A stretch of DNA of 64,000 nt from Streptococcus anginosus (lineage in GTDB: Bacteria > Bacillota > Bacilli > Lactobacillales > Streptococcaceae), in contig NZ_LR134283.1 of assembly GCF_900636475.1 (NCBI RefSeq), forward strand, positions 1,889,655 to 1,953,654, in the 5' to 3' direction. Of the stretch, positions 1 through 64,000 are shown in pieces (the stretch's first letter is position 1; each line of letters opens with the position of its first letter). The position numbers and the translations under genes are program-made. The notes beneath the pieces were generated by a model, which saw only the letters and a list, made by a program, of their open reading frames with translations, did no database searches and had not been told where the DNA came from.

Positions 1-168
1 TTATATAAGCAAATTCGCAATATGGTCGGTACTTTATTGAAAATTGGAAATAAACGAATGCCAGTTGAGCAAATTGATAGAATTTTAACAGAGAAAAATC
101 GTCATTTGGCTGGACCAACAGCAGCACCAAACGGACTTTATCTAAAGGAGATACGATATGAAGAATAA
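1..168 (+). CDS. truA: tRNA pseudouridine synthase A, C-terminal end (partial)
   Basis: Reading frame 1 is open from the first base to TAA at 166-168 and encodes the last 55 residues of a TruA-type pseudouridine synthase, including the conserved RNMVG and GLYL segments near the C terminus. TruA modifies U38-U40 in the tRNA anticodon stem. The 5' part lies outside the window. The stop overlaps the start of the next gene by 11 bases, so the two are probably co-transcribed and translationally coupled. Confidence 0.9.
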
Positions 169-931
169 CTTTATTTTAGCTATATCAGGAAATGATATTT
201 TTAGTGGTGGCGGACTGCATGCTGATTTAGCAACCTACACGGTCAACCAACTGCATGGTTTTGTGGCGGTGACTTGCTTGACCGCTATGACAGAGCAAGG
301 TTTTGAGGTTATTCCTGTAGACACGACCGTCTTTGCTCAGCAGCTCAATTCTCTCAAGAATGTGCCTTTCTCAGCCATTAAACTGGGGCTTTTGCCAAAT
401 ATAAAAGTGGCAGATTTGGCTTTGGATTTTGTGAAAGCTCATGCAGAGATTCCTGTTGTGTTAGATCCTGTCTTGGTTTGCAAGGAAACCCATGATGTGG
501 AGGTTTCGGCACTTCGAGATGAGCTCATCAAGTTTTTTCCTTATACAAACATTATCACGCCTAATTTACCAGAAGCTGAACTCTTGGCTCAAAAAGAGTT
601 GCGAACATTGGAGGATGTCAAAGAAGCAGCTAGACATCTCCATTCTTTGGGGGCTAAATCCGTTGTTATCAAAGGAGGAAATCGCTTAGATGCTCAAAAA
701 GCGATAGATGTTTTTTATGACGGCGAACAATTTCAAATTTTGGAATCACCTGTTTTAGAAAACAATAACACGGGCGCTGGCTGCACCTTTGCTTCCAGCA
801 TTGCCAGTCAGTTATTACTAGGAAAATCAACTTTTGAAGCAGTTCAAAACTCAAAAGAATTTGTTTACCGAGCTATCCAACATTCAGACCAATATGGAGT
901 TGTTCAATATGAAAAAGAATCAGACGCATAA
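158..931 (+). CDS. ThiD-like pyridoxal / hydroxymethylpyrimidine kinase, dual-cysteine type
   Basis: A 257-residue ribokinase-fold kinase. The N-terminal substrate loop [14 protein letters not shown] (11-24) and the C-terminal anion-hole motif NTGAGCT (204-210) are clear. The motif has Cys209 where ribokinases have Asp, and a second cysteine is Cys108 in DPVLVCK. These two cysteines are the hallmark of the dual-Cys pyridoxal kinases (CC-PLK) of Gram-positive bacteria, which were long annotated as ThiD. I therefore favour vitamin B6 salvage over thiamine synthesis, but either substrate is possible. It overlaps truA by 11 bases and the following ECF S component by 23 bases, which suggests that uptake and phosphorylation of one vitamin are coupled. 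Confidence 0.85.
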
Positions 932-1376
932 ACTTGTCCTTTTATCCATGATTGCTGCGTTGACAGTTGTTTTGGGATATTATTTAAAAATTCCAACGCC
1001 AACGGGAATTTTAACTTTTCTTGATGCAGGAATTTTCTTTACCGCCTTTTATTTTGGTAGAAAAGAAGGAGCAATTGTTGGTGGTTTAGCCGGATTTCTT
1101 ATTGATTTGATTTCGGGTTATCCGCAGTGGATGTTTTTTAGTTTGATTTTTCATGGTCTACAAGGCTATTTTGCTGGTTTTAAAGGGAAAAGTCGTTATC
1201 TTGGTTTAGTATTAGCGACGCTTGTTATGGTAGGAGGTTATGCTCTCGCTTCCACGATTATGCATGGTTGGGGAGCAGCTTTTCCAGAAATATTTCCTAA
1301 CTTTTGCCAAAATACCTTAGGAATAGTTGTCGGGGCAATCTTAAATAAACTGTTAGTAGATGTTTTGAAAAAATAA
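909..1376 (+). CDS. ECF transporter S component (vitamin uptake, possibly B6 or thiamine precursor)
   Basis: A small, very hydrophobic protein of 155 residues with about five to six membrane segments. It starts with a short basic head (MKKNQTHK) and has the glycine-rich GRKEGAIVGGLAGFLIDL segment typical of S components. I chose the ATG at 909 because GGAG at 896-899 lies nine bases upstream; longer readings begin inside the kinase gene without such a site. S components bind one vitamin and use the shared EcfA-EcfA'-EcfT module encoded elsewhere. The 23-base overlap with the upstream kinase suggests that the kinase substrate is the ligand. The ligand itself is inferred from context only. Confidence 0.8.
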   Translation: MKKNQTHKLVLLSMIAALTVVLGYYLKIPTPTGILTFLDAGIFFTAFYFGRKEGAIVGGLAGFLIDLISGYPQWMFFSLIFHGLQGYFAGFKGKSRYLGLVLATLVMVGGYALASTIMHGWGAAFPEIFPNFCQNTLGIVVGAILNKLLVDVLKK

Positions 1377-1473
1377 AGTAAATAAGGGGTGTTGTGCCCT
1401 TTTTACTTTTAAGAATTTCAGTTTGTAAAAGCGATAAAAATCATTTATAATACAATTAAAACGAGGTGAAATC

Positions 1474-2037
1474 ATGGATTTACAAGAATTGAAAAAACAA
1501 ACACAAATCATTTTAACAGATGTTTTAGAAAAATCAGCCCTTTCTTCCGGTGATATTTTTGTACTGGGCTTGTCTTCCAGTGAGGTGATTGGAGGACATA
1601 TTGGAAAAAATTCCAGCCAAGAAGTGGGAGAAGTTATTGTAAAAACTATGCTGGAGTTGTTATCCGAGCGCGGTCTTTATTTAGCTGTTCAAGGATGCGA
1701 ACATGTGAATCGCGCTTTGGTCGTGGAGAAAGAATTAGCGCAAAAACAAAACCTGGAAATTGTCAATGTCTTGCCAACTCTTCATGCTGGTGGAAGTGGT
1801 CAATTAGCAGCTTTTAAATATATGAACAACCCAGTTGAAGTGGAATTTATTACGGCTCAAGCAGGGATGGACGTCGGAGATACGGCAATTGGTATGCATA
1901 TTAAGCACGTCCAAATTCCAGTACGACCAATTTTACGAGAACTAGGAGAAGCGCATGTGACTGCGCTTGCCAGTCGTCCAAAGCTAATCGGTGGAGCGCG
2001 AGCTGCTTACCAAAAAGATAAAATTCGGAAAGCATAA
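1474..2037 (+). CDS. TIGR01440 / UPF0340 (YwlG-type) family protein
   Basis: A 187-residue protein that matches the conserved UPF0340/DUF436 family of Firmicutes. Recognisable segments are [13 protein letters not shown] near residue 40, [12 protein letters not shown] near 75 and [18 protein letters not shown] near 135. The biochemical role of the family is not known to me. It has its own spacing (98 bases from the previous gene) with a good GAGGTGAAATC site before the ATG. A separate promoter region of about 120 bases follows before tig. Confidence 0.85.
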
Positions 2038-2157
2038 AGAGCAAAATCAGCAAATGGACGGAAAAATCGTTAAATTTTTCATTAGAAAATTTGTGAAATA
2101 ACGTGTATTTATGGTATAATTGATTGTATTCAATAAATTTTAAGGAGAAATGACAGA

Positions 2158-3441
2158 ATGTCTGTATCATTTGAAAACAAAGAAACAAATCGCGGAGTTT
2201 TGACATTTACAATCAGTCAAGAACAAATCAAGCCAGAATTGGATCGCGTGTTTAACTCAGTTAAGAAAACTCTGAATGTACCAGGTTTCCGTAAAGGTCA
2301 TCTTCCTCGTCCGGTGTTTAACCAAAAATTTGGGGAAGAAGCTCTTTACCAAGACACACTGAACGCCCTTCTCCCAGCTGCTTATGAAGCTGCTGTTAAA
2401 GAAGCAGAGATCGAAGTTGTTGCTCAACCACAATTTGATGTGGCGTCTATGGAAAAAGGTCAAGATTGGACCATTACTGCGGAAGTGGTTACAAAACCCG
2501 AAGTAAAATTAGGTGAGTATAAAAACTTAGAAGTATCTGTTGATGTCTCTAAAGAAGTATCTGATGCAGATGTAGATGCAAAAATTGAACGCGAACGCAA
2601 CAATTTAGCAGAACTTGTATTAAAAGAAGACAAGGCTGCTAATGGTGATACAGTTGTGATTGATTTTGTTGGAACAGTTGACGGCGTTGAATTTGACGGT
2701 GGTAAAGGAGATAACTTCTCACTTGAACTTGGAAGCGGTCAATTCATTCCAGGTTTTGAGGATCAATTGGTTGGACATGCTGCTGGTGAAACAGTAGAAG
2801 TAAACGTGACATTCCCAGAAGACTATCAAGCAACAGACCTTGCAGGTAAAGATGCTAAGTTTGTTACAACCATTCATGAAGTCAAAGAAAAAGAAGTTCC
2901 AGAACTAGATGATGAACTAGCGAAAGACATTGATGAAGATGTTGAAACACTTGACGAATTAAAAGAAAAATACCGCAAAGAATTAGCTAAATCAAAAGAA
3001 ATTGCTTTTGATGACGCAGTCGAATCTGCAGCGCTTGATCTTGCAGTAGAAAATGCAGAAATCGTTGAGTTGCCAGAAGAAATGGTTCACGAAGAAGTTC
3101 ACCGCTCTGTAAATGAATTCCTTGGAAACATGCAACGTCAAGGTATTTCACCAGATATGTATTTCCAAATTACTGGTACAACGCAAGAAGATCTTCACAA
3201 GCAACATGAAGCTGATGCTGAAAAACGTACTAAGACAAACCTTGTGATTGAAGCTGTTGCGAAAGCAGAAGGATTTGAAGCAAGTGATGAAGATATTGAA
3301 GCAGAAATTGCTTCTCTTGCCGCTGATTACAATATGGAAGTAGAACGCGTTCGTCAACTTCTTTCAGCAGATATGTTGAAACATGATATTGTGATTAAAA
3401 AAGCCGTTGAATTGATTACAAGTACTGCAAAAGTAAAATAA
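2158..3441 (+). CDS. tig: trigger factor, ribosome-associated chaperone and prolyl isomerase
   Basis: 427 residues, the normal length for trigger factor. The N-terminal ribosome-binding domain carries the signature [10 protein letters not shown] (around 42-51). The FKBP-type prolyl isomerase domain follows (about 150-240, with [19 protein letters not shown] and [11 protein letters not shown]), then the long helical C-terminal substrate-binding arms. It binds at the ribosome exit tunnel and shields nascent chains. A strong AAGGAGAAA site precedes the ATG. It is monocistronic, with a hairpin terminator directly downstream. Confidence 0.97.
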
Positions 3442-3455
3442 TCGAGCGATAACAT

Positions 3456-3496
3456 AAGGCAAGTTCAGTCAGAGAATTGGCTGAATTGCCTTTTTG
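3456..3496 (+). terminator. Rho-independent terminator of tig
   Basis: The arms AAGGCA..GTTCAG.C and GGCTGAA.TTGCCTT form a long hairpin followed by a T-run at 3490-3495. Confidence 0.85.
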
Positions 3497-3677
3497 CTTC
3501 TTTTTATATAAAAGCGGAAGTCATTTTAGTGAGAAAGTGATTTTCTTGAATAGAGGATAAAATTCTTTTGACGAAAGCAGATTTTTATCGTACAATAAAA
3601 AGTAGCGAAAAATTCAATAAATTAAATATTTGAGAGCCAACAGGGCGGAAGCCCTCAGACTTAAAAGGAGATTGACT

Positions 3678-4265
3678 TTGGAATTAGAAGTATTTGCTGG
3701 ACAAGAAAAAAGTGAACTTTCTATGATTGAAGTAGCGCGTGCTATCTTAGAAACACGTGGTCGCAATCATGAAATGTATTTTAATGATCTTGTCAATGAA
3801 ATTCAAAATTACCTTGAAAAATCAAATAGTGATATTCGTGAAGCCTTGCCACTTTTTTATACAGAGCTAAATGTAGACGGCAGTTTCATTCCTCTTGGAG
3901 ATAACAAATGGGGCTTGCGTTCATGGTATGCGATTGACGAGGTGGATGAAGAAATTATCACACTTGAAGAAGACGATGAAGAAACTCCGAAGAAACGGAA
4001 GAAGAAACGTGTGAACGCCTTTATGGACGGTGATGAAAATGCTATTGATTACAGTGATGATGATCCAGAGGATGAAGACTCATACGAAGCTGATCCTGCT
4101 CTAAGTTACGACGAGGACAATCCGGACGACGAGAAGAGTGAAGTTGAAGCGTATGATGCTGAAATCAATGAAATCGCACCTGATGATTTAGGTGAAGAAG
4201 TCGAACTCAATGAAGAGGACGAAGATTATTCTGACGATGAAGTAGATGGAGAAGATGAAGAATAG
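3678..4265 (+). CDS. rpoE: RNA polymerase delta subunit
   Basis: The protein has 195 residues when started at TTG 3678, which lies seven bases after AAAGGAG (3664-3670); a longer open frame upstream has no comparable site. The N-terminal HARE-HTH domain (1-90) includes [11 protein letters not shown] and the final [13 protein letters not shown]. The C-terminal half is an almost purely Asp/Glu tail broken by one basic patch (KKRKKKR near residue 105). Delta raises RNA polymerase recycling and promoter selectivity in Firmicutes. The gene sits directly before the CTP-controlled pyrG leader, as in many Firmicutes. The non-ATG start is typical of streptococcal rpoE. Confidence 0.93.
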
Positions 4266-4297
4266 TCAAATTTAATGATGTATTCTTATTTTCTTAT

Positions 4298-4385
4298 TTG
4301 ACAAAAGTTTTATTCTGCGATATTATAATATCGGGCACTTCTTTTAAGAAGTCGAAGCTCCCTAGCTCTAGGGAGCTATTTTTGT
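4298..4385 (+). promoter_or_regulatory. pyrG promoter and CTP-sensing reiterative-transcription attenuator
   Basis: TTGACA (4298-4303) and TATTAT (4321-4326) are 17 bases apart and place the transcript start at GGGC (4333-4336). An intrinsic terminator follows: arms AGCTCCCTAG (4356-4365) and CTAGGGAGCT (4368-4377), then a T-rich run. In B. subtilis and Lactococcus pyrG, low CTP stalls polymerase at C4 and adds extra G residues, which then pair with the CU-rich 5' arm of the terminator and prevent it forming. The start GGGC and the CTCCC arm seen here fit that mechanism. Function is inferred by analogy. Confidence 0.8.
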
Positions 4386-4438
4386 TTTGCTATTCATGAA
4401 CACGTCTTAAAAAGCAATGGACGTTGTATTTTAGATAA

Positions 4439-6058
<1,620 letters not shown>

Positions 6059-6061
6059 TAG

Positions 6062-6120
6062 AATGAGACAGGCTTCCATGATTGGTATCACAATCTGGAG
6101 CCTATTCCAGTCTTTTTAAT
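6062..6120 (+). terminator. probable terminator of pyrG
   Basis: AGGCTTCC..ATTG and CAAT..GGAGCCT can pair as an imperfect hairpin, with a T-run after CCAGTC. The rest of the 230-base gap to the next gene shows nothing else clear. Confidence 0.5.
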
Positions 6121-6288
6121 ATCTTTTATAAATAAAAAATCTTATCAGTATAACAAATTGGTGCAAGATTTTAAATGAAATCTACAACTAGATTGTCATA
6201 AAAAGCAGTGGTTTAGCAATAAAATAAGACTTTTTGCAAAGGATTTAATAGTTAATCAATTCCCTAAATTATTATTCGGAGGTAGATC

Positions 6289-6975
6289 ATGATGAAGTTT
6301 ATACTTGATGAAAGTCTCGTAGCGCTTGGAATTAAAAATGTGGTAATTGGCATTGCCAAAAATGTAGATCCACATGCGCCTTTATCCGCTTCATTTTTGG
6401 AAAAGCAAAAAGAAATGGAAAAGTGGGTCTTGAAATGCGATGTGGATGAAGTGTCTGATGATGCAGTCATTCAAGGCTACAAAGATTTGTTGCAAAGTGT
6501 TGGTCGCAGTGTCAAGAAGAATCCTCCCACTGTTTTGGCGCTTATTCGGAATATTCGACATCGTGGTTCTATTCCGCATATTAACAGTATTATTGATATT
6601 TACAATGTCGAATCTTTGCATTCTTTACTAGCTATTGGTGGACATGATTTGGATAAAATAGAGGAGCAGATAGAGTTTACTGTTAGCCAAAATGAAGACG
6701 TTTTTCTGCCGATTTTATCTACGGAAAAACACGTTTCTCCCACGGATTACGTCTATCGTGACAAGAAAGGTATTCTAGCGTGGTTGGACGTTCGTGATGG
6801 AGAACATTATAAATTTGATGATGAGACAAAGAATGCTATTTTTATCATTCAAGGAAATGCTCATACATCTGTTGAAATGCGTTTAGAAGCACTCAAGCGC
6901 ATTGAGAAAGATTTGGCAGAATGTATGCCGAATCTGGATTTTGAAACGTATGTCATTCACCCAGAGGGGAAATAA
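6289..6975 (+). CDS. B3/4 (PheRS beta-like) tRNA-editing-domain protein
   Basis: A 228-residue stand-alone B3/B4 domain protein, related to the editing domain of phenylalanyl-tRNA synthetase beta. Recognisable is the segment NIRHRGSIPHINSIIDIYNVESL (about 88-110) and the later DVRDGEHYKFD. Free-standing members may act on mischarged tRNA or amino acid derivatives; the substrate here is not known. GGAGG at 6278-6282 serves either ATG 6289 (six bases) or ATG 6292 (nine bases). It is a single gene between terminators. Confidence 0.8.
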   Translation: MMKFILDESLVALGIKNVVIGIAKNVDPHAPLSASFLEKQKEMEKWVLKCDVDEVSDDAVIQGYKDLLQSVGRSVKKNPPTVLALIRNIRHRGSIPHINSIIDIYNVESLHSLLAIGGHDLDKIEEQIEFTVSQNEDVFLPILSTEKHVSPTDYVYRDKKGILAWLDVRDGEHYKFDDETKNAIFIIQGNAHTSVEMRLEALKRIEKDLAECMPNLDFETYVIHPEGK

Positions 6976-7012
6976 CCTAAAAAGCAATGTATCCATCAAT
7001 AGGATACGAGAA

Positions 7013-7058
7013 GTGAGTCCGTTGTTTGAAAGCATTTCGGCTCACAGCAACGTTTTTT
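7013..7058 (+). terminator. probable terminator before the peptide-binding protein genes
   Basis: GTGAG.CCG (7013-7020) pairs with CGG.CTCAC (7038-7045) with one bulged base. A TTTTTT run lies at 7053-7058 after AGCAACG. The distance from the stem to the T-run is longer than ideal. Confidence 0.45.
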
Positions 7059-7067
7059 GTTGAAAGA

Positions 7068-7111
7068 TTTGTTTTGAAAATTCTTTACTTTTTAGTAAGA
7101 TATAGTATAAT
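7068..7111 (+). promoter_or_regulatory. promoter of the first peptide-binding lipoprotein with weak CodY-like box
   Basis: TTTACT (7084-7089) and TATAAT (7106-7111) are 16 bases apart. The 15-mer at 7068-7082 ends in GAAAATT and matches the CodY consensus AATTTTCWGAAAATT at 11 of 15 positions. It abuts the -35 element, the same layout as at four other promoters in this window. Weak alone, stronger as part of the set. Confidence 0.5.
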
Positions 7112-7141
7112 TAGAATATATCATACTTTTCGGAGGTAACT

Positions 7142-9118
7142 ATGAAAAAAAGTAAAATCATCGCAGTTGCGGGGCTAGCTCTTTTAACGTCTGGTCTTTT
7201 AGCTGCTTGCTCGGGTTCGAAATCGAACTCAGCTGAAACAAAATTTGGTTATGTGTATTCTAGTGATCCAGAAACTTTGGATTATGTAACATCAGGAAAA
7301 GCAACCACTAGCGATCTTGTGACAAATGGAGTTGACGGATTGTTAGAAAATGACAAATATGGAAATCTTGTACCATCAATGGCTAAGTCATGGACTGTAT
7401 CAAAAGATGGTTTAACCTATACTTATAAACTTCGTAAGGGTGCCAAATGGTACACATCAGAAGGGGAAGAATACGCAGAAGTTAAAGCGCAAGACTTTGT
7501 AACTGGTTTGAAACATGCTGCCGATAAAAAATCTGAGGCGCTTTATTTGGTTCAAAACTCAATTAAAGGTTTAGATGCTTACGTGAATGGTCAAACAAAA
7601 GACTTTTCAACGGTAGGTGTGAAAGCAGTTGATGATTATACTGTTCAGTATACATTGAACAAGCCAGAACCATATTGGAATTCTAAGACAACCTCTGCCA
7701 TTATGTGGCCAATCAATGCCGAATTTTTGAAATCTAAAGGAAATAAATTTGGCCAATCAACAGACCCTAACTCAATCCTTTATAATGGACCATTCTTGAT
7801 GAAAGCTATCACAGCAAAATCTGCGGTAGAATATGTTAAAAACAAACATTATTGGGATAAAGATAAAGTAAAAGTTGATAGCATTAAACTTGCTTACTAT
7901 GATGGTCAAGACCAAGACTCATTGGCTCGTAATTTCAAAGATGGGGCATACTCATACGCACGCCTCTTCCCAACAAGTTCAAACTTTGCAACTTTTGAAA
8001 AACAATTCAAGGACAATATCTATACAGCAGAAGCAGGCTCTGGAACGGCTGCTTTAGCCCTTAATATTGACCGTCAATCTTACAACCATACGGCTAAGAA
8101 AACAGATGAAGAAAAAAATTCAACGAAAAAGGCATTGTTGAACAAAGACTTCCGTCAAGCTTTGAACTTTGCACTTGACCGCGAATCTTATGCAGCACAA
8201 GTAAATGGTAAAGATGGTGCTGCCACAGCAATCCGTAATATGTTTGTACCATCAAATTTTGTTCAAGTTGGTGAAAAATCATTTAGTGATGTTGTAGAAG
8301 AAAAATTAGCAAGCTATGGCGATGACTGGAAGGGTGTCAAACTAGCTGATTCACAAAATGGCTTGTACAATCCAACAAAAGCAAAAGCAAAATTTGCAAA
8401 AGCAAAAGAAGCTTTGCAAGCTCAAGGTGTGAAATTCCCAATCCATTTAGATGTTCCTACTGTAGAAACTTCTAAGAACTATGTTGCTCGTATGCAATCT
8501 TTGAAACAGTCTGTTGAAAAAGTACTTGGTAAAGAAAATGTTGTCATGGACTTGAACATGATGTCAGAAGATGACTTTAACAACGTCACTTACTATGCTC
8601 CAAATGCAGCTGGAGAAGACTGGGATATCTCAGGCGCTGTTGGTTGGAATCCCGACTATCAAGATCCATCTACTTATCTTGACATTTTGAAATCAACATC
8701 TTCTGATAATACGAAAACTTGGTTTGGATTTGACTCTGGTAGTGAAAATGCTGGTGCTAAAGCAGTTGGCTTGGACGAATATAATAAATTAGTCGATGAA
8801 GCAGGTGCAGAAACAACAGACATTGCAAAACGTTATGAAAAATATGCAGCAGCACAAGCTTGGTTAACAGACAGTTCACTTGTCTTACCAACAATGGCTT
8901 CAACTGGTGCAGGAACATTTGTGTCACGTCTTCAACCATTCTCAGGTGCGTTTGCACAAACAGGTAGCAAAGGTAGCTCAACCTACTATAAATACATTAA
9001 AGTCGGTAAAGATGCTGTCACGAAGAAAGACTATGAAGCAGCTAAGAAGAAATGGCAAAAAGAAAAAGTTGAATCTAACAAAAAAGCTCAAGACGAATTA
9101 GCTGATCATGTAAAATAA
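7142..9118 (+). CDS. oligopeptide ABC transporter substrate-binding lipoprotein 1 (AmiA/AliA/HppA type)
   Basis: A 658-residue extracytoplasmic peptide-binding lipoprotein of the SBP_bac_5 family. It has a basic N terminus, a hydrophobic segment and the lipobox LAAC with Cys23, where lipid attaches. The SBP domain follows: DPETLDYVTSGKATT near 40, GLLENDKYGNLVPSMAKSW near 65 and the family-typical TYTYKLRKGAKWYTS near 98. It delivers oligopeptides to AmiCDEF and, in streptococci, also signalling peptides. It is a close paralogue of the next gene, and both end in ELADHVK. GGAGG precedes the ATG. Each lipoprotein has its own promoter. Confidence 0.95.
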   Translation: MKKSKIIAVAGLALLTSGLLAACSGSKSNSAETKFGYVYSSDPETLDYVTSGKATTSDLVTNGVDGLLENDKYGNLVPSMAKSWTVSKDGLTYTYKLRKGAKWYTSEGEEYAEVKAQDFVTGLKHAADKKSEALYLVQNSIKGLDAYVNGQTKDFSTVGVKAVDDYTVQYTLNKPEPYWNSKTTSAIMWPINAEFLKSKGNKFGQSTDPNSILYNGPFLMKAITAKSAVEYVKNKHYWDKDKVKVDSIKLAYYDGQDQDSLARNFKDGAYSYARLFPTSSNFATFEKQFKDNIYTAEAGSGTAALALNIDRQSYNHTAKKTDEEKNSTKKALLNKDFRQALNFALDRESYAAQVNGKDGAATAIRNMFVPSNFVQVGEKSFSDVVEEKLASYGDDWKGVKLADSQNGLYNPTKAKAKFAKAKEALQAQGVKFPIHLDVPTVETSKNYVARMQSLKQSVEKVLGKENVVMDLNMMSEDDFNNVTYYAPNAAGEDWDISGAVGWNPDYQDPSTYLDILKSTSSDNTKTWFGFDSGSENAGAKAVGLDEYNKLVDEAGAETTDIAKRYEKYAAAQAWLTDSSLVLPTMASTGAGTFVSRLQPFSGAFAQTGSKGSSTYYKYIKVGKDAVTKKDYEAAKKKWQKEKVESNKKAQDELADHVK

Positions 9119-9127
9119 TACATTTAT

Positions 9128-9173
9128 AAAAGCGGGTGAAACTCACTTAAAAGTGGGTTTCATCTGCTTTTTT
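9128..9173 (+). terminator. terminator of peptide-binding lipoprotein 1
   Basis: A long imperfect hairpin: AAAGCGGGTGAAACTCAC pairs with GTGGGTTTCATCTGCTTT and a T-run follows. Confidence 0.85.
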
Positions 9174-9235
9174 CTATCTATAAAATTGTAAGGTTAATAT
9201 AATCCCTTTGATACTAGGTTTTAAAAATATGTCAT

Positions 9236-9282
9236 AAAATTTAGAAAATTCTATTTACTTTTTATATTTTGTGTGCTAGAAT
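9236..9282 (+). promoter_or_regulatory. promoter of second peptide-binding lipoprotein with CodY-like box
   Basis: TTTACT (9254-9259) and TAGAAT (9277-9282) are 17 bases apart, with an extended TGC before the -10. The 15-mer AAAATTTAGAAAATT at 9236-9250 matches 12 of 15 CodY consensus positions and lies three bases upstream of the -35. Confidence 0.6.
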
Positions 9283-9314
9283 GTATAAAAATAATGATTT
9301 TGGGAGGAATATTC

Positions 9315-11294
9315 ATGAAGAAAAGTAAAATCATTACCCTTGCAGCGCTAGCCTTGCTTGCAACAGGAGCTCTAGCAGCTTGTTCTAACTCTAAAACAAG
9401 CTCGGGGAACAAAACATTCTCATATATTTATGAGCAAGATCCAGATAACCTGAACTATTTGACAACTGGGAAAGCAGCTACTGCAAATCTTACCAGTAAT
9501 GTCATTGACGGACTTTTGGAAAATGACCGTTATGGAAATCTAGTTCCTTCTATGGCGAAGGATTGGACCGTCTCTAAAGATGGCTTGACTTATACTTATA
9601 CACTTCGTAAGGGTGTGAAATGGTACACATCAGAAGGCGAAGAGTATGCAGAAGTTAAGGCACAAGACTTTGTAACGGGCTTAAAATATGCTGCAGACAA
9701 TAAATCTGATGCTATTTACTTGGTGCAAGAATCTGTTAAAGGCTTGGATGCTTACATGAAAGGTGAAAATAAAGATTTCTCTTCTGTCGGTATCAAAGCA
9801 GTCGATGATTACACAGTTCAATACACTCTTAATCGACCAGAAAGTTTTTGGAACTCAAAAACAACAATGGGCGTTCTAGCACCAGTTAATGCAGAATTTT
9901 TGAAATCAAAAGGCAACAAATTTGCACAAGCAACAGATCCATCTAGTCTTCTTTATAATGGTCCATACTTGCTGAAATCTATCACAGCGAAATCATCTGT
10001 TGAATTTGCTAAAAATCCAAACTACTGGGATAAGAAAAATGTGCACATTGATAACATCAAGTTGTCTTACTATGATGGTCAAGACCAGGACAAACTTGCT
10101 AAAGGATTTAGCGATGGTTCATTTACCAATGCTAAAGTATTTCCAACTAGCCCAAGTTATTCTTCTGTCAGCAAGAAATACAAAAACAACATCGTTTATA
10201 CTCCTCAAGATGCAACGACTTACCTAGTAGCTACAAATATTGATCGTCAATCTTACAATCACACTTCAAAGACAACAGATGCTCAAAAGACTTCTACTAA
10301 GAAAGCTTTGCTAAACAAGGATTTCCGTCAAGCGATTACCTTTGCATTTGACCGCACAGCTTATGCATCACAGGTGAATGGTAAAGACGGTGCGACGAAG
10401 ATGCTCCGTAATCTCTTTGTACCACCAACATTTGTTCAAACAGATGACAAGAGCTTTGGAGAATTGGTCAAAGAAAAATTGATTGGCTACGATGAAAGTT
10501 GGAAAGATGTCAACTTAAATGATGCGCAAGATGGGCTTTATAATCCAACTAAAGCTAAAGAAAAATTAGCGAAAGCGAAAGCAGCGCTTCAAGCAGATGG
10601 CGTTCAATTTCCAATCCACATTGATATGCCAGTTGACCAAACAGCAACTAATAAAGTTCAACGTGTGCAATCATTGAAACAATCTATTGAAAAAAACCTT
10701 GGGAAAGAAAATGTTGTAATTGATATTCAACAAATGTCTAAAGACGACGTGAATAATATCACTTACTTTGCCGAATCTGCAGCGGCAGAAGATTGGGATC
10801 TTTCTGATAATGTTGGTTGGAGTCCAGACTTCCAAGACCCATCTACCTATCTTGATGTTATCAAACCTTCAAGCGGTGAAAGCACTAAGACTTATCTAGG
10901 ATTTGATGCAGGCACGAATAACGCTGCTGCAGCACAAGTTGGTATGAACGAATATGAAAAGTTGTTGAATGAGGCTGAAAAAGAAACCAACAATACGAAT
11001 GCACGCTATGAAAAATATGCTGCAGCACAAGCTTGGTTGACTGATAATGCATTGGTCATTCCAACAACAACACTAACGGGTCGCCCAATTCTTTCTCGTA
11101 CAGTACCATTTAGTAATGCCTTTGCTTGGTCAGGAAACAAGGGAAATAGTGAAACAATTCTCTATAAATACCTTGAAATCCAAGATGAGCCTGTGACTCA
11201 AAATCAATACAAGAAGGCAATGGAAAAATGGAATAAAAAGCGCACAGAGTCTAATAAAAAGGCTCAAGAAGAACTTGCAGATCATGTTAAATAA
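9315..11294 (+). CDS. oligopeptide ABC transporter substrate-binding lipoprotein 2 (AmiA/AliA/HppA type)
   Basis: A 659-residue paralogue of the preceding lipoprotein, alignable along its whole length. It has the same signal peptide start MKKSKII, lipobox LAAC with Cys23, and the same ELADHVK terminus. The ATG at 9315 is chosen because GGGAGGAA lies just upstream; the reading frame extends 14 codons further without a site. The two proteins differ most in the central pocket region, so they probably take up different peptide sets for the same AmiCDEF permease. Confidence 0.95.
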   Translation: MKKSKIITLAALALLATGALAACSNSKTSSGNKTFSYIYEQDPDNLNYLTTGKAATANLTSNVIDGLLENDRYGNLVPSMAKDWTVSKDGLTYTYTLRKGVKWYTSEGEEYAEVKAQDFVTGLKYAADNKSDAIYLVQESVKGLDAYMKGENKDFSSVGIKAVDDYTVQYTLNRPESFWNSKTTMGVLAPVNAEFLKSKGNKFAQATDPSSLLYNGPYLLKSITAKSSVEFAKNPNYWDKKNVHIDNIKLSYYDGQDQDKLAKGFSDGSFTNAKVFPTSPSYSSVSKKYKNNIVYTPQDATTYLVATNIDRQSYNHTSKTTDAQKTSTKKALLNKDFRQAITFAFDRTAYASQVNGKDGATKMLRNLFVPPTFVQTDDKSFGELVKEKLIGYDESWKDVNLNDAQDGLYNPTKAKEKLAKAKAALQADGVQFPIHIDMPVDQTATNKVQRVQSLKQSIEKNLGKENVVIDIQQMSKDDVNNITYFAESAAAEDWDLSDNVGWSPDFQDPSTYLDVIKPSSGESTKTYLGFDAGTNNAAAAQVGMNEYEKLLNEAEKETNNTNARYEKYAAAQAWLTDNALVIPTTTLTGRPILSRTVPFSNAFAWSGNKGNSETILYKYLEIQDEPVTQNQYKKAMEKWNKKRTESNKKAQEELADHVK

Positions 11295-11351
11295 TTGAAA
11301 AAAATTAGATAAAATTTAACAGAAAAACAAAAAAAGTTCAATTATGATAAA

Positions 11352-11398
11352 AATATTCTGACAATTGATTTTACAATTAACCAGAATTGTGATATAAT
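11352..11398 (+). promoter_or_regulatory. ami operon promoter with CodY-like box
   Basis: TTTACA (11369-11374) and TATAAT (11393-11398) are 18 bases apart, with TGA forming an extended -10. AATATTCTGACAATT at 11352-11366 matches the CodY consensus at 13 of 15 positions and ends two bases before the -35. It would drive amiC-amiF or the gene now lost between lipoprotein 2 and amiC. Confidence 0.65.
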
Positions 11399-11574
11399 TT
11401 TAAACAATCAGTTTAAAAATTGAAGGTATTCTAAAATTGAAAATAGGTATTTGTCGTGACGCGTGGCATTTCTCTATCAGTTCCTTCGGTCTTGGCTGAC
11501 AGGTTATGTTTAATAACTTAACCATAGTTATTAAAGTGGAATATCTGATGTGACTCATGCTGAATCATTAAAAT
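11399..11574 (+). other. non-coding leader between the ami promoter and the gene remnant
   Basis: About 175 bases without a plausible gene. The only clear structure is a hairpin at 11511-11533 (TAATAACT / AGTTATTA, seven-base loop) and a weaker pairing CTATCAG / CTGACAG around 11475-11502. It could be the 5' leader of the gene whose 3' end survives at 11575-11604. Confidence 0.4.
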
Positions 11575-11604
11575 AAAAAAGAATTAGCAGATCATGTAAA
11601 ATAA
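11575..11604 (+). pseudogene. 3' remnant of a third peptide-binding lipoprotein gene
   Basis: The sequence encodes KKELADHVK followed by TAA. This is the C terminus shared by both intact lipoproteins (ELADHVK then stop), and the nucleotides resemble the end of lipoprotein 1 closely. No matching upstream coding sequence remains. The simplest reading is that a third tandem paralogue was deleted, leaving its leader and last codons. Confidence 0.75.
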
Positions 11605-11615
11605 ACTTCTCATCA

Positions 11616-11648
11616 GAACTTTCTCTAACAGGAGGGAAAGTTCTTTTG
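11616..11648 (+). terminator. terminator or attenuator just before amiC
   Basis: GAACTTTCTC (11616-11625) pairs with GAGGGAAAGTTC (11632-11643), followed by TTTT. It probably belonged to the lost lipoprotein gene and now limits read-through into amiC, whose ATG lies 22 bases further on. Confidence 0.75.
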
Positions 11649-11669
11649 GGATTTTAAAGGAAACGGTAA

Positions 11670-13166
11670 ATGAAGAAATATATTTTTATGCGTATCTTAC
11701 GCTCTTTAGTATCTATTTTCATGGTAACAACGCTGACTTACACCATTATCTATACCATGGTGCCTAGGAAGTTGATTTTCAAACAGGACCCAAACTATAA
11801 CAAAATAGCAACAACTCCTGATAAAAAGACCAATTACGAAAATACGATTTTTGAGCGCATGGGTTACATTGACTACTATGATACGAAGGAATTGCAAGAA
11901 AAAGCTAGTAAAGAGAATTCCTCAGTAACAGTGGAGCCTACTAATGCAAATAAAAAAATCTATGAAGCATACATCAAAAAGCTAGGGCGCGGTTGGAAAT
12001 TGCAGCAATTTAAAGAAAGCAAGCAATTTTATGCAACTCGTGAAGTTCCAGTCTATGAACGCGTTCTTGGTTTCTATGGTAATTTGATTCAAATTGACCA
12101 TACAGGTGCTGTGAAAGATGCTTCTAATCCGAATTTGAAGCGTTATATTCGCATTGAAAATGATCCTGCTATTGGTTGGTCTGTTGTTGGTTCTGGAACG
12201 AAACATAAATATTTATTATATTTCAATAGTCAGTTTCCATTTATCCACCAAAATTTTGTAAGATTAAATCTAGGAACTTCTTATCCGACCTATGCTAATC
12301 TTCCTGTTTTACAGGTTATTTCACAAGGGCAAGGTCAAACGAAGACATCAGAATTTCAATTTCCAACAGGAAAGAAAACATCATCTGTTAATATTTATAC
12401 ACGTACATATAAGTCTCCAAAGCAAGCCGATGCACGCGATGTTGCTAATTACGGAAAAGATGATCCTTATACGGCGACAGAGAGCAATTATCAATATCCA
12501 TCTATGATTGTGAGCTCTTCTATTGTTGGGTTGATTGGTTTGGCCTTGTCATACTTAATCGCCGTTCCACTTGGATCTTATATGGCTCGCTTTAAGAATA
12601 CATTGTTTGATAGTATTTCAACCGGTGCTTTGACTTTCTTAATGTCACTGCCAACTATTGCCTTGGTTTATATCATTCGCTTGATTGGTTCAGCGATTGG
12701 CTTACCTGATTCATTCCCTATTTTGGGAGCAGGTGATTGGCGCTCTTATGTGTTGCCGGCAGTTATTCTTGGACTCTTGAGTGCGCCTTGGACAGCAGTG
12801 TGGATTCGCCGTTATATGATTGACTTGCAATCACAAGATTTTGTTCGTTTTGCACGTGCAAAAGGTCTTTCTGAAAAAGAAATTTCTAATAAACATATTT
12901 TCAAAAATGCTATGGTGCCACTTGTATCCAGTATACCTGGTGCTATTATCGGAGTTATCACAGGTGCAACCTTGACTGAAACAATTTTTGCTTTCCCTGG
13001 AATGGGTAAAATGCTGATTGACTCTGTCAAAGCATCTAATAATTCTATGGTCGTTGGTCTTGTATTTATCTTTACATGTCTATCTATCTTTGCTCTTCTA
13101 TTGGGTGATATTCTGATGACCATGCTTGACCCACGTATTAAATTAACATCAAAAGGAGGTAAATAA
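11670..13166 (+). CDS. amiC: oligopeptide ABC transporter permease AmiC (OppB family)
   Basis: A 498-residue membrane permease. After an N-terminal membrane segment (about 8-32) there is a long extracellular insert of about 240 residues, characteristic of streptococcal AmiC, then five or more membrane segments. The cytoplasmic EAA loop contacting the ATPases is seen around [19 protein letters not shown]. It forms a heterodimer with AmiD and imports peptides captured by the lipoproteins upstream. An AAAGGA site precedes the ATG. Its stop overlaps the amiD start by one base. Confidence 0.95.
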
Positions 13167-14092
13167 TGGCTACAATTGATAAAAGTAAGTTCACATTTGT
13201 AAAACGCGATGATTTTGCCTCTGAAATAATTGATGCACCAGCTTATTCTTACTGGAAATCTGTTATGCGTCAATTCTTAAGGAAAAAATCAACAATTGCT
13301 ATGTTGGGTATTCTTGTTGCAATTGTTTTGATGAGTTTCATCTATCCGATTTTTTCAAATTTCGATTTTAATGATGTAAGTAAAGTAAATGATTTTAGTG
13401 CTCGTTATATCAAACCGAATGCCCAATATTGGTTTGGTACAGATAGTAACGGGAAATCCCTCTTTGACGGAGTGTGGTTTGGAGCACGTAACTCTATTCT
13501 TATTTCAGTTATTGCAACCGTGATTAACCTTGTGATTGGTATTGTTATTGGTGGCATCTGGGGAATTTCAAAAACTGTCGATCGTGTGATGATTGAGATT
13601 TATAATATTATTTCTAACATCCCACCGCTTTTGATCGTCATTGTCTTGACATACTCAATCGGTGCAGGTTTCTGGAATTTGATTTTTGCCATGACGATTA
13701 CTGGTTGGATTGGGATTGCTTACAACATTCGTATCCAAATTCTACGTTATCGTGATTTAGAATACAACCTCGCCAGTCGTACATTGGGAACGCCAACGCT
13801 TAAAATTATTGCGAAAAATATTATGCCACAGTTGGTTTCTGTGATTGTTACAACTGCTTCACAATTACTTCCAAGTTTCATTTCATACGAAGCTTTTCTG
13901 TCTTTCTTTGGTTTGGGACTTCCTGTGACGGTGCCAAGTTTGGGACGGTTAATTTCAGATTATTCACAAAACGTGACAACAAATGCGTATCTTTTCTGGA
14001 TTCCATTGACAACCTTGATTTTGGTTTCTCTTTCATTGTTCGTTGTCGGTCAAAACTTAGCGGACGCTAGTGATCCACGTACACATAGATAG
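13166..14092 (+). CDS. amiD: oligopeptide ABC transporter permease AmiD (OppC family)
   Basis: A 308-residue permease with the OppC N-terminal cytoplasmic segment, one membrane segment near 45-65, and five further segments carrying the BPD_transp_1 domain. The motifs [21 protein letters not shown] (near 90) and the EAA loop [17 protein letters not shown] fit the family. It starts at the last base of the amiC stop and has AAAGGAGG within the end of amiC, so translation is coupled. It is the second half of the membrane channel. Confidence 0.95.
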
Positions 14093-14100
14093 GAGTAAAT

Positions 14101-15168
14101 ATGACACAAGAAAAAAATGTAATATTGACTGCTCGCGATATTGTCGTGGAATTTGACGTTCGTGATAAAGTCTTAACAGCCATTCGTGGTGTTTCGCTTG
14201 ACCTTATCGAAGGTGAGGTTCTTGCACTTGTAGGAGAATCTGGTTCTGGTAAGTCTGTTTTGACAAAGACATTTACAGGAATGTTAGAGGAAAATGGTCG
14301 AGTTGCTCAAGGAACGATTGATTACCGTGGACAAGATTTGACAAAATTGAAGTCTAATAAAGATTGGGAACCTATACGCGGTGTTAAAATTGCAACAATC
14401 TTCCAAGATCCGATGACGAGTTTGGACCCTATTAACACAATTGGTAGCCAAATTACAGAAGTGATTATCAAGCATCAAAAGAAAACGCCAAAAGAAGCAA
14501 AAGAAATGGCTGTTGACTATATGAATAAGGTCGGCATTCCTGATGCTGAAAAGCGTTTTAATGAATACCCATTCCAATATTCAGGAGGAATGCGTCAACG
14601 GATTGTTATCGCTATTGCGCTTGCTTGTCGACCTGATATCCTTATCTGTGATGAACCAACGACAGCGCTTGACGTTACGATTCAGGCACAAATCATTGAT
14701 TTGTTGAAATCTTTGCAACACGAGTATGAATTCACAACTATTTTTATCACCCACGACCTGGGAGTGGTAGCAAGTATTGCAGATAAGGTTGCGGTTATGT
14801 ATGCTGGTGAAATCGTTGAATACGGAACAGTAGAAGAAGTCTTTTACGATCCACGTCATCCTTACACTTGGAGTTTGTTATCTAGTCTACCTCAGTTGGC
14901 AGATGATAAGGGTGAGTTGTATTCAATTCCTGGAACGCCGCCATCTCTCTATTCACATTTACAAGGAGATGCATTTGCCTTGCGTTCAGATTATGCTATG
15001 GAAATTGATTTTGAAGAGAAACCGCCTCAAATTTATGTAACGGATACCCACTGGGCAAAAACATGGTTGTTACATGAGAATGCTCCAAAAGTGAATAAGC
15101 CAGCTGTTATTGATGATTTACACGAAAAAATTAGCTCAAAAATGGGCTTTGCCCATTTAGACGCCTAG
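14101..15168 (+). CDS. amiE: oligopeptide ABC transporter ATPase AmiE (OppD family)
   Basis: A 355-residue ATPase with Walker A GESGSGKS (about 41-48), Q-loop in [14 protein letters not shown] signature YSGGMRQR and Walker [13 protein letters not shown]. The C-terminal OppD extension has the motif [14 protein letters not shown]. It powers peptide import together with AmiF. Spacing is eight bases after amiD with GGAG in between. Confidence 0.97.
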
Positions 15169-15178
15169 GAGGAAGGAA

Positions 15179-16102
15179 ATGCCTGAAAAATTAGTAGAAG
15201 TTAAAGATTTGGAAATTTCCTTCGGTGAGGGAAGCAAGAAATTTGTTGCTGTTAAAAATGCTAATTTCTTTATCAATAAAGGAGAAACGTTTTCACTTGT
15301 AGGAGAATCTGGTTCTGGTAAAACGACAATTGGTCGTGCGATTATTGGTTTAAATGATACGAGTCATGGAGAGATTTTCTTTGAAGGGAAAAAAATCAAT
15401 GGCAAAAAATCAAAAGAAGAAGAGTCAGAAATCATTCGTAAAATTCAAATGATTTTCCAAGATCCTGCTGCTAGTTTGAATGAACGTGCGACAGTTGATT
15501 ATATCATTTCGGAAGGCTTGTATAATTTCCATTTATTTAAAGATGAAGAAGAACGCAAGAAAAAAGTGAAAGATATTATTCATGAAGTTGGATTGTTATC
15601 AGAGCATTTAACACGTTACCCGCATGAATTTTCTGGTGGTCAACGTCAGCGGATTGGGATTGCCCGTGCGCTTGTTATGGAACCAGATTTTGTCATTGCA
15701 GATGAGCCGATTTCAGCGCTTGACGTCTCTGTGCGCGCGCAAGTTTTGAATCTTCTTAAGAAATTCCAAAAAGATCTAGGCTTGACTTATCTTTTCATTG
15801 CCCATGATTTATCAGTTGTACGTTTTATCTCAGACCGTATTGCTGTTATTTATAAGGGTGTGATTGTTGAAGTGGCTGAAACAGAAGAACTCTTCAATAA
15901 TCCAATCCATCCTTATACGCAGTCATTGCTATCTGCTGTCCCAATTCCAGACCCAATATTGGAGCGGAAGAAAGTATTGAAGGTTTATGATGCTGCTCAA
16001 CATGATTATTCAGTAGATAAGCCAGAAATGGTTGAAATTCGTCCAGGACACTTTGTCTGGGCTAATAAAGCAGAAGTTGAAAAATATAAAAAAGAATTAT
16101 AA
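15179..16102 (+). CDS. amiF: oligopeptide ABC transporter ATPase AmiF (OppF family)
   Basis: A 307-residue ATPase with Walker [10 protein letters not shown] (about 41-49), signature FSGGQRQR and Walker [13 protein letters not shown], plus the family tail [16 protein letters not shown]. It pairs with AmiE. GGAGGAAGG spans the ten bases between the genes. It is the last gene of the ami operon. Confidence 0.97.
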
Positions 16103-16130
16103 CATCATTCTTTGACTTTGAGAGAATTTT

Positions 16131-16165
16131 AAAAATCACTTTAGAGGTTATCTAGAGTGATTTTT
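16131..16165 (+). terminator. terminator of the ami operon
   Basis: AAAAATCACTTTA pairs with TAGAGTGATTTTT, giving a hairpin with a T-run on the + strand. Confidence 0.9.
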
Positions 16166-16244
16166 GAATTCATGTTATCTTTTTCTGGACGATTCTATTT
16201 TAAACTGTACTATACTAGATATGATAGAAAAGAGGAGTAATGGA

Positions 16245-17069
16245 ATGTATCAATTGATTGCGTTTGATATGGATGGAACACTTTTGACTAGTAAAAAAAC
16301 GATTGCCAAAAGCAGCGTTGAAGCGATTGGGAGAGCTCAAGATGCTGGTAAACAAGTTGTACTTTCAACAGGACGCTCTTTGTCAGAACTGCTTCCTTAT
16401 GGAGATGATTTGCGCGGGATTCGCTATGCTATTCTTGCAAGTGGTGCATTGATTTATGATTTGGAGGCTAAATGCGTTTTAGCTAAGCAAACCTTGCCTG
16501 CTATAGCAGTGGATAAGGTGAAGGCGATAGCAGAAGTTCAAGATTTGATGCTGGTTTGTATGATTGACGGACAAGGCTATCTTCAAAAATCACATTTTGA
16601 GAGTATTGCTAACTATTATATGAAAATTTATACTGAACTTTATGATAAAACAGCTATCTTGGTGGATAATATTTACGATTTGTTAGCTAAGGAGAGAGAG
16701 CATTTTGACAAAATCAATATTTATCACTTTACGGCAAGGGATCGAGATCAATTGTATGAAACTTTATTGTCTGAAAAGATAACGATGATAAAAGCTGAAG
16801 TAAGTGGTCTTGAACTAACAGCGCAAGGAGTTGAAAAGGGGCAGGGTTTAGCTCACCTTGCTCAAAAATTGAATCTTCCTATGGAGCAAATCATTGCTGT
16901 TGGGGATGCTGACAATGATGAAAGCATGATTCGCGAAGCAGGTTTTGGTGTTGCTATGGGAAATGCCAATGAGAATATCAAAGGTTTGGCAGATATTATT
17001 GTGGCAGATAACGACCACGGTGGCTGTGCGCAGGCTATTGATGATGTGCTTCTGGCAGATAAAATATAA
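16245..17069 (+). CDS. Cof-type HAD-IIB phosphatase
   Basis: A 274-residue HAD superfamily hydrolase of the Cof (IIB cap) subfamily. Motif I is AFDMDGTLL (7-15) with the nucleophile Asp9; motif IV is AVGDADNDESMI, followed by the typical GVAMGNANENIK. Such enzymes dephosphorylate sugar phosphates or cofactors; the substrate cannot be told from sequence. ATG 16245 is preferred because GAGGAG lies at 16232-16237; a longer reading starts within the ami terminator. Confidence 0.9.
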   Translation: MYQLIAFDMDGTLLTSKKTIAKSSVEAIGRAQDAGKQVVLSTGRSLSELLPYGDDLRGIRYAILASGALIYDLEAKCVLAKQTLPAIAVDKVKAIAEVQDLMLVCMIDGQGYLQKSHFESIANYYMKIYTELYDKTAILVDNIYDLLAKEREHFDKINIYHFTARDRDQLYETLLSEKITMIKAEVSGLELTAQGVEKGQGLAHLAQKLNLPMEQIIAVGDADNDESMIREAGFGVAMGNANENIKGLADIIVADNDHGGCAQAIDDVLLADKI

Positions 17070-17086
17070 GAACAACGAATAAACAC

Positions 17087-17128
17087 TAAACCCCACTTAA
17101 GATTTCTCAATACTTAAGTAGGGGTTTA
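17087..17128. terminator. bidirectional terminator between the HAD gene and scrR
   Basis: TAAACCCCACTTAAG (17087-17101) pairs with CTTAAGTAGGGGTTTA (17113-17128). The hairpin lies between convergent genes and can serve both. Confidence 0.75.
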
Positions 17129-17142
17129 ACTATCTCACAGTA

Positions 17143-18108
17143 TTAAATACTCTTTCCTGAAGAGAGGTGGACGGGAAGAAAGTAGCCGGTTGTCACAACT
17201 TCTTCACCAGCAATTTTTCGAAGCAACAAATCTACCAGTAAACAAGCTATATCTTTCAATGGTTGCTGTATAGTGGCTAGTTGGGGATAGTAGTTTTCTA
17301 CAAAATAAGTTCCGTCGTAACCGATGACTTTTAGATCCTCTGGAATTTTGATTTCCAATTCTTGAGCGACTTTCATGATTAAAATGGCTGTCAAATCATC
17401 TGAAGCAAAAATGGCATCAGGTTTTCTATGTTTTAAAATATTTTTGATTTCCATTTCTTTGCGAATAGGAGAGAAGTCACTTGATACATTGATAATTGGT
17501 GCATCAGGTAGAATGGAAGCAAAACCTGCATGGCGGAGACCTGTCGGGGAGTTTGAATTATCATTTCCGGTAATCATAATGATATTTTGGGCACCGGATT
17601 TGACCAAGGTTTCTGCAGCCAAGACACCACCAGCATAGTTGTCCGAAGATACAACAGGAATGGAAGGGGATAAGTTGCGGTCAAAAGAGATAATGGGAGC
17701 TGTTACACGGTCATAATCAGAGATGCCTAAGTTGTGGCTACCTGAGATAATGCCATCCACTTGATTGGCTTCTAGCATCTCCAGATACTCTTTTTCCTTA
17801 CTTGAATTGTGCTCGCTATTGCAGATGATTGTCTTGTAGCCTCTTTTGAATAACTCATGCTCTAATTTGTCAATGAGTTCGGCATAAAAAATGTGACTGA
17901 TATTTGGGAAAATCAATCCAATCAGTTTAGCGGATTTTCCTTGTAAGCTACGAGCGAGATTATTGGGCTTGTATCCCAACTCGCGCATGGCCTCATTGAC
18001 TTTTGTAATCGTTTTTTCTGAGAGGTAGCCTTTTTTGTTAATTACACGGGATACAGTGGTTGGGCTGACTCCAGCAATTTTTGCAACATCAGTTAACTTC
18101 GCGACCAT
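17143..18108 (-). CDS. scrR: sucrose operon repressor (LacI family)
   Basis: A 321-residue LacI/GalR regulator. The N-terminal helix-turn-helix is KLTDVAKIAGVSPTTVSRVINKKGYLSEKT (4-33), with the hinge helix NNLARSL near 52. A periplasmic-binding-like effector domain fills the rest. It lies behind scrB and overlaps its end by 20 bases, an arrangement known for streptococcal scr loci. Its targets are expected to be the paired AACG(T/C)TT palindromes between scrB and scrA. No strong ribosome site is seen, consistent with coupling to scrB. Confidence 0.93.
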   Translation of the reverse strand: MVAKLTDVAKIAGVSPTTVSRVINKKGYLSEKTITKVNEAMRELGYKPNNLARSLQGKSAKLIGLIFPNISHIFYAELIDKLEHELFKRGYKTIICNSEHNSSKEKEYLEMLEANQVDGIISGSHNLGISDYDRVTAPIISFDRNLSPSIPVVSSDNYAGGVLAAETLVKSGAQNIIMITGNDNSNSPTGLRHAGFASILPDAPIINVSSDFSPIRKEMEIKNILKHRKPDAIFASDDLTAILIMKVAQELEIKIPEDLKVIGYDGTYFVENYYPQLATIQQPLKDIACLLVDLLLRKIAGEEVVTTGYFLPVHLSSGKSI

Positions 18109-19546
18109 AATCTAATTCATAGTAAGTTCCAGTTGGATTTCCCTCGCTGATAAAAATACCGTTTTGGTTTTCATGAGGGAAAACGCGACCTGAAAATACT
18201 TTTTCTCCTTTGTTAATAAAAATTTCAAAAACTGACTTATCAATGAAGATAGTAGCAGTTGTAGCTTGGTTTTCAATCGTACAACTACGAACAGTACCAA
18301 ATTCAAGAGCGTATTGCTCACCGGCTTGACTACGGTCAACTGTTACTTGACCATTTTTGATGTCAAAGTAAATGCGTAACCCCTTATGCTCTTGATCTGC
18401 AAAGAGGACGATTTCAGCTTGTGAATCAGCTGTAAATTCTAGTTCTAATTCATAGCAGTTCGTTGTCTGCGCTTGATTAGCAAATGTTTGGCTATTATCT
18501 GTGCGCAAGGATGTGATAGCTGGGACAGGGTATTGATAGAGTTTACCGTCTTTTAGGGTTAATTCTTTGACCAAAGAGAATGTTCCTTGGTGGTCGAAAC
18601 GGTCGGATGGATAGGCAATATCTGGTAATCCTAGCCAGCTGACAGCTAAGGCACGTCCGTCAGGAGCATTGAAAGCTTGAGTGGCGTAGCATTCAAATCC
18701 ATAATCTAAATTTTGCAGAGGACTAGGTTCAACAATTGTTGCTTTCTTTGTGTCAAACGATTGACCTATTTTATACATATTTGGATAAATATTGTCATAA
18801 GGAGTGACTTCTTTTGATAAACCTTGAGGACAGTAGAGCAAAATTGGCTTATCATCAATAAAGACAAGATTTGGACATTCCATCATGTAGGCGGTGTTGT
18901 CATTTTCAAAGTCTAAATTACCGACTTCTTCCCAGTTTGTATAATCGTTGTCAACCGCTTTATAAAGCTTGATATAGCCTTTTTTGTCAAGGTTTTGTTC
19001 CCCAACAATGGCGTAAAATTGTCCGTGGTAGTTAAAAATCTGAGGATCACGAAAATGATCTGTAGCGTCCTGAGGTTGTTCAATCAAGACTTTGTTTAGT
19101 TTTTGAATATGTCCGTCTTTGTCCAGCAAAGCGCCGATTTGGTAAGGGTGACGAACCCAATTCTCATCACGGACATTTCCAGTATAGAATAGGAAAAGTT
19201 TGTCGTCAAACTGCATAGCAGAGCCAGAGTAAGCACCGTGACTGTCTAATGGGGTGTCTGGCAGAACACGAACACCGGTTTCTGTGAAGTGTACGAGGTC
19301 ATCACTTTCCAGTTGTACCCAAGACTTGAGCCCATGAGTTGCACCAAACGGAAAATTTTGATAGAAGACAATCCATTTTCCGTCAAAATAGGAAAAACCA
19401 TTTGGGTCATTCAGCAGTCCCGTATCAGGCTCTACATGGTAGGTAGCACGCCAAGGTGATGTAGCGATTTTATTTTTTATCTGTTGGATTTCGTTTTCAG
19501 TCCATTGTTCATATCGTTTGTAACGTTGTTCAGTAGTCCAAGCCAA
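18089..19546 (-). CDS. scrB: sucrose-6-phosphate hydrolase (GH32)
   Basis: A GH32 enzyme of about 485 residues that cleaves sucrose 6-phosphate delivered by ScrA into glucose 6-phosphate and fructose. Visible are the GH32 nucleophile region LLNDPNGFSYF, the FRDPQIF motif and the acid/base region MECPNLVF. The C-terminal beta-sandwich ends in VFEIFINKGEKVFSGRVFP. Start choice: the frame opens with TTG at 19561, but GGAGG (19559-19555) lies within it and is eight bases before TTG 19546. I therefore prefer TTG 19546; no ATG is available nearby. Confidence 0.93.
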   Translation of the reverse strand: MAWTTEQRYKRYEQWTENEIQQIKNKIATSPWRATYHVEPDTGLLNDPNGFSYFDGKWIVFYQNFPFGATHGLKSWVQLESDDLVHFTETGVRVLPDTPLDSHGAYSGSAMQFDDKLFLFYTGNVRDENWVRHPYQIGALLDKDGHIQKLNKVLIEQPQDATDHFRDPQIFNYHGQFYAIVGEQNLDKKGYIKLYKAVDNDYTNWEEVGNLDFENDNTAYMMECPNLVFIDDKPILLYCPQGLSKEVTPYDNIYPNMYKIGQSFDTKKATIVEPSPLQNLDYGFECYATQAFNAPDGRALAVSWLGLPDIAYPSDRFDHQGTFSLVKELTLKDGKLYQYPVPAITSLRTDNSQTFANQAQTTNCYELELEFTADSQAEIVLFADQEHKGLRIYFDIKNGQVTVDRSQAGEQYALEFGTVRSCTIENQATTATIFIDKSVFEIFINKGEKVFSGRVFPHENQNGIFISEGNPTGTYYELDYGREVN

Positions 19547-19580
19547 TCTTTTGTCCTCCAAGATAGTTTTCTTACTTATA

Positions 19581-19700
19581 TAGTAAACGTTTTCTCTGAA
19601 AAAATCAACTTTTTAATAGAAAAAAATAAAATTTCTGCAAAACGCTTGACATATTTTGGAATCATGTTAAAATAATAGTCGTAGGAGCGATTAAATCGCT
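19581..19700. promoter_or_regulatory. scrB/scrA divergent control region
   Basis: Two LacI-type palindromic centres are visible: TAGTAAACGTTTTCT (19581-19595) and GCAAAACGCTTGAC (19637-19650). Their CG centres are 55 bases apart. The second overlaps the scrA -35 TTGACA (19646-19651); the -10 is TAAAAT (19668-19673). They may bind ScrR, CcpA or both. A perfect 15-base palindrome AGCGATTAAATCGCT (19686-19700) lies in the scrA leader and could form a hairpin. Confidence 0.65.
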
Positions 19701-19737
19701 TTCATAAATTTTAATTATTTTCAATAAGGAGATGCAA

Positions 19738-21636
19738 ATGGAAAATAAGGACATTGCAAAAGCAGTCATTGAGGCCATTGGCGGACGTGACAATGTAAGT
19801 AGTGTTGCTCACTGTGCGACCCGTCTGCGTGTCATGGTCAAAGATGAAGCTAAGATTGATAAAGACAGAGTTGAGAATCTTGAAAAGGTTCAGGGAGCTT
19901 TCTTTAACTCAGGCCAATACCAAATTATCTTTGGTACTGGTACAGTGAATAAAATCTATGATGAAGTGGTAGCACTTGGTTTGCCTACGTCTTCAACTGG
20001 TGAACAAAAAGCGGAAGCGGCTAAAAAGGGAAATTGGTTCCAACGTGCTGTTCGTACATTTGGTGACGTATTTGTGCCAATCCTGCCAGCAATCGTAGCA
20101 ACAGGTCTCTTCATGGGGATTCGTGGTGCGATTAATAACGATACGATTCTTGGGTTATTTGGAACAACTTCAAAAGCCTTTGCTGCGTCAGACTTCTATA
20201 CTTACACAGTTGTGTTGACAGATACAGCATTTGCCTTCTTCCCAGCTTTGATTTCTTGGTCAGCTTTCCGTGTATTCGGTGGGAATCCAGTGATCGGTAT
20301 TGTACTTGGTTTGATGTTGGTAAATACCGCTCTTCCAAATGCTTGGGATGTAGCTTCTGGTGCTGCAAAGCCAATCATGTTCTTTGGTTTCATTCCAGTA
20401 GTTGGTTATCAAAACTCAGTATTGCCAGCCTTCTTCGTTGGACTACTTGGTGCGAAACTTGAAAAATGGTTGCATAAGAAAATTCCAGATGTGCTTGATT
20501 TGCTTGTTGTGCCATTCTTGACCTTCCTTGTGATGTCAGTTCTTGGACTCTTTGTCATTGGTCCAATCTTCCACTCACTTGAAAATGTCATTCTTGCTGC
20601 GACAAAAGCTATTCTTGCCTTACCGTTTGGCTTAGCTGGTCTCATCCTTGGTGGTGTGCATCAGCTTATCGTGGTAACTGGTGTTCACCATATCTTCAAC
20701 TTACTAGAAGCACAATTGATTGCAAATGAAGGAAAAGATGCCTTTAATGCAATCATCACAGCTGCTATGACTGCCCAAGCGGGTGCAACTCTTGCAGTTG
20801 GTGTAAAAACAAAATCTAAAAAACTAAAAGCTCTTGCCTTCCCGGCTGCTCTCTCTGCAGGTCTTGGAATTACTGAACCAGCTATTTTCGGGGTAAACTT
20901 ACGTTATGGTAAACCATTTGTACTTGGTCTTGTTGCCGGTGCTGCTGGTGGTTGGTTAGCTTCTATTCTTGGACTTGCTGGTACTGGATTTGGTATTACT
21001 ATTATCCCAGGTACGCTTCTCTATCTGAATGGTCAAGTTCTTCAATATATCTTTATGGTACTTGTAACTACTGGTCTTGGATTTGGTTTGACTTACGCAT
21101 TTGGTTACAAAGATGCTGAAGAAGAAGTGACTGAAGCAAAAGAAGTAGTAGAAGCTAATGAAGCAGCTGCGCCAGTCCTTTCTGATGAAACAATCGTTTC
21201 TCCAATCGTTGGTCAAATGGTTGACTTGAAAGATGTCAATGATCCAGTATTCTCTAGCGGTGCTATGGGACAAGGAGTTGCGGTGAAACCTAGTGAAGGT
21301 GTTGTGTATGCTCCTGCGGATGCAGAAGTGACAATCGCATTTGCAACTGGTCACGCTTATGGCTTGAAAACGACAAAAGGTGCTGAAATCTTGATTCACG
21401 TAGGTATTGACACAGTTTCTATGAACGGTGACGGATTTGATCAAAAAGTTGCTCAAGGTGATAAGGTGAAAGCTGGCGATGTTCTTGGTACATTTGATGC
21501 TGCGAAAATTGCAGCCGCTGGTCTTGATGACACAACTATGGTGATTGTTACTAACACAGCTGATTATGCTTCTGTTACTCCTGTTGCAGAGGGTACAGTA
21601 GCGAAAGGCGATGCTGTGATTGAGCTAAAAGCCTAA
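19738..21636 (+). CDS. scrA: sucrose-specific PTS enzyme IIBCA
   Basis: A 632-residue PTS permease with domains in the order IIB-IIC-IIA. The IIB phosphocysteine is Cys26 in AHCATRLRV. IIC spans about residues 105-460 with multiple membrane segments and GITEPAIFGVNLRYG. The C-terminal IIA (about 490-630) has its phospho-histidine in ILIHVGIDTVSMNG. It imports sucrose as sucrose 6-phosphate for ScrB. ATG 19738 is preferred over 19732 because AAGGAG (19726-19731) abuts the earlier codon. Confidence 0.97.
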   Translation: MENKDIAKAVIEAIGGRDNVSSVAHCATRLRVMVKDEAKIDKDRVENLEKVQGAFFNSGQYQIIFGTGTVNKIYDEVVALGLPTSSTGEQKAEAAKKGNWFQRAVRTFGDVFVPILPAIVATGLFMGIRGAINNDTILGLFGTTSKAFAASDFYTYTVVLTDTAFAFFPALISWSAFRVFGGNPVIGIVLGLMLVNTALPNAWDVASGAAKPIMFFGFIPVVGYQNSVLPAFFVGLLGAKLEKWLHKKIPDVLDLLVVPFLTFLVMSVLGLFVIGPIFHSLENVILAATKAILALPFGLAGLILGGVHQLIVVTGVHHIFNLLEAQLIANEGKDAFNAIITAAMTAQAGATLAVGVKTKSKKLKALAFPAALSAGLGITEPAIFGVNLRYGKPFVLGLVAGAAGGWLASILGLAGTGFGITIIPGTLLYLNGQVLQYIFMVLVTTGLGFGLTYAFGYKDAEEEVTEAKEVVEANEAAAPVLSDETIVSPIVGQMVDLKDVNDPVFSSGAMGQGVAVKPSEGVVYAPADAEVTIAFATGHAYGLKTTKGAEILIHVGIDTVSMNGDGFDQKVAQGDKVKAGDVLGTFDAAKIAAAGLDDTTMVIVTNTADYASVTPVAEGTVAKGDAVIELKA

Positions 21637-21650
21637 CCGTATAATGTGAT

Positions 21651-21680
21651 AAGAGGCTGAGCAAAAAGGTTCAGCTTCTT
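21651..21680 (+). terminator. hairpin after scrA
   Basis: AAGAGGCTGA pairs with TCAGCTTCTT, followed by CACTTTT. A second, stronger terminator-like hairpin follows at 21768-21812. Confidence 0.6.
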
Positions 21681-21767
21681 CACTTTTGGTTAACAAAACA
21701 CATTAACACAGCGGTTGATTGTTTTCTTTGCTCGCTTCACGTCTCAAAGTTGTCAATCAACTGTGCA

Positions 21768-21812
21768 GGGGTGGGAAACGAACTCTTTCCAGTTCTTTCC
21801 CACTCCCTTTTC
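21768..21812 (+). terminator. second terminator between scrA and scrK
   Basis: GGGGTGGGAAA pairs with TTTCCCACTCCC, followed by TTTTCTTT. Confidence 0.7.
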
Positions 21813-21911
21813 TTTGAAAAAGAGAAGAAAAAGTAAGATTTTTACTCAGAAGTCATATGATGATATGCTATAATGAATAGAGAAGAAAACAAAATAAAAA
21901 GAGGTTTTGAA

Positions 21912-22811
21912 ATGACAAAATTGTATGGAAGCCTAGAAGCTGGTGGTACAAAATTTGTATGTGCGGTTGGAGATGAAAACTTTGAAGTAATTGAAAAAAC
22001 ACAATTTCCAACGACCACATCGATTGAAACGTTGGATAAGACGATTGCATTTTTCTCTCGTTTTGAGAATTTAGCTGGTCTTGCGGTGGGTTCATTTGGT
22101 CCGATTGACATTGATCCTAATTCAAAAACGTATGGTTTTATTACAACGACACCTAAGCCACACTGGGCAAATGTTGATATTGTTGGTACTTTGCGGCGTG
22201 CATTGAATGTACCGATTTTCTTTACGACAGATGTTAATAGCTCTGCTTATGGTGAAGTAGTGGCACGAAATAATGCAGGCGGACGCATTGAAAATCTAGT
22301 TTACTATACGATTGGGACGGGGATTGGAGCCGGTGCTATTCAACGTGGTGAATTTGTTGGTGGGACGGGTCATCCAGAAATGGGGCATTACTATGTTGCG
22401 AAGCACCCAATGGATGTGGAAAAAGAATTTAATGGAGTGTGTCCATTCCATAATGGCTGTTTAGAGGGATTAGCTGCTGGACCTAGTTTAGAGGCCCGGA
22501 CAGGCATTCGAGGTGAAAATATTGAACTAAACAGCTCTGTTTGGGATATTCAAGCCTATTATATTGCGCAAGCAGCAATTCAAGCGACAGTGACTTTCCG
22601 ACCAGATGTGATTGTCTTTGGTGGAGGTGTTATGGCGCAACAGCACATGTTGGATCGCGTTCGTGAAAAGTTCACAGTTTTGTTGAATGGTTATTTGCCT
22701 GTTCCAGATGTACGTGATTACATTGTAACGCCAGCGGTTGCAGGAAATGGGTCAGCGACACTTGGAAACTTTGTCTTAGCTAAAAAAGTCAGCGAAAAAG
22801 CCAAAGGATAA
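21912..22811 (+). CDS. scrK: fructokinase (ROK family)
   Basis: A 299-residue ROK sugar kinase. It starts LYGSLEAGGTKFVCAVGD (phosphate-binding), has the catalytic GSFGPIDID segment near 60, and contains the ROK zinc motif with the cysteines of NGVCPFHNGCLEGLA and the histidine of GHPEMGH. It phosphorylates the fructose released by ScrB. GAGG at 21901-21904 lies ahead of ATG 21912. It follows scrA but has its own upstream region. Confidence 0.94.
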   Translation: MTKLYGSLEAGGTKFVCAVGDENFEVIEKTQFPTTTSIETLDKTIAFFSRFENLAGLAVGSFGPIDIDPNSKTYGFITTTPKPHWANVDIVGTLRRALNVPIFFTTDVNSSAYGEVVARNNAGGRIENLVYYTIGTGIGAGAIQRGEFVGGTGHPEMGHYYVAKHPMDVEKEFNGVCPFHNGCLEGLAAGPSLEARTGIRGENIELNSSVWDIQAYYIAQAAIQATVTFRPDVIVFGGGVMAQQHMLDRVREKFTVLLNGYLPVPDVRDYIVTPAVAGNGSATLGNFVLAKKVSEKAKG

Positions 22812-22822
22812 TTGAGTAATTG

Positions 22823-22862
22823 AGAGCAAGTGAGTGAATATTGAATAAGCTTGCTCTTTTTT
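22823..22862 (+). terminator. terminator of scrK
   Basis: AGAGCAAG (22823-22830) pairs with CTTGCTCT (22850-22857), followed by TTTTTT. Confidence 0.85.
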
Positions 22863-22878
22863 TGATATAAGGAAGAAA

Positions 22879-23289
22879 ATGATTAAACCAATTGTAAAAG
22901 ATATGTTGGCTTTGCAGCAGAAAGCACAACCAGCAAGCAAAGAAGATGTCGAAATTGGGCAAGATTTGTTCGATACCTTAAGAGCGAACAAAGATAAGTG
23001 TGTCGGAATGGCAGCCAATATGATTGGAATGCAGAAGCAGGTCATTATTTTTATGTATGGTATGGTGCCTGTTATCATGTTCAATCCTATTTTGAGAAGG
23101 AAGTCATCTCCTTACCGAGCGGAAGAGTCCTGTTTATCACTTGCGGGGAGTTGCTTGACAACTCGTTATAAGGAAATTACAGTTGAATATTTGGATCAAC
23201 ATTGGCGAAAGCAAACGCTGACTTTGAAAGATTTTCCTGCACAAATCTGCCAGCATGAACTGGATCATTTGGAAGGGATTTTGATTTAA
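22879..23289 (+). CDS. peptide deformylase-like protein (divergent, type III-like)
   Basis: A 136-residue member of the Fe/Zn peptide deformylase family. Motif 3 HELDH (in QHELDHLEG near the C terminus) and the motif 2 cysteine (EESCLS) are present, so the metal ligands Cys-His-His are intact. Motif 1 reads VGMAANMIG: the conserved catalytic glutamine of GxGxAAxQ is replaced by Met, and the glycine of EGCLS is Ser. These changes are typical of the second, often poorly active, deformylase of Gram-positive bacteria. It is short compared with the roughly 200 residues of the main Firmicute enzyme. Activity is uncertain. Confidence 0.85.
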   Translation: MIKPIVKDMLALQQKAQPASKEDVEIGQDLFDTLRANKDKCVGMAANMIGMQKQVIIFMYGMVPVIMFNPILRRKSSPYRAEESCLSLAGSCLTTRYKEITVEYLDQHWRKQTLTLKDFPAQICQHELDHLEGILI

Positions 23290-23296
23290 TGACCTG

Positions 23297-23328
23297 AAAA
23301 CTCAGCTTTTATAGTACTGGGTTTTTAA
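23297..23328 (+). terminator. terminator of the deformylase-like gene
   Basis: AAAACTCAG (23297-23305) pairs with CTGGGTTTT (23317-23325). Confidence 0.75.
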
Positions 23329-23340
23329 TTGGTCAGAAAA

Positions 23341-23430
23341 ATAGTTCTCATAGGAACTTTTTTCTTGACATTCGTTTAAATTATAGTAAAATAGTTCTCA
23401 TGGAAACCAATTGGTTCTCTAGAGAACTAT
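23341..23430 (+). promoter_or_regulatory. rcrR promoter with three MarR-type operator copies
   Basis: TTGACA (23365-23370) and TAAAAT (23387-23392) are 16 bases apart. Three copies of an ATAGTTCTC..GAGAACTAT-type repeat surround it: AGTTCTCATAGGAACT (23343-23358), ATAGTTCTCATGGAAACC (23391-23408) and TTGGTTCTCTAGAGAACTAT (23411-23430, nearly perfect). They are probably sites for autorepression by the MarR protein encoded next. Confidence 0.8.
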
Positions 23431-23446
23431 TTGAAAGGAAGTCAAA

Positions 23447-23905
23447 ATGGAAAAACCATTATTGGAATTCAAGCGATTTGGACGAAAAACACATCTAATG
23501 ATTCAAAAAATTGCCAAAGAGCGAGGAATTGAATTTATGGCGGGTCCGCAGGGGCAGGTATTGCATTTTGTGAATCACCGCGAAGACTGTGATAAGATGA
23601 CCTTTATTAAAGATATTGAGCAGGAGTTGGGCATTACTAAGTCCGTTGCCAGTAATTTAATGAAGCGGATGGTGAAGAATGGCTTGATTTATCTGGAAGT
23701 GAGTGAGACCGATAAACGCGCTAAGATTATTCGTTTAACGCCGGAATCAAAAGAGCGCATGAATAAAATTCGTGATTTTTTTGATGAAATGGATCGTTGC
23801 CTATTGACAGATATTTCAGAAGAAGATTTGGTTACTTTTTTTCAAGTGATGGGGAAATTTTACCAGAATATTGAAAAATTAGAAAAAGGAGAAGCGAATG
23901 TTTAA
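23447..23905 (+). CDS. rcrR: MarR-family repressor (RcrR-type)
   Basis: A 152-residue winged-helix regulator. The recognition region lies in IEQELGITKSVASNLMKRMVKNGLIYLEVSETDKRAK (about 60-97), with the wing at DKRAKII. Followed immediately by two ABC exporter half-transporters, it matches the rcrRPQ operon known from S. mutans, where the regulator links stress tolerance and competence. The assignment is by gene order and family, not by alignment. The upstream inverted repeats imply autoregulation. It overlaps the next gene by eight bases. Confidence 0.8.
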   Translation: MEKPLLEFKRFGRKTHLMIQKIAKERGIEFMAGPQGQVLHFVNHREDCDKMTFIKDIEQELGITKSVASNLMKRMVKNGLIYLEVSETDKRAKIIRLTPESKERMNKIRDFFDEMDRCLLTDISEEDLVTFFQVMGKFYQNIEKLEKGEANV

Positions 23906-25664
23906 ATTGTTTAAACGTTTAACTGTCAAAGAAGTAGGGATGATTGTCATCAGCATTTTGTTTACTTGTTTAACAGTTTATTTAGAATTAGAGGTTCCGA
24001 CTTATATTTCAAAAATTACGGAACTCCTCCAAACGAAAGGAACAGTAGTTTCTGACTTGTGGAATCCAGGTTTGAAAATGATTGGATTGTCTTTTGCGAG
24101 CTTTCTTAGTGCTGTGACAGTTGGCTTTATTGCGGCTAGATTGGCGGCTAGCTTTACAACGAGTTTGCGGTCAGATATTTTCAATCGTGTACTGGATTAT
24201 TCAGATGCTGAGATTAAGAGATTCTCTATTCCGAGTCTTTTGACGCGGACAACCAACGATCTTACGCAAATTCAACTTATGATTACTATGGGCTTGCAAG
24301 TCGTGACTCGTGGGCCGATTATGGCGATTTGGGCGATTACAAAAATCATTGGGAAATCAGAATACTGGCTCTGGGCAGTTATTGTCGCAGTTATTGTGAA
24401 TATGATTATGACGACAGTTTTGATGACGTTGGCCTTTCCAAAGCAATCTGTTATTCAACGGTTGACTGATAAGTTAAATAGTATTACGCGTGAAAGTCTA
24501 ACAGGGATTCGTGTTGTTCGGGCTTACAATGCTGAAGACTATCAAGATGACAAATTTGCAGAGGCAAATGATGAAGTGACTCGGTTGAATCTCTTTGTTA
24601 GTCGGCTCATGGCTATTTTAAATCCGATTATGATGGGGATTTCGAGTGGTTTGACCTTGGCAATATACTGGATTGGTGCTTACTTGATTCAAGATGCAGC
24701 TTTACCAGAGCGCTTGCCTATCTTTAGTGATATGGTAGTCTTTATGTCTTATGCCATGCAAGTGGTGATGGGCTTCATGCTCATGGGTGCTCTTTTTATC
24801 ATTCTACCTCGTACCTTGGTATCTGCTGGGCGGATCAATGAAGTACTTGATTTATATTCAACGATTGAGTCTCCAGAACACCCTAAAGAAGCTAAAGATA
24901 TTAAAGGAGAAGTGGTCTTTGATAATGTGTCTTTCCGCTATGATAAAAATTCTGAGGCTGTCATTGAGCATGTCAGCTTTACAGCCAAAGCAGGCGAAAC
25001 GGTGGCTTTCATTGGTTCAACCGGTTCTGGGAAATCCACTTTAATCAGCTTAATTCCTCGTTTCTATGATGTGACAGAAGGAAGAATTTTAGTAGATGGC
25101 GTGAATGTAAAAGATTATCAGTTGGAAGATTTGCATAATAAAATTGGCTACATTCCACAAAAAGCTGTTCTCTTTTCTGGTGATATAAAGAGTAATTTAG
25201 ATTTTGGACAAAGCAATGAAAGTCCATTGGATGATGAAAAAATGTGGTCTGCGTTGGACTTGGCACAAGCGAAATCATTTGTTGAAGAAAAAGAAGGTGG
25301 TCTGCACTCAGAGGTTGCACAAAGCGGAACCAATTTCTCTGGTGGTCAAAAGCAGCGGTTGGCGATTGCGCGTGCACTTGCTAGGAAACCTGAAATTCTG
25401 ATTTTTGACGATTCATTTTCAGCACTGGACTATAAGACAGACCGTATTTTGCGAGAAGAATTGGCGAAAAAAGTGAAAGCTACAACCAGATTGATTGTAG
25501 CTCAGCGGATTTCAACGATCATGGATGCTGATCAGATCTTGGTATTGGATAAAGGGAAGGTTGTTGGGCAAGGGACTCACAAAGAGCTACTAGAGACCAA
25601 CGAAGTTTATCAAGAAATTGCTTACTCACAATTATCAAAGGAGGAATTGGAAAATGGAAAATAA
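23898..25664 (+). CDS. rcrP: ABC exporter half-transporter (RcrP-type)
   Basis: A 588-residue half-transporter: an N-terminal six-helix membrane domain (about 15-310), then the ATPase domain with Walker A GSTGSGKST and the canonical signature FSGGQKQR. Walker B reads ILIFDDSFSALD, so the usual catalytic Glu is Asp. This is the degenerate partner in an asymmetric heterodimer with the next protein. AAAAGGAG lies before the ATG inside the end of rcrR. The exported substrate is unknown; peptide or drug export is typical. Confidence 0.85.
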   Translation: MFKLFKRLTVKEVGMIVISILFTCLTVYLELEVPTYISKITELLQTKGTVVSDLWNPGLKMIGLSFASFLSAVTVGFIAARLAASFTTSLRSDIFNRVLDYSDAEIKRFSIPSLLTRTTNDLTQIQLMITMGLQVVTRGPIMAIWAITKIIGKSEYWLWAVIVAVIVNMIMTTVLMTLAFPKQSVIQRLTDKLNSITRESLTGIRVVRAYNAEDYQDDKFAEANDEVTRLNLFVSRLMAILNPIMMGISSGLTLAIYWIGAYLIQDAALPERLPIFSDMVVFMSYAMQVVMGFMLMGALFIILPRTLVSAGRINEVLDLYSTIESPEHPKEAKDIKGEVVFDNVSFRYDKNSEAVIEHVSFTAKAGETVAFIGSTGSGKSTLISLIPRFYDVTEGRILVDGVNVKDYQLEDLHNKIGYIPQKAVLFSGDIKSNLDFGQSNESPLDDEKMWSALDLAQAKSFVEEKEGGLHSEVAQSGTNFSGGQKQRLAIARALARKPEILIFDDSFSALDYKTDRILREELAKKVKATTRLIVAQRISTIMDADQILVLDKGKVVGQGTHKELLETNEVYQEIAYSQLSKEELENGK

Positions 25665-27414
25665 AAAATCATCTTTATTTAGCCAAGTGAAACCCTATAT
25701 CAAAGGATTCCAGTTTCCATTGCTCATTGCATTTGTGGGAGCGGCAGTGTCTAGTATTATTACAGTTTATGGACCGGACAAATTAAAAGAAATTACGAAC
25801 CTCATCACAGAAGGAATGCGAAGTCAGATTGATTTGCAGGCGATCTCTAATATTGCTCTTTTCTTAGCGATTTTGTACGCAGCAGGTGCTTTGTTAAATT
25901 ACGTTCAATCTTTTATCATTTCATCTGTTATTCAGCATTTCTCCAAACGCTTGCGGACAGCTATTGCTGAAAAAATCAATAAATTACCATTGCGGTATTT
26001 TGATAGTCATTCTCAAGGAGATACTCTTTCGCGGGTCACAAATGACGTGGATACTGTTGGGCAATCTTTGAACCAAAGTTTGGGAACGGTGATTTCATCA
26101 AGTTTGCTTCTCATTGCAGTTCTCTTTATGATGTTTTACAATAATGTGGTCTTGTCCTTTGTAACGATTGGTTCAGTCTTGATTGGCTTTGCCTTTGTTG
26201 CTTTGATTATGGGAAAATCTCAACGATTCTTCCGAGCGCAACAAGAAAATCTTGCCAGCGTCAATGGCTATGTGGAAGAAATGTACTCTGGGCATAATGT
26301 CATTGTCAGCTACAATGCCACAGACGAATCCAAAGTAGCCTTTCAAACACTTAATACTAACCTTTACAACAGTATGTGGAAATCACAATTCATTTCAGGG
26401 ATTATGATGCCGCTTATGATGTTTGTAGGGAACTTCGGTTACGTTATGGTTGTTTTGGTTGGGGCGAGCATGGCCTTGAATGGCGATGTCACTATGGGAA
26501 CGATTGTTGCCTTTATGGTATATGTACGGATTTTCTCTCAACCGTTGTCACAAATTGCACAAGGGATTACTACTCTTCAACAAGCTAGCGCTGCTATGGG
26601 ACGCGTATTTGAATTTTTAGCAGAGCCTGAAATGGAAAATGATGAACACAAAGCGCAACAACTCACGACCCTAAAAGGAGATGTTGCCTTTGATAAGGTA
26701 TTCTTTGGTTATAATCCAGATCGAACGATTATTCATGATTTCTCTGCCAATGCAAAAGCAGGGCAAAAAATTGCCATTGTCGGTCCGACCGGTGCTGGGA
26801 AGACGACCATTGTCAACTTGCTCATGAAATTTTATGAGATTGATAAGGGTCGCATTACAATTGACGGTGTTGATACGAAGCAAATGAAACGTTCTGAGGT
26901 ACACGATGCCTTCTCCATGGTTCTCCAAGACACTTGGTTATTTGAGGGAACGATTAAGGAAAATTTGATTTACAATCAGAAAAATATTTCTGACGAAGCA
27001 GTTGTGGCAGCTGCCAAAGCTGTTGGGGTTCATCACTTTATCAAGACTTTGCCAAAAGGATATGATACAGTGTTGGATGACACAGTCAGTCTTTCTGTGG
27101 GGCAAAAGCAATTGTTGACCATTGCGCGTGCCCTTCTTAAAGATGCTCCATTGCTTATCTTGGACGAAGCGACTTCATCTGTTGATACACGGACGGAAGA
27201 GCTGATTCAAAAAGCGATGGATAAACTAATGGAAGGACGAACTTCCTTTGTCATTGCTCACCGTTTGTCAACAATTCGTAATGCTGATTTGATTCTCGTT
27301 ATGCGAGATGGCAATATCATTGAACAAGGAAATCACGATCAATTGATGGAAGAAAATGGCTTCTATGCTGATCTTTACAATAGTCAATTCGATGAAGACG
27401 CAGAGTATGCGTAA
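25654..27414 (+). CDS. rcrQ: ABC exporter half-transporter (RcrQ-type)
   Basis: 586 residues from ATG 25654, chosen because AAAGGAGG lies upstream; it overlaps rcrP by 11 bases. It has six membrane helices and an ATPase domain with Walker A GPTGAGKTT and full Walker B plus catalytic Glu in LLILDEATSSVD. Its ABC signature is LSVGQKQ rather than LSGGQ. The degenerate signature here and the Asp in RcrP would meet in the same composite ATP site, leaving one consensus site, as in known heterodimeric exporters. Confidence 0.85.
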   Translation: MENKKSSLFSQVKPYIKGFQFPLLIAFVGAAVSSIITVYGPDKLKEITNLITEGMRSQIDLQAISNIALFLAILYAAGALLNYVQSFIISSVIQHFSKRLRTAIAEKINKLPLRYFDSHSQGDTLSRVTNDVDTVGQSLNQSLGTVISSSLLLIAVLFMMFYNNVVLSFVTIGSVLIGFAFVALIMGKSQRFFRAQQENLASVNGYVEEMYSGHNVIVSYNATDESKVAFQTLNTNLYNSMWKSQFISGIMMPLMMFVGNFGYVMVVLVGASMALNGDVTMGTIVAFMVYVRIFSQPLSQIAQGITTLQQASAAMGRVFEFLAEPEMENDEHKAQQLTTLKGDVAFDKVFFGYNPDRTIIHDFSANAKAGQKIAIVGPTGAGKTTIVNLLMKFYEIDKGRITIDGVDTKQMKRSEVHDAFSMVLQDTWLFEGTIKENLIYNQKNISDEAVVAAAKAVGVHHFIKTLPKGYDTVLDDTVSLSVGQKQLLTIARALLKDAPLLILDEATSSVDTRTEELIQKAMDKLMEGRTSFVIAHRLSTIRNADLILVMRDGNIIEQGNHDQLMEENGFYADLYNSQFDEDAEYA

Positions 27415-27444
27415 AGGAAATGACAAACGATAAATTACAATAGG

Positions 27445-27484
27445 GACTCTTTCTAGTCAAACTTTGACCGGAAAGAGTTTTTTG
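27445..27484 (+). terminator. terminator of rcrRPQ
   Basis: GACTCTTTC pairs with GAAAGAGTT, with an inner GTCAA/TTGAC pairing, followed by TTTTTT. Confidence 0.85.
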
Positions 27485-27524
27485 TTATTAAATTTTTGAA
27501 AAAGTATAATCTTTATATATAAAA

Positions 27525-27556
27525 GACTAGACATTTAATAAAAACTGTGCTATACT
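27525..27556 (+). promoter_or_regulatory. promoter of PTS IIB-IIA with HutC-type operator
   Basis: TAGACA (27528-27533) and TATACT (27551-27556) are 17 bases apart. GACTAGAC (27525-27532) overlaps the -35 and differs at one base from the HutC-subfamily consensus GTMTAKAC. The layout is the same as at the IIC gene promoter (29878-29909). Confidence 0.6.
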
Positions 27557-27623
27557 AATTTCAATGATAGGTAATTTGTTAATAAAAACTTACCTCATAT
27601 ACAAAATTTTAAGGAGAAATTTC

Positions 27624-27938
27624 ATGACAAAAGCGTTAATTATCTGTGCAGCAGGGATGTCTTCTTCTCTCATGGCTAAAAAGACAACTGAATACCTTCA
27701 AGGTCAAGGACAAGATATTACTGTTGAAGCAATTGGAGCAACAGAAGGAAATAAAGTAATTGAATCTGCCACATTTGATCTTTATTTAATTAGTCCTCAA
27801 ACAAGAATGTATTTCAAACAATTTGCTGACCTCGGAGAAAAAGTTGGACGTCCAGTTGTTCAAATTCCACCTCAAGCCTATGTTCCAATCCCAACAGGAG
27901 TCGCAGCTCTGGCTAAAGTAGTCACAGACAATCTATAA
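27624..27938 (+). CDS. celA: PTS cellobiose/beta-glucoside enzyme IIB
   Basis: A 104-residue lactose/cellobiose-family IIB protein with the phosphocysteine Cys8 in IICAAGMSSSLMAKK. It passes phosphate from IIA to the sugar entering through the IIC protein. AAGGAG precedes ATG 27624; 20 further in-frame codons upstream belong to the leader. The IIC gene is not adjacent but about 2 kb downstream, past the glucosidase. Confidence 0.93.
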   Translation: MTKALIICAAGMSSSLMAKKTTEYLQGQGQDITVEAIGATEGNKVIESATFDLYLISPQTRMYFKQFADLGEKVGRPVVQIPPQAYVPIPTGVAALAKVVTDNL

Positions 27939-27948
27939 AGAGGATGTT

Positions 27949-28269
27949 ATGAATACAGAAGAATTACAAGTAGTAGCATTTGAAATCATTCTTCATAGTG
28001 GAACTGCGCGTGCAACAGTACACGAAGCATTTGCAGCGATGCGACTTGGTCACTACGATGAAGCTTCTCAAAAATTGGAAGCCGCGAATACAGAATTGGT
28101 TGAAGCACATCACGCACAGACGAAATTGTTGCAAGATTACGCAAGTGGCGTTGAGATTAAGATTGAGATCATCATGGTTCATGCACAGGATCATTTGATG
28201 ACAACAATGACATTACGTGAAGTGGCATTAGAGATGCTTGAATTATATAAAAAGTTAGAAGAAAAATAA
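27949..28269 (+). CDS. PTS lactose/cellobiose enzyme IIA
   Basis: A 106-residue all-helical IIA protein. The phosphorylated histidine is His78 in MVHAQDHLM, the family signature. It starts ten bases after the IIB stop with AAAGAGG between them, so the two form an operon. Confidence 0.93.
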   Translation: MNTEELQVVAFEIILHSGTARATVHEAFAAMRLGHYDEASQKLEAANTELVEAHHAQTKLLQDYASGVEIKIEIIMVHAQDHLMTTMTLREVALEMLELYKKLEEK

Positions 28270-28362
28270 TTTATTTATAAACCTCCTAAGAATAAACTTA
28301 TAGTATTTGTGTGAATTAGTTACATGTTATAGGTTTATTTTTTATCTTTTATTTAGCATAAA

Positions 28363-28398
28363 CTCCCCAAGGTATCGGAACCCTTGGGGAGTTTTGCT
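28363..28398. terminator. terminator between the IIA gene and the glucosidase
   Basis: AAACTCCCCAAGG pairs with CCTTGGGGAGTTT, a perfect hairpin between convergent genes. Confidence 0.85.
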
Positions 28399-28402
28399 AA
28401 AT

Positions 28403-29800
28403 TTAATCTTCAAAACCATTTTTGTCAGACAGTTCTTTAAAGAAATAACCTGATTTTTTAATGGTTCGCTTGCCTTGTTTGTCTAGGTCAACAGCAATGA
28501 GACCATAGCGATTTTTATAGGCGTTATTCCAAGACCAGTTATCCATACAAGTCCACATATGGTATCCTAAGCAATTAGCTCCTTCGTGGATAGCTTGATG
28601 AAGGTAGCGAAGATGATTTTTGACAAATTCGATACGATAGTCATCTTCAATTTGACCATTTGCGTTGATGTAACGTTCTTCACCTTCAACCCCCATACCA
28701 TTTTCTGAGATATAGCAAGGAAGATTTCCATAGTTATCACGAACATTCATCATAATGTCGTAGATTCCTTTTTCATAGATTTCCCAACCGCGATAAGGGT
28801 TCATTTTTTTTCCTGGCATATCATAGTAGTCAAAGAAATCATCTGGCATAGGATTCTGCGGATCTTTATCAGCAGAGTTTTCTTTGGCTTGAACTCGACG
28901 TGGCTGGTAATAATTGACACCAAGCAAGTCAATGGTATTTTCTTTAATGGTCTTTAAATCCTCATTTGTGTGTTCTGGCACCATATTTAGTTCCTTAATA
29001 AGAGCAATCAAATCAGCAGGGTATTCGCCTTTGATGGCAGGATCTAAGAAAGAGCGATTAAAGAAAGCATCTGCAATTTGAGCAGCTTTGACGTCTTCGG
29101 GATTATTCTCATCACGCGGATAGCTTGGGGTTAAGTTGAGGATAATCCCAATTTTACCATCTTGCTTTTCATGATAGGCTCTGACAGCTAAGCTGCTGGC
29201 TAGCATTTCGTGAAAAGCTACTTGAACAGCGTGTTTCATGTTGACTTCATTTGGATAATGGAAATTGTAGAGGTAGCCACCTTCGACGGGGACAATGGGT
29301 TCATTGTGAGTGAACCAATATTTGACGCGATCACCAAATAGGTCAAAGCAGGTTCTTGCAAAGTTTACATAAGCATCAACCGTTTCCCGATTAAGCCAAC
29401 CGCCTTTTGCTTGTAGTGCCATTGGCATGTCAAAATGGTATAAGTTAATAAATGGTTCAATTCCATTTGTAATCAGTTCATCAATGAATGAATTGTAAAA
29501 ATCTACGGCTTGTGGATTAACAGCACCAACGCCTTCTGGGATTAGACGACTCCATTGGATAGAAGTGCGGAAAGAATTGTGTCCAGTTGCTTTCATTAGT
29601 TGCACATCTTCTTTGTAATACTGATAATTATAGGAAGCTTTATCAGGTCCAATATGGTTGAAAAATTTTTCAGGTTCTTTGTTGTACCAATAGTCCCAGA
29701 TATTCTCTCCTTTTCCATCACCGTCAAATCGACCTTCTGTTTGCGGCCCACTGGAAGCAGTTCCCCAGAAAAAGCCTTTTGGAAATGTTAAAAATGTCAT
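28403..29800 (-). CDS. 6-phospho-beta-glucosidase (GH1)
   Basis: A 465-residue GH1 enzyme. The N-terminal FPKGFFWGTASSGPQTEG, the acid/base region TGHNSFRTSIQWSRL then FTHNEPIVP, and the nucleophile region CYISENGMG are all present. It hydrolyses phosphorylated beta-glucosides imported by the flanking PTS genes. AAAAGGAG lies before its ATG. It is divergent from the IIC gene and shares an intergenic region of about 140 bases with it. A hairpin at 28365-28397 (CTCCCCAAGG / CCTTGGGGAG) lies just 3' of it. Confidence 0.95.
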   Translation of the reverse strand: MTFLTFPKGFFWGTASSGPQTEGRFDGDGKGENIWDYWYNKEPEKFFNHIGPDKASYNYQYYKEDVQLMKATGHNSFRTSIQWSRLIPEGVGAVNPQAVDFYNSFIDELITNGIEPFINLYHFDMPMALQAKGGWLNRETVDAYVNFARTCFDLFGDRVKYWFTHNEPIVPVEGGYLYNFHYPNEVNMKHAVQVAFHEMLASSLAVRAYHEKQDGKIGIILNLTPSYPRDENNPEDVKAAQIADAFFNRSFLDPAIKGEYPADLIALIKELNMVPEHTNEDLKTIKENTIDLLGVNYYQPRRVQAKENSADKDPQNPMPDDFFDYYDMPGKKMNPYRGWEIYEKGIYDIMMNVRDNYGNLPCYISENGMGVEGEERYINANGQIEDDYRIEFVKNHLRYLHQAIHEGANCLGYHMWTCMDNWSWNNAYKNRYGLIAVDLDKQGKRTIKKSGYFFKELSDKNGFED

Positions 29801-29835
29801 ATATTTTCTCCTTTTAAAAAATCTTTACAACACAA

Positions 29836-29909
29836 TTCTATACCTTTTGTGGAAAAAGTCAATCTTTTTGTTAAAAAGTATAGACATTTTTTGAAGAATA
29901 TAGTATAGT
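29836..29909. promoter_or_regulatory. divergent promoters with HutC-type operators between the glucosidase and IIC genes
   Basis: Rightward: TAGACA (29881-29886) and TATAGT (29904-29909), 17 bases apart, with GTATAGAC (29878-29885) overlapping the -35. This is a perfect match to GTMTAKAC. Leftward: AGTCAA (29857-29862, read TTGACT on the minus strand) with TAGAAT 16 bases on, overlapped by GTATAGAA at 29843-29836. The likely binder is the GntR protein encoded at 31245. Confidence 0.65.
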
Positions 29910-29942
29910 TAAAGTATCAAAAAAGAAAAAGAGGGATAATTG

Positions 29943-31211
29943 ATGAACAAGTTTCTAGATCAAATCGGTGATAAGTTATTGCCATTGGCAAACAAGCTCG
30001 CGGCCAATCGTTATTTGACTGTTTTGCGGGATGCCTTTATGCTCTCCTTTCCATTAACGATGTTTGGCTCAATTGTAGTCGTATTTAACAATTTGCCGTT
30101 TTTCAATGATGCAACGAAAGCTACTTTGTCTAATCTATTTGGCAGTGGACAAAATGCAACGATGTCAATTATGACAGTTTTTGTAACGTTTGGTATTGGC
30201 TATTATTTGTCTAAGAGTTATGAAGTTGAAGGGATTTTTGGTGGAGCTATTTCCTTTTCTAGTTTCCTTCTTTTGACACCGTTTTACACGATGACGGATA
30301 AAGGAGCAAAGGTTTCAGGGGTTCTTAGTTTAGATCGTTTAGGAGCTAAAGGGATGTTTCTCGGGATGCTTGTTGCATTCTTAGCAGCAGAAATCTATTG
30401 CTGGGCGACGAAAAAAGGTTGGCAGATTAAAATGCCAGATAGCGTTCCGCCTGCAGTAGCCAAATCATTTGCGGCTTTAGTTCCTGCCATGTTAACTCTA
30501 GTGGTGTTTCTGTTTGTCAATGCTGGTTTGACAGGATTTTTCAATGCAAATCTTCATGATATTATTTACAAGGTTATTCAAATACCATTGGTTGGATTGG
30601 GTCGCAGTATCTGGGCAACTTTGCTTGCAATCTTCTTTGTTCAATTTTTATGGTTCTTTGGACTTCATGGACAAATTCTTGTTAATTCTGTCATGGATCC
30701 AATTTGGAATACATTGATGTTGGATAACTTAGAGGCTTATCAGGCTGGCAAGCATTTGCCACACATTATTTCCAAATCATTTATGGAAACATTTACTGTT
30801 GGTTTAGGTGGTTCTGGGATGACGCTAGCTGTAGTTATCATTATGGCTTTTATTCTGAAAAAGAAAATGTATAAAGATGTTGGCCGACTTGCGCTTGGTG
30901 CAGGAATCTTTAATGTCAATGAACCTGTTATTTTTGGACTTCCTATCGTTTTAAATGCGACTATTCTGATTCCATGGGTTTTAGCGCCGATTGTTGTGAC
31001 TGCGTTTAACTATAGTGTGATGGCAGTAGGAATTGTTCCAGCTCCAACAGGAGTGGCAGTTCCTTGGACGGTGCCCGTATTCTTTAGCGGAATACTAGCA
31101 ACCAATTCTATTTTAGGAGGTATTCTTCAATTGGTGGATATGGTCATTGTAGGTCTTATCTGGTATCCATTCCTTCGTATGCTGGACAAACAACCTGATT
31201 CTGTATTATAA
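29943..31211 (+). CDS. celB: PTS cellobiose-type enzyme IIC
   Basis: A 422-residue membrane permease of the lactose/cellobiose IIC family with about ten membrane segments. The substrate-site motif NVNEPVIFGLPIVLN (about 318-332) is conserved. GAGGG (29931-29935) is seven bases before ATG 29943; the frame could also open at TTG 29940. It completes the transporter formed with the IIB and IIA proteins encoded at 27.6-28.3 kb. Confidence 0.92.
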   Translation: MNKFLDQIGDKLLPLANKLAANRYLTVLRDAFMLSFPLTMFGSIVVVFNNLPFFNDATKATLSNLFGSGQNATMSIMTVFVTFGIGYYLSKSYEVEGIFGGAISFSSFLLLTPFYTMTDKGAKVSGVLSLDRLGAKGMFLGMLVAFLAAEIYCWATKKGWQIKMPDSVPPAVAKSFAALVPAMLTLVVFLFVNAGLTGFFNANLHDIIYKVIQIPLVGLGRSIWATLLAIFFVQFLWFFGLHGQILVNSVMDPIWNTLMLDNLEAYQAGKHLPHIISKSFMETFTVGLGGSGMTLAVVIIMAFILKKKMYKDVGRLALGAGIFNVNEPVIFGLPIVLNATILIPWVLAPIVVTAFNYSVMAVGIVPAPTGVAVPWTVPVFFSGILATNSILGGILQLVDMVIVGLIWYPFLRMLDKQPDSVL

Positions 31212-31244
31212 TGAGATGAAAGAGAGATTCGCGGGAGCTATCTT

Positions 31245-31970
31245 ATGCCTAAATACGAAGAAATAACAAATATACTTCGAGATCGAATTGCAAATGGAGT
31301 CTACCCAGTAGACTCCATGTTGCCTACTCAGTTTGAATTATCAAAAGAATTCGGTGTTAGCCGAATGACTATAAAAAAAGCTGTTGAGATTTTAACCATT
31401 GAGGGACTTATTTTTTCCAAACAAGGGAATGGAACGAGAGTGTTAAATTCATCCTTTTGGGATAAAGAAGATTCAAAATTTCGCTTGAATAACTACAATG
31501 GCTTGAGTCAAGATTTAAAAAATGATGACCGAAAATTAACGAGCCAGATTATTCAATTTGCAGTTGAATTTCCAGAAGCTGAGATTGCAGAGCGTCTGCA
31601 AGTGGAAGTAACGGCACCAGTTTATAAAATTATACGATTGCGTCTGCTTGATGACCAACCTTATGTGTTGGAGCACACGTATATGCCGTGTGACTTGGTG
31701 CCAGGGTTGGATGAGAGCATTTTGCTTCAGTCTATCTATGCTTATTTATGGGATGAATTAAACTTAAAATTTGCCGGAAGTTATCGCCATATCACAGCTG
31801 AAAAGCCAGATGAATATGACCAAAACTATTTGGCTTGCCAAGAGACAGATCCGATTTTGCAGGTGGAGCAAGTTGTTTATCTGGAAACTGGACGTCCGAT
31901 TGAGTATTCGAAAAGCCGCAATCGCTTTGACACGAGAGGGTATTCTCTTTTAGATGTTAAAAATATTTAA
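31245..31970 (+). CDS. GntR-family regulator, HutC/UTRA type
   Basis: A 241-residue regulator: N-terminal winged helix (PKYEEITNILRDRI... MLPTQFELSKEFGVSRMTIKKAVEIL) and C-terminal UTRA ligand domain from about residue 95. It follows the IIC gene by 33 bases and is probably its co-transcribed local repressor. UTRA proteins typically bind a sugar phosphate, here perhaps a phosphorylated beta-glucoside. Its presumed sites are the GT(A/C)TAGAC sequences at both PTS promoters. Confidence 0.9.
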   Translation: MPKYEEITNILRDRIANGVYPVDSMLPTQFELSKEFGVSRMTIKKAVEILTIEGLIFSKQGNGTRVLNSSFWDKEDSKFRLNNYNGLSQDLKNDDRKLTSQIIQFAVEFPEAEIAERLQVEVTAPVYKIIRLRLLDDQPYVLEHTYMPCDLVPGLDESILLQSIYAYLWDELNLKFAGSYRHITAEKPDEYDQNYLACQETDPILQVEQVVYLETGRPIEYSKSRNRFDTRGYSLLDVKNI

Positions 31971-32000
31971 GTCATTTGTGCAAGATTAAAGGAGGGAATG

Positions 32001-32945
32001 ATGTCAGAACCATTATTTTTACAATCTGTTATGCAGGAAAAAATCTGGGGCGGAACGAAGCTGCGAGATGAATTTGGCTATAAAATTCCCAGTGATAAAG
32101 TAGGCGAATACTGGGCGATTTCGGCTCACCCGCATGGCGTATCTACGATTAAAAACGGTCGCTTTGCTGGTATGGGCTTGGATCAGCTCTATGCAGAACA
32201 CCGAGAGTTATTTGGTAACAGCAGCGAGCCTGTTTTTCCGCTTTTAACCAAAATTTTGGATGCCAATGATTGGCTTAGTGTTCAGGTTCACCCAGATGAT
32301 CATTATGCTATGGAGCACGAAGGGGAGTTGGGAAAAACAGAGTGCTGGTATGTGATTGCTGCAGATGAAGGAGCAGAAATTATCTACGGGCACAATGCCA
32401 AGTCACGAGAAGAGTTGCGCCAGCAGATTGAAAAGAAAGAATGGGACAAGCTCTTAACCAAGGTGCCAGTCAAGGCTGGAGATTTTTTCTATGTTCCAAG
32501 CGGTACTATGCACGCCATTGGATCAGGTATTTTGATTTTAGAAACGCAACAGTCTAGCGACACTACCTATCGTGTCTACGACTTTGACCGAAAAGATGAT
32601 GAAGGCAATCTGCGTGAGCTGCATTTGGAAAAATCCATTGATGTGCTCAATATCGGTGCGCCGGCCAATAGCCGTCCAGTCACGGTGAAAGCAGATGATT
32701 TGATGTCAACGCTTTTAGTAGCTAGTGATTTCTTTGCTGTTTACAAATGGGAAGTATCAGGAAAAGTTACTCTTGAGAAAACGGCTCCTTATTTATTAGT
32801 GAGTGTGCTGGCAGGACAAGGGATGCTGACAGTAGATGGAGAAACGTATCCAATTGCAAAAGGAGACCATTTTATCCTACCAAGCGATGTGGAAGAGTGG
32901 ACTTTCGAGGGGAAAAACCTTGAAATGATTGTTAGTCATCCGTAA
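32001..32945 (+). CDS. manA: mannose-6-phosphate isomerase, class I
   Basis: A 314-residue zinc isomerase interconverting mannose 6-phosphate and fructose 6-phosphate. The zinc-site motif SVQVHPDDHYAMEHEGELGKTECWY and the later FFYVPSGTMHAIG and LETQQSSDTTYRVYD segments are typical. GGAGGG (31991-31996) favours ATG 32001 over the adjacent ATG 31998. Confidence 0.95.
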   Translation: MSEPLFLQSVMQEKIWGGTKLRDEFGYKIPSDKVGEYWAISAHPHGVSTIKNGRFAGMGLDQLYAEHRELFGNSSEPVFPLLTKILDANDWLSVQVHPDDHYAMEHEGELGKTECWYVIAADEGAEIIYGHNAKSREELRQQIEKKEWDKLLTKVPVKAGDFFYVPSGTMHAIGSGILILETQQSSDTTYRVYDFDRKDDEGNLRELHLEKSIDVLNIGAPANSRPVTVKADDLMSTLLVASDFFAVYKWEVSGKVTLEKTAPYLLVSVLAGQGMLTVDGETYPIAKGDHFILPSDVEEWTFEGKNLEMIVSHP

Positions 32946-32963
32946 TAGCTTTTATAGAACATT

Positions 32964-32994
32964 AGAGGTTAGGGAAAAGTCCGTAACCTCTTTG
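32964..32994 (+). terminator. terminator of manA
   Basis: AGAGGTTA (32964-32971) pairs with TAACCTCT (32984-32991). Confidence 0.75.
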
Positions 32995-33133
32995 AAATTA
33001 TAAGTCTAAAGCATCATGATGTAGTGGTTCAGTAGTTTGCCTATTTTTTTACAGATGATTTCCAAGCAATGATTTCAGTCTATTTTACTCTCTTACTTAT
33101 GCAGAAATTATCAGTTATATTAAAAAATGATGT

Positions 33134-33177
33134 CATTTTCAGAAAACGTTGATAGTATTTCAAAAAAGCGTTATAAT
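33134..33177 (+). promoter_or_regulatory. promoter of the KimA-like gene with CodY-like box
   Basis: TTGATA (33149-33154) and TATAAT (33172-33177) are 17 bases apart. CATTTTCAGAAAACG (33134-33148) matches the CodY consensus at 12 of 15 positions, with the core ATTTTCAGAAAA intact, and directly abuts the -35. Confidence 0.6.
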
Positions 33178-33207
33178 GGCTGATATTGAAAAATTTAGGA
33201 GAAAAAG

Positions 33208-35055
33208 ATGTTTTCCAAGTTGAAGAATATTTTTATTGGTCGACCTTTGAAATCAAGCGATGAGGGAGAAGAAGGGAACTTATTAACAAAACTGCAAGCT
33301 CTGGCTATGTTGTCAAGCGATGCTCTATCTTCGATTGCCTATGGTCCTGAACAAGTTGTTTTGGTTTTGGTATCCGTATCTGCTGGCGCGATTTGGTGGT
33401 CGTTACCAATTGGTATTGTGGTGCTGATTTTGCTGGCCAGTTTAACCATTTCATATCGTCAGGTGATTCATGCTTACCCACAAGGCGGTGGGGCTTATAT
33501 GGTTACAACGGAAAATCTTTCACCAAAAGCTGGTCTAGTTTCAGGTGGTAGTTTGCTAGTTGATTATATGTTGACAGTAGCGGTATCCGTTTCTTCTGGA
33601 GCGGATGCAATTACGTCAGCAATTCCTGCTTTGCATCCGTATAATTTGCACATTTCGATTGTTTTAGTGCTGATTTTAATGTTAATGAATTTACGTGGCT
33701 TGCGGGAATCGGCGGTTTCGCTGATGATTCCAGTTTATTTGTTCATCGCAAGTACCGTTTTCTTAATTGGCTTTGGTTTATTGCAATTATTACTGGGGAA
33801 TTTATCCTACCATGCAACAGCTCCGATTGGAAAATCTATCTCAGGTGTTAGTTTAGTGCTCCTGCTACGTGCATTTACGAGTGGTTCGGCTTCTCTGACA
33901 GGTGTGGAAGCTATTTCAAATTCTGTACCATTTTTCAAAACACCCAAAGCTGAAAATGCAGCGAAAACCTTGGCAATTATGGCAGCCATTTTAGGTTTCA
34001 TGTTTGCTGGTATTACTTTTTTAAACTACTGGATTGGCATCGTTCCGGTAAAAGGCGTTACAACGCTCGCTCAAATGGCGCAAGCTATTTTGGGAAATTC
34101 ACCTGTTGGGCAGCTTCTCTTTTATATTTTCCAACTGTCAACAGCTCTCATCCTTGCTGTAGCGGCTAATACAGGTTTTTCGGCCTTTCCCATGTTATCC
34201 TACAATATGGCAAAAAATAAATATATGCCACACATGTATATGGAAAAAGGAGCACGCCTTGGTTATTCAAATGGGATTCTGACTTTAGCTATCGGTGCTA
34301 TTCTTCTTTTGCTAATTTTTAATGGGAATACTGAACGGCTCATTCCACTTTACACTATTGGTGTATTTGTGCCTTTTGCTCTTTCTCAAACGGGAATGGT
34401 CGTGCATTGGCGCAAGCAGTATGGAAAATATTTCTTGAAATATTCAGTAGCAAATATTTTAGGCGCTGCTATTTGTTACACCATTGTAGCGATTTTGCTA
34501 CTTTTTCGTTTGCGAGATATTTGGCCATTCTTTCCGATTATCATCGTTTTATTATGGATTTTCTTGAGTATTAAAAATCATTACAATAAAGTGGCGAAAC
34601 AGCTGCGTTTGAATGAAGAAATTGAACGCGTAGACTATGCAGGAAATCTGGTTTTGGTGCTTGTTGGAAATGTCACGCGTGTTAGTGTCGGTGCGATGAA
34701 TTATGCGCGTAGCATTGGTGATGAGGTGATTGCCATGCATGTATCTACCAAAGAAACACAAGAAAAAGATGAAGAAGTAGCCAGTGAATTTAAACAATAT
34801 TTTCCGGATATTCAATTTGTAAATGTGGAAACAAGCTACCGTAATATCATCAGACCAACTGTACAGTATGTGACAAAAATCGCTCGTGGTGCGCAGAAGA
34901 AAGGTTATACCGTGACGGTGCTAGTACCACAATTCATTCCAAATCATAGTTGGCAAAACATGCTACACAATCAAATGAGCTTGAAATTGAAATATTTCCT
35001 CAGATGGCATGAAAATGTTGTTGTAGCTAGTTATTCTTATCACTTAAAAGAGTAA
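33208..35055 (+). CDS. APC-family permease, KimA-like potassium importer
   Basis: A 615-residue transporter with about 12 membrane segments and a cytoplasmic C-terminal domain of about 150 residues. The start FIGRPLKSSDEGE, the segment LTKLQALAMLSSDALSSIAYG, then YPQGGGAYMVTTENL and SGSASLTGVEAISNSVP closely resemble B. subtilis KimA (YdaO), a high-affinity potassium/proton symporter controlled by c-di-AMP. Potassium is the inferred substrate. It is monocistronic between a clear promoter and terminator. Confidence 0.85.
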   Translation: MFSKLKNIFIGRPLKSSDEGEEGNLLTKLQALAMLSSDALSSIAYGPEQVVLVLVSVSAGAIWWSLPIGIVVLILLASLTISYRQVIHAYPQGGGAYMVTTENLSPKAGLVSGGSLLVDYMLTVAVSVSSGADAITSAIPALHPYNLHISIVLVLILMLMNLRGLRESAVSLMIPVYLFIASTVFLIGFGLLQLLLGNLSYHATAPIGKSISGVSLVLLLRAFTSGSASLTGVEAISNSVPFFKTPKAENAAKTLAIMAAILGFMFAGITFLNYWIGIVPVKGVTTLAQMAQAILGNSPVGQLLFYIFQLSTALILAVAANTGFSAFPMLSYNMAKNKYMPHMYMEKGARLGYSNGILTLAIGAILLLLIFNGNTERLIPLYTIGVFVPFALSQTGMVVHWRKQYGKYFLKYSVANILGAAICYTIVAILLLFRLRDIWPFFPIIIVLLWIFLSIKNHYNKVAKQLRLNEEIERVDYAGNLVLVLVGNVTRVSVGAMNYARSIGDEVIAMHVSTKETQEKDEEVASEFKQYFPDIQFVNVETSYRNIIRPTVQYVTKIARGAQKKGYTVTVLVPQFIPNHSWQNMLHNQMSLKLKYFLRWHENVVVASYSYHLKE

Positions 35056-35063
35056 GGACATAG

Positions 35064-35097
35064 AACGGTAGTTTTGAATGGAACTGCCGTTTTTATC
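35064..35097 (+). terminator. terminator of the KimA-like gene
   Basis: AACGGTAGTT pairs with AACTGCCGTT, followed by TTTT. Confidence 0.85.
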
Positions 35098-35108
35098 CTT
35101 TTATTTTC

Positions 35109-35137
35109 TTGAAAGATATAGTGAAAAATGCTATAAT
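35109..35137 (+). promoter_or_regulatory. secA promoter
   Basis: TTGAAA (35109-35114) and TATAAT (35132-35137) are 17 bases apart, 46 bases before the start codon. Confidence 0.75.
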
Positions 35138-35182
35138 GAAAAGAACATTTTAAAATAAGAATTGTAACAAGTAAGGAAAGAA

Positions 35183-37702
35183 ATGGCGAATATTTTAAGA
35201 AAAATTATCGAAAATGATAAAGGTGAATTAAGAAGATTAGAAAAAATGGCAAAGAAAGTCATGGCGTATGAAGATGAAATGGCTGCTTTGTCAGATGAAG
35301 CTTTGAAAGCAAAGACGGATGAATTTAAGCAACGGTATCAAAATGGCGAGTCATTAGATGACTTGCTTTATGAAGCTTTTGCGGTTGTTCGTGAAGGTGC
35401 AAAGCGTGTGTTAGGACTTTTTCCTTACCCAGTACAGATTATGGGTGGGATTGTCTTACACCATGGAGATGTGCCAGAAATGCGTACAGGGGAAGGAAAA
35501 ACCCTGACAGCAACCATGCCAGTTTATCTGAACGCTTTGTCTGGAGAAGGGGTTCACGTTGTCACAGTAAATGAATATCTGACAGAGCGTGACGCAACGG
35601 AAATGGGGGAACTGTACTCTTGGTTGGGGCTTTCTGTTGGTATCAACCTTGCTGCAAAGTCATCCGCAGAGAAAAAAGAAGCCTATGAATGTGATATCAC
35701 GTATTCAACCAATGCAGAGATTGGTTTTGACTATTTGCGTGATAATATGGTGGTGCGTGCTGAAAACATGGTGCAACGCCCGCTCAACTACGCTTTGGTT
35801 GACGAAGTAGACTCCATTTTGATTGACGAAGCTCGTACGCCTTTGATTGTGTCAGGACCAACTTCGTCTGATACGAACCAACTTTATCACATGGCGGATA
35901 GCTTTGTGAAGTCTCTTAATAAAGATGACTACATCATTGATGTGCAGTCTAAAACCATTGGACTTTCTGACTCTGGGATTGATAAAGCAGAAAGCTACTT
36001 CAAGTTAGAAAACTTGTATGATATTGAAAATGTAGCACTGACTCACTTTATTGACAATGCCCTTCGTGCAAACTATATCATGCTGTTAGATATTGACTAT
36101 GTGGTGAGTGAAGAGCAAGAAATTTTGATTGTGGATCAATTTACAGGTCGTACAATGGAAGGTCGCCGCTATTCAGACGGACTTCACCAAGCAATTGAAG
36201 CCAAAGAAGGTGTGCCAATTCAGGATGAAACAAAGACTTCGGCTTCTATCACTTACCAAAATCTATTCCGTATGTATAAGAAATTGTCAGGGATGACAGG
36301 GACAGCTAAGACAGAAGAAGAAGAATTCCGCGAAACTTATAACATTCGAGTGATTCCGATTCCTACTAACCGTCCGGTGGCTCGTATTGATCACCCAGAC
36401 CTTCTTTATCCAAGTATTGAATCAAAATTTAAAGCAGTTGTCCAAGATGTGAAAGCTCGTCATGAAAAAGGACAACCTGTACTTGTTGGGACAGTAGCAG
36501 TTGAAACAAGTGATTATATTTCTAAAAAATTAGTCGAAGCTGGAGTTCCTCATGAAGTATTGAATGCGAAAAATCACTATAAAGAAGCACAAATCATTAT
36601 GAATGCTGGTCAACGTGGCGCGGTAACGATTGCAACCAATATGGCTGGTCGTGGTACGGATATTAAACTTGGTGAAGGCGTTCGCGAGTTAGGTGGACTT
36701 TGTGTCATTGGTACAGAACGTCATGAAAGCCGTCGTATTGATAATCAACTTCGTGGTCGTTCGGGTCGTCAAGGAGATCCTGGTGAATCACAATTCTACC
36801 TATCACTTGAAGATGAACTTATGCGTCGCTTTGGATCGGAACGGATTAAAGCTGTTTTGGATCGCATGAACCTCAGCGAAGAAGAGTCTGTCATCAAATC
36901 TCGTATGCTGACGCGCCAAGTAGAAGGAGCTCAAAAGCGTGTTGAAGGGAACAACTACGATACACGTAAACAAGTCCTTCAATATGATGATGTTATGCGT
37001 GAGCAACGTGAAATTATCTATGCGCAGCGCTATGATGTCATTACGGCTGATCGTGATTTGGCACCGGAAATTCATGCCATGATGAAGCGAACAATCAACC
37101 GTTTTGTGGATGGCAACAGTCGTGCAGAACAAGATGAAAAATTAGAAGCAATTGTTAATTTTGCAAAATACAATCTTGTTCCAGAAGAATCTATTGAAAT
37201 CGCAGATTTAGAAGGCTTGTCTGATGAAGATATCAAGGGTGATTTATACAAACGTGCCTTGGAGGTTTACGATAGTCAAGTGGCGAAACTTCGCGATGAA
37301 GAGTCTGTCAGAGAATTCCAAAAAGTTCTGATTTTACGCGTTGTAGATAGCAAATGGACTGATCATATCGATGCTTTGGATCAACTTCGGAACGCAGTTG
37401 GACTTCGTGGTTATGCTCAAAATAACCCAGTCGTTGAATACCAAGCTGAAAGTTTCCGTATGTTTAATGACATGATTGGTTCGATCGAATTTGATGTGAC
37501 GCGTTTAATGATGAAGGCTCAAATTCACGAGCAAGAACGTCCGCGTACGGAGCATCATATCAGCACAACAGCGACACGCAATATTGCAGCACAACACTCT
37601 GGCTTGCCTAGCGATATTGATTTGACAAAAGTGAAGCGCAATGACTTGTGTCCATGTGGTTCTGGTAAGAAATTTAAAAATTGTCATGGACGCCACAGAT
37701 AA
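35183..37702 (+). CDS. secA: preprotein translocase ATPase SecA
   Basis: 839 residues, the normal Firmicute length. Walker A is in [14 protein letters not shown] near residue 100, the DEAD-type [16 protein letters not shown] near 208, and the motif [15 protein letters not shown] in the second ATPase half. It ends in the zinc-binding SEC-C motif [14 protein letters not shown]. It drives secretion through SecYEG. AAGGAAAG precedes the ATG. This is the first gene of the secA-aroF-acpS-alr-recG block. Confidence 0.98.
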
Positions 37703-37724
37703 GTAGTGTAAAGAGGGGGAGATT

Positions 37725-38765
37725 ATGACATTTAAGGCAACTAGCGAGCCAATTGATGTAGCAAAGGTTCGCAATTTATCAAAGTTGGAAGGAGAGGCTT
37801 TAGCTAAAAAAGAGGCACGAGATCGCGAGTTAAATGCCATTATTCGTGGAGAAGATGACCGCATTCTGTTGGTCATTGGTCCGTGTTCTTCTGATAATGA
37901 AGCGGCTGTCCTAGGATATGCAAAGCGCCTATCTGTCCTCCAAGAAGAGGTGAAAGACCGTATTTTCATGGTTATGCGCGTGTATACAGCTAAGCCTCGC
38001 ACCAATGGCGATGGTTATAAAGGATTGATTCATCAACCGAATGCTAAGGCTGCTCCAAGCTTAATTAATGGGATTAAGGCTGTTCGGAATTTACATTATC
38101 GTGTCATTACGGAGACGGGAATGACGACAGCTGATGAAATGCTCTATCCAGAAAATCTTCCGTTGGTAGATGATTTGATTTCTTATATGGCTGTTGGGGC
38201 GCGTTCTGTGGAAGATCAGCAACACCGTTTTGTCGCTAGTGGAGCTGATGTTGCGACCGGTTTGAAAAATCCTACGTCTGGCAATCTCAATGTCATGTTT
38301 AACGGGATTTACGCAGCGCAAAACAAGCAAAGTTTCTTGTTTGCTGGTAAGGAAGTAGAAACTTCAGGGAATCCTTTGGCACACGCTATTCTGCGTGGTG
38401 GGCTTGATGAGTATGGAAAAAACATTCCAAACTATTACTATGATAATTTGCTGGATACGATTGACCAATATGAAAAAATGGGCTTAGAAAATCCTTTTAT
38501 CATCATTGATACCAACCATGATAATTCTGGAAAACAGTATTTAGAACAGGTGCGAATTGTCCGTCAAACTTTAATTAACCGTGATTGGAATGAGAAAATC
38601 AAAAAAGTTGTACGCGGCTTTATGATCGAGTCTTACTTAGAAGATGGCCGTCAAAATGAGCCTGAAGTGTTTGGAAAATCCATCACAGACCCTTGTTTGG
38701 GTTGGGATAATACAGTCAGATTAGTCAAGGAAATTTATACTACCCTATCTAAAAATGAAAAATAA
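37725..38765 (+). CDS. aroF: 3-deoxy-7-phosphoheptulonate (DAHP) synthase, class I
   Basis: A 346-residue class I DAHP synthase, catalysing the first step of aromatic amino acid synthesis from phosphoenolpyruvate and erythrose 4-phosphate. Motifs include [27 protein letters not shown] and [10 protein letters not shown]. It lies 22 bases after secA. Several streptococci carry two tandem copies here; only one is present. Confidence 0.95.
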
Positions 38766-38773
38766 AAAGGATG

Positions 38774-38801
38774 GAGTTGAGACTAGTCTCAACTCTTTTT
38801 A
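38774..38801 (+). terminator. perfect 22-base palindrome with T-run between aroF and acpS
   Basis: The 22 bases at 38774-38795 are exactly self-complementary (half-site GAGTTGAGACT) and are followed by TTTTT. It should terminate or attenuate transcription only 11 bases before the acpS start codon. Confidence 0.85.
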
Positions 38802-38806
38802 AAAAG

Positions 38807-39172
38807 ATGATTAAAGGACATGGTATTGATATAGAGGAAATTTCTTCTATTCAAAAAGTTTATGAAAAAAATGCTCGCTTTGCCCAAAAGGTTTTGACAG
38901 CCGCAGAATTTGCACGGTTTGAGAAACTTTCTGGCAAGCGAAGAATGGAATATTTGGCAGGACGTTGGTCTGCTAAAGAGGCTTTTTCTAAAGCATGGGG
39001 GACTGGAATTGGTTGTGTCACTTTTCAGGATTTAGAAATTTTAAACAATGAAAAGGGAGCGCCTATTTTTACTAAGTCGCCTTTTTCTGGCAAGGTCTGG
39101 GTGTCGCTCAGCCATGCAGGTAATATTGTTACAGCTAGTGTTATTTTGGAGGAACATCATGAAAACGAGTAA
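38807..39172 (+). CDS. acpS: holo-[acyl-carrier-protein] synthase
   Basis: A 121-residue phosphopantetheinyl transferase: N-terminal GHGIDIEEI (metal and CoA site) and [16 protein letters not shown] (residues about 53-68). It activates acyl carrier protein. I chose ATG 38807 because the protein start MIKGHGIDI fits the family. There is no good Shine-Dalgarno site next to it; AAAAAGGATGG lies before the palindrome at 38774-38795. It overlaps alr by 14 bases. Confidence 0.93.
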
Positions 39173-40265
39173 TCATCGGCCTACTAAGGCTATTGTGGAT
39201 TTGGCTGCTATTCAATTTAATATTAAACAAATTGCAGCGCATATTCCAGACAATGTAGAAAAATGGGCTGTTGTCAAGGCAGATGCCTATGGTCACGGTG
39301 CAGTCGCTGTTACGCAATCTATTGAGCCAATTGTGGATGGCTTTTGTGTTTCCAATATTGATGAAGCGGTAGAGCTGAGAGAAGCTGGTATTTTAAAAAA
39401 AATTCTGGTTCTGGGAGTATCAACTATCCAGTCTGTTCTGTTGGCAATTAAATACAAGATTACTTATACGGTGGCTAGTTTAGAATGGATTGATTTGCTT
39501 TTGAAGTCAGACATAGACCTAACTGGACTGGTTGTTCATATAAAAATTGATTCTGGAATGGGGCGGATTGGTTTTCGAAATAGCCAAGACGCTCAAGAAG
39601 CGATTCATCGTTTGGAAAAGGCAGGTGCTCAGGTCGAAGGAATTTTCACCCATTTTGCGACAGCTGATGAAGCAGATACGCATAAATTTGAAACTCAGCT
39701 GGCACGTTTTAAAGAAATTTTAGGGCAATTAGAAACCGTTCCACCGATTGTTCACGCTAGTAATTCTGCAACGACTCTTTGGCATGCAGAGACTGTGATG
39801 AATGCGGTGCGTCTGGGGGATATTATCTATGGTCTCAATCCTAGCGGTCGTACGTTGGAGCTCCCTTATGAAATGAAGCCGGCTCTTTCTCTGGTGTCGG
39901 AATTGGTTCATGTCAAGCAGCTGGAAGCAGGAGCAGATGTGGGGTACGGAGCTACTTATACGAGTGAAAATTCGCAGTATATTGGAACGATTCCGCTGGG
40001 CTATGCTGATGGCTGGACGCGAGGTATGCAAGGCTTTAATGTTTTAGTTGACGGGAATCCTTGTCCCATTGTTGGACGCGTATCTATGGATCAGATTACT
40101 GTTCGTTTACCTCAGTTTTATCCTATTGGAACGTCAGTTGTCCTTATCGGTGAAAGTGGTAAAGAAGCTATTTCTGCAACAGATGTGGCAGAAAAACGGG
40201 AAACCATCAATTACGAGGTGGTTTGTTTGATCAGCGACCGCGTCCCTAGAGTTTACAAAGAATGA
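39159..40265 (+). CDS. alr: alanine racemase
   Basis: A 368-residue PLP enzyme making D-alanine for peptidoglycan. The PLP lysine lies in [13 protein letters not shown] (about 38-50) and the catalytic tyrosine in [10 protein letters not shown] in the C-terminal domain. ATG 39159 has GGAGG directly upstream; the frame stays open further 5' inside acpS, but that part does not fit the family. Confidence 0.96.
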
Positions 40266-40369
40266 GTTGAAATCTAAAAGTAGTCGGAAACAATCCAAAG
40301 AGCTATTGGAGGGTGTCTGTTTTAGCCTGCTTTTATAAATTCTTAAGAAACAGAACTGAAAGAGGAATT

Positions 40370-42385
40370 ATGAATTTACACCAACCTTTAACGGTTCTGC
40401 CGGGTGTAGGACCGAAATCTGCTGAAAAGTTTACTAGGCTGGGAATTGAAAACCTACAGGATTTACTACTCTATTTTCCATTTCGCTATGAAGATTTTAA
40501 AAGTAAGAATGTGTTAGAACTGGAAGATGGTGAAAAGGCGGTTATCTCAGGACTTGTCGTTACGCCAGCCAATGTGCAGTATTATGGCTATAAACGTAAT
40601 CGTCTACGTTTTACTATAAAACAAGGCGAAGTGGTGCTTGCAGTCAATTTTTTTAACCAACCCTATCTGGCAGACAAAGTGGAGGTTGGTTCAACCATTT
40701 CTATTTTCGGGAAATGGGATAAAGCAAAAGCGAGTCTGACAGGTATGAAAATCTTAGCACAAGTGGAGGATGACTTACAGCCTGTCTATCGAGTGGCACA
40801 AGGGATTAGTCAAGCTAGTTTGGTGAAAGTCATTAAGACAGCTTTTGACCAAGGCTTAGAACTTCTGTTGGAAGAAAATCTGCCTCAAATTCTGCTGGAG
40901 CGCTATCAGTTAGTGGAACGCAGTCAGGCTGTGCGAGCCATGCATTTTCCAAAAAACTTAACAGAGTACAAACAAGCTTTGCGTCGGATCAAGTTTGAAG
41001 AGCTTTTTTACTTTCAAATGCAATTGCAAGTTCTCAAACATGAAACAAAAGATGTTAGTCAGGGCTTAATTATTCCTTGGCGGGCAGATTTGCTAGAAAA
41101 GAAAAAAGCTACTCTACCTTTTGAGTTAACGGCTGCTCAAGAGCGCAGTCTAAACGAGATTTTACAGGATATGCAAGCGCCCACTCACATGAATCGACTG
41201 TTGCAAGGAGATGTCGGCAGCGGAAAGACAGTGATTGCAGGTTTAGCCATGTATGCTACCTATACGGCTGGTTTTCAGTCTGCTCTTATGGTACCGACTG
41301 AAATTTTGGCAGAGCAGCATTTTGATAGTTTGAGCCAACTTTTTCCTGAACTACGGATAATTCTGTTGACAGGAGGAATGAAGCCGACAGAACGCAGACA
41401 AGCACTAGAAGCGATTGAGGCTGGTCAGGTAGATATGATTGTCGGTACTCATGCTTTGATTCAAGAAAGTGTGACATATCATCAGCTTGGTCTGGTGATT
41501 ATTGATGAACAGCACCGTTTTGGAGTGGGACAGAGACGAATTTTGCGGGAAAAAGGAAATAATCCTGATGTGCTCATGATGACCGCAACGCCCATTCCTA
41601 GGACGCTTGCTATTACTGCTTTTGGTGATATGGATGTGTCAATTATTGACCAAATGCCAGCTGGGCGTAAGCCGATTATCACTCGTTGGGTCAAGCATGA
41701 GCAGTTGGAAGTAGTTCTGGATTGGTTGAGGAAAGAGCTGCAACGAGGTGCTCAGGTCTATGTCATCTCTCCTTTGATTGAGGAGTCGGAAGCTCTGGAT
41801 CTGAAAAATGCTATTGCTTTGGAAGAGGAATTAAAGGCTTATTTCGGTGACAAAGCACAAGTAGCTCTGCTACATGGTAAAATGAAGAGCGAAGAAAAAG
41901 ATACCATTATGCAGGATTTTAAGAAAGGAAAAATTGACATTCTGGTTTCCACGACTGTTATTGAAGTCGGTGTCAATGTGCCCAATGCTACGGTCATGCT
42001 AATCATGGATGCGGATCGATTTGGGCTCAGCCAGCTTCATCAGTTACGTGGTCGAGTAGGACGTGGAGATAAACAGTCTTATGCGGTTCTTGTAGCCAAT
42101 CCTAAGACAGAATCCGGCAAGAAACGCATGAAAATCATGACGGAAACGACTGACGGTTTTGTCTTAGCTGAGGAAGATTTGAAAATGCGTGGTTCTGGTG
42201 AAATCTTCGGCACTCGTCAGTCCGGTTTGCCGGAATTTCAGGTGGCAGATATTGTAGAGGATTATCCAATTTTAGAGGAGGCCAGAAAAGTCGCCAGTCA
42301 AATTGTGTCCACTCCTGATTGGCGAACGAATGCAGATTGGCATATTGTAGCGCTTCATTTGGACAAGCAGGACTACTTGGATTGA
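40370..42385 (+). CDS. recG: ATP-dependent DNA helicase RecG
   Basis: A 671-residue fork-reversal helicase: N-terminal wedge/OB domain (about 1-230), Walker A GDVGSGKT, DEQH box in IIDEQHRFGVGQ, motif VI region QLRGRVGRG. It starts MNLHQPLTVLPGVGP at ATG 40370 with AAGAGGA upstream; a 19-codon upstream extension has no support. Last gene of the block. Confidence 0.97.
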   Translation: MNLHQPLTVLPGVGPKSAEKFTRLGIENLQDLLLYFPFRYEDFKSKNVLELEDGEKAVISGLVVTPANVQYYGYKRNRLRFTIKQGEVVLAVNFFNQPYLADKVEVGSTISIFGKWDKAKASLTGMKILAQVEDDLQPVYRVAQGISQASLVKVIKTAFDQGLELLLEENLPQILLERYQLVERSQAVRAMHFPKNLTEYKQALRRIKFEELFYFQMQLQVLKHETKDVSQGLIIPWRADLLEKKKATLPFELTAAQERSLNEILQDMQAPTHMNRLLQGDVGSGKTVIAGLAMYATYTAGFQSALMVPTEILAEQHFDSLSQLFPELRIILLTGGMKPTERRQALEAIEAGQVDMIVGTHALIQESVTYHQLGLVIIDEQHRFGVGQRRILREKGNNPDVLMMTATPIPRTLAITAFGDMDVSIIDQMPAGRKPIITRWVKHEQLEVVLDWLRKELQRGAQVYVISPLIEESEALDLKNAIALEEELKAYFGDKAQVALLHGKMKSEEKDTIMQDFKKGKIDILVSTTVIEVGVNVPNATVMLIMDADRFGLSQLHQLRGRVGRGDKQSYAVLVANPKTESGKKRMKIMTETTDGFVLAEEDLKMRGSGEIFGTRQSGLPEFQVADIVEDYPILEEARKVASQIVSTPDWRTNADWHIVALHLDKQDYLD

Positions 42386-42411
42386 TTTTAGTTTATCATC
42401 ATATATAAACC

Positions 42412-42443
42412 AAAAAACTTCACCATTTGGATGAAGTTTTTTA
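42412..42443 (+). terminator. terminator of recG
   Basis: AAAAAACTTCA pairs with TGAAGTTTTTT around the loop CCATTTGGA. Confidence 0.9.
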
Positions 42444-42528
42444 AATTAAGTTTTCTGAAAGAAATCTATAAGCCTGCTTTAAGTTTTTCGGGCTATACTA
42501 AATTCATCAAAAAAAAGAGGTAAGTCCA

Positions 42529-42606
42529 ATGACAGTAAACATTAAAGTACATTATAACAAAACATTCAAAAAATCAGGAAAGGAATCAGAAATATATGGC
42601 AAATAA
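42529..42606 (+). CDS. possible small basic peptide of 25 residues
   Basis: Within the 318-base gap between recG and the asparaginase gene there is a short frame, MTVNIKVHYNKTFKKSGKES onward, ending in TAA. It has AAAGAGG nine bases before its ATG, a TATACT -10-like box at 42494-42499 and a + strand terminator-like hairpin at 42667-42693. Lysine-rich, no signal peptide. I do not recognise it. It may be a real small protein or the 5' remnant of a lost gene. Confidence 0.35.
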   Translation: MTVNIKVHYNKTFKKSGKESEIYGK

Positions 42607-42666
42607 CTAAAAACAAAAGAGCTAAAAACTTTTTTCATAAATCTCCTAAACATAAAATATCCTAAG

Positions 42667-42693
42667 AAGCTTCGAAATATCGGAGCTTTTTAT
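42667..42693 (+). terminator. short hairpin with T-run before the asparaginase gene end
   Basis: AAGCTTCG pairs with CGGAGCTT around AAATAT, followed by TTT. The T-run lies on the + strand, so it suits the small frame rather than the leftward asparaginase gene. Confidence 0.5.
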
Positions 42694-42703
42694 CTATGTA
42701 AAA

Positions 42704-43666
42704 TCAACCTTCAATATAGTTTCTTAAGGCTTGTCCTTGAAGTCCAGCATTCAGGGCGATTAGCAGCTTGATACGAGCTTTAGGTGCATTCAGCTCTTTG
42801 ACAAACATGATTCCTGATTCGTGTAACTTTACACCGCCTCCTTCATAAGCGTAAACTGGCTCTGCAATCCCGTTAAAGCAACGTGATACAAGTGCAATTG
42901 GCAATCCAGAATTCGCAAGTTGTCTGAGCTTTTGGGCAACTTCTTGTGGCAGATTTCCAGCGCCAAAGCCTTCAATGATGAGACCGTCTATCTTTTCCAA
43001 GTCTAGCATATCAAGCAGTTCAGTTTTCATTCCAGCGTAGGCTGGGATAATCGGTACTAACCCAGAAATTTTATCTAAATGAAAACGAACGCGTGGTTCA
43101 GCTGTTTTGAAATAGAGGATTTCTTGCTTCATAATCAGTCCGAGTGGTCCATGAGTTGGCGTTTGAAAAGTGCCGACATTGGTTGTATGCGTTTTGGTCA
43201 CGTATTTGGCAGCATGGACTTCATCATTCATAACCACCAGAACGCCTTTTCCGCGTGCTTTGTCATCACCTGCTACACGAAGTGCAGATAAGTAATTGTA
43301 AACTCCGTCACTTCCTAGTTCGTTGGAGCTTCGCATGGCACCGGTCAAGACGACAGGAATATCTGGAAGTTCCATGGTATCCAAAAAATAAGCTGTTTCT
43401 TCCAGAGTGTCCGTTCCATGAGTAATGACAACCCCGTCAAAATGCTTCCCGTCTGTCTTGATTTTTTGATACAATTGCAGCATGTGCTGTGGTGTTATGT
43501 GAGGGCTAGGAATATTGAAAACATCAAGAGCCGTCACTTGAATGCCTTCTAAAGGAACTGCAACATGGTTCATGGGATTGTGTTCGTTTGTGATGACTTT
43601 TCCAGTAGTATCCGCCTGCATGGAAATAGTACCGCCAGTATGTAAAACTAGAATTCTTTTGGTCAT
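42704..43666 (-). CDS. L-asparaginase, type I
   Basis: A 320-residue asparaginase. Both catalytic threonine motifs are present: LHTGGTISMQ (8-17) and VITHGTDTLEETA (about 80-92). It converts asparagine to aspartate and ammonia. No signal peptide, so cytoplasmic. Convergent with the recG side and divergent from the HAD-MazG gene. Confidence 0.93.
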   Translation of the reverse strand: MTKRILVLHTGGTISMQADTTGKVITNEHNPMNHVAVPLEGIQVTALDVFNIPSPHITPQHMLQLYQKIKTDGKHFDGVVITHGTDTLEETAYFLDTMELPDIPVVLTGAMRSSNELGSDGVYNYLSALRVAGDDKARGKGVLVVMNDEVHAAKYVTKTHTTNVGTFQTPTHGPLGLIMKQEILYFKTAEPRVRFHLDKISGLVPIIPAYAGMKTELLDMLDLEKIDGLIIEGFGAGNLPQEVAQKLRQLANSGLPIALVSRCFNGIAEPVYAYEGGGVKLHESGIMFVKELNAPKARIKLLIALNAGLQGQALRNYIEG

Positions 43667-43730
43667 AAGTGAGCTTCTCCTGAATCTATGCTATAATTAT
43701 TGTATCATAAAAGAAAGAGATGAGAAATGA

Positions 43731-45119
43731 ATGGAAATTAAAGCAGTCTTTTTTGATATTGATGGGACATTAGTAAATGATAGTCGAACGGTCTTGAAAT
43801 CCACAGAACAAGCGATTCATAGTTTAAAACAGCAAGGTATTTTAGTTGGTTTAGCGACAGGTCGGGGTCCATTTTTTGTTCAATCTTTTATGGAGCAGTT
43901 GGATTTGGACTTTGCAGTAACCTATAATGGACAATATATTTTTTCAAAAGATAAAGTCATTTCTGCGAAGCCAATTGATAAAACTAGTTTGCGTCACCTG
44001 ATTCAGTATGCTCGCCAGCATAAAATAGAAATCTCGTTTGGAACAAAATCAGGAGTGATTGGCTCCAAAATCATGAGCTTTGGCATGAGCAAGTTTTCTC
44101 AATGGACCAGTCGTTTTGTTCCGAAGAAGATGACACACTTGGTCAATAAAAGTTTCAACAATGTGATTAGTAAGGCACTTCCTCAACAGGAGGATGATTT
44201 ATTGAAATCTATTCAAGAGCCGATTTACCAAGTACTGATGCTGGCAACACCAAAAGAAACACAAGCTATCGAAGCGGATTTTCCAGATTTAAAGTTTACT
44301 CGTAGCAGTCCTTTCGCAGCTGATATCGTCAATCAAGGAATGTCAAAGTTAGAAGGAATTAAGCTCGTTGGAAAAGAATACGGTTTTGACATCAATCAAG
44401 TCATGGCTTTCGGTGATTCTGATAATGATGTTGAGATGTTAGCGGGCGTTGGCATGTCTATTGCCATGGGAAATGGAACCAGTCGAGTGAAAGAAGTTGC
44501 AAAACACACAACCAGCAGCAATAGTCAGGACGGGATTCATAAAGCTTTGGAACACTTTGGCATTTTAGCGAGTGAAAAAGTCTTTATCAGTAGCGACCAC
44601 CACTTTAATAAGGTTAAAGAATTTCATGGGATAATGGATGAATGCACGCAGGAAGAGCCCATCCTGTGGACAACAGAGGGTGCTCGTCATCGTGCAGGTT
44701 TCAAGGTAGAAGAGCTAGTGGAATTTTTACGTGCAGCCAGTCCGTCAGAAGAAATTTTCAATCAGTCTGTTCAATCTTTGCATAAAGCGATAGATAAAGC
44801 TTCCGATAAGGTTAAACAGAAGAGTAACGCAGAGATGTCTCTCGTTGGACAAGTAGATGCACTGATTGATATGCTATATTTTACTTATGGTAGTTTTGTT
44901 TTAATGGGAGTAGATCCTGAGCGTTTATTTGAAATTGTACACCAAGCGAATATGGGGAAACTCTTCCCAGATGGTAAAGCGCACTTTGACCCAGTTACTC
45001 ATAAAATTTTAAAACCAGATGATTGGGAAAAAAATTATGCACCGGAACCTGCTATCAAAAAAGAGCTTGAACGCCAAATTCAGGCTTATCAACGAAATTG
45101 TGAAAAAAATGAAGAATAA
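43731..45119 (+). CDS. Cof-type HAD hydrolase fused to a MazG-like pyrophosphatase domain
   Basis: A 462-residue fusion. Residues 1-280 are a HAD-IIB phosphatase with FFDIDGTLV (nucleophile Asp10) and AFGDSDNDVEML. Residues about 285-462 form an all-helical domain with EELVEFLRAA, VDALIDMLYFTYGSFVLMGVDPERLFEIVHQANMGKLF; this pattern resembles MazG/HisE-type nucleotide pyrophosphohydrolases. Such fusions occur at this locus in streptococci. A nucleotide or sugar phosphate clearing role is inferred. A GAGATGAG site precedes ATG 43731. Confidence 0.85.
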   Translation: MEIKAVFFDIDGTLVNDSRTVLKSTEQAIHSLKQQGILVGLATGRGPFFVQSFMEQLDLDFAVTYNGQYIFSKDKVISAKPIDKTSLRHLIQYARQHKIEISFGTKSGVIGSKIMSFGMSKFSQWTSRFVPKKMTHLVNKSFNNVISKALPQQEDDLLKSIQEPIYQVLMLATPKETQAIEADFPDLKFTRSSPFAADIVNQGMSKLEGIKLVGKEYGFDINQVMAFGDSDNDVEMLAGVGMSIAMGNGTSRVKEVAKHTTSSNSQDGIHKALEHFGILASEKVFISSDHHFNKVKEFHGIMDECTQEEPILWTTEGARHRAGFKVEELVEFLRAASPSEEIFNQSVQSLHKAIDKASDKVKQKSNAEMSLVGQVDALIDMLYFTYGSFVLMGVDPERLFEIVHQANMGKLFPDGKAHFDPVTHKILKPDDWEKNYAPEPAIKKELERQIQAYQRNCEKNEE

Positions 45120-45164
45120 AAAAGAGGAGAGACTGGTTTATGCCAATCTCTCTTTATCTTTGTA

Positions 45165-45617
45165 TTATAATGTTTTTTCCTTATCACGAACAACAAGTAA
45201 GTCAACTTTTGCATGACGCAAGATGTATTCAGATGAGGAACCAACCAGTAACCGTTCAAAGGCATTGAGCCCGGTAGCACCGACCATGATGAGATCAACT
45301 TTTTGTTCTTCTGGAATATCAGTGGCAAGAAGGGTTTTCGGATTTCCCATTTCAACAACTGTGACAACATTTCCCACGCCAGCTTCTTTGGCTTTTTCAG
45401 CATATTGATCCATGAGTTTTTTTGCGTCTTCTTGTAATTCTTCATAGACTTCTGCATCAAATGTAGAAACGCTTTGCAATGCACGTGTATCAATAACATG
45501 TGCTATTGTTAAACGCGAATTATTTCTCAGCGCCACATTTACGCCCTTTTCAAAAGCAAGCTCAGCTTCGTGAGAACCGTCAACAGCGACCATAATGTTT
45601 TGATATCTTTGTAGCAT
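45165..45617 (-). CDS. universal stress protein (UspA family)
   Basis: A 150-residue Usp domain. It starts YQNIMVAVDGSHEAELA and carries the ATP-binding signature G-x2-G-x9-G-S/T in GATGLNAFERLLVGSSSEYI. Single gene between two operons. Stress role is by family only. Confidence 0.93.
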   Translation of the reverse strand: MLQRYQNIMVAVDGSHEAELAFEKGVNVALRNNSRLTIAHVIDTRALQSVSTFDAEVYEELQEDAKKLMDQYAEKAKEAGVGNVVTVVEMGNPKTLLATDIPEEQKVDLIMVGATGLNAFERLLVGSSSEYILRHAKVDLLVVRDKEKTL

Positions 45618-45768
45618 AGGAATACCTCCATTCTTTCTTTAGTTATATTGTAACCCTTTACATGAAAAAAGTAAAGCATTTTCATGCAGACTTTACAAGA
45701 AGTTTTTTAGATTTTTTAGAAAAATTGCGTTATAATAAATTGACTCTTTTGAAATGAGGAAAAATTCG

Positions 45769-46983
45769 ATGAAAGAATTTAATAAATCAACAAAATTAGA
45801 ACATGTGGCTTATGATATTCGAGGTCCCGTCTTAGAAGAAGCTATGCGGATGCGTGCCAACGGTGAGAAAATCCTCCGTTTGAACACAGGAAACCCAGCT
45901 GAGTTTGGTTTTACAGCGCCAGATGAGGTGATTCATGACTTGATTATGAATGCGCGTGATAGTGAGGGCTATTCAGACTCGAAAGGGATTTTTTCTGCTC
46001 GGAAAGCTATTATGCAATATTGCCAGTTAAAGAATATTCCAAATGTTGATATTGACGATGTCTACCTTGGAAATGGAGTCAGCGAGTTGATTGTCATGTC
46101 TATGCAAGGTTTGTTAGATAATGGCGATGAGGTGCTGGTACCTATGCCGGATTATCCTCTCTGGACCGCAGCGGTCAGTTTAGCGGGAGGGAATGCTGTT
46201 CATTATCTTTGTGATGAAGCTGCTGATTGGTACCCAGATATTGATGACATTAGATCGAAAATTACTTCTAATACAAAAGCTATTGTCGTTATCAACCCAA
46301 ACAATCCGACAGGAGCTTTGTATCCTAAAGAGGTGTTAGAAGAACTTGTTGGGGTTGCGCGGCAAAACAACTTGATTATTTTTGCAGATGAGATTTATGA
46401 CCGTTTAGTGATGGACGGTGAGAAACATACGGCTATCGCAAGTTTGGCTCCTGACCTTTTTTGTGTCAGCATGAACGGCTTGTCTAAATCACATCGTATT
46501 GCTGGTTTTCGTGTCGGATGGATGGTACTGTCTGGTCCTAAATATCACGTAAAAGATTATATTGAAGGGCTGAATATGCTATCCAATATGCGGTTGTGTT
46601 CAAATGTCTTATCTCAGCATGTGGTACAAACGTCACTCGGCGGTTATCAATCAGTCGATGAATTGTTGCTTCCTGGTGGTCGTATTTATGAGCAACGGAA
46701 TTTTATTTACAAGGCTATCAATGAAATTCCGGGTTTGTCGGCAACCAAACCTAAAGCGGGGCTTTATATTTTTCCTAAAATTGATAGGGAAATGTATCGA
46801 GTAGATGACGATGAGCAATTCGTGCTGGATTTCTTAAAGCAAGAAAAGATTTTACTGGTGCATGGACGAGGTTTTAACTGGAAAGACCCAGATCATTTTC
46901 GTATTGTTTATCTGCCTCGTGTAGATGAATTGGCACAAATTCAAGAGAAAATGACTCGTTTCTTAAGTCAATATCGGAGATGA
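45769..46983 (+). CDS. alaT: alanine/glutamate-pyruvate aminotransferase (AlaT type)
   Basis: A 404-residue class I/II aminotransferase. The PLP lysine lies in NGLSKSHRIAGFRVGW and the substrate/PLP contacts in NPNNPTGALY. It links pyruvate, alanine and glutamate. ATG 45769 has GAGGA eight bases upstream. A weak CodY-like 15-mer (12 of 15) at 45711-45725 overlaps the promoter region ahead of TATAAT (45731-45736). It lies directly before codY, as in other streptococci. Confidence 0.92.
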   Translation: MKEFNKSTKLEHVAYDIRGPVLEEAMRMRANGEKILRLNTGNPAEFGFTAPDEVIHDLIMNARDSEGYSDSKGIFSARKAIMQYCQLKNIPNVDIDDVYLGNGVSELIVMSMQGLLDNGDEVLVPMPDYPLWTAAVSLAGGNAVHYLCDEAADWYPDIDDIRSKITSNTKAIVVINPNNPTGALYPKEVLEELVGVARQNNLIIFADEIYDRLVMDGEKHTAIASLAPDLFCVSMNGLSKSHRIAGFRVGWMVLSGPKYHVKDYIEGLNMLSNMRLCSNVLSQHVVQTSLGGYQSVDELLLPGGRIYEQRNFIYKAINEIPGLSATKPKAGLYIFPKIDREMYRVDDDEQFVLDFLKQEKILLVHGRGFNWKDPDHFRIVYLPRVDELAQIQEKMTRFLSQYRR

Positions 46984-47076
46984 TGAAGAGCAGCTGAAAG
47001 GTTGCTTTTTTGTTGCTGAAATAAAAGAGTAATAAACTTAGAAAGACTAATTGCACACAATTGTATCTCAATAAAC

Positions 47077-47121
47077 AATTTTCAGATAATTGTTGAAGAT
47101 TAAAGCGCTTTATGATATAAT
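47077..47121 (+). promoter_or_regulatory. codY promoter with CodY box (autoregulation)
   Basis: TTGAAG (47093-47098) and TATAAT (47116-47121) are 17 bases apart, with an extended TGA. AATTTTCAGATAATT (47077-47091) matches the CodY consensus AATTTTCWGAAAATT at 14 of 15 positions, one base before the -35. Confidence 0.85.
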
Positions 47122-47147
47122 CAATAAGATTATATGCGAGGTAAATT

Positions 47148-47936
47148 ATGGCAAACTTATTAGCAAAAACACGAAAAATTACATCTATTTTGCGTCGTTC
47201 AGATGAGCGATTACAAGATGAATTACCTTACAATGCAATTACCCAGCAGCTAGCTGAAATTATGGATTGCAATGCTTGTATTGTAAACAGCAAGGGGCGT
47301 CTTTTGGGGTATTTCATGCGCTACAAGACGAACAATGACCGTGTGGAAGCATTTTATCAAACAAAAATCTTCCCAGAAGAGTATGTTCGCACAGCGAATT
47401 TGATGTACGATACAGAAGCTAATCTTCCTGTCAATCATGCTTTATCTATTTTTCCAGTCGAAACCAAAGATGAATTTCCAGATGGCTTGACGACGATTTC
47501 GCCTATTCATGTATCAGGGATTCGCTTAGGAACATTGATTGTTTGGCGAAATGATAAAGAATTTGATGATGATGACTTGATCTTGGTTGAAATTGCAAGT
47601 ACAGTAGTTGGGATTCAGCTACTCAACTTCCAACGAGAAGAAGATGAAAAAAATATTCGCCGCAGAACAGCTGTAACCATGGCTGTGAATACGCTATCTT
47701 ATTCAGAATTACGAGCTGTTTCAGCTATTTTAGGTGAACTAAATGGTAATGAAGGACAGTTGACAGCATCGGTCATTGCAGATCGTATTGGGATTACTCG
47801 CTCAGTGATTGTCAATGCTTTGCGTAAACTAGAGAGTGCAGGCATTATTGAGAGTCGTTCTTTAGGAATGAAAGGAACCTACCTTAAAGTCCTTATTCCC
47901 GATGTCTTTGAAGAGATTAAAAGGAGAGACTACTGA
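47148..47936 (+). CDS. codY: GTP- and branched-chain-amino-acid-sensing global repressor CodY
   Basis: 262 residues: N-terminal GAF sensor (about 1-155, starting [17 protein letters not shown]) that binds branched-chain amino acids, and a C-terminal winged helix with the recognition segment [24 protein letters not shown]. CodY represses peptide uptake and amino acid genes when nutrients are rich. Its own near-perfect box lies before the promoter, and similar boxes lie before the peptide uptake genes at 7-11 kb. The stop overlaps the next start by one base. Confidence 0.98.
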
Positions 47937-48511
47937 TGACAAAAGCATTGATTTCGATTGATTATACGGTGGATTTTGTGGCAGATGATGGCAAGTTGAC
48001 AGCTGGAGCTCCAGCTCAGGCAATTTCTGAAGCTATTGCCCAAGTGACCGAGGCAGCTTTTGAGCGAGGAGATTATATCTTTTTTGCAATTGATGCGCAT
48101 GACGAAGGAGATACTTTCCACCCAGAAAGTAAACTCTTTCCACCACACAATATCAAAGGAACTAGTGGACGCAATCTTTATGGACCATTGGCTGACTTTT
48201 ATGAAACCTATCAAGCGGACTCTCGAGTCTTTTGGATGGATAAGCGTCATTATTCTGCCTTTTCCGGCACAGATTTGGATATACGTCTGCGAGAAAGAAA
48301 AGTAGACACGGTGATTCTGACAGGAGTCTTGACGGATATTTGCGTCCTGCATACGGCAATCGATGCCTACAATTTAGGGTATCAAATTGAGGTGGTAGAA
48401 CCTGCGGTAGCTTCTCTTTCTGAAGAAAATCATAAATTTGCTCTCAATCACTTGCAAAATGTTTTAGGTTCGACTATAATAGATAACAATTTAAAAGTAA
48501 AAAAGCAGTAG
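47936..48511 (+). CDS. pncA: nicotinamidase / cysteine hydrolase family enzyme
   Basis: A 191-residue isochorismatase-fold amidase. The catalytic triad is visible: Asp in ISIDYTVDF, Lys in WMDKRHYSAFSGTDLD, and Cys in LTGVLTDICVLHTA. It probably hydrolyses nicotinamide to nicotinate for NAD salvage. It is translationally coupled to codY (TGATG). Its 3' end contains the promoter and the first bases of the downstream T-box. Confidence 0.92.
   Translation: MTKALISIDYTVDFVADDGKLTAGAPAQAISEAIAQVTEAAFERGDYIFFAIDAHDEGDTFHPESKLFPPHNIKGTSGRNLYGPLADFYETYQADSRVFWMDKRHYSAFSGTDLDIRLRERKVDTVILTGVLTDICVLHTAIDAYNLGYQIEVVEPAVASLSEENHKFALNHLQNVLGSTIIDNNLKVKKQ
48452..48480 (+). promoter_or_regulatory. promoter of the aspS2 T-box, inside the pncA coding region
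   Basis: TTGCAA (48452-48457) and TATAAT (48475-48480) are 17 bases apart, about 26 bases before the T-box stem begins at 48506. Confidence 0.75.
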
Positions 48512-48782
48512 AGTAGGCTTGCTGACTTGCACAGAAAGTGCTGAAAGCTGAGAGCAGCACCAAGAAAGCAAAATCCGAAGAACATACTGTCAATGATAAA
48601 ATGGTTTTTTCTATGCTATTTATGACAAAAGATAATATTGTTTAAAACTATTATATTGTTGCGAATGATTTGTGTGAATCAAAGCACAAACGGCTGCTCA
48701 CGTTACGAGCCAGAGGTTGCAATGCAACGAATAACAGTGGTACCACGGCTTTCGTCTGTTTTACAGGCGAAAGCCGTTTTTC
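48506..48782 (+). promoter_or_regulatory. T-box riboswitch, apparent Asn (AAC) specifier
   Basis: The T-box sequence AACAGTGGTACCACGG (48733-48748) matches the antiterminator consensus. A terminator follows: ACGGCTTTCG (48745-48754) and CGAAAGCCGT (48768-48777) with TTTT. Stem I begins CAGTA (48506-48510) and closes with TACTG (48594-48598). The specifier loop shows GAGTA on the 5' side and GAAGAACA on the 3' side, placing AAC (Asn) where the codon should lie. Uncharged tRNA would favour antitermination and read-through into the synthetase gene. The specifier is read by eye. Confidence 0.85.
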
Positions 48783-48789
48783 CATCGTT

Positions 48790-48957
48790 TTAATGCTTTA
48801 GAGTCTAGAGCTATGGACATAGATTTACGCAGTAAAGTCTATGTTCCTTATAATTCTTAGCACATAGAGGAGTGGATGCAGTTTTGTCCTTTGGACAAAA
48901 TCTGTAACCCCAAATTGCTTAATGCTTTATAGCATTAGATCTATGGGCGTAGATTTC
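48790..48957 (+). repeat. imperfect direct repeats in the aspS2 leader
   Basis: Two copies of a roughly 38-base unit, at 48790-48827 and 48918-48957, share TTAATGCTTTA, TAGA, CTATGG and TAGATTT in the same order. Between them is a perfect hairpin TTTTGTCC / GGACAAAA (48882-48900). No gene is seen in this 240-base stretch between the T-box terminator and aspS2. Confidence 0.6.
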
Positions 48958-49020
48958 TATATGTAATTTGTGGTAAATTGGTGATTAAACTGAACATGAA
49001 TTTAGAAAGAGGTAGAGAAT

Positions 49021-50742
49021 ATGAAAGAAGTTTTTATTGGAAACTACGGTTTGGAACAAGTTGGTCAGAAAATGATAGCGACTGGGTGGGTTGCAAATAT
49101 CCGAAATCATGGGAAATTGGCTTTTATAGAGCTACGAGACCGAGAAGGACTGCTTCAAGTTTTTGTCGCAGGTGATAGCCCGGCTTTTACTGAAATTGAA
49201 CATCTACATAAAGAAGATGTGATTGCTGTTACAGGAGAAGTTGTCGAGCGAGAAGCCCGCTTTGTCAACAAAGCAATCAAGTCAGGGCAAGTCGAGCTGC
49301 GAGCGGAGGCAATTCAAATCCTTGCAAGCAGTAAACCTCTTCCTTTTGAACTCGATCAGCACGCCCATACAGGAGAAGAGTTGAGACAGAAATATCGCTA
49401 TCTGGATTTGCGTCGGAGTAAGATGACAGAGAACCTCAAACTTCGTCACCAAGTAACCAGCACAATTCGTGACTACTTAAACGGTAAGGATTTTCTGGAA
49501 GTGGAGACACCTTATTTGACGAAATCTACACCAGAAGGAGCCAGAGATTTTTTGGTTCCTAGTCGAGTTTTTAAAAATCAATTTTATGCTTTACCTCAGA
49601 GTCCGCAAATGTTGAAGCAACTCCTAATGGGAGCTGGTCTGGAGCGTTATTATCAAGTTGTTCGCTGCTTTCGAGATGAGGATCTACGGGGAGACCGTCA
49701 GCCTGAATTTACTCAGGTCGATATGGAAATGAGCTTTGCTAGTGAAAAAGACATTCGCATGCTTGTAGAAGAGATGCTCAAAGCGGTTGTTAAGAAAACT
49801 CATGGTTTGGAGCTGACAGAAGCTTTTCCGACTATCAGTTATGAAGAAGCCATGAACCGCTTTGGTACAGATAAGCCGGATACGCGATTTGGTTTGGAAT
49901 TAAAAAATCTGACCAATCTCTGTCAGGATAATCCCTCTCTTTTGCTCAAACAGGCTTTTGCTCGTCATGAAGAATTATGGGGCATTTGTGTTCCAAATGC
50001 TACGGATTCTTTCACGAAGAAGCAGCTCAGTCATTTCTATCAGGAAATGAAAGAATTTGGAGCTAGTAGGTTTGCTAGTCTTAAGGTAGAAGCAGGTGAA
50101 TTTCAAGGGGATTTGGCTTCGACTTTTGAGGCAGAAGCAGCTGCTTTCATAGACCGATTTGAAGCGCAAGGCGATGATTTGCTTTTACTGGTCATTGCCA
50201 AGAAAAGACAAGCTCAAGAAGCCTTGGGGCATTTGCGATTGGAGATTGCCAAACAATTAGATTTAATCAATCAGAGTCGACTGGACTTCCTTTGGGTGCT
50301 GGATTGGCCTTTGCTAGAGTGGAATGAGGAGCAAGAACGCTATCAAGCCATGCACCATCCTTTCACACAGGGGATTTTTGAAGATGGGCAAGAGCCAGGT
50401 CAATTTCGCAGCCATGCCTACGACATTGTCTTGAATGGCTATGAAATTGGGGGCGGTAGTTTACGGATTCATGATCGAAAGAGTCAAGAAGCTATGTTTG
50501 AACTTCTGGGTATGGAAAAAGAAGATTACGAGCGTGACTTTGGCTTTTTCTTAGAAGCGCTTGATTATGGTTTTCCGCCGCATGGTGGTCTAGCACTGGG
50601 CTTGGATCGACTGGTTATGATTTTAGCTGGTGAAGAAAATATCCGTCAGGTCATTGCCTTTCCGAAGAATGGAACTGGTTTTGATCCTATGCTAGAAAGT
50701 CCCAGCCAAGTAGATGCGAGTCAAGTGAAAGAACTTCAGTAA
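49021..50742 (+). CDS. aspS2: aspartyl-tRNA synthetase, second/divergent type (AspS2)
   Basis: A 573-residue class II synthetase: N-terminal OB fold (about 1-100), motif 2 FRDEDLRGDRQPEFTQ, an inserted GAD-type domain in the middle, and motif 3 GLALGLDRLVMIL. It charges tRNA with aspartate. Divergent from the usual streptococcal context next to hisS, and placed after codY-pncA where gatCAB commonly lies. The Asn-type T-box suggests a non-discriminating enzyme that makes Asp-tRNA(Asn) for amidation by GatCAB. AGAAAGAGG precedes the ATG. Specificity is inferred. Confidence 0.88.
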   Translation: MKEVFIGNYGLEQVGQKMIATGWVANIRNHGKLAFIELRDREGLLQVFVAGDSPAFTEIEHLHKEDVIAVTGEVVEREARFVNKAIKSGQVELRAEAIQILASSKPLPFELDQHAHTGEELRQKYRYLDLRRSKMTENLKLRHQVTSTIRDYLNGKDFLEVETPYLTKSTPEGARDFLVPSRVFKNQFYALPQSPQMLKQLLMGAGLERYYQVVRCFRDEDLRGDRQPEFTQVDMEMSFASEKDIRMLVEEMLKAVVKKTHGLELTEAFPTISYEEAMNRFGTDKPDTRFGLELKNLTNLCQDNPSLLLKQAFARHEELWGICVPNATDSFTKKQLSHFYQEMKEFGASRFASLKVEAGEFQGDLASTFEAEAAAFIDRFEAQGDDLLLLVIAKKRQAQEALGHLRLEIAKQLDLINQSRLDFLWVLDWPLLEWNEEQERYQAMHHPFTQGIFEDGQEPGQFRSHAYDIVLNGYEIGGGSLRIHDRKSQEAMFELLGMEKEDYERDFGFFLEALDYGFPPHGGLALGLDRLVMILAGEENIRQVIAFPKNGTGFDPMLESPSQVDASQVKELQ

Positions 50743-50787
50743 GTGTCTAGAGTTTCGGGAAACGTAAAATTAAATACCTTGTAACCT

Positions 50788-50818
50788 AAGAGAACGAAAA
50801 AATCGTTCTCTTTTTTCG
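50788..50818 (+). terminator. terminator of aspS2
   Basis: AAGAGAACGA (50788-50797) pairs with TCGTTCTCTT (50803-50812), followed by TTTT. Confidence 0.9.
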
Positions 50819-50850
50819 TTGCCTAAAATAATGGAAAGGACACCAAACAG

Positions 50851-51222
50851 ATGTCAAATAACATTGAAATCATCATGAATCTTGATACCTTAGAAATCTT
50901 TGAAGTAATTGATCTTGATGAAGAGAAAGAAGCAGCTGTTACAGATACTGAGGAGCTTCCTGAAGAAGTAAAAACATCCCCATACGATGACCTAGGAAGA
51001 GTTTGGCTAGGGAATGGTTATTACTACAAGCCTTTTAGCTTGCTTTGGAGAACTGAGAAAGATGATGTTATTCATGAGCTGAATCCCAAGAATAAACATG
51101 GCACCTATCCTTATCATAAACGAGCCCGAGATGGGACGTGGGGTCATATTTATCAACTGACACAAGAAGAAGCCTTGTGGCTAACCTTAGAGTTTAATCC
51201 TGAATTGATGAGTTATGTGTAG
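50851..51222 (+). CDS. hypothetical protein of the conjugative element
   Basis: A 123-residue protein I do not recognise. Acidic N-terminal half (DLDEEKEAAVTDTEELPEE, about 22-40), then an aromatic-rich half with WLGNGYYYKPFSLLWR and DGTWGHIYQLTQEEALWLT. No signal peptide or membrane segment. AATGGAAAGGA precedes the ATG. First gene after the aspS2 terminator. Confidence 0.7.
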   Translation: MSNNIEIIMNLDTLEIFEVIDLDEEKEAAVTDTEELPEEVKTSPYDDLGRVWLGNGYYYKPFSLLWRTEKDDVIHELNPKNKHGTYPYHKRARDGTWGHIYQLTQEEALWLTLEFNPELMSYV

Positions 51223-51243
51223 GGTTAAGAGAGAAAATAAAAA

Positions 51244-51426
51244 ATGACCGAACGAGAAGAATCACTTTATGAAGTAAGGTTATGCCTATTTGGAATCCCA
51301 TTATGGAAAGTAAAATACACTAAGCGAGAATTACTGATGTCTGCTTTTTGCGCTGCTAATAAGAACAAGATTATTGAATTGATATTTATTGATAAAGAGG
51401 GGGAATATGATATTTGGTATTTTTAA
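51244..51426 (+). CDS. small hypothetical protein
   Basis: A 60-residue protein (MTEREESLYEVRLCLFGIPL...), 21 bases after the previous gene. No recognised domain. Weak ribosome site. Its end overlaps a possible 19-codon frame starting at 51407. Confidence 0.5.
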   Translation: MTEREESLYEVRLCLFGIPLWKVKYTKRELLMSAFCAANKNKIIELIFIDKEGEYDIWYF

Positions 51427-51471
51427 CTTTTTATTGATTATATCAGTATTTAGAAAGGAGAGGTAGAAAGA

Positions 51472-51639
51472 ATGAGTGTCTTGATTCCTGTAAATATTAT
51501 CTTTGCTTTAATACTTTACCCTATGTTTATCAGTAATTATCGGAAAAGAAAACCTTATTTGTTGCATTTGTTTCTCTTTCTGATAAATGCTCTAGTATCA
51601 CTGTATGAGATTTTTAATTATTTAGGCTGGTTGAAATAA
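51472..51639 (+). CDS. small two-segment membrane protein
   Basis: A 55-residue frame, MSVLIPVNIIFALILYPMF onward, with two predicted membrane segments separated by the basic turn SNYRKRKPY. AGAAAGGAGAGG lies before ATG 51472, a strong site. Stop TAA at 51637-51639 is followed by GGAG for the next gene. Function unknown. Confidence 0.6.
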   Translation: MSVLIPVNIIFALILYPMFISNYRKRKPYLLHLFLFLINALVSLYEIFNYLGWLK

Positions 51640-51650
51640 GGAGATAGAGG

Positions 51651-52122
51651 ATGACTCAAGAAGAAATAGAAGCTGGAATTTGTAGACGATGCGGATGTAA
51701 TTGGATTACCCCTTGTATCGATGAAAAGTATGGTCCTTGCTGGTGGGTAGTATAGAACGCTGTGTAGTCATTGTTTTTATGGATTTAATGATGAACCTTA
51801 TCAGACGAAAGTTTACTATAGGCCAGGTTATGATTTTCTTGAGAGAAATAGAGAATTTGCATGGGGAATATTGACAAATCCAAAAAGTCACTGGGTTTAT
51901 GATATGGAACATGATGTTTTGTGTGTAGTTGGCTTAGGGGATCATATTGGAGCTGTTCGTTTTATTGCAAAAAAATTCTATGGACTAAAACGTATCTATC
52001 GTGAAGAGATACCTAAATGGCAAGAAATTATCGATGAGAATATGATTTTTTACAATGCAATGGTTGATGATCCAGAACATTATGCTTGGCATTTACCACG
52101 AAAGTATCGATTGGAGGATTGA
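51651..52122 (+). pseudogene. zinc-ribbon-like hypothetical protein, frameshifted
   Basis: The frame starting at ATG 51651 reads MTQEEIEAGICRRCGCNWIT and stops at TAG 51753-51755 right after GPCWWV. A different frame then continues without a start as TLCSHCFYGFNDEPYQTKVYYRPG and runs to 52122. Joined, the two give a protein of about 155 residues with CxxC pairs that look like one zinc site. A single indel near 51750 separates them. AAGGAG precedes the start. The last part could restart at ATG 51871. Confidence 0.7.
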
Positions 52123-52123
52123 T

Positions 52124-52801
52124 ATGAATAACAAGGTTATTTTTAAGATACAGAACCTTCTTGAATTAGCTTATGATGCACCAAATGACGAAGAAGGACA
52201 AACAGCTCTTCTAATGGCTCAAAAACTTATGGTCAAGCACAATCTATCTATGACCGACCTAACGACTACTAAAAACAAAAATAACATTGGTGAAACAGTA
52301 GGAACCTGGGAGTATAGAATGCCTTGGTGGCAAGAGAAATTAGCAGCTATTCTAGGTGAAAATTTTAGATGTAAAACGATAAGAAGAAGGGTTGTTGATG
52401 AAGGAATTACACAAATCATTTTCTTTGGGTATGATACGGATGCTGAATTGTGTACCAAGGTCTATGAAGGAGCTATTTTATATCTGAAGTATCGATTAAA
52501 ATGGCTATTTCCTACAATTCCTAAAGCACGTTGGAAAGATTATAAAAAGTCATACTTGATAGGATTTCTTGCAGGACTAGACGAGCGATTTAGAAAACAG
52601 GCACAATCCTCAGAAGAATTTGCTTTGATGGTGCAGGTACCAGCAGAAGTGCTGGAAGAACAAAGACTACGTATGGGAGAATTGAAAAATCGCGAAACTA
52701 AAGCACAGATTGAGAATATTGATTTTGAGGCGTATGTAACTGGTCTTGAACATGCTAAAAAATCTCGATTAATGCCTAATAAATTGTTAAAAAGCAGTTA
52801 A
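52124..52801 (+). CDS. DUF2786-domain protein
   Basis: 225 residues from ATG 52124, which has GGAGG upstream and follows the previous stop at once. The N-terminal helical region KIQNLLELAYDAPNDEEGQTALLMAQKLM (about 6-34) is typical of DUF2786 proteins, found widely on phages and conjugative elements. A later basic region KARWKDYKKSYLIGFLAGLDERF follows. Function not known. Confidence 0.8.
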   Translation: MNNKVIFKIQNLLELAYDAPNDEEGQTALLMAQKLMVKHNLSMTDLTTTKNKNNIGETVGTWEYRMPWWQEKLAAILGENFRCKTIRRRVVDEGITQIIFFGYDTDAELCTKVYEGAILYLKYRLKWLFPTIPKARWKDYKKSYLIGFLAGLDERFRKQAQSSEEFALMVQVPAEVLEEQRLRMGELKNRETKAQIENIDFEAYVTGLEHAKKSRLMPNKLLKSS

Positions 52802-52839
52802 GAAAACAAAAGAAAAAAGAATCCAATAAAGGAGTTTTT

Positions 52840-53025
52840 ATGAGAACACAACAATCTTCTATGGTTAAACTAACAAAAAATATGATGGTAATTGATTTGA
52901 TGAGAACAACAGGTTGGTCACGAGATCGAGCTCTTGCTGCGATTGAAGAATTGGAAGCAACGAGTTTAATCCAGTTTTCTCATCAAGGTGGTATGAAGCT
53001 ATGTATCAATGCTGAGGTGTTTTAA
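52840..53025 (+). CDS. small helical protein preceding the replication initiator
   Basis: A 61-residue protein (LTKNMMVIDLMRTTGWSRDRALAAIEELEATSLIQFS) that looks like a small winged or helix-turn-helix unit. AAAGGAG precedes the ATG and the gene ends one base before the next starts. Possible partner or regulator of RepA. Confidence 0.6.
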   Translation: MRTQQSSMVKLTKNMMVIDLMRTTGWSRDRALAAIEELEATSLIQFSHQGGMKLCINAEVF

Positions 53026-54102
53026 ATGATTCCAAATAGAGATATTACAGTCAATCAATTAACCACACAGACCTTTTATCAAATTCCACAATTATTTATG
53101 ACAAGAATTGAACGCAAGTGGAATCCTGAAAGAAAGATACTGATGACGATTCGTTACGTTAGTCCATACGTTAAATTATCTTCAGATGCCAAACTTAGTT
53201 ATGGCATATTGCTGAACCGTTGCCAGTTAAGTATTCATTCTCATGAAAGTGGGAACAGTGAATATGTAGATGAAAATGGCTCAGTGTTTATGATTTATAC
53301 AGTCAGCGATTTGATGGAAGTATTAGATAAATCAAAACCAACTGTTACCAAAATTAAGAAAGAATTAACTGAAATGGGCTTGTTGCGAGAAGTTCGACAA
53401 GGAAATAATAAACCGAATCGATTGTATTTACAAAATGTTGATGCAACTTGCCAAATAGTAGAGCATTACGATGAAAATAATGTCTTGTTAAAACGGTTTG
53501 ACTACTTTGGAAAACTTCTTTATGAGAAAGAGGAGTCGTTAACAGAAGAAGCGAAAACCCTTGATAATAGCGGAGGTAAAAAAATTGAACGTCCAAAATC
53601 TTTACTTCCGGAGGGTAAAAATTTTAACCCAAGTAAGAATAATACAAGTAAGACTGAGATAAATAATATTAGTTCTAGAAAGAGTGAGAAAATTTCTGAT
53701 GAAATTTCTCCCTCTCCTGAAGCTGATCATATACATCATCTAGAAAAAGTTGAGAAATATATTTCACCAAAATATTATTCTCTCTTACAAGTAATTGCAG
53801 ATGAGTATAATGGCAAATTTTGCCAACAAGATTTGTTTACTGGAGAGTTCCAAAATTACAGCTTAACTCATAGGCAAAAGATGATGATAGGACAATACCT
53901 TTCGGAAGGTTATGTGACCAGTAAAGAAGTTCTTAATCTTATTAATCGTATTCCCTATGATTGCGGATCTCCTTTAGCCTATCTCATGCGCAGTTTAGAA
54001 AACCTCAAGGAAGAGCGAAGATTAGAAGTGAAGATATTGGCGCATAAACAGGCAGAGTTGAAATATGGCAAGAGCAAGGGAGGAGACAAGTATGGCGTTT
54101 AA
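53026..54102 (+). CDS. RepA_N-family replication initiator
   Basis: A 358-residue protein whose N-terminal 120 residues (FYQIPQLFM, YVKLSSDAKLSYGILLNRCQLSIH, FMIYTVSDLMEVLDKSKPTVTKIKKEL) match the RepA N-terminal domain with a winged helix. A disordered, Ser/Asn/Lys-rich linker (about 180-235) and a C-terminal helical domain follow. RepA_N proteins start theta replication of Firmicute plasmids, including pheromone plasmids, and occur in integrative elements. The origin often lies within the gene; no iteron set is evident to the eye. Confidence 0.9.
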   Translation: MIPNRDITVNQLTTQTFYQIPQLFMTRIERKWNPERKILMTIRYVSPYVKLSSDAKLSYGILLNRCQLSIHSHESGNSEYVDENGSVFMIYTVSDLMEVLDKSKPTVTKIKKELTEMGLLREVRQGNNKPNRLYLQNVDATCQIVEHYDENNVLLKRFDYFGKLLYEKEESLTEEAKTLDNSGGKKIERPKSLLPEGKNFNPSKNNTSKTEINNISSRKSEKISDEISPSPEADHIHHLEKVEKYISPKYYSLLQVIADEYNGKFCQQDLFTGEFQNYSLTHRQKMMIGQYLSEGYVTSKEVLNLINRIPYDCGSPLAYLMRSLENLKEERRLEVKILAHKQAELKYGKSKGGDKYGV

Positions 54103-54382
54103 CAGACAAAAAGGCATTATCAGAGGCTCGATGGCTGCTAGAATACGTCCGACAGAACCGAAACCAGTACAAGAGATAGTGATGGAGATTGAGTATTTTG
54201 ATAAAACAACAGAAACAATTTCACTCACCTATAACCTAGAAGAACTACAGAGATTAGTATCTAGCTCTTTCAGTACAGGAGCTAGTATGAATTTTCCAAG
54301 TGCACGACCACCTTTTACAATCAACCCAAGATGGGTGAAGAAGGTGACCTACAAAGTAAAAGGGGTGATTCCATGTGACTAA
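54092..54382 (+). CDS. small hypothetical protein overlapping the initiator gene
   Basis: 96 residues from ATG 54092, with GGAGG at 54079-54084 as the ribosome site, overlapping repA by 11 bases. An earlier ATG at 54065 is possible. Contains EIEYFDKTTETISLTYNLEELQRLV. Not recognised. It overlaps the next gene by eight bases. Confidence 0.65.
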   Translation: MAFNRQKGIIRGSMAARIRPTEPKPVQEIVMEIEYFDKTTETISLTYNLEELQRLVSSSFSTGASMNFPSARPPFTINPRWVKKVTYKVKGVIPCD

Positions 54383-54641
54383 GCCTATCCAAAACCGAGT
54401 GAAGGAACTACGAAAACAAGCAGGTCTAACCCAGCAAGAGCTTGCAGATCAGCTTGGAGTTATTCGTAAGACAATCTCAAATTGGGAAAGAGGAACGAAT
54501 CGGATCAGTCCTGAACATACTGAAAACCTAGCTAGATTTTTTCAAGTGTCGGTTGGATACTTATTAGGCGTGAGTTCAGATCGCAAAGCAAGTTCAGATT
54601 TAGGTCACTATGTAGCTTATCGTCTTAAAAGTGAGAAGTGA
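54375..54641 (+). CDS. XRE-family helix-turn-helix regulator
   Basis: An 88-residue Cro/CI-type protein starting with GTG 54375 (AGGGG upstream). The helix-turn-helix is RVKELRKQAGLTQQELADQLGVIRKTISNWERG (about 8-40). It probably regulates the element, perhaps the promoter of the structured region downstream. Confidence 0.88.
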   Translation: MTKPIQNRVKELRKQAGLTQQELADQLGVIRKTISNWERGTNRISPEHTENLARFFQVSVGYLLGVSSDRKASSDLGHYVAYRLKSEK

Positions 54642-54689
54642 ACCTAATAGTTCTTCAAAAAATAAATGACCTAAGCAAGTCATAAAACT

Positions 54690-54940
54690 ACTTGAAGTTC
54701 TTTGACAATTGAATACCCCCACTGTCCTGATTAGCGGAACTAAGCATAAAAAAGAAAAAGGGCGGTGTGTAGCTAGAAAAAGATATCTAGCGCTGTTCCG
54801 CCACGTAAAGGCATAGCTAGTTAAAGCTATAAGCCGAAGGAGTTTGCGGTAAACTAGACTCAAAACCGTGCGTAAGAAACACAGTAGAAATGCTACGGCA
54901 TTAACTCGGCATGGCTGTAAATCAGCCTTTGATTCACAAG
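54690..54940 (+). ncRNA. candidate structured RNA or leader in the conjugative element
   Basis: The 309-base gap after the XRE gene has no plausible frame but several strong nested pairings: GGCGG (54761-54765) with CCGCC (54798-54802) enclosing GCTAGA / TCTAGC; GGC.TAGCT with AGCTA..GCC (54810-54834); GTTTGCGGTAAAC (54843-54853 region); and GGCTG / CAGCC (54913-54927). It ends at a strong AAGGAGG (54938-54944) before the next gene. It may be a cis-acting leader, a free RNA or a replication/antisense element. Confidence 0.4.
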
Positions 54941-54950
54941 GAGGAAAATG

Positions 54951-55268
54951 ATGAATCAAATAAATTCAACAAGTGAGGTAACCCTCACAGATTTAAGACG
55001 ATTAGGAATGCAAGGAGGTGCAACAGCCCTTCTTGACAATGGTGAAGAAGTCAAGTTGACGAAAAAATATGGTTTAATCTCTCGGAAAGGATACGTTGAA
55101 GGAAAACTTGTAACGGTTGCGACAATCGCAAATTATGGGAATATTTATAAAAGCATACGCACCATTAAACGTGGCAATATTCTTGTAGCCCGTAAAGTCA
55201 AACGAGGGAAACAGTCTATTTTACAATTAACTGGCAAAGGTTACCATAGACCGATCGTTCCATCTTAA
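54951..55268 (+). CDS. hypothetical conjugative-element protein downstream of the structured leader
   Basis: 105 residues from ATG 54951 (six bases after AAGGAGG; ATG 54948 is also possible). Contains LTDLRRLGMQGGATALLDNGEEVKL and a basic C-terminal half rich in Lys/Arg (RTIKRGNILVARKVKRGKQ). Not recognised; a small nucleic-acid-binding protein is conceivable. It ends about 150 bases before the surface protein genes. Confidence 0.65.
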   Translation: MNQINSTSEVTLTDLRRLGMQGGATALLDNGEEVKLTKKYGLISRKGYVEGKLVTVATIANYGNIYKSIRTIKRGNILVARKVKRGKQSILQLTGKGYHRPIVPS

Positions 55269-55417
55269 CAGATAGAGTCCTCATCTGTCTGTTTTGAAGA
55301 GCAAAGAAAGCCTCTTTCTTTGCTGTTGAAAGCAGATAGGTGTAAAGGAAAGAGAAGTAGATGAGTAGATTGAACTCATAACAAAAATAAAGAAATAAAA
55401 AATAGGAGTAACACATT

Positions 55418-57975
55418 ATGAAACAAGTTTCTAAAACAATTTTAACAACTATTGCAACAATTGCTGCTCTTAATGCAGGACAACAAGCAGTTCAAGCAGA
55501 AGAATTATCAAAAGTAGATCCTCAAAAGACTGAAGTCGATCAAGTTCAAAAAAGAAGTAACTCAAGCAGATGTGACGGCAAGTCAAACAAAAGTAACTGC
55601 CGCAAATACAGCAGTTAAAGCGCAGGAAACAGCTGTTGCGACAGCTAGACAAGAAGTCACAGTTGCTGAAAAGAAAGCAAGTACTGCACAAACTAATCTT
55701 TCTCAAGCAGAGAAAGTAGTTGCTGAAGCAACACCAGGAAATATTTCTAAAGCAGAACAGACGGTGAAAAATACGCAAACGGCTGTAGAAAATGCTGAGA
55801 AAGCTGTTACAGCAAGTCAAGCAGCTCAAACACAAGCTCAATCAGTTGTCACAAGTCAGGAAAAAGTTACGAAACAGGCACAGGAAGCGGTGAAGGTAAA
55901 ACAGGGTGAAGTAAGTAAAGCCAAAGAAAAAGTTGCGCAAAAACAAGCGATTTTAGATGGTACAGGCACAAAAGAAATCATTGAAAAAGCTGAACAAACA
56001 CAAGCTAAGGTTAATGCTGATAAAGAAGCAGTTGCCAAAGCTCAAACGAACTTGGTTGAAGCGAAGCAAGCAGACGCTAAGCGTGAGAAAGCTCTAGCGT
56101 CCGCTGAAAAAGAAGTACAGATTGCTAAAGCTACTGAACAAGAAACAGGACTTGATTATGCGCATAAAGTAAATGATGCAAATAAAACAGCCGATAAACT
56201 CTTTGAAGCTGATTCTAACTTAACAAAAGCCAATCATAAAGTTGAAGCTATCAATACGATTACGCTTTCGCAAGATTATATTGCAGCTCTACGAGACTAT
56301 AATCAAAACTTTACTAAATATAGTAAAGCAGAATTAAAGGCTCAAACTGATAAGCTGGTTGCTATGGGAAAGGCACTCGCTAAACAGAATCAATTTAAAA
56401 CGAATCAAGATGATAGTGATCTTGATACCTTAGATTTGAATCATCTCCCAGCCGAAGTTCGAGAAGAGATGTCTCTCTTTGCGGCTGATTTGCTCAATCA
56501 AATTCGTGCAGCTTTTGGAACAGCGAAAGTTGAAGTTTCTAGAGGTGCAACTGAAGCAGTTAATGAACATGTTTCCACTTCTGCAACGAATGGTGTGAAA
56601 GGTCATGATCGAGTAAATCTAGATCGAGTACTAGCTAAAGTAGGCATTACTAGCGGAACAGAAGAAAGCATTGGCTTAATGGGTGGATCTGGTTCTGCTC
56701 GGAAACAACAGAGAATCAGTCCACGTGAGTTAAAACGACTGATTTATAATAACATCTTGAACTTGATGTTTAATGCTTTTGAAGATGTAGAGGATAATGA
56801 AAACAATGAGTTTCTCCATGCTGGAACGCTAGCTGGATTATCTGAAAGCGGTGTGAAAAAGGCTTACTTAGGAGTCGGTACATCTTATAAAGATGACTTT
56901 TGGCAAGTAGTCAACTTCCTCTTTGTGTATGATAAGGCTCTTACACAACCAAATACCTTTGACGCCAAGCATTGTCTAATCCATTTGATAGTAAGGAAGT
57001 CTTAGTCCGTCAAAAAGCGGCGCAAAGCGCTTATGATTTAGCTAAGAAAGCTGACGAACAAGCCAAAGCGAATCAAGCCCAAGCAGAAACAGACTATCAA
57101 AAAGCGAAAGAGAAGCTAGCGCTTGTGACTGCTAAACGGGATAGTTTGAAAGCTGAAACTCCTTTAACTCCTGCCGCAGAAACAGCTCTCACAAAAGCAC
57201 AGGAAACGTTGAAAGTAGATGAAGCAGAAAACAAAGCGGCACAAAAGGCGGTGAAGCAACTAACTGCGGATGTTAAGGCGAAACAAGAAGCTTTAGCGCA
57301 AGCCAAAGCGGAATTAGCTCAAACAGAAACAGAGTTAAAAGCTCTTGAAGCGATTCTTTCAACGGAACAATCCACTTTAGCTGCTAAACAAGCAACTCTT
57401 GCACAAGCAAGAAGACTTGTTAAACAACGTGAAGCTGAATTAGTACAAGTAAAAGAACACCGTACAAAAGCACAAGCAGTTGTTGCTCAATTGAAAGCCG
57501 CTCCAGCCATGCTGAAACAAGCTCAAATGGCTTATCGCTCTGCTAAACAAATGTTATTTGAAAAGAAAGAAATATTAGGACGTGAAGAAGCTAAATTGAC
57601 TGTATTAAAAGCTGAACAAGCAGAAGTGACAAAACAACATCAAGCACTTGTGAAGATTTATCAAGAACAATTGGAAGCAGAACGTCAAGCTAAATTAGCG
57701 GAACAAAAAGCAGTTATTGAAAAAGCAGGCGGACAAGCAGTTCCAGTCTTTGATGAAACTGGTAAATTGGTTTCTTACGAAAGTATGTATAAACAAGCTA
57801 CACAATTATTAGTGGGAAGTCAATCAACTGTTCAGCCAGTTCAGGTAAATTATTCAACTCGTTTGAAAAAGCACTTCCTTCTACTGGTGAAAAAGGCTCA
57901 ATCTTGAGTGCAATTGGTGGATTGCTTCTAATTGGCTTTAGCTTTGTGGAATATAAAAGAAAAGAAGTGAAATAA
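55418..57975 (+). pseudogene. SEC10/PgrA-type surface exclusion LPXTG protein, frameshifted
   Basis: One coding region broken by about three shifts into frames 2, 3, 2 and 1. In order: signal peptide (MKQVSKTILTTIATIAALNAG..AQAEE), a long Ala/Gln/Lys coiled coil, a globular SEC10/PgrA domain around 56450-56950 (LPAEVREEMSLFAADLLNQIR), a second coiled coil, and a sorting signal LPSTG (57874-57888) with membrane segment and tail KRKEVK. The first shift is an extra A in a run near 55550. Intact homologues block redundant conjugation. An AGGAGT site precedes the ATG. Confidence 0.85.
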
Positions 57976-58089
57976 GGAGCAAGTATGTATTTAATGTATT
58001 TTCGGATGGCTCGTGCGCCAGCCTTGGATTGAGTGTATCAAATGGGAAATGTTAATTATTAGTTTAAAATACAAGGAGAAACTGAAAAC

Positions 58090-61000
58090 ATGAAATCAAA
58101 TGAAACAAAAACGTATGGTTCTATCCGTAAGATTAAGGCTTATGGTGCTTGTGGAGTTATTTTAGGGCTTGCTGCTTTAGCTGTGGCAACAGCGCAAACA
58201 AGCTATGCTGATGAGGCAACAACTACTCCGAAACGGCTACAAATTTGCCAGCTAGTCAGCCTGCGCAAACCCAAGCCGCTAAACAAACGATTGCTCAGGC
58301 GAATCAAGCCCAAGGAACTGTAAATGTCACAGTAGATAATTCGCAAGTTAATCAAGCAGCTAACCAAGCTCAAAATGCTGGTGTTAAGGTTGTACAAGAT
58401 ACTCCAGTTGATAAGGGTACAACGAATACGGTTAACTGAAACGCAAAAGGCACAAGCTGAAATTGCAGCAGATCAAGCAAAACAAAAAGCTGCGGTTGAA
58501 CAAACAACGGCTGATTATCAAAAAGCGGAAAGTGGATCATGCAAAAGCGGTTGAAGAAACCAAGCAAAAGAATGCGCAAATTGAAGCAGAAAATAAAGCT
58601 TTGAAAGAAGCACATGACAAGGCTAGCCAACAAGCAGCGCAAACCAATCAAGCAGTGGAACAAGTGAAAGCTAAGATTAAAGCTGAGTTTCCAGATGCCA
58701 AAGTGACGGAGACCACTAAAGAACTTAAAGTGGATCCAACCAAAACGTCTTATGATGCCTATACAAAAGTTGTCGATCAAGTAAAGCTGAAAATAAAAAA
58801 AGCTACTGAACCTATCAAGCTGAAAAAGCGAAAGAAAATCAAGAAATCGCAGAGACAAAGGCTTATAACGAAGCGGTGCAAAAACGCAATAGTGAGAACA
58901 AGGCAAAAGTAGAAGCCGAAAATGCAGAAATTGCCAAACGCAACCAAGCTCAGTTGGCTCATAAACAATCTGTTGAAGCAGAAAATGAAGCAATCAAAAA
59001 ACGCAATGCAGCCGGTCAAGCAAAGGTAGATGCAGAAAACAAGGAAATTGATAAATTCAATAAGGAAGTTGCGGAATTTAACAAGTCTGAAGATGAGCGG
59101 GTTGCGAAAGAAAAAAGCGCAAGCTGAAAAAGATAAGGCAAAAGACGGTTATTTGTCTCAAGCGTCAGTTCAGAATTTAATTTATAATCAGAACCAAATG
59201 CAACATTTGAAGTGTTGACACCTAATTCTGGTTATCCAAGCTCTTAGTTCAGGTGATGAAATATATGGACCACAAGAAAAATTGCTCAAGGTAATTTGTT
59301 GGTACGATTAATTTAAAACAAGGTAAGAGTATTCAAGTAAAATATAGCAATCTTCAAAATTCTTTTTACAATGGTAAGAAAATTTCTAGTGTGTGTTGAC
59401 TTATACTAATAAAACAAAAGATCCAAATCCTAAAGCAGACTTAGGAATGGCGTTCTTTAAAGATCCAACAAAGACATTTTGGCTATTTACAACGACAATA
59501 GTGATACGATTCCAACTGAAGTGGGCATTGACTTAGAATTTTTTGATGATAAAGGTCAAAAAATTTCTTTGACAAAAGATGAAGCGTTGATTGGACTTGC
59601 TTCACTGAATAATGATACTACGATGAATGGTGCAAATGCTCAACGTTCCGCAATTGAACAAGTACGGGTTAATAATGGTGAAATTGTTGAAATTACCGGA
59701 AGCAGTGTTAAAAAACATGGAAATTTAGCTTATTCTGATACAGATAATCACTTTAAATCTGCTGGCTCGAAATTTGAGCAAGATGATTGGGATACAGGAA
59801 CGAGTAGTAGTCGTTATTATGGTGCTGCTGTAGCTAAATTTAAGAATGTAGATAAAATTTCTTTAACGTCTATTTCTTATAAACGTCCTACGGTTTGGTT
59901 AGCTATCAATTCTGAAATTGCAGTACCAAAAGTTCCGACTGCACCACGTTATAAAGAATCGAAATCTCATAAGACTTTTACTCCTGAAAAACTCAAAGAA
60001 GTTCCAACTCCTAAATTGGAAGAGTTGAAGAAGTTCGTTCCTGAAAAGGAAAAAACTGTACCAACTCCAAAAGTTAAATTGATGTTGGTAAAAGTGAATG
60101 GTGTACCAACTCCAATCTATAAGCCAAAAGAAAAAGAACCAACTGCTCCCGTAGTGCCAACGGTACATGTTCATGATTATAAATTATCTACTCGTCCGCA
60201 AATTGCGAAAGCTGTTGAAAATTCGGATAAGATGAATATTAACGGTCAGTATGTTGCTAAAAACTCGCTTAATCGTTTTGCTTTGCAGACGGAAGTTCTT
60301 CCTGCTAATCGAACAACTTATACAAAGTTAGTCTTTAATGACCATTTACCATCAGGCTTTAAGTTAGATGTAGAAAAAACAAAAGAAGCCAATAAAGGCT
60401 ATGAGGTTGTTTATAATGAAAAAACGAATTTCTTGAGCTTTACAGCTAAAAAAGAAATCCTTGATGCAGTTAATAAAAACCGTGCGAAGGAATATCAATT
60501 GGAGGCATTGTCTGTCTGGGGTCGTCCCTCAGAATGACGCTGCAGATTACGAAAATGTCTTTGAAATGGTTGTAAACGAAGGACATAGTAAGGGTGGCTA
60601 TACACGTAAATCAAATAAAGTGTTAATTCATACGCCAGGTAAACAACAACCAAACAAACCAAATGATCCAAAGAATCCAAATCGGGATCCATTAAAACCA
60701 GAAAAGCATAATTACAATGCTGCTGGAAAATTGGTAGATGGCAAAGAAATGTTGCCTGAAGGAATCAATTACTACGTTTCTAAATGGACGAATTCGTCCA
60801 AACAAGAACGACAAATCTGGCAAAGAAGCGATTGCCTAAAGGCTTTGCATACATTGAAGATTATCAAGATGATGCAGTAACACCGCTCGAAAGTCGATTC
60901 CAAGTAAAAGATGCACAGGGTAAAGCTGTGAATGGATTGAAGATGTATCATGTTTTAGATCGTAAGACACTCTCTAAAGCCTTAAATGATATGATTGATC

Positions 61001-61868
61001 GTTCAGGTATTTCTCCAAAAAGTGCGTTTTATATGTGGGTTGCCGAAAAACCAGAAGAATTTTACAAGGCTTATGTGCAAACTGGTATGGATCTATATTT
61101 TCACACACCAATGAAAAATAAAAAGAGTTTTATTGGAAAATATACCAACCAAACTTTCCAAGTACAGTTCGGCAATGGCTATTACTCAAATGTAGTAGTA
61201 AATCATGTGCCAGAGCTAAAAGTTCAAAAGCAGGTTTACAATAAATTAGGTGACGGTCAAAATCTGGATGGTAAGCTTGTTAAATTGGGTGATAAGTTCT
61301 ATTACTTCTTAGATGGAGCTAAGTTGCCTGCAAATCGTGGTGAAGCACTCAAAGAATACCGATTCTTTGATGATTTTGACCAAAAAGGTGATGAATTTAC
61401 TGGCGAATATAAAGCTCTTGCAGGGGTTGACATCAAATGAAAGATGGTTCAGTGATTAAGGCAGGTACAGACTTATCACAATATGCGGAGCTGAAATATA
61501 ACAAAGCCAAAGGTGTTGTCGAGATTTCTATGAAGCAAGACTTCTTGGATAAGGTAGATAATGCTTCCGAGTTTGACGTGGATGCTGCGATTCAAATGAA
61601 ACGGATTGCGGCTGGAACATTTGAAAACACCTATAAAAACGTAGTAAATGGTCATGAAGTTGTTTCTAATACGGTTAAAACAAGTACACCTGAACCGGAA
61701 AAACCACAACCTAAGAAACCAACTCCAGCTCCAAAAACACCAGCTCCAAAAACACCAGCTCCAACTTTACCACAAACAGGTACAGCTTCTGGTATTGGAT
61801 TGTCTGTTTTGGGAATGATTCTTGCAGGCTTTGGTTTATTTGGTTTGAAAAAGCATAAAGAAAATTAA
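58090..61868 (+). pseudogene. antigen I/II family adhesin (SspA/B-, Bsp- or PrgB-related), multiply frameshifted
   Basis: A single 3.8-kb coding region with about ten or more one-base shifts. Signal start MKSNETKTYGSIRKIKAYG, then Ala-rich A-region repeats (AEIEAENKALK, KVEAENAEIAKRN; 58320-59140), V-region (59160-59930), proline-rich P-region (VPTPKLEELKKFVPEK; 59930-60160), C-terminal adhesin domains (60170-61690), and LPQTG at 61767-61781 with tail KKHKEN. Shifts include a lost G near 58230, extra T near 58434, extra A near 58526 and extra A near 59115. At about 1,260 residues it is shorter than SspB. Confidence 0.88.
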
Positions 61869-61883
61869 AGAAACACAATCTGT

Positions 61884-61919
61884 CATCCAGTCATAAGGTT
61901 GTTTTATGACTGGGTGATG
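61884..61919 (+). other. strong hairpin between the adhesin and the proline-rich protein
   Basis: CATCCAGTCATAA pairs with TTATGACTGGGTGATG (one bulge) around GGTTGTT. The T-run is short (TTTG), so it may act as a weak terminator or processing site. Confidence 0.6.
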
Positions 61920-61947
61920 TTTGATAAAAAAGAAAGAGGTATTCTAT

Positions 61948-62718
61948 ATGACCAAAAAACAATTTCTTGCAGCACTAGCTGTTTCTACCCTCGTTTTGGC
62001 AAATAGTGGAGCTGCTTTGGCGGAGGTAACGCCTCCTGTGGTGGATCCTTCTACTCCTGGAGTGGTGGCACCAGACCCATCTACCCCTACGCCATCAGAG
62101 CCGAGTCAGCCAGCACCAGAAACACCAGTAGATCCGACGACACCGTCCACTAATCCATCTGAGCCAAAGCCAGAAACCCCAGGAACAACTCCATCAGAAC
62201 CTTCTGTTCCTTCCGATCCAACGACACCTTCAACGAATCCATCGACGGAACCAAAGCAACCAACTCCAGCACCAGCGGAACCAGAAAAACCTTCTAAAGA
62301 TGAGAAAAAGGAAGATCCCCAACCGACTCCCAAACCTACAGAAGAACAACCAAAAACAACAGATGAGGCAAATCAAGCAGGTAAAAGTCAAGTTGGTACC
62401 ACTTCCACTTCAACAGGACAAGTGGTTCAGGATGTAGCCCCTAATAAACCTGTCCATACAGAAAATGGCTATACGATTGTAGGAGTACAAGATAGTCATC
62501 CCGTGATCGCAAATGGCGATGGAACAACTTCTGTGGTGGAACCTGAAGTCGTAGGGGCAACGGTTAATGCGGATAAAACCGTCACCGTTTCCACTGCTAC
62601 AGGAGAGAAGAAAACACTCCCTCATACGGGTGAAGCAAGTAGTGTCCTTACAGTATTAGGAGGCTGCCTCCTTTCAGGTTTGGCATTAGTAGGTGTTCGC
62701 AAACGTAAAAAAGACTAA
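61948..62718 (+). CDS. proline-rich LPXTG cell-wall protein (PrgC-like position)
   Basis: 256 residues from ATG 61948 (AAAGAGG upstream). Signal peptide (MTKKQFLAALAVSTLVLANSG..ALAE), then about 120 residues of repeated Pro/Ser/Thr/Glu units such as PSTPGVVAPDPSTPTPSEP and PSTNPSEPKPETPG, a short folded segment (ENGYTIVGVQDSHPVI), and LPHTG (62617-62631) with membrane anchor and VRKRKKD tail. The frame is intact, unlike its two upstream neighbours. By order it resembles prgC of enterococcal pheromone plasmids. Confidence 0.9.
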   Translation: MTKKQFLAALAVSTLVLANSGAALAEVTPPVVDPSTPGVVAPDPSTPTPSEPSQPAPETPVDPTTPSTNPSEPKPETPGTTPSEPSVPSDPTTPSTNPSTEPKQPTPAPAEPEKPSKDEKKEDPQPTPKPTEEQPKTTDEANQAGKSQVGTTSTSTGQVVQDVAPNKPVHTENGYTIVGVQDSHPVIANGDGTTSVVEPEVVGATVNADKTVTVSTATGEKKTLPHTGEASSVLTVLGGCLLSGLALVGVRKRKKD

Positions 62719-62829
62719 CCAGGTAGATGATTGATTTGATTTTATAACAAAATTGGTTACAAGAAGATAAGAACCAGATGCTTGTGACCTTTTATTTTGA
62801 AAGATTAAAAGAAAGAAGGAATATATATT

Positions 62830-63058
62830 ATGGATACAGCAGTACGTGTTGTCATTGCTTTAGGTGGGGTTCTTGCAATTGTTGGACTTGGCTGGGTATT
62901 GACAGGAGCGTTTGATTATTTTGCGGGACGTAAAAATGGGAATCCTCAAATGGATGGATCAGGGGATGACCTCAATGATCTCTGGCGGAGCCATCGCAGC
63001 GATTGCAGCAGGAGTTGCAGCAGCCATTGTAGCTGCTATGCGTGCCATTACATTTTAG
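62830..63058 (+). pseudogene. small two-segment membrane protein of the conjugation system (PrgF/pilin-like), one-base frameshift
   Basis: The frame starts MDTAVRVVIALGGVLAIVGLGW with AAGGAA upstream, then shifts at GGGG 62962-62965. With one G removed it continues GSGMTSMISGGAIAAIAAGVAAA to a stop at 63058, giving about 75 residues with two membrane segments joined by a short loop. This is the pattern of small T4SS membrane subunits. As written the frame runs on to 63072 with an implausible Cys/Ser-rich tail. Confidence 0.75.
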
Positions 63059-63144
63059 AAAAAAGTGACTAAGGCAAAGAAAATGAGTTATCCATTACTC
63101 TAAAAATATGGTATAATAAAGGCAATGAAACAAGAAGAGAGGAT

Positions 63145-63699
63145 GTGAGACAATGGCTGAAACATTTTGATTATGTGGGATTTGCAAGAGACTTTGAAAA
63201 ACGTTATGGTCGTCCACCGACGTCTGAAGAACTTGAAAAAGGCATAGATCCTTTGGAAGGAATGATGAGAATTCCTACCCAAGAGGAAGTAGAGACGGAA
63301 ATGGCTCGTATTAATGCTTCTTACAAACCTAGCTTTGGGGAACGCCTAAAAACAGGGCTTAGCTTTTTAGGTAGAAATGGTATTAAGGCTTTTGTTCTAC
63401 TACTTCAAACGCCAATCTACCTCACACTCTTTTTCTTTAATTTAATTAAATCAACTATCGGAGTTGCGGTTATATATGTTGTGACAAAAGGTATTGTTGG
63501 TGTTTTGCTATCAGAGTTTTTGTCTTGGCGAAACGTAGAGACTTTATCGCAGACTTCAAATTTATTTCGCTTTTTTGCACAAGATTTTATGACGGATAAA
63601 TTAGAGCCAATTTATTTTACTGAGATTGATATTATAATCTGTATTATTTTTACATTCTTATTAGCCTTAGTTGCTACGTTTTCAAAAACAGAGACTTAA
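63145..63699 (+). CDS. conjugation-system membrane protein (possible frameshift at the start)
   Basis: 184 residues as read from GTG 63145, with two to three membrane segments (AFVLLLQTPIYLTLFFF, IGVAVIYVV, IIICIIFTFLLALVA). GTG is only two to three bases from AGAGAGG. A better start is ATG 63153, ten bases from it, which reads MAETF and then stops unless one T of TTTT (63165-63168) is removed; then it joins DYVGFARDFEKRYGRPPT. I suspect a one-base insertion. Function unknown, placed between other T4SS genes. Confidence 0.7.
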   Translation: MRQWLKHFDYVGFARDFEKRYGRPPTSEELEKGIDPLEGMMRIPTQEEVETEMARINASYKPSFGERLKTGLSFLGRNGIKAFVLLLQTPIYLTLFFFNLIKSTIGVAVIYVVTKGIVGVLLSEFLSWRNVETLSQTSNLFRFFAQDFMTDKLEPIYFTEIDIIICIIFTFLLALVATFSKTET

Positions 63700-63707
63700 A
63701 ATATTTC

Positions 63708-63732
63708 AAGAACCTTTCGAGGTTCTTTTTAT
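63708..63732 (+). terminator. terminator within the conjugation gene cluster
   Basis: AAGAACCT (63708-63715) and AGGTTCTT (63720-63727) with the loop TTCG, followed by TTT. Confidence 0.8.
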
Positions 63733-63752
63733 TTTTTAAAGAAAGGAGAAGA

Positions 63753-64000
63753 ATGAAGGATATACTATCAGAGCTGACTAGAGGTCTTGGAAGCTATAAT
63801 TCTTCTGTAAATAGTTCAATTAACGCAGTCAATAAATCTTTAATGGTGATTGGTTATATTCTTGTCTCAATTCTATTTTTGATTGAGATGTTATCTTGGT
63901 ATCGTTTTATTCGGAATCAGGGCGGAGAGATGACCTGGAAACTATTTTTAGAAGTAGCAGTCAAATACTTTATTGCTTATTTTTTGGTGGCTCAATCAGG
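63753..64000 (+). CDS. conjugation-system membrane protein, N-terminal part (PrgH/VirB6-like by position)
   Basis: Open from ATG 63753 (AAAGGAGAAG upstream) to the window end, 82 codons. Begins MKDILSELTRGLGSYNSSV, followed by two hydrophobic segments (LMVIGYILVSILFLIEML and VKYFIAYFLVA). The arrangement fits the start of a polytopic VirB6/TrbL-like protein. Assigned by position and hydrophobicity only. Confidence 0.6.
   Translation, partial: MKDILSELTRGLGSYNSSVNSSINAVNKSLMVIGYILVSILFLIEMLSWYRFIRNQGGEMTWKLFLEVAVKYFIAYFLVAQS

Follow-up and report, generated by a model that had tools for sequence, protein, structure and literature searches.

The carriage of antigen I/II adhesins by TnGBS elements, where they probably attach recipient cells, is already in print. 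Integrative conjugative elements (ICEs) of the TnGBS2 family use a DDE transposase of the ISLre2/UPF0236 type to insert about 15-17 bp upstream of sigma-A promoters, and they also encode a RepA_N initiator (PMC3942029, PMC4701971); TnGBS-related ICEs carry Bsp-like antigen I/II proteins. The enterococcal plasmid pCF10, which is under pheromone control, carries as its adhesin the aggregation substance PrgB rather than an antigen I/II protein. PrgB is described as holding lipoteichoic acid and DNA through a positive surface, and the same source places class III antigen I/II-like proteins on multiple mobile elements (PMC7726212). According to a section on mating adhesins, antigen I/II and PrgB have the polymer adhesin domain in common (PMC12857230). 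On the evidence of gene content and termini, a set of surface-protein genes in the chromosome of Streptococcus anginosus belongs to a complete TnGBS2-type ICE, in which an antigen I/II relative, judged by gene order, occupies the place where pCF10 has its clumping protein PrgB.

A doubly inserted conjugative element

The window, i.e. the whole stretch of 64,000 nucleotides that was analysed (C1:1889655-1953654), is the far end of a single contig of 1,953,654 bases (1.95 Mb). An initial annotation of the window had read three successive LPXTG proteins, a RepA_N initiator upstream of them and the small and polytopic membrane proteins that follow (from 62830, about 63150 and 63753) as a chromosomal relative of the pCF10 module. 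All of these genes are present (Table 1), although the first two LPXTG genes are frame-broken in the window and intact only in a 99.8% identical copy elsewhere. The transfer genes expected past 64 kb likewise exist; they lie not on a longer contig but from C1:1 onwards (locus L003), where the element resumes after the end of the window. Comparison with the intact copy shows that a stretch of 1,659 bases is missing from the element between contig end and contig start. That second copy (locus L039) spans 33,672 bp at C1:64062-97733, and the two are 99.8% identical over 32 kb, with 62 small indel events and 4 mismatches. Since the copies are almost identical and the element has an exclusion-type gene of its own, intracellular transposition is the more likely source of the second copy, rather than a second mating.

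Table 1. Features of the element copy that begins in the window (window positions)
Feature	Position	Strand	Basis and remarks
Target site duplication, 9 bp, AGAACTTCA	50730..50738		3' end of aspS; twin at L003:18757-18765 (= C1:18757-18765)
Left terminal inverted repeat	50739..50796		two blocks, 17/20 matches; partner at L003:about 18701-18756
123-aa protein	50851..51222	+	several related elements have counterparts at their front; no Pfam match
DUF2786/DUF7168 protein	52055..52801	+	Pfam
RepA_N replication initiator	53026..54102	+	PF06970, E 8.8e-17; 32% over 149 aa to pCF10 initiator
Cro/CI-type HTH regulator	54375..54641	+	profile match
106-aa protein before the surface genes	54948..55268	+	35-74% identity in other elements
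SEC10/PgrA (PrgA-like) LPXTG protein	55418..57976 (end approximate, by correspondence)	+	frame broken; intact 852 aa at L039:6741-9299
Antigen I/II LPXTG adhesin, PrgB position	58090..61868	+	frame broken; intact 1259 aa at L039:9414-13193
PrgC-like Pro/Ser/Thr-rich LPXTG protein	61921..62718	+	profiles, BLAST; intact copy 265 aa
PrgF-like small membrane protein	62830..63072	+	intact copy 75 aa
Membrane protein, PrgG position	63145..63699	+	intact copy 181 aa; no pCF10 match
PrgH/VirB6-like (TrbL/VirB6-like) polytopic protein, start	63753..64000	+	cut by contig end; intact copy 250 aa

Pfam and NCBIfam profiles together with BLAST recovered a conjugative gene set comprising VirB4, a PrgK-like hydrolase, VirD4, MobC and a MobA/VirD2-type relaxase. 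L003 contains, in pieces, VirB4 and the PrgK-like lysozyme/CHAP protein, then VirD4, a Toprim ORF, a PBECR4/TSP3/ArdC ORF, MobC, the relaxase and a UPF0236 transposase, beyond which lie gatC and gatA (MobC, gatC and gatA were named by eye and by BLAST comparison). VirB4 belongs to the CD1110 family (912 bits, cut-off 325; NCBIfam), VirD4 matches T4SS-DNA_transf (E 1.5e-58; Pfam), and the relaxase carries the Pfam domains Relaxase, Relaxase_M and Relaxase_C. In the intact copy, VirB4 has 802 aa, the PrgK-like protein 898 aa, VirD4 685 aa, another protein 1564 aa, the relaxase 553 aa and the transposase 433 aa. The SEC10/PgrA protein of that copy ends in an LPXTG anchor and scores 220 bits against TIGR04320 (cut-off 70), which places it in the SEC10/PgrA family, with weak matches to PrgA structures (6z9l, 41 bits; 6z9k, 28 bits). 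The TrbL match of the protein in the PrgH position (20.7 bits, E 3.9e-4) lies below the cut-off of 25.9.

Assignment to the TnGBS2 type draws on published TnGBS traits and on comparison with the element of S. agalactiae ATCC 13813 (L037). RepA_N and T4SS conjugation modules are both found, as in TnGBS elements. The integrase that had been sought was not what emerged: an ISLre2/UPF0236 (p-MULT 3) DDE transposase takes its place beside one end (PF06782, E 5.1e-16), its 433-aa gene stopping 325 bp short of the right end. A tRNA-targeted insertion was considered and rejected, tRNA genes being absent from both the window and L003. At gathering scores, Rfam gave no match on the window, L003 or L037, and the plasmid collection held no near-identical DNA match for window positions 50800-64000.

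Ends, target sites and promoter spacing

The element starts with GTAAGTGTCTA and ends with TAGACACAAAC, and its terminal inverted repeats are imperfect and the same in both copies. Copy 1 extends from window position 50739 to L003:18756, with AGAACTTCA on either side; these ends replaced 50743/L003:18752 after comparison of both copies and an empty site. Copy 2 is flanked by a 9-bp target duplication of its own, TATTGTATA. Terminal inverted repeats with short target duplications are another TnGBS trait.

Among the corresponding loci of 23 relatives, aspS and gatC adjoin without an element in three; in the other 20, the gatC side alone was matched. Copy 1 has removed the last few aspS codons, and the left inverted repeat provides the present stop codon (50740-50742), so that AspS ends in KELQ here versus KELYLELKN or KELHLELKN in the three element-free relatives.

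In copy 1, 16 bp separate the right end from TTGAAG-18-TAAAAT, which stands ahead of gatC (9 of 12 match); in copy 2, 16 bp separate it from TTTACA-16-TATAAT (11 of 12). Both right ends are thus 16 bp upstream of a -35-like hexamer, within the 15-17 bp of TnGBS elements. A promoter scan of two 201-base stretches gave one site against 0.4 expected in shuffles and two against 1.1, and since such sites are expected at these rates, they are weak evidence singly. The weight rests on the identical 16-bp spacing at two unrelated targets rather than on the promoter-like sites themselves.

Taken as a whole, a TnGBS2-type ICE between aspS and gatC, with a second intact copy and a transfer scheme like those of pCF10 and TnGBS, is very probably the best explanation of the locus. 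The initial annotation was right in reading it as chromosomal, conjugative, collinear with pCF10 and equipped with an antigen I/II adhesin, but had not foreseen a TnGBS ICE with a DDE transposase.

The antigen I/II adhesin

The description of the adhesin as a true antigen I/II protein was right, given its NCBIfam scores and PDB matches, and by these measures it is a true member of the family. NCBIfam models score it at 750 bits for antigen I/II, 184 for the SspB-type C2 domain and 177 for aggregation substance. The 750 bits lie under the cut-off of 1500 of the full-length antigen I/II model, the protein having 1259 aa against 1551 model positions, and no full-length match to the aggregation substance model NF033875 was found (177 bits against a cut-off of 1500, in the C-terminal part). 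By contrast, pCF10 PrgB scores 2938 bits for aggregation substance and 237 for antigen I/II. Pfam finds P1_N, GbpC, AgI_II_C2, Antigen_C and anchor domains in the intact copy. With an Ala-rich stalk and a Pro-rich stretch recognised by eye and C1-C3 domains placed by PDB matches at residues 685-1189, the full antigen I/II architecture is present (P1 N, stalk, GbpC/V, Pro-rich stretch, C1-C2-C3, LPXTG). The leading PDB matches are 4tsh, 6e3f, 3qe5 and 7l0o (surface protein adhesin, antigen I/II, PAc and agglutinin receptor), which we take to be oral streptococcal proteins; structures of BspA and PrgB match the adhesin less well.

The GbpC/polymer-adhesin domain has a net charge of 0, versus +9 for PrgB within what are presumably its domain limits. 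Among 27 adhesins, the profile matched 15, PrgB not being one of them, and no PrgB-like positive charge was found in these domains, the other 14 ranging from 0 to -14. The positive DNA-binding surface of PrgB is thus not predicted here and, because the same kind of domain has a net charge of 0, the ligand may differ from that of PrgB.

In a tree of C2-C3 domains (25 rows), built from 20 fetched loci that were picked from the survey below and not at random, with aligned stretches under 250 aa left out, this adhesin forms a long branch of its own. ICE-borne adhesins form at least three deep groups, and a group of 15 rows (support 87/99, drawn open) unites nine ICE-borne rows with six of the seven adhesin rows that have no VirB4 close by. 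The placement of the adhesin is unsure, owing to its long branch, open forks and the long branch of PrgB that may attract others, and no origin is claimed.

Distribution in the genus and the role of the adhesin

A CD1110-type VirB4 was found in 64 of 147 genomes of the genus and an SspB-type C2 domain in at least 96; of 14 control genomes, 3 matched the VirB4 model and none matched the C2 model. After 31 split or partial VirB4 rows were left out, 87 of 118 were kept. Antigen I/II was represented by 150 domain rows (85 genes) among the matches listed and SEC10 by the 28 rows entered, and the counts that follow are lower bounds. Antigen I/II occurs beside VirB4 in two layouts: 2.2-5.3 kb upstream, as in this element, in at least 14 of the 87 rows, and 10-16 kb downstream in at least 21. 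Beside the remaining 52 it is absent among the matches listed, within which VirB4 genes without antigen I/II therefore outnumber those with it. SEC10 lies further upstream in at least 10 of the 14 upstream-type elements; two of the four that lack it start near a contig end.

The antigen I/II gene could be cargo that helps the host cell to settle on animal surfaces while contributing nothing directly to mating. Published roles of antigen I/II proteins, as given in the sources consulted, are host binding, biofilm formation and aggregation, with no transfer assay among them (PMC5513104, PMC6586375), the adhesin domain is without the net positive charge of PrgB, and the S. thoraltensis element, whose VirB4 is 94% identical, has no antigen I/II. 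Against this, the gene takes the PrgB position, with SEC10 on one side and the T4SS genes on the other, in those 10 of 14 upstream-type elements, and antigen I/II-free elements keep another surface protein there, which in S. thoraltensis and S. hyointestinalis is a YSIRK/LPXTG protein with a weak antigen I/II N-domain (Adhesin_P1_N) match just under the cut-off. Moreover, one ICE-borne antigen I/II protein of S. suis is reported to drive cell-cell self-aggregation: a strain of serotype 9 needed antigen I/II for most of it, a strain of serotype 2 did not (PMC5513104). Cargo without a part in mating is accordingly considered unlikely, and by analogy a mating role for this antigen I/II adhesin is likely. 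Because S. thoraltensis and S. hyointestinalis combine close T4SS genes with another surface protein, antigen I/II is predicted not to be required by this type of T4SS.

Relatives and mosaic structure

Among the records compared, the nearest transfer genes are those of S. thoraltensis DSM 12221 (L036) and S. ictaluri 707-05 (L038), with VirB4 identities of 94% and 92%. Between the PrgH and PrgI positions, a 170-aa protein is shared with both and a 208-aa protein with S. thoraltensis. The back of the S. thoraltensis element is close (VirB4 94%, PrgF 94% over 53 aa, PrgH position 87%, PrgI 86%, VirD4 80%), whereas its front is distant (123-aa protein 37%, RepA 28%, 106-aa protein 35%, PrgC 39%); its LPXTG surface protein is a different one, and the stretch fetched holds no SEC10 match. 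The S. ictaluri adhesin is in pieces, the best 40% identical over 576 aa. The S. agalactiae ATCC 13813 element has a close T4SS (VirB4 85% over 498 aa) but differs in RepA (39%), adhesin (28%) and SEC10, without a match in the 21 kb fetched. An apparent insert in a VirB4 gene of S. agalactiae proved to be a run of N. The opposite pattern is seen in a locus of another genome (L050, G118), which is close at the front (123-aa protein 66%, 106-aa protein 71%, RepA 44%, antigen I/II 40% over 1120 aa) and distant at the back (VirB4 57%, PrgF 43%), with SEC10 at 33%. In S. hyointestinalis, RepA is equally close (45%) with VirB4 at 77%. Next to the related relaxase stands a transposase, with identities of 75% in S. 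thoraltensis (two internal stops), 73-74% in S. ictaluri (in pieces), 63% in S. agalactiae and 48% in S. hyointestinalis; the last has one of 76% beside another relaxase.

The closest plasmid record, p1_CUN_G3 of S. ruminicola (NZ_CP046625.1), is circular and typed as non-mobilizable in PLSDB. It carries SEC10, an SspB-type adhesin, an LPXTG protein, a T4SS, MobC, a relaxase (73%), VirD4 (71%) and an ISLre2 transposase (62-63%), but differs in the order of its LPXTG genes, in having ParA and Fic genes and in the position of the transposase, which stands before repA and not after the relaxase. By analogy, this circular record hints at a circular intermediate, for which it is only suggestive.

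A mosaic make-up is suggested, with transfer genes nearest those of S. thoraltensis and a front nearest other elements, and the simplest reading of these identities would be recombination somewhere between PrgC and PrgF. The proteins of 123 aa and 106 aa, together with the type of surface protein, carry most of this crossing pattern, since RepA is as close in S. hyointestinalis and SEC10 reaches only 33% in L050. The genes from the 106-aa protein through SEC10 and the adhesin to PrgC might form an exchangeable recipient-choice cassette, swapped between elements whose transfer machinery is almost the same, that changes the cell type gripped and excluded. The antigen I/II proteins with which oral streptococci adhere to their hosts would then be offshoots of this conjugation set, a reading prompted by the 15-row group in the tree above. 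Because of the same RepA and SEC10 evidence, RepA was removed from this cassette and its probability, low to begin with, was reduced slightly, so that it is put forward as a doubtful proposal.

Frame breaks in the window copy

The surface genes and VirB4 carry numerous frame breaks, both in the window and in L003, which could be read as those of a decaying remnant. However, relative to the intact copy in the same genome, 62 indel events (23 of them in the window and 39 in L003) stand against only 4 mismatches, and 57 of the 62 are no more than 6 kb from a contig end, while the host part of the window is without comparable fragmentation (40 ORFs of at least 80 aa, median 346 aa, 90% coverage). 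Decay is for these reasons highly improbable. The breaks look instead like sequencing errors at contig ends, probably left by the assembler within one of two nearly identical repeats.

Comparison with pCF10

The gene order of the element is collinear with that of pCF10 (SEC10-adhesin-PrgC-PrgF...VirB4-PrgK...VirD4-MobC-relaxase), which bears out the proposed chromosomal relative of the pCF10 module, conjugative by gene content. VirB4, VirD4 and relaxase, the absence or unrelatedness of which would have spoken against that proposal, all occur in the element as relatives of their pCF10 counterparts (43%, 45% and 39% identity). For the surface genes the values are 26% for SEC10/PrgA, 29% (593 aa) for adhesin/PrgB and 36% for PrgC; the PrgA, PrgB and PrgF identities are low, and composition accounts for part of the PrgC match, BLAST having been run without a low-complexity filter. 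RepA reaches 32% (149 aa), the PrgK position 32%, the PrgL position 44% (133 aa), PcfB 28% (99 aa), the PcfD position 36% (412 aa) and MobC 36% (94 aa). Comparison of the proteins encoded at 62830-64000 with PrgF, PrgG and PrgH gave matches for PrgF (28%, 53 aa) and the PrgH position (28%, 189 aa) but none for the PrgG position, and PrgI is recognised by Pfam at cut-off but not by BLAST against pCF10. Thirteen of 27 element proteins have no hit at all in pCF10 bases 1-45000. The pCF10 record itself names only some of its genes, and several names used here are those we take them to bear.

Although the collinear SEC10-adhesin-PrgC-T4SS-relaxase order would suit an integrated, pheromone-controlled relative of an enterococcal pheromone plasmid, that reading is scarcely credible given the TnGBS-type ends and transposase, the much closer streptococcal elements (VirB4 94% versus 43%) and the lack of PrgX/PrgY/PrgZ-type control genes among the best hits, none of the 27 proteins having PrgX, TraC, a TraB/GumN-type protein or PrgU as its best hit (pCF10 1-45000, E 1e-4).

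Proposed transfer scheme and implications

By analogy with work on pCF10 and TnGBS, the transposase would excise the element as a circle, which RepA_N would keep replicated. The relaxase would nick the circle, VirD4 and the T4SS would pass the DNA to the recipient, and the PrgK-like enzyme would cut the cell wall. At the surface, the antigen I/II adhesin would grip the recipient and the PrgC-like protein would be an accessory adhesin, while the SEC10/PrgA-like protein would serve surface exclusion and adhesin processing, all three proteins acting as in pCF10.

The general idea of antigen I/II on TnGBS elements being already published, what is gained is a well-delimited further example of a known ICE family, with what looks like a mosaic junction separating PrgC from PrgF. 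Through this example a family of oral adhesins is linked to a conjugative transposon that is complete and present at two sites, and the combination of a near-identical T4SS with a different surface block offers a clean case for the part that antigen I/II may play in mating.

Variation among VirB4 loci

A second arrangement of antigen I/II and VirB4 was found in several surveyed Streptococcus genomes (G126, G158, G073 and others): the antigen I/II is long, has as many as four C2 (SspB-type) domains among the matches listed, and is encoded 10-16 kb downstream of VirB4. The third CD1110-type VirB4 of the S. anginosus genome (Table) differs from that of the TnGBS2-type ICE and is part of another conjugative element; no antigen I/II lay within 20 kb on the same strand among the matches listed.

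VirB4 is split at model position 455-458 in several genomes; in S. agalactiae, the split spans a run of N. At G067 C1:871800-877400, the VirB4 of another ICE is interrupted near the Walker A region by a stretch with an ORF that, judged by eye, resembles a group II intron protein.

Gene content and duplication of the ICE

Neither protein encoded between the PrgH-like and PrgI genes had a Pfam match. The S. thoraltensis element encodes both of them, and the S. ictaluri element the 170-aa one. The 1564-aa protein joins several domains (Table), which were detected in the other ICE copy, where the protein is split into two pieces. In the S. ruminicola plasmid (NZ_CP046625.1), a gene annotated as DNA topoisomerase is separate from one encoding PBECR4.

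Selected features of S. anginosus (L039 and L040, loci covering the intact ICE copy)
Feature	Location	Description
Third VirB4	C1:315204-317459	CD1110-type; distinct from ICE VirB4
170-aa and 208-aa proteins	L039:15787-16861	between PrgH-like and PrgI genes
1564-aa protein	L040:9657-14351	Toprim/DUF3991, PBECR4 nuclease-like, TSP3 repeats, ArdC-N, M78-type peptidase domain

At aspS (window 50722-50742), the final codons are replaced by the ICE end, which also provides the stop codon.

The ICE is present twice, in near-identical form, on a single chromosome (C1:64062-97733, and window 50739 to position 18756 of L003, the start of the contig). It encodes a surface-exclusion-type protein itself, yet the two copies coexist, which hints at an origin of the duplication by intracellular transposition.
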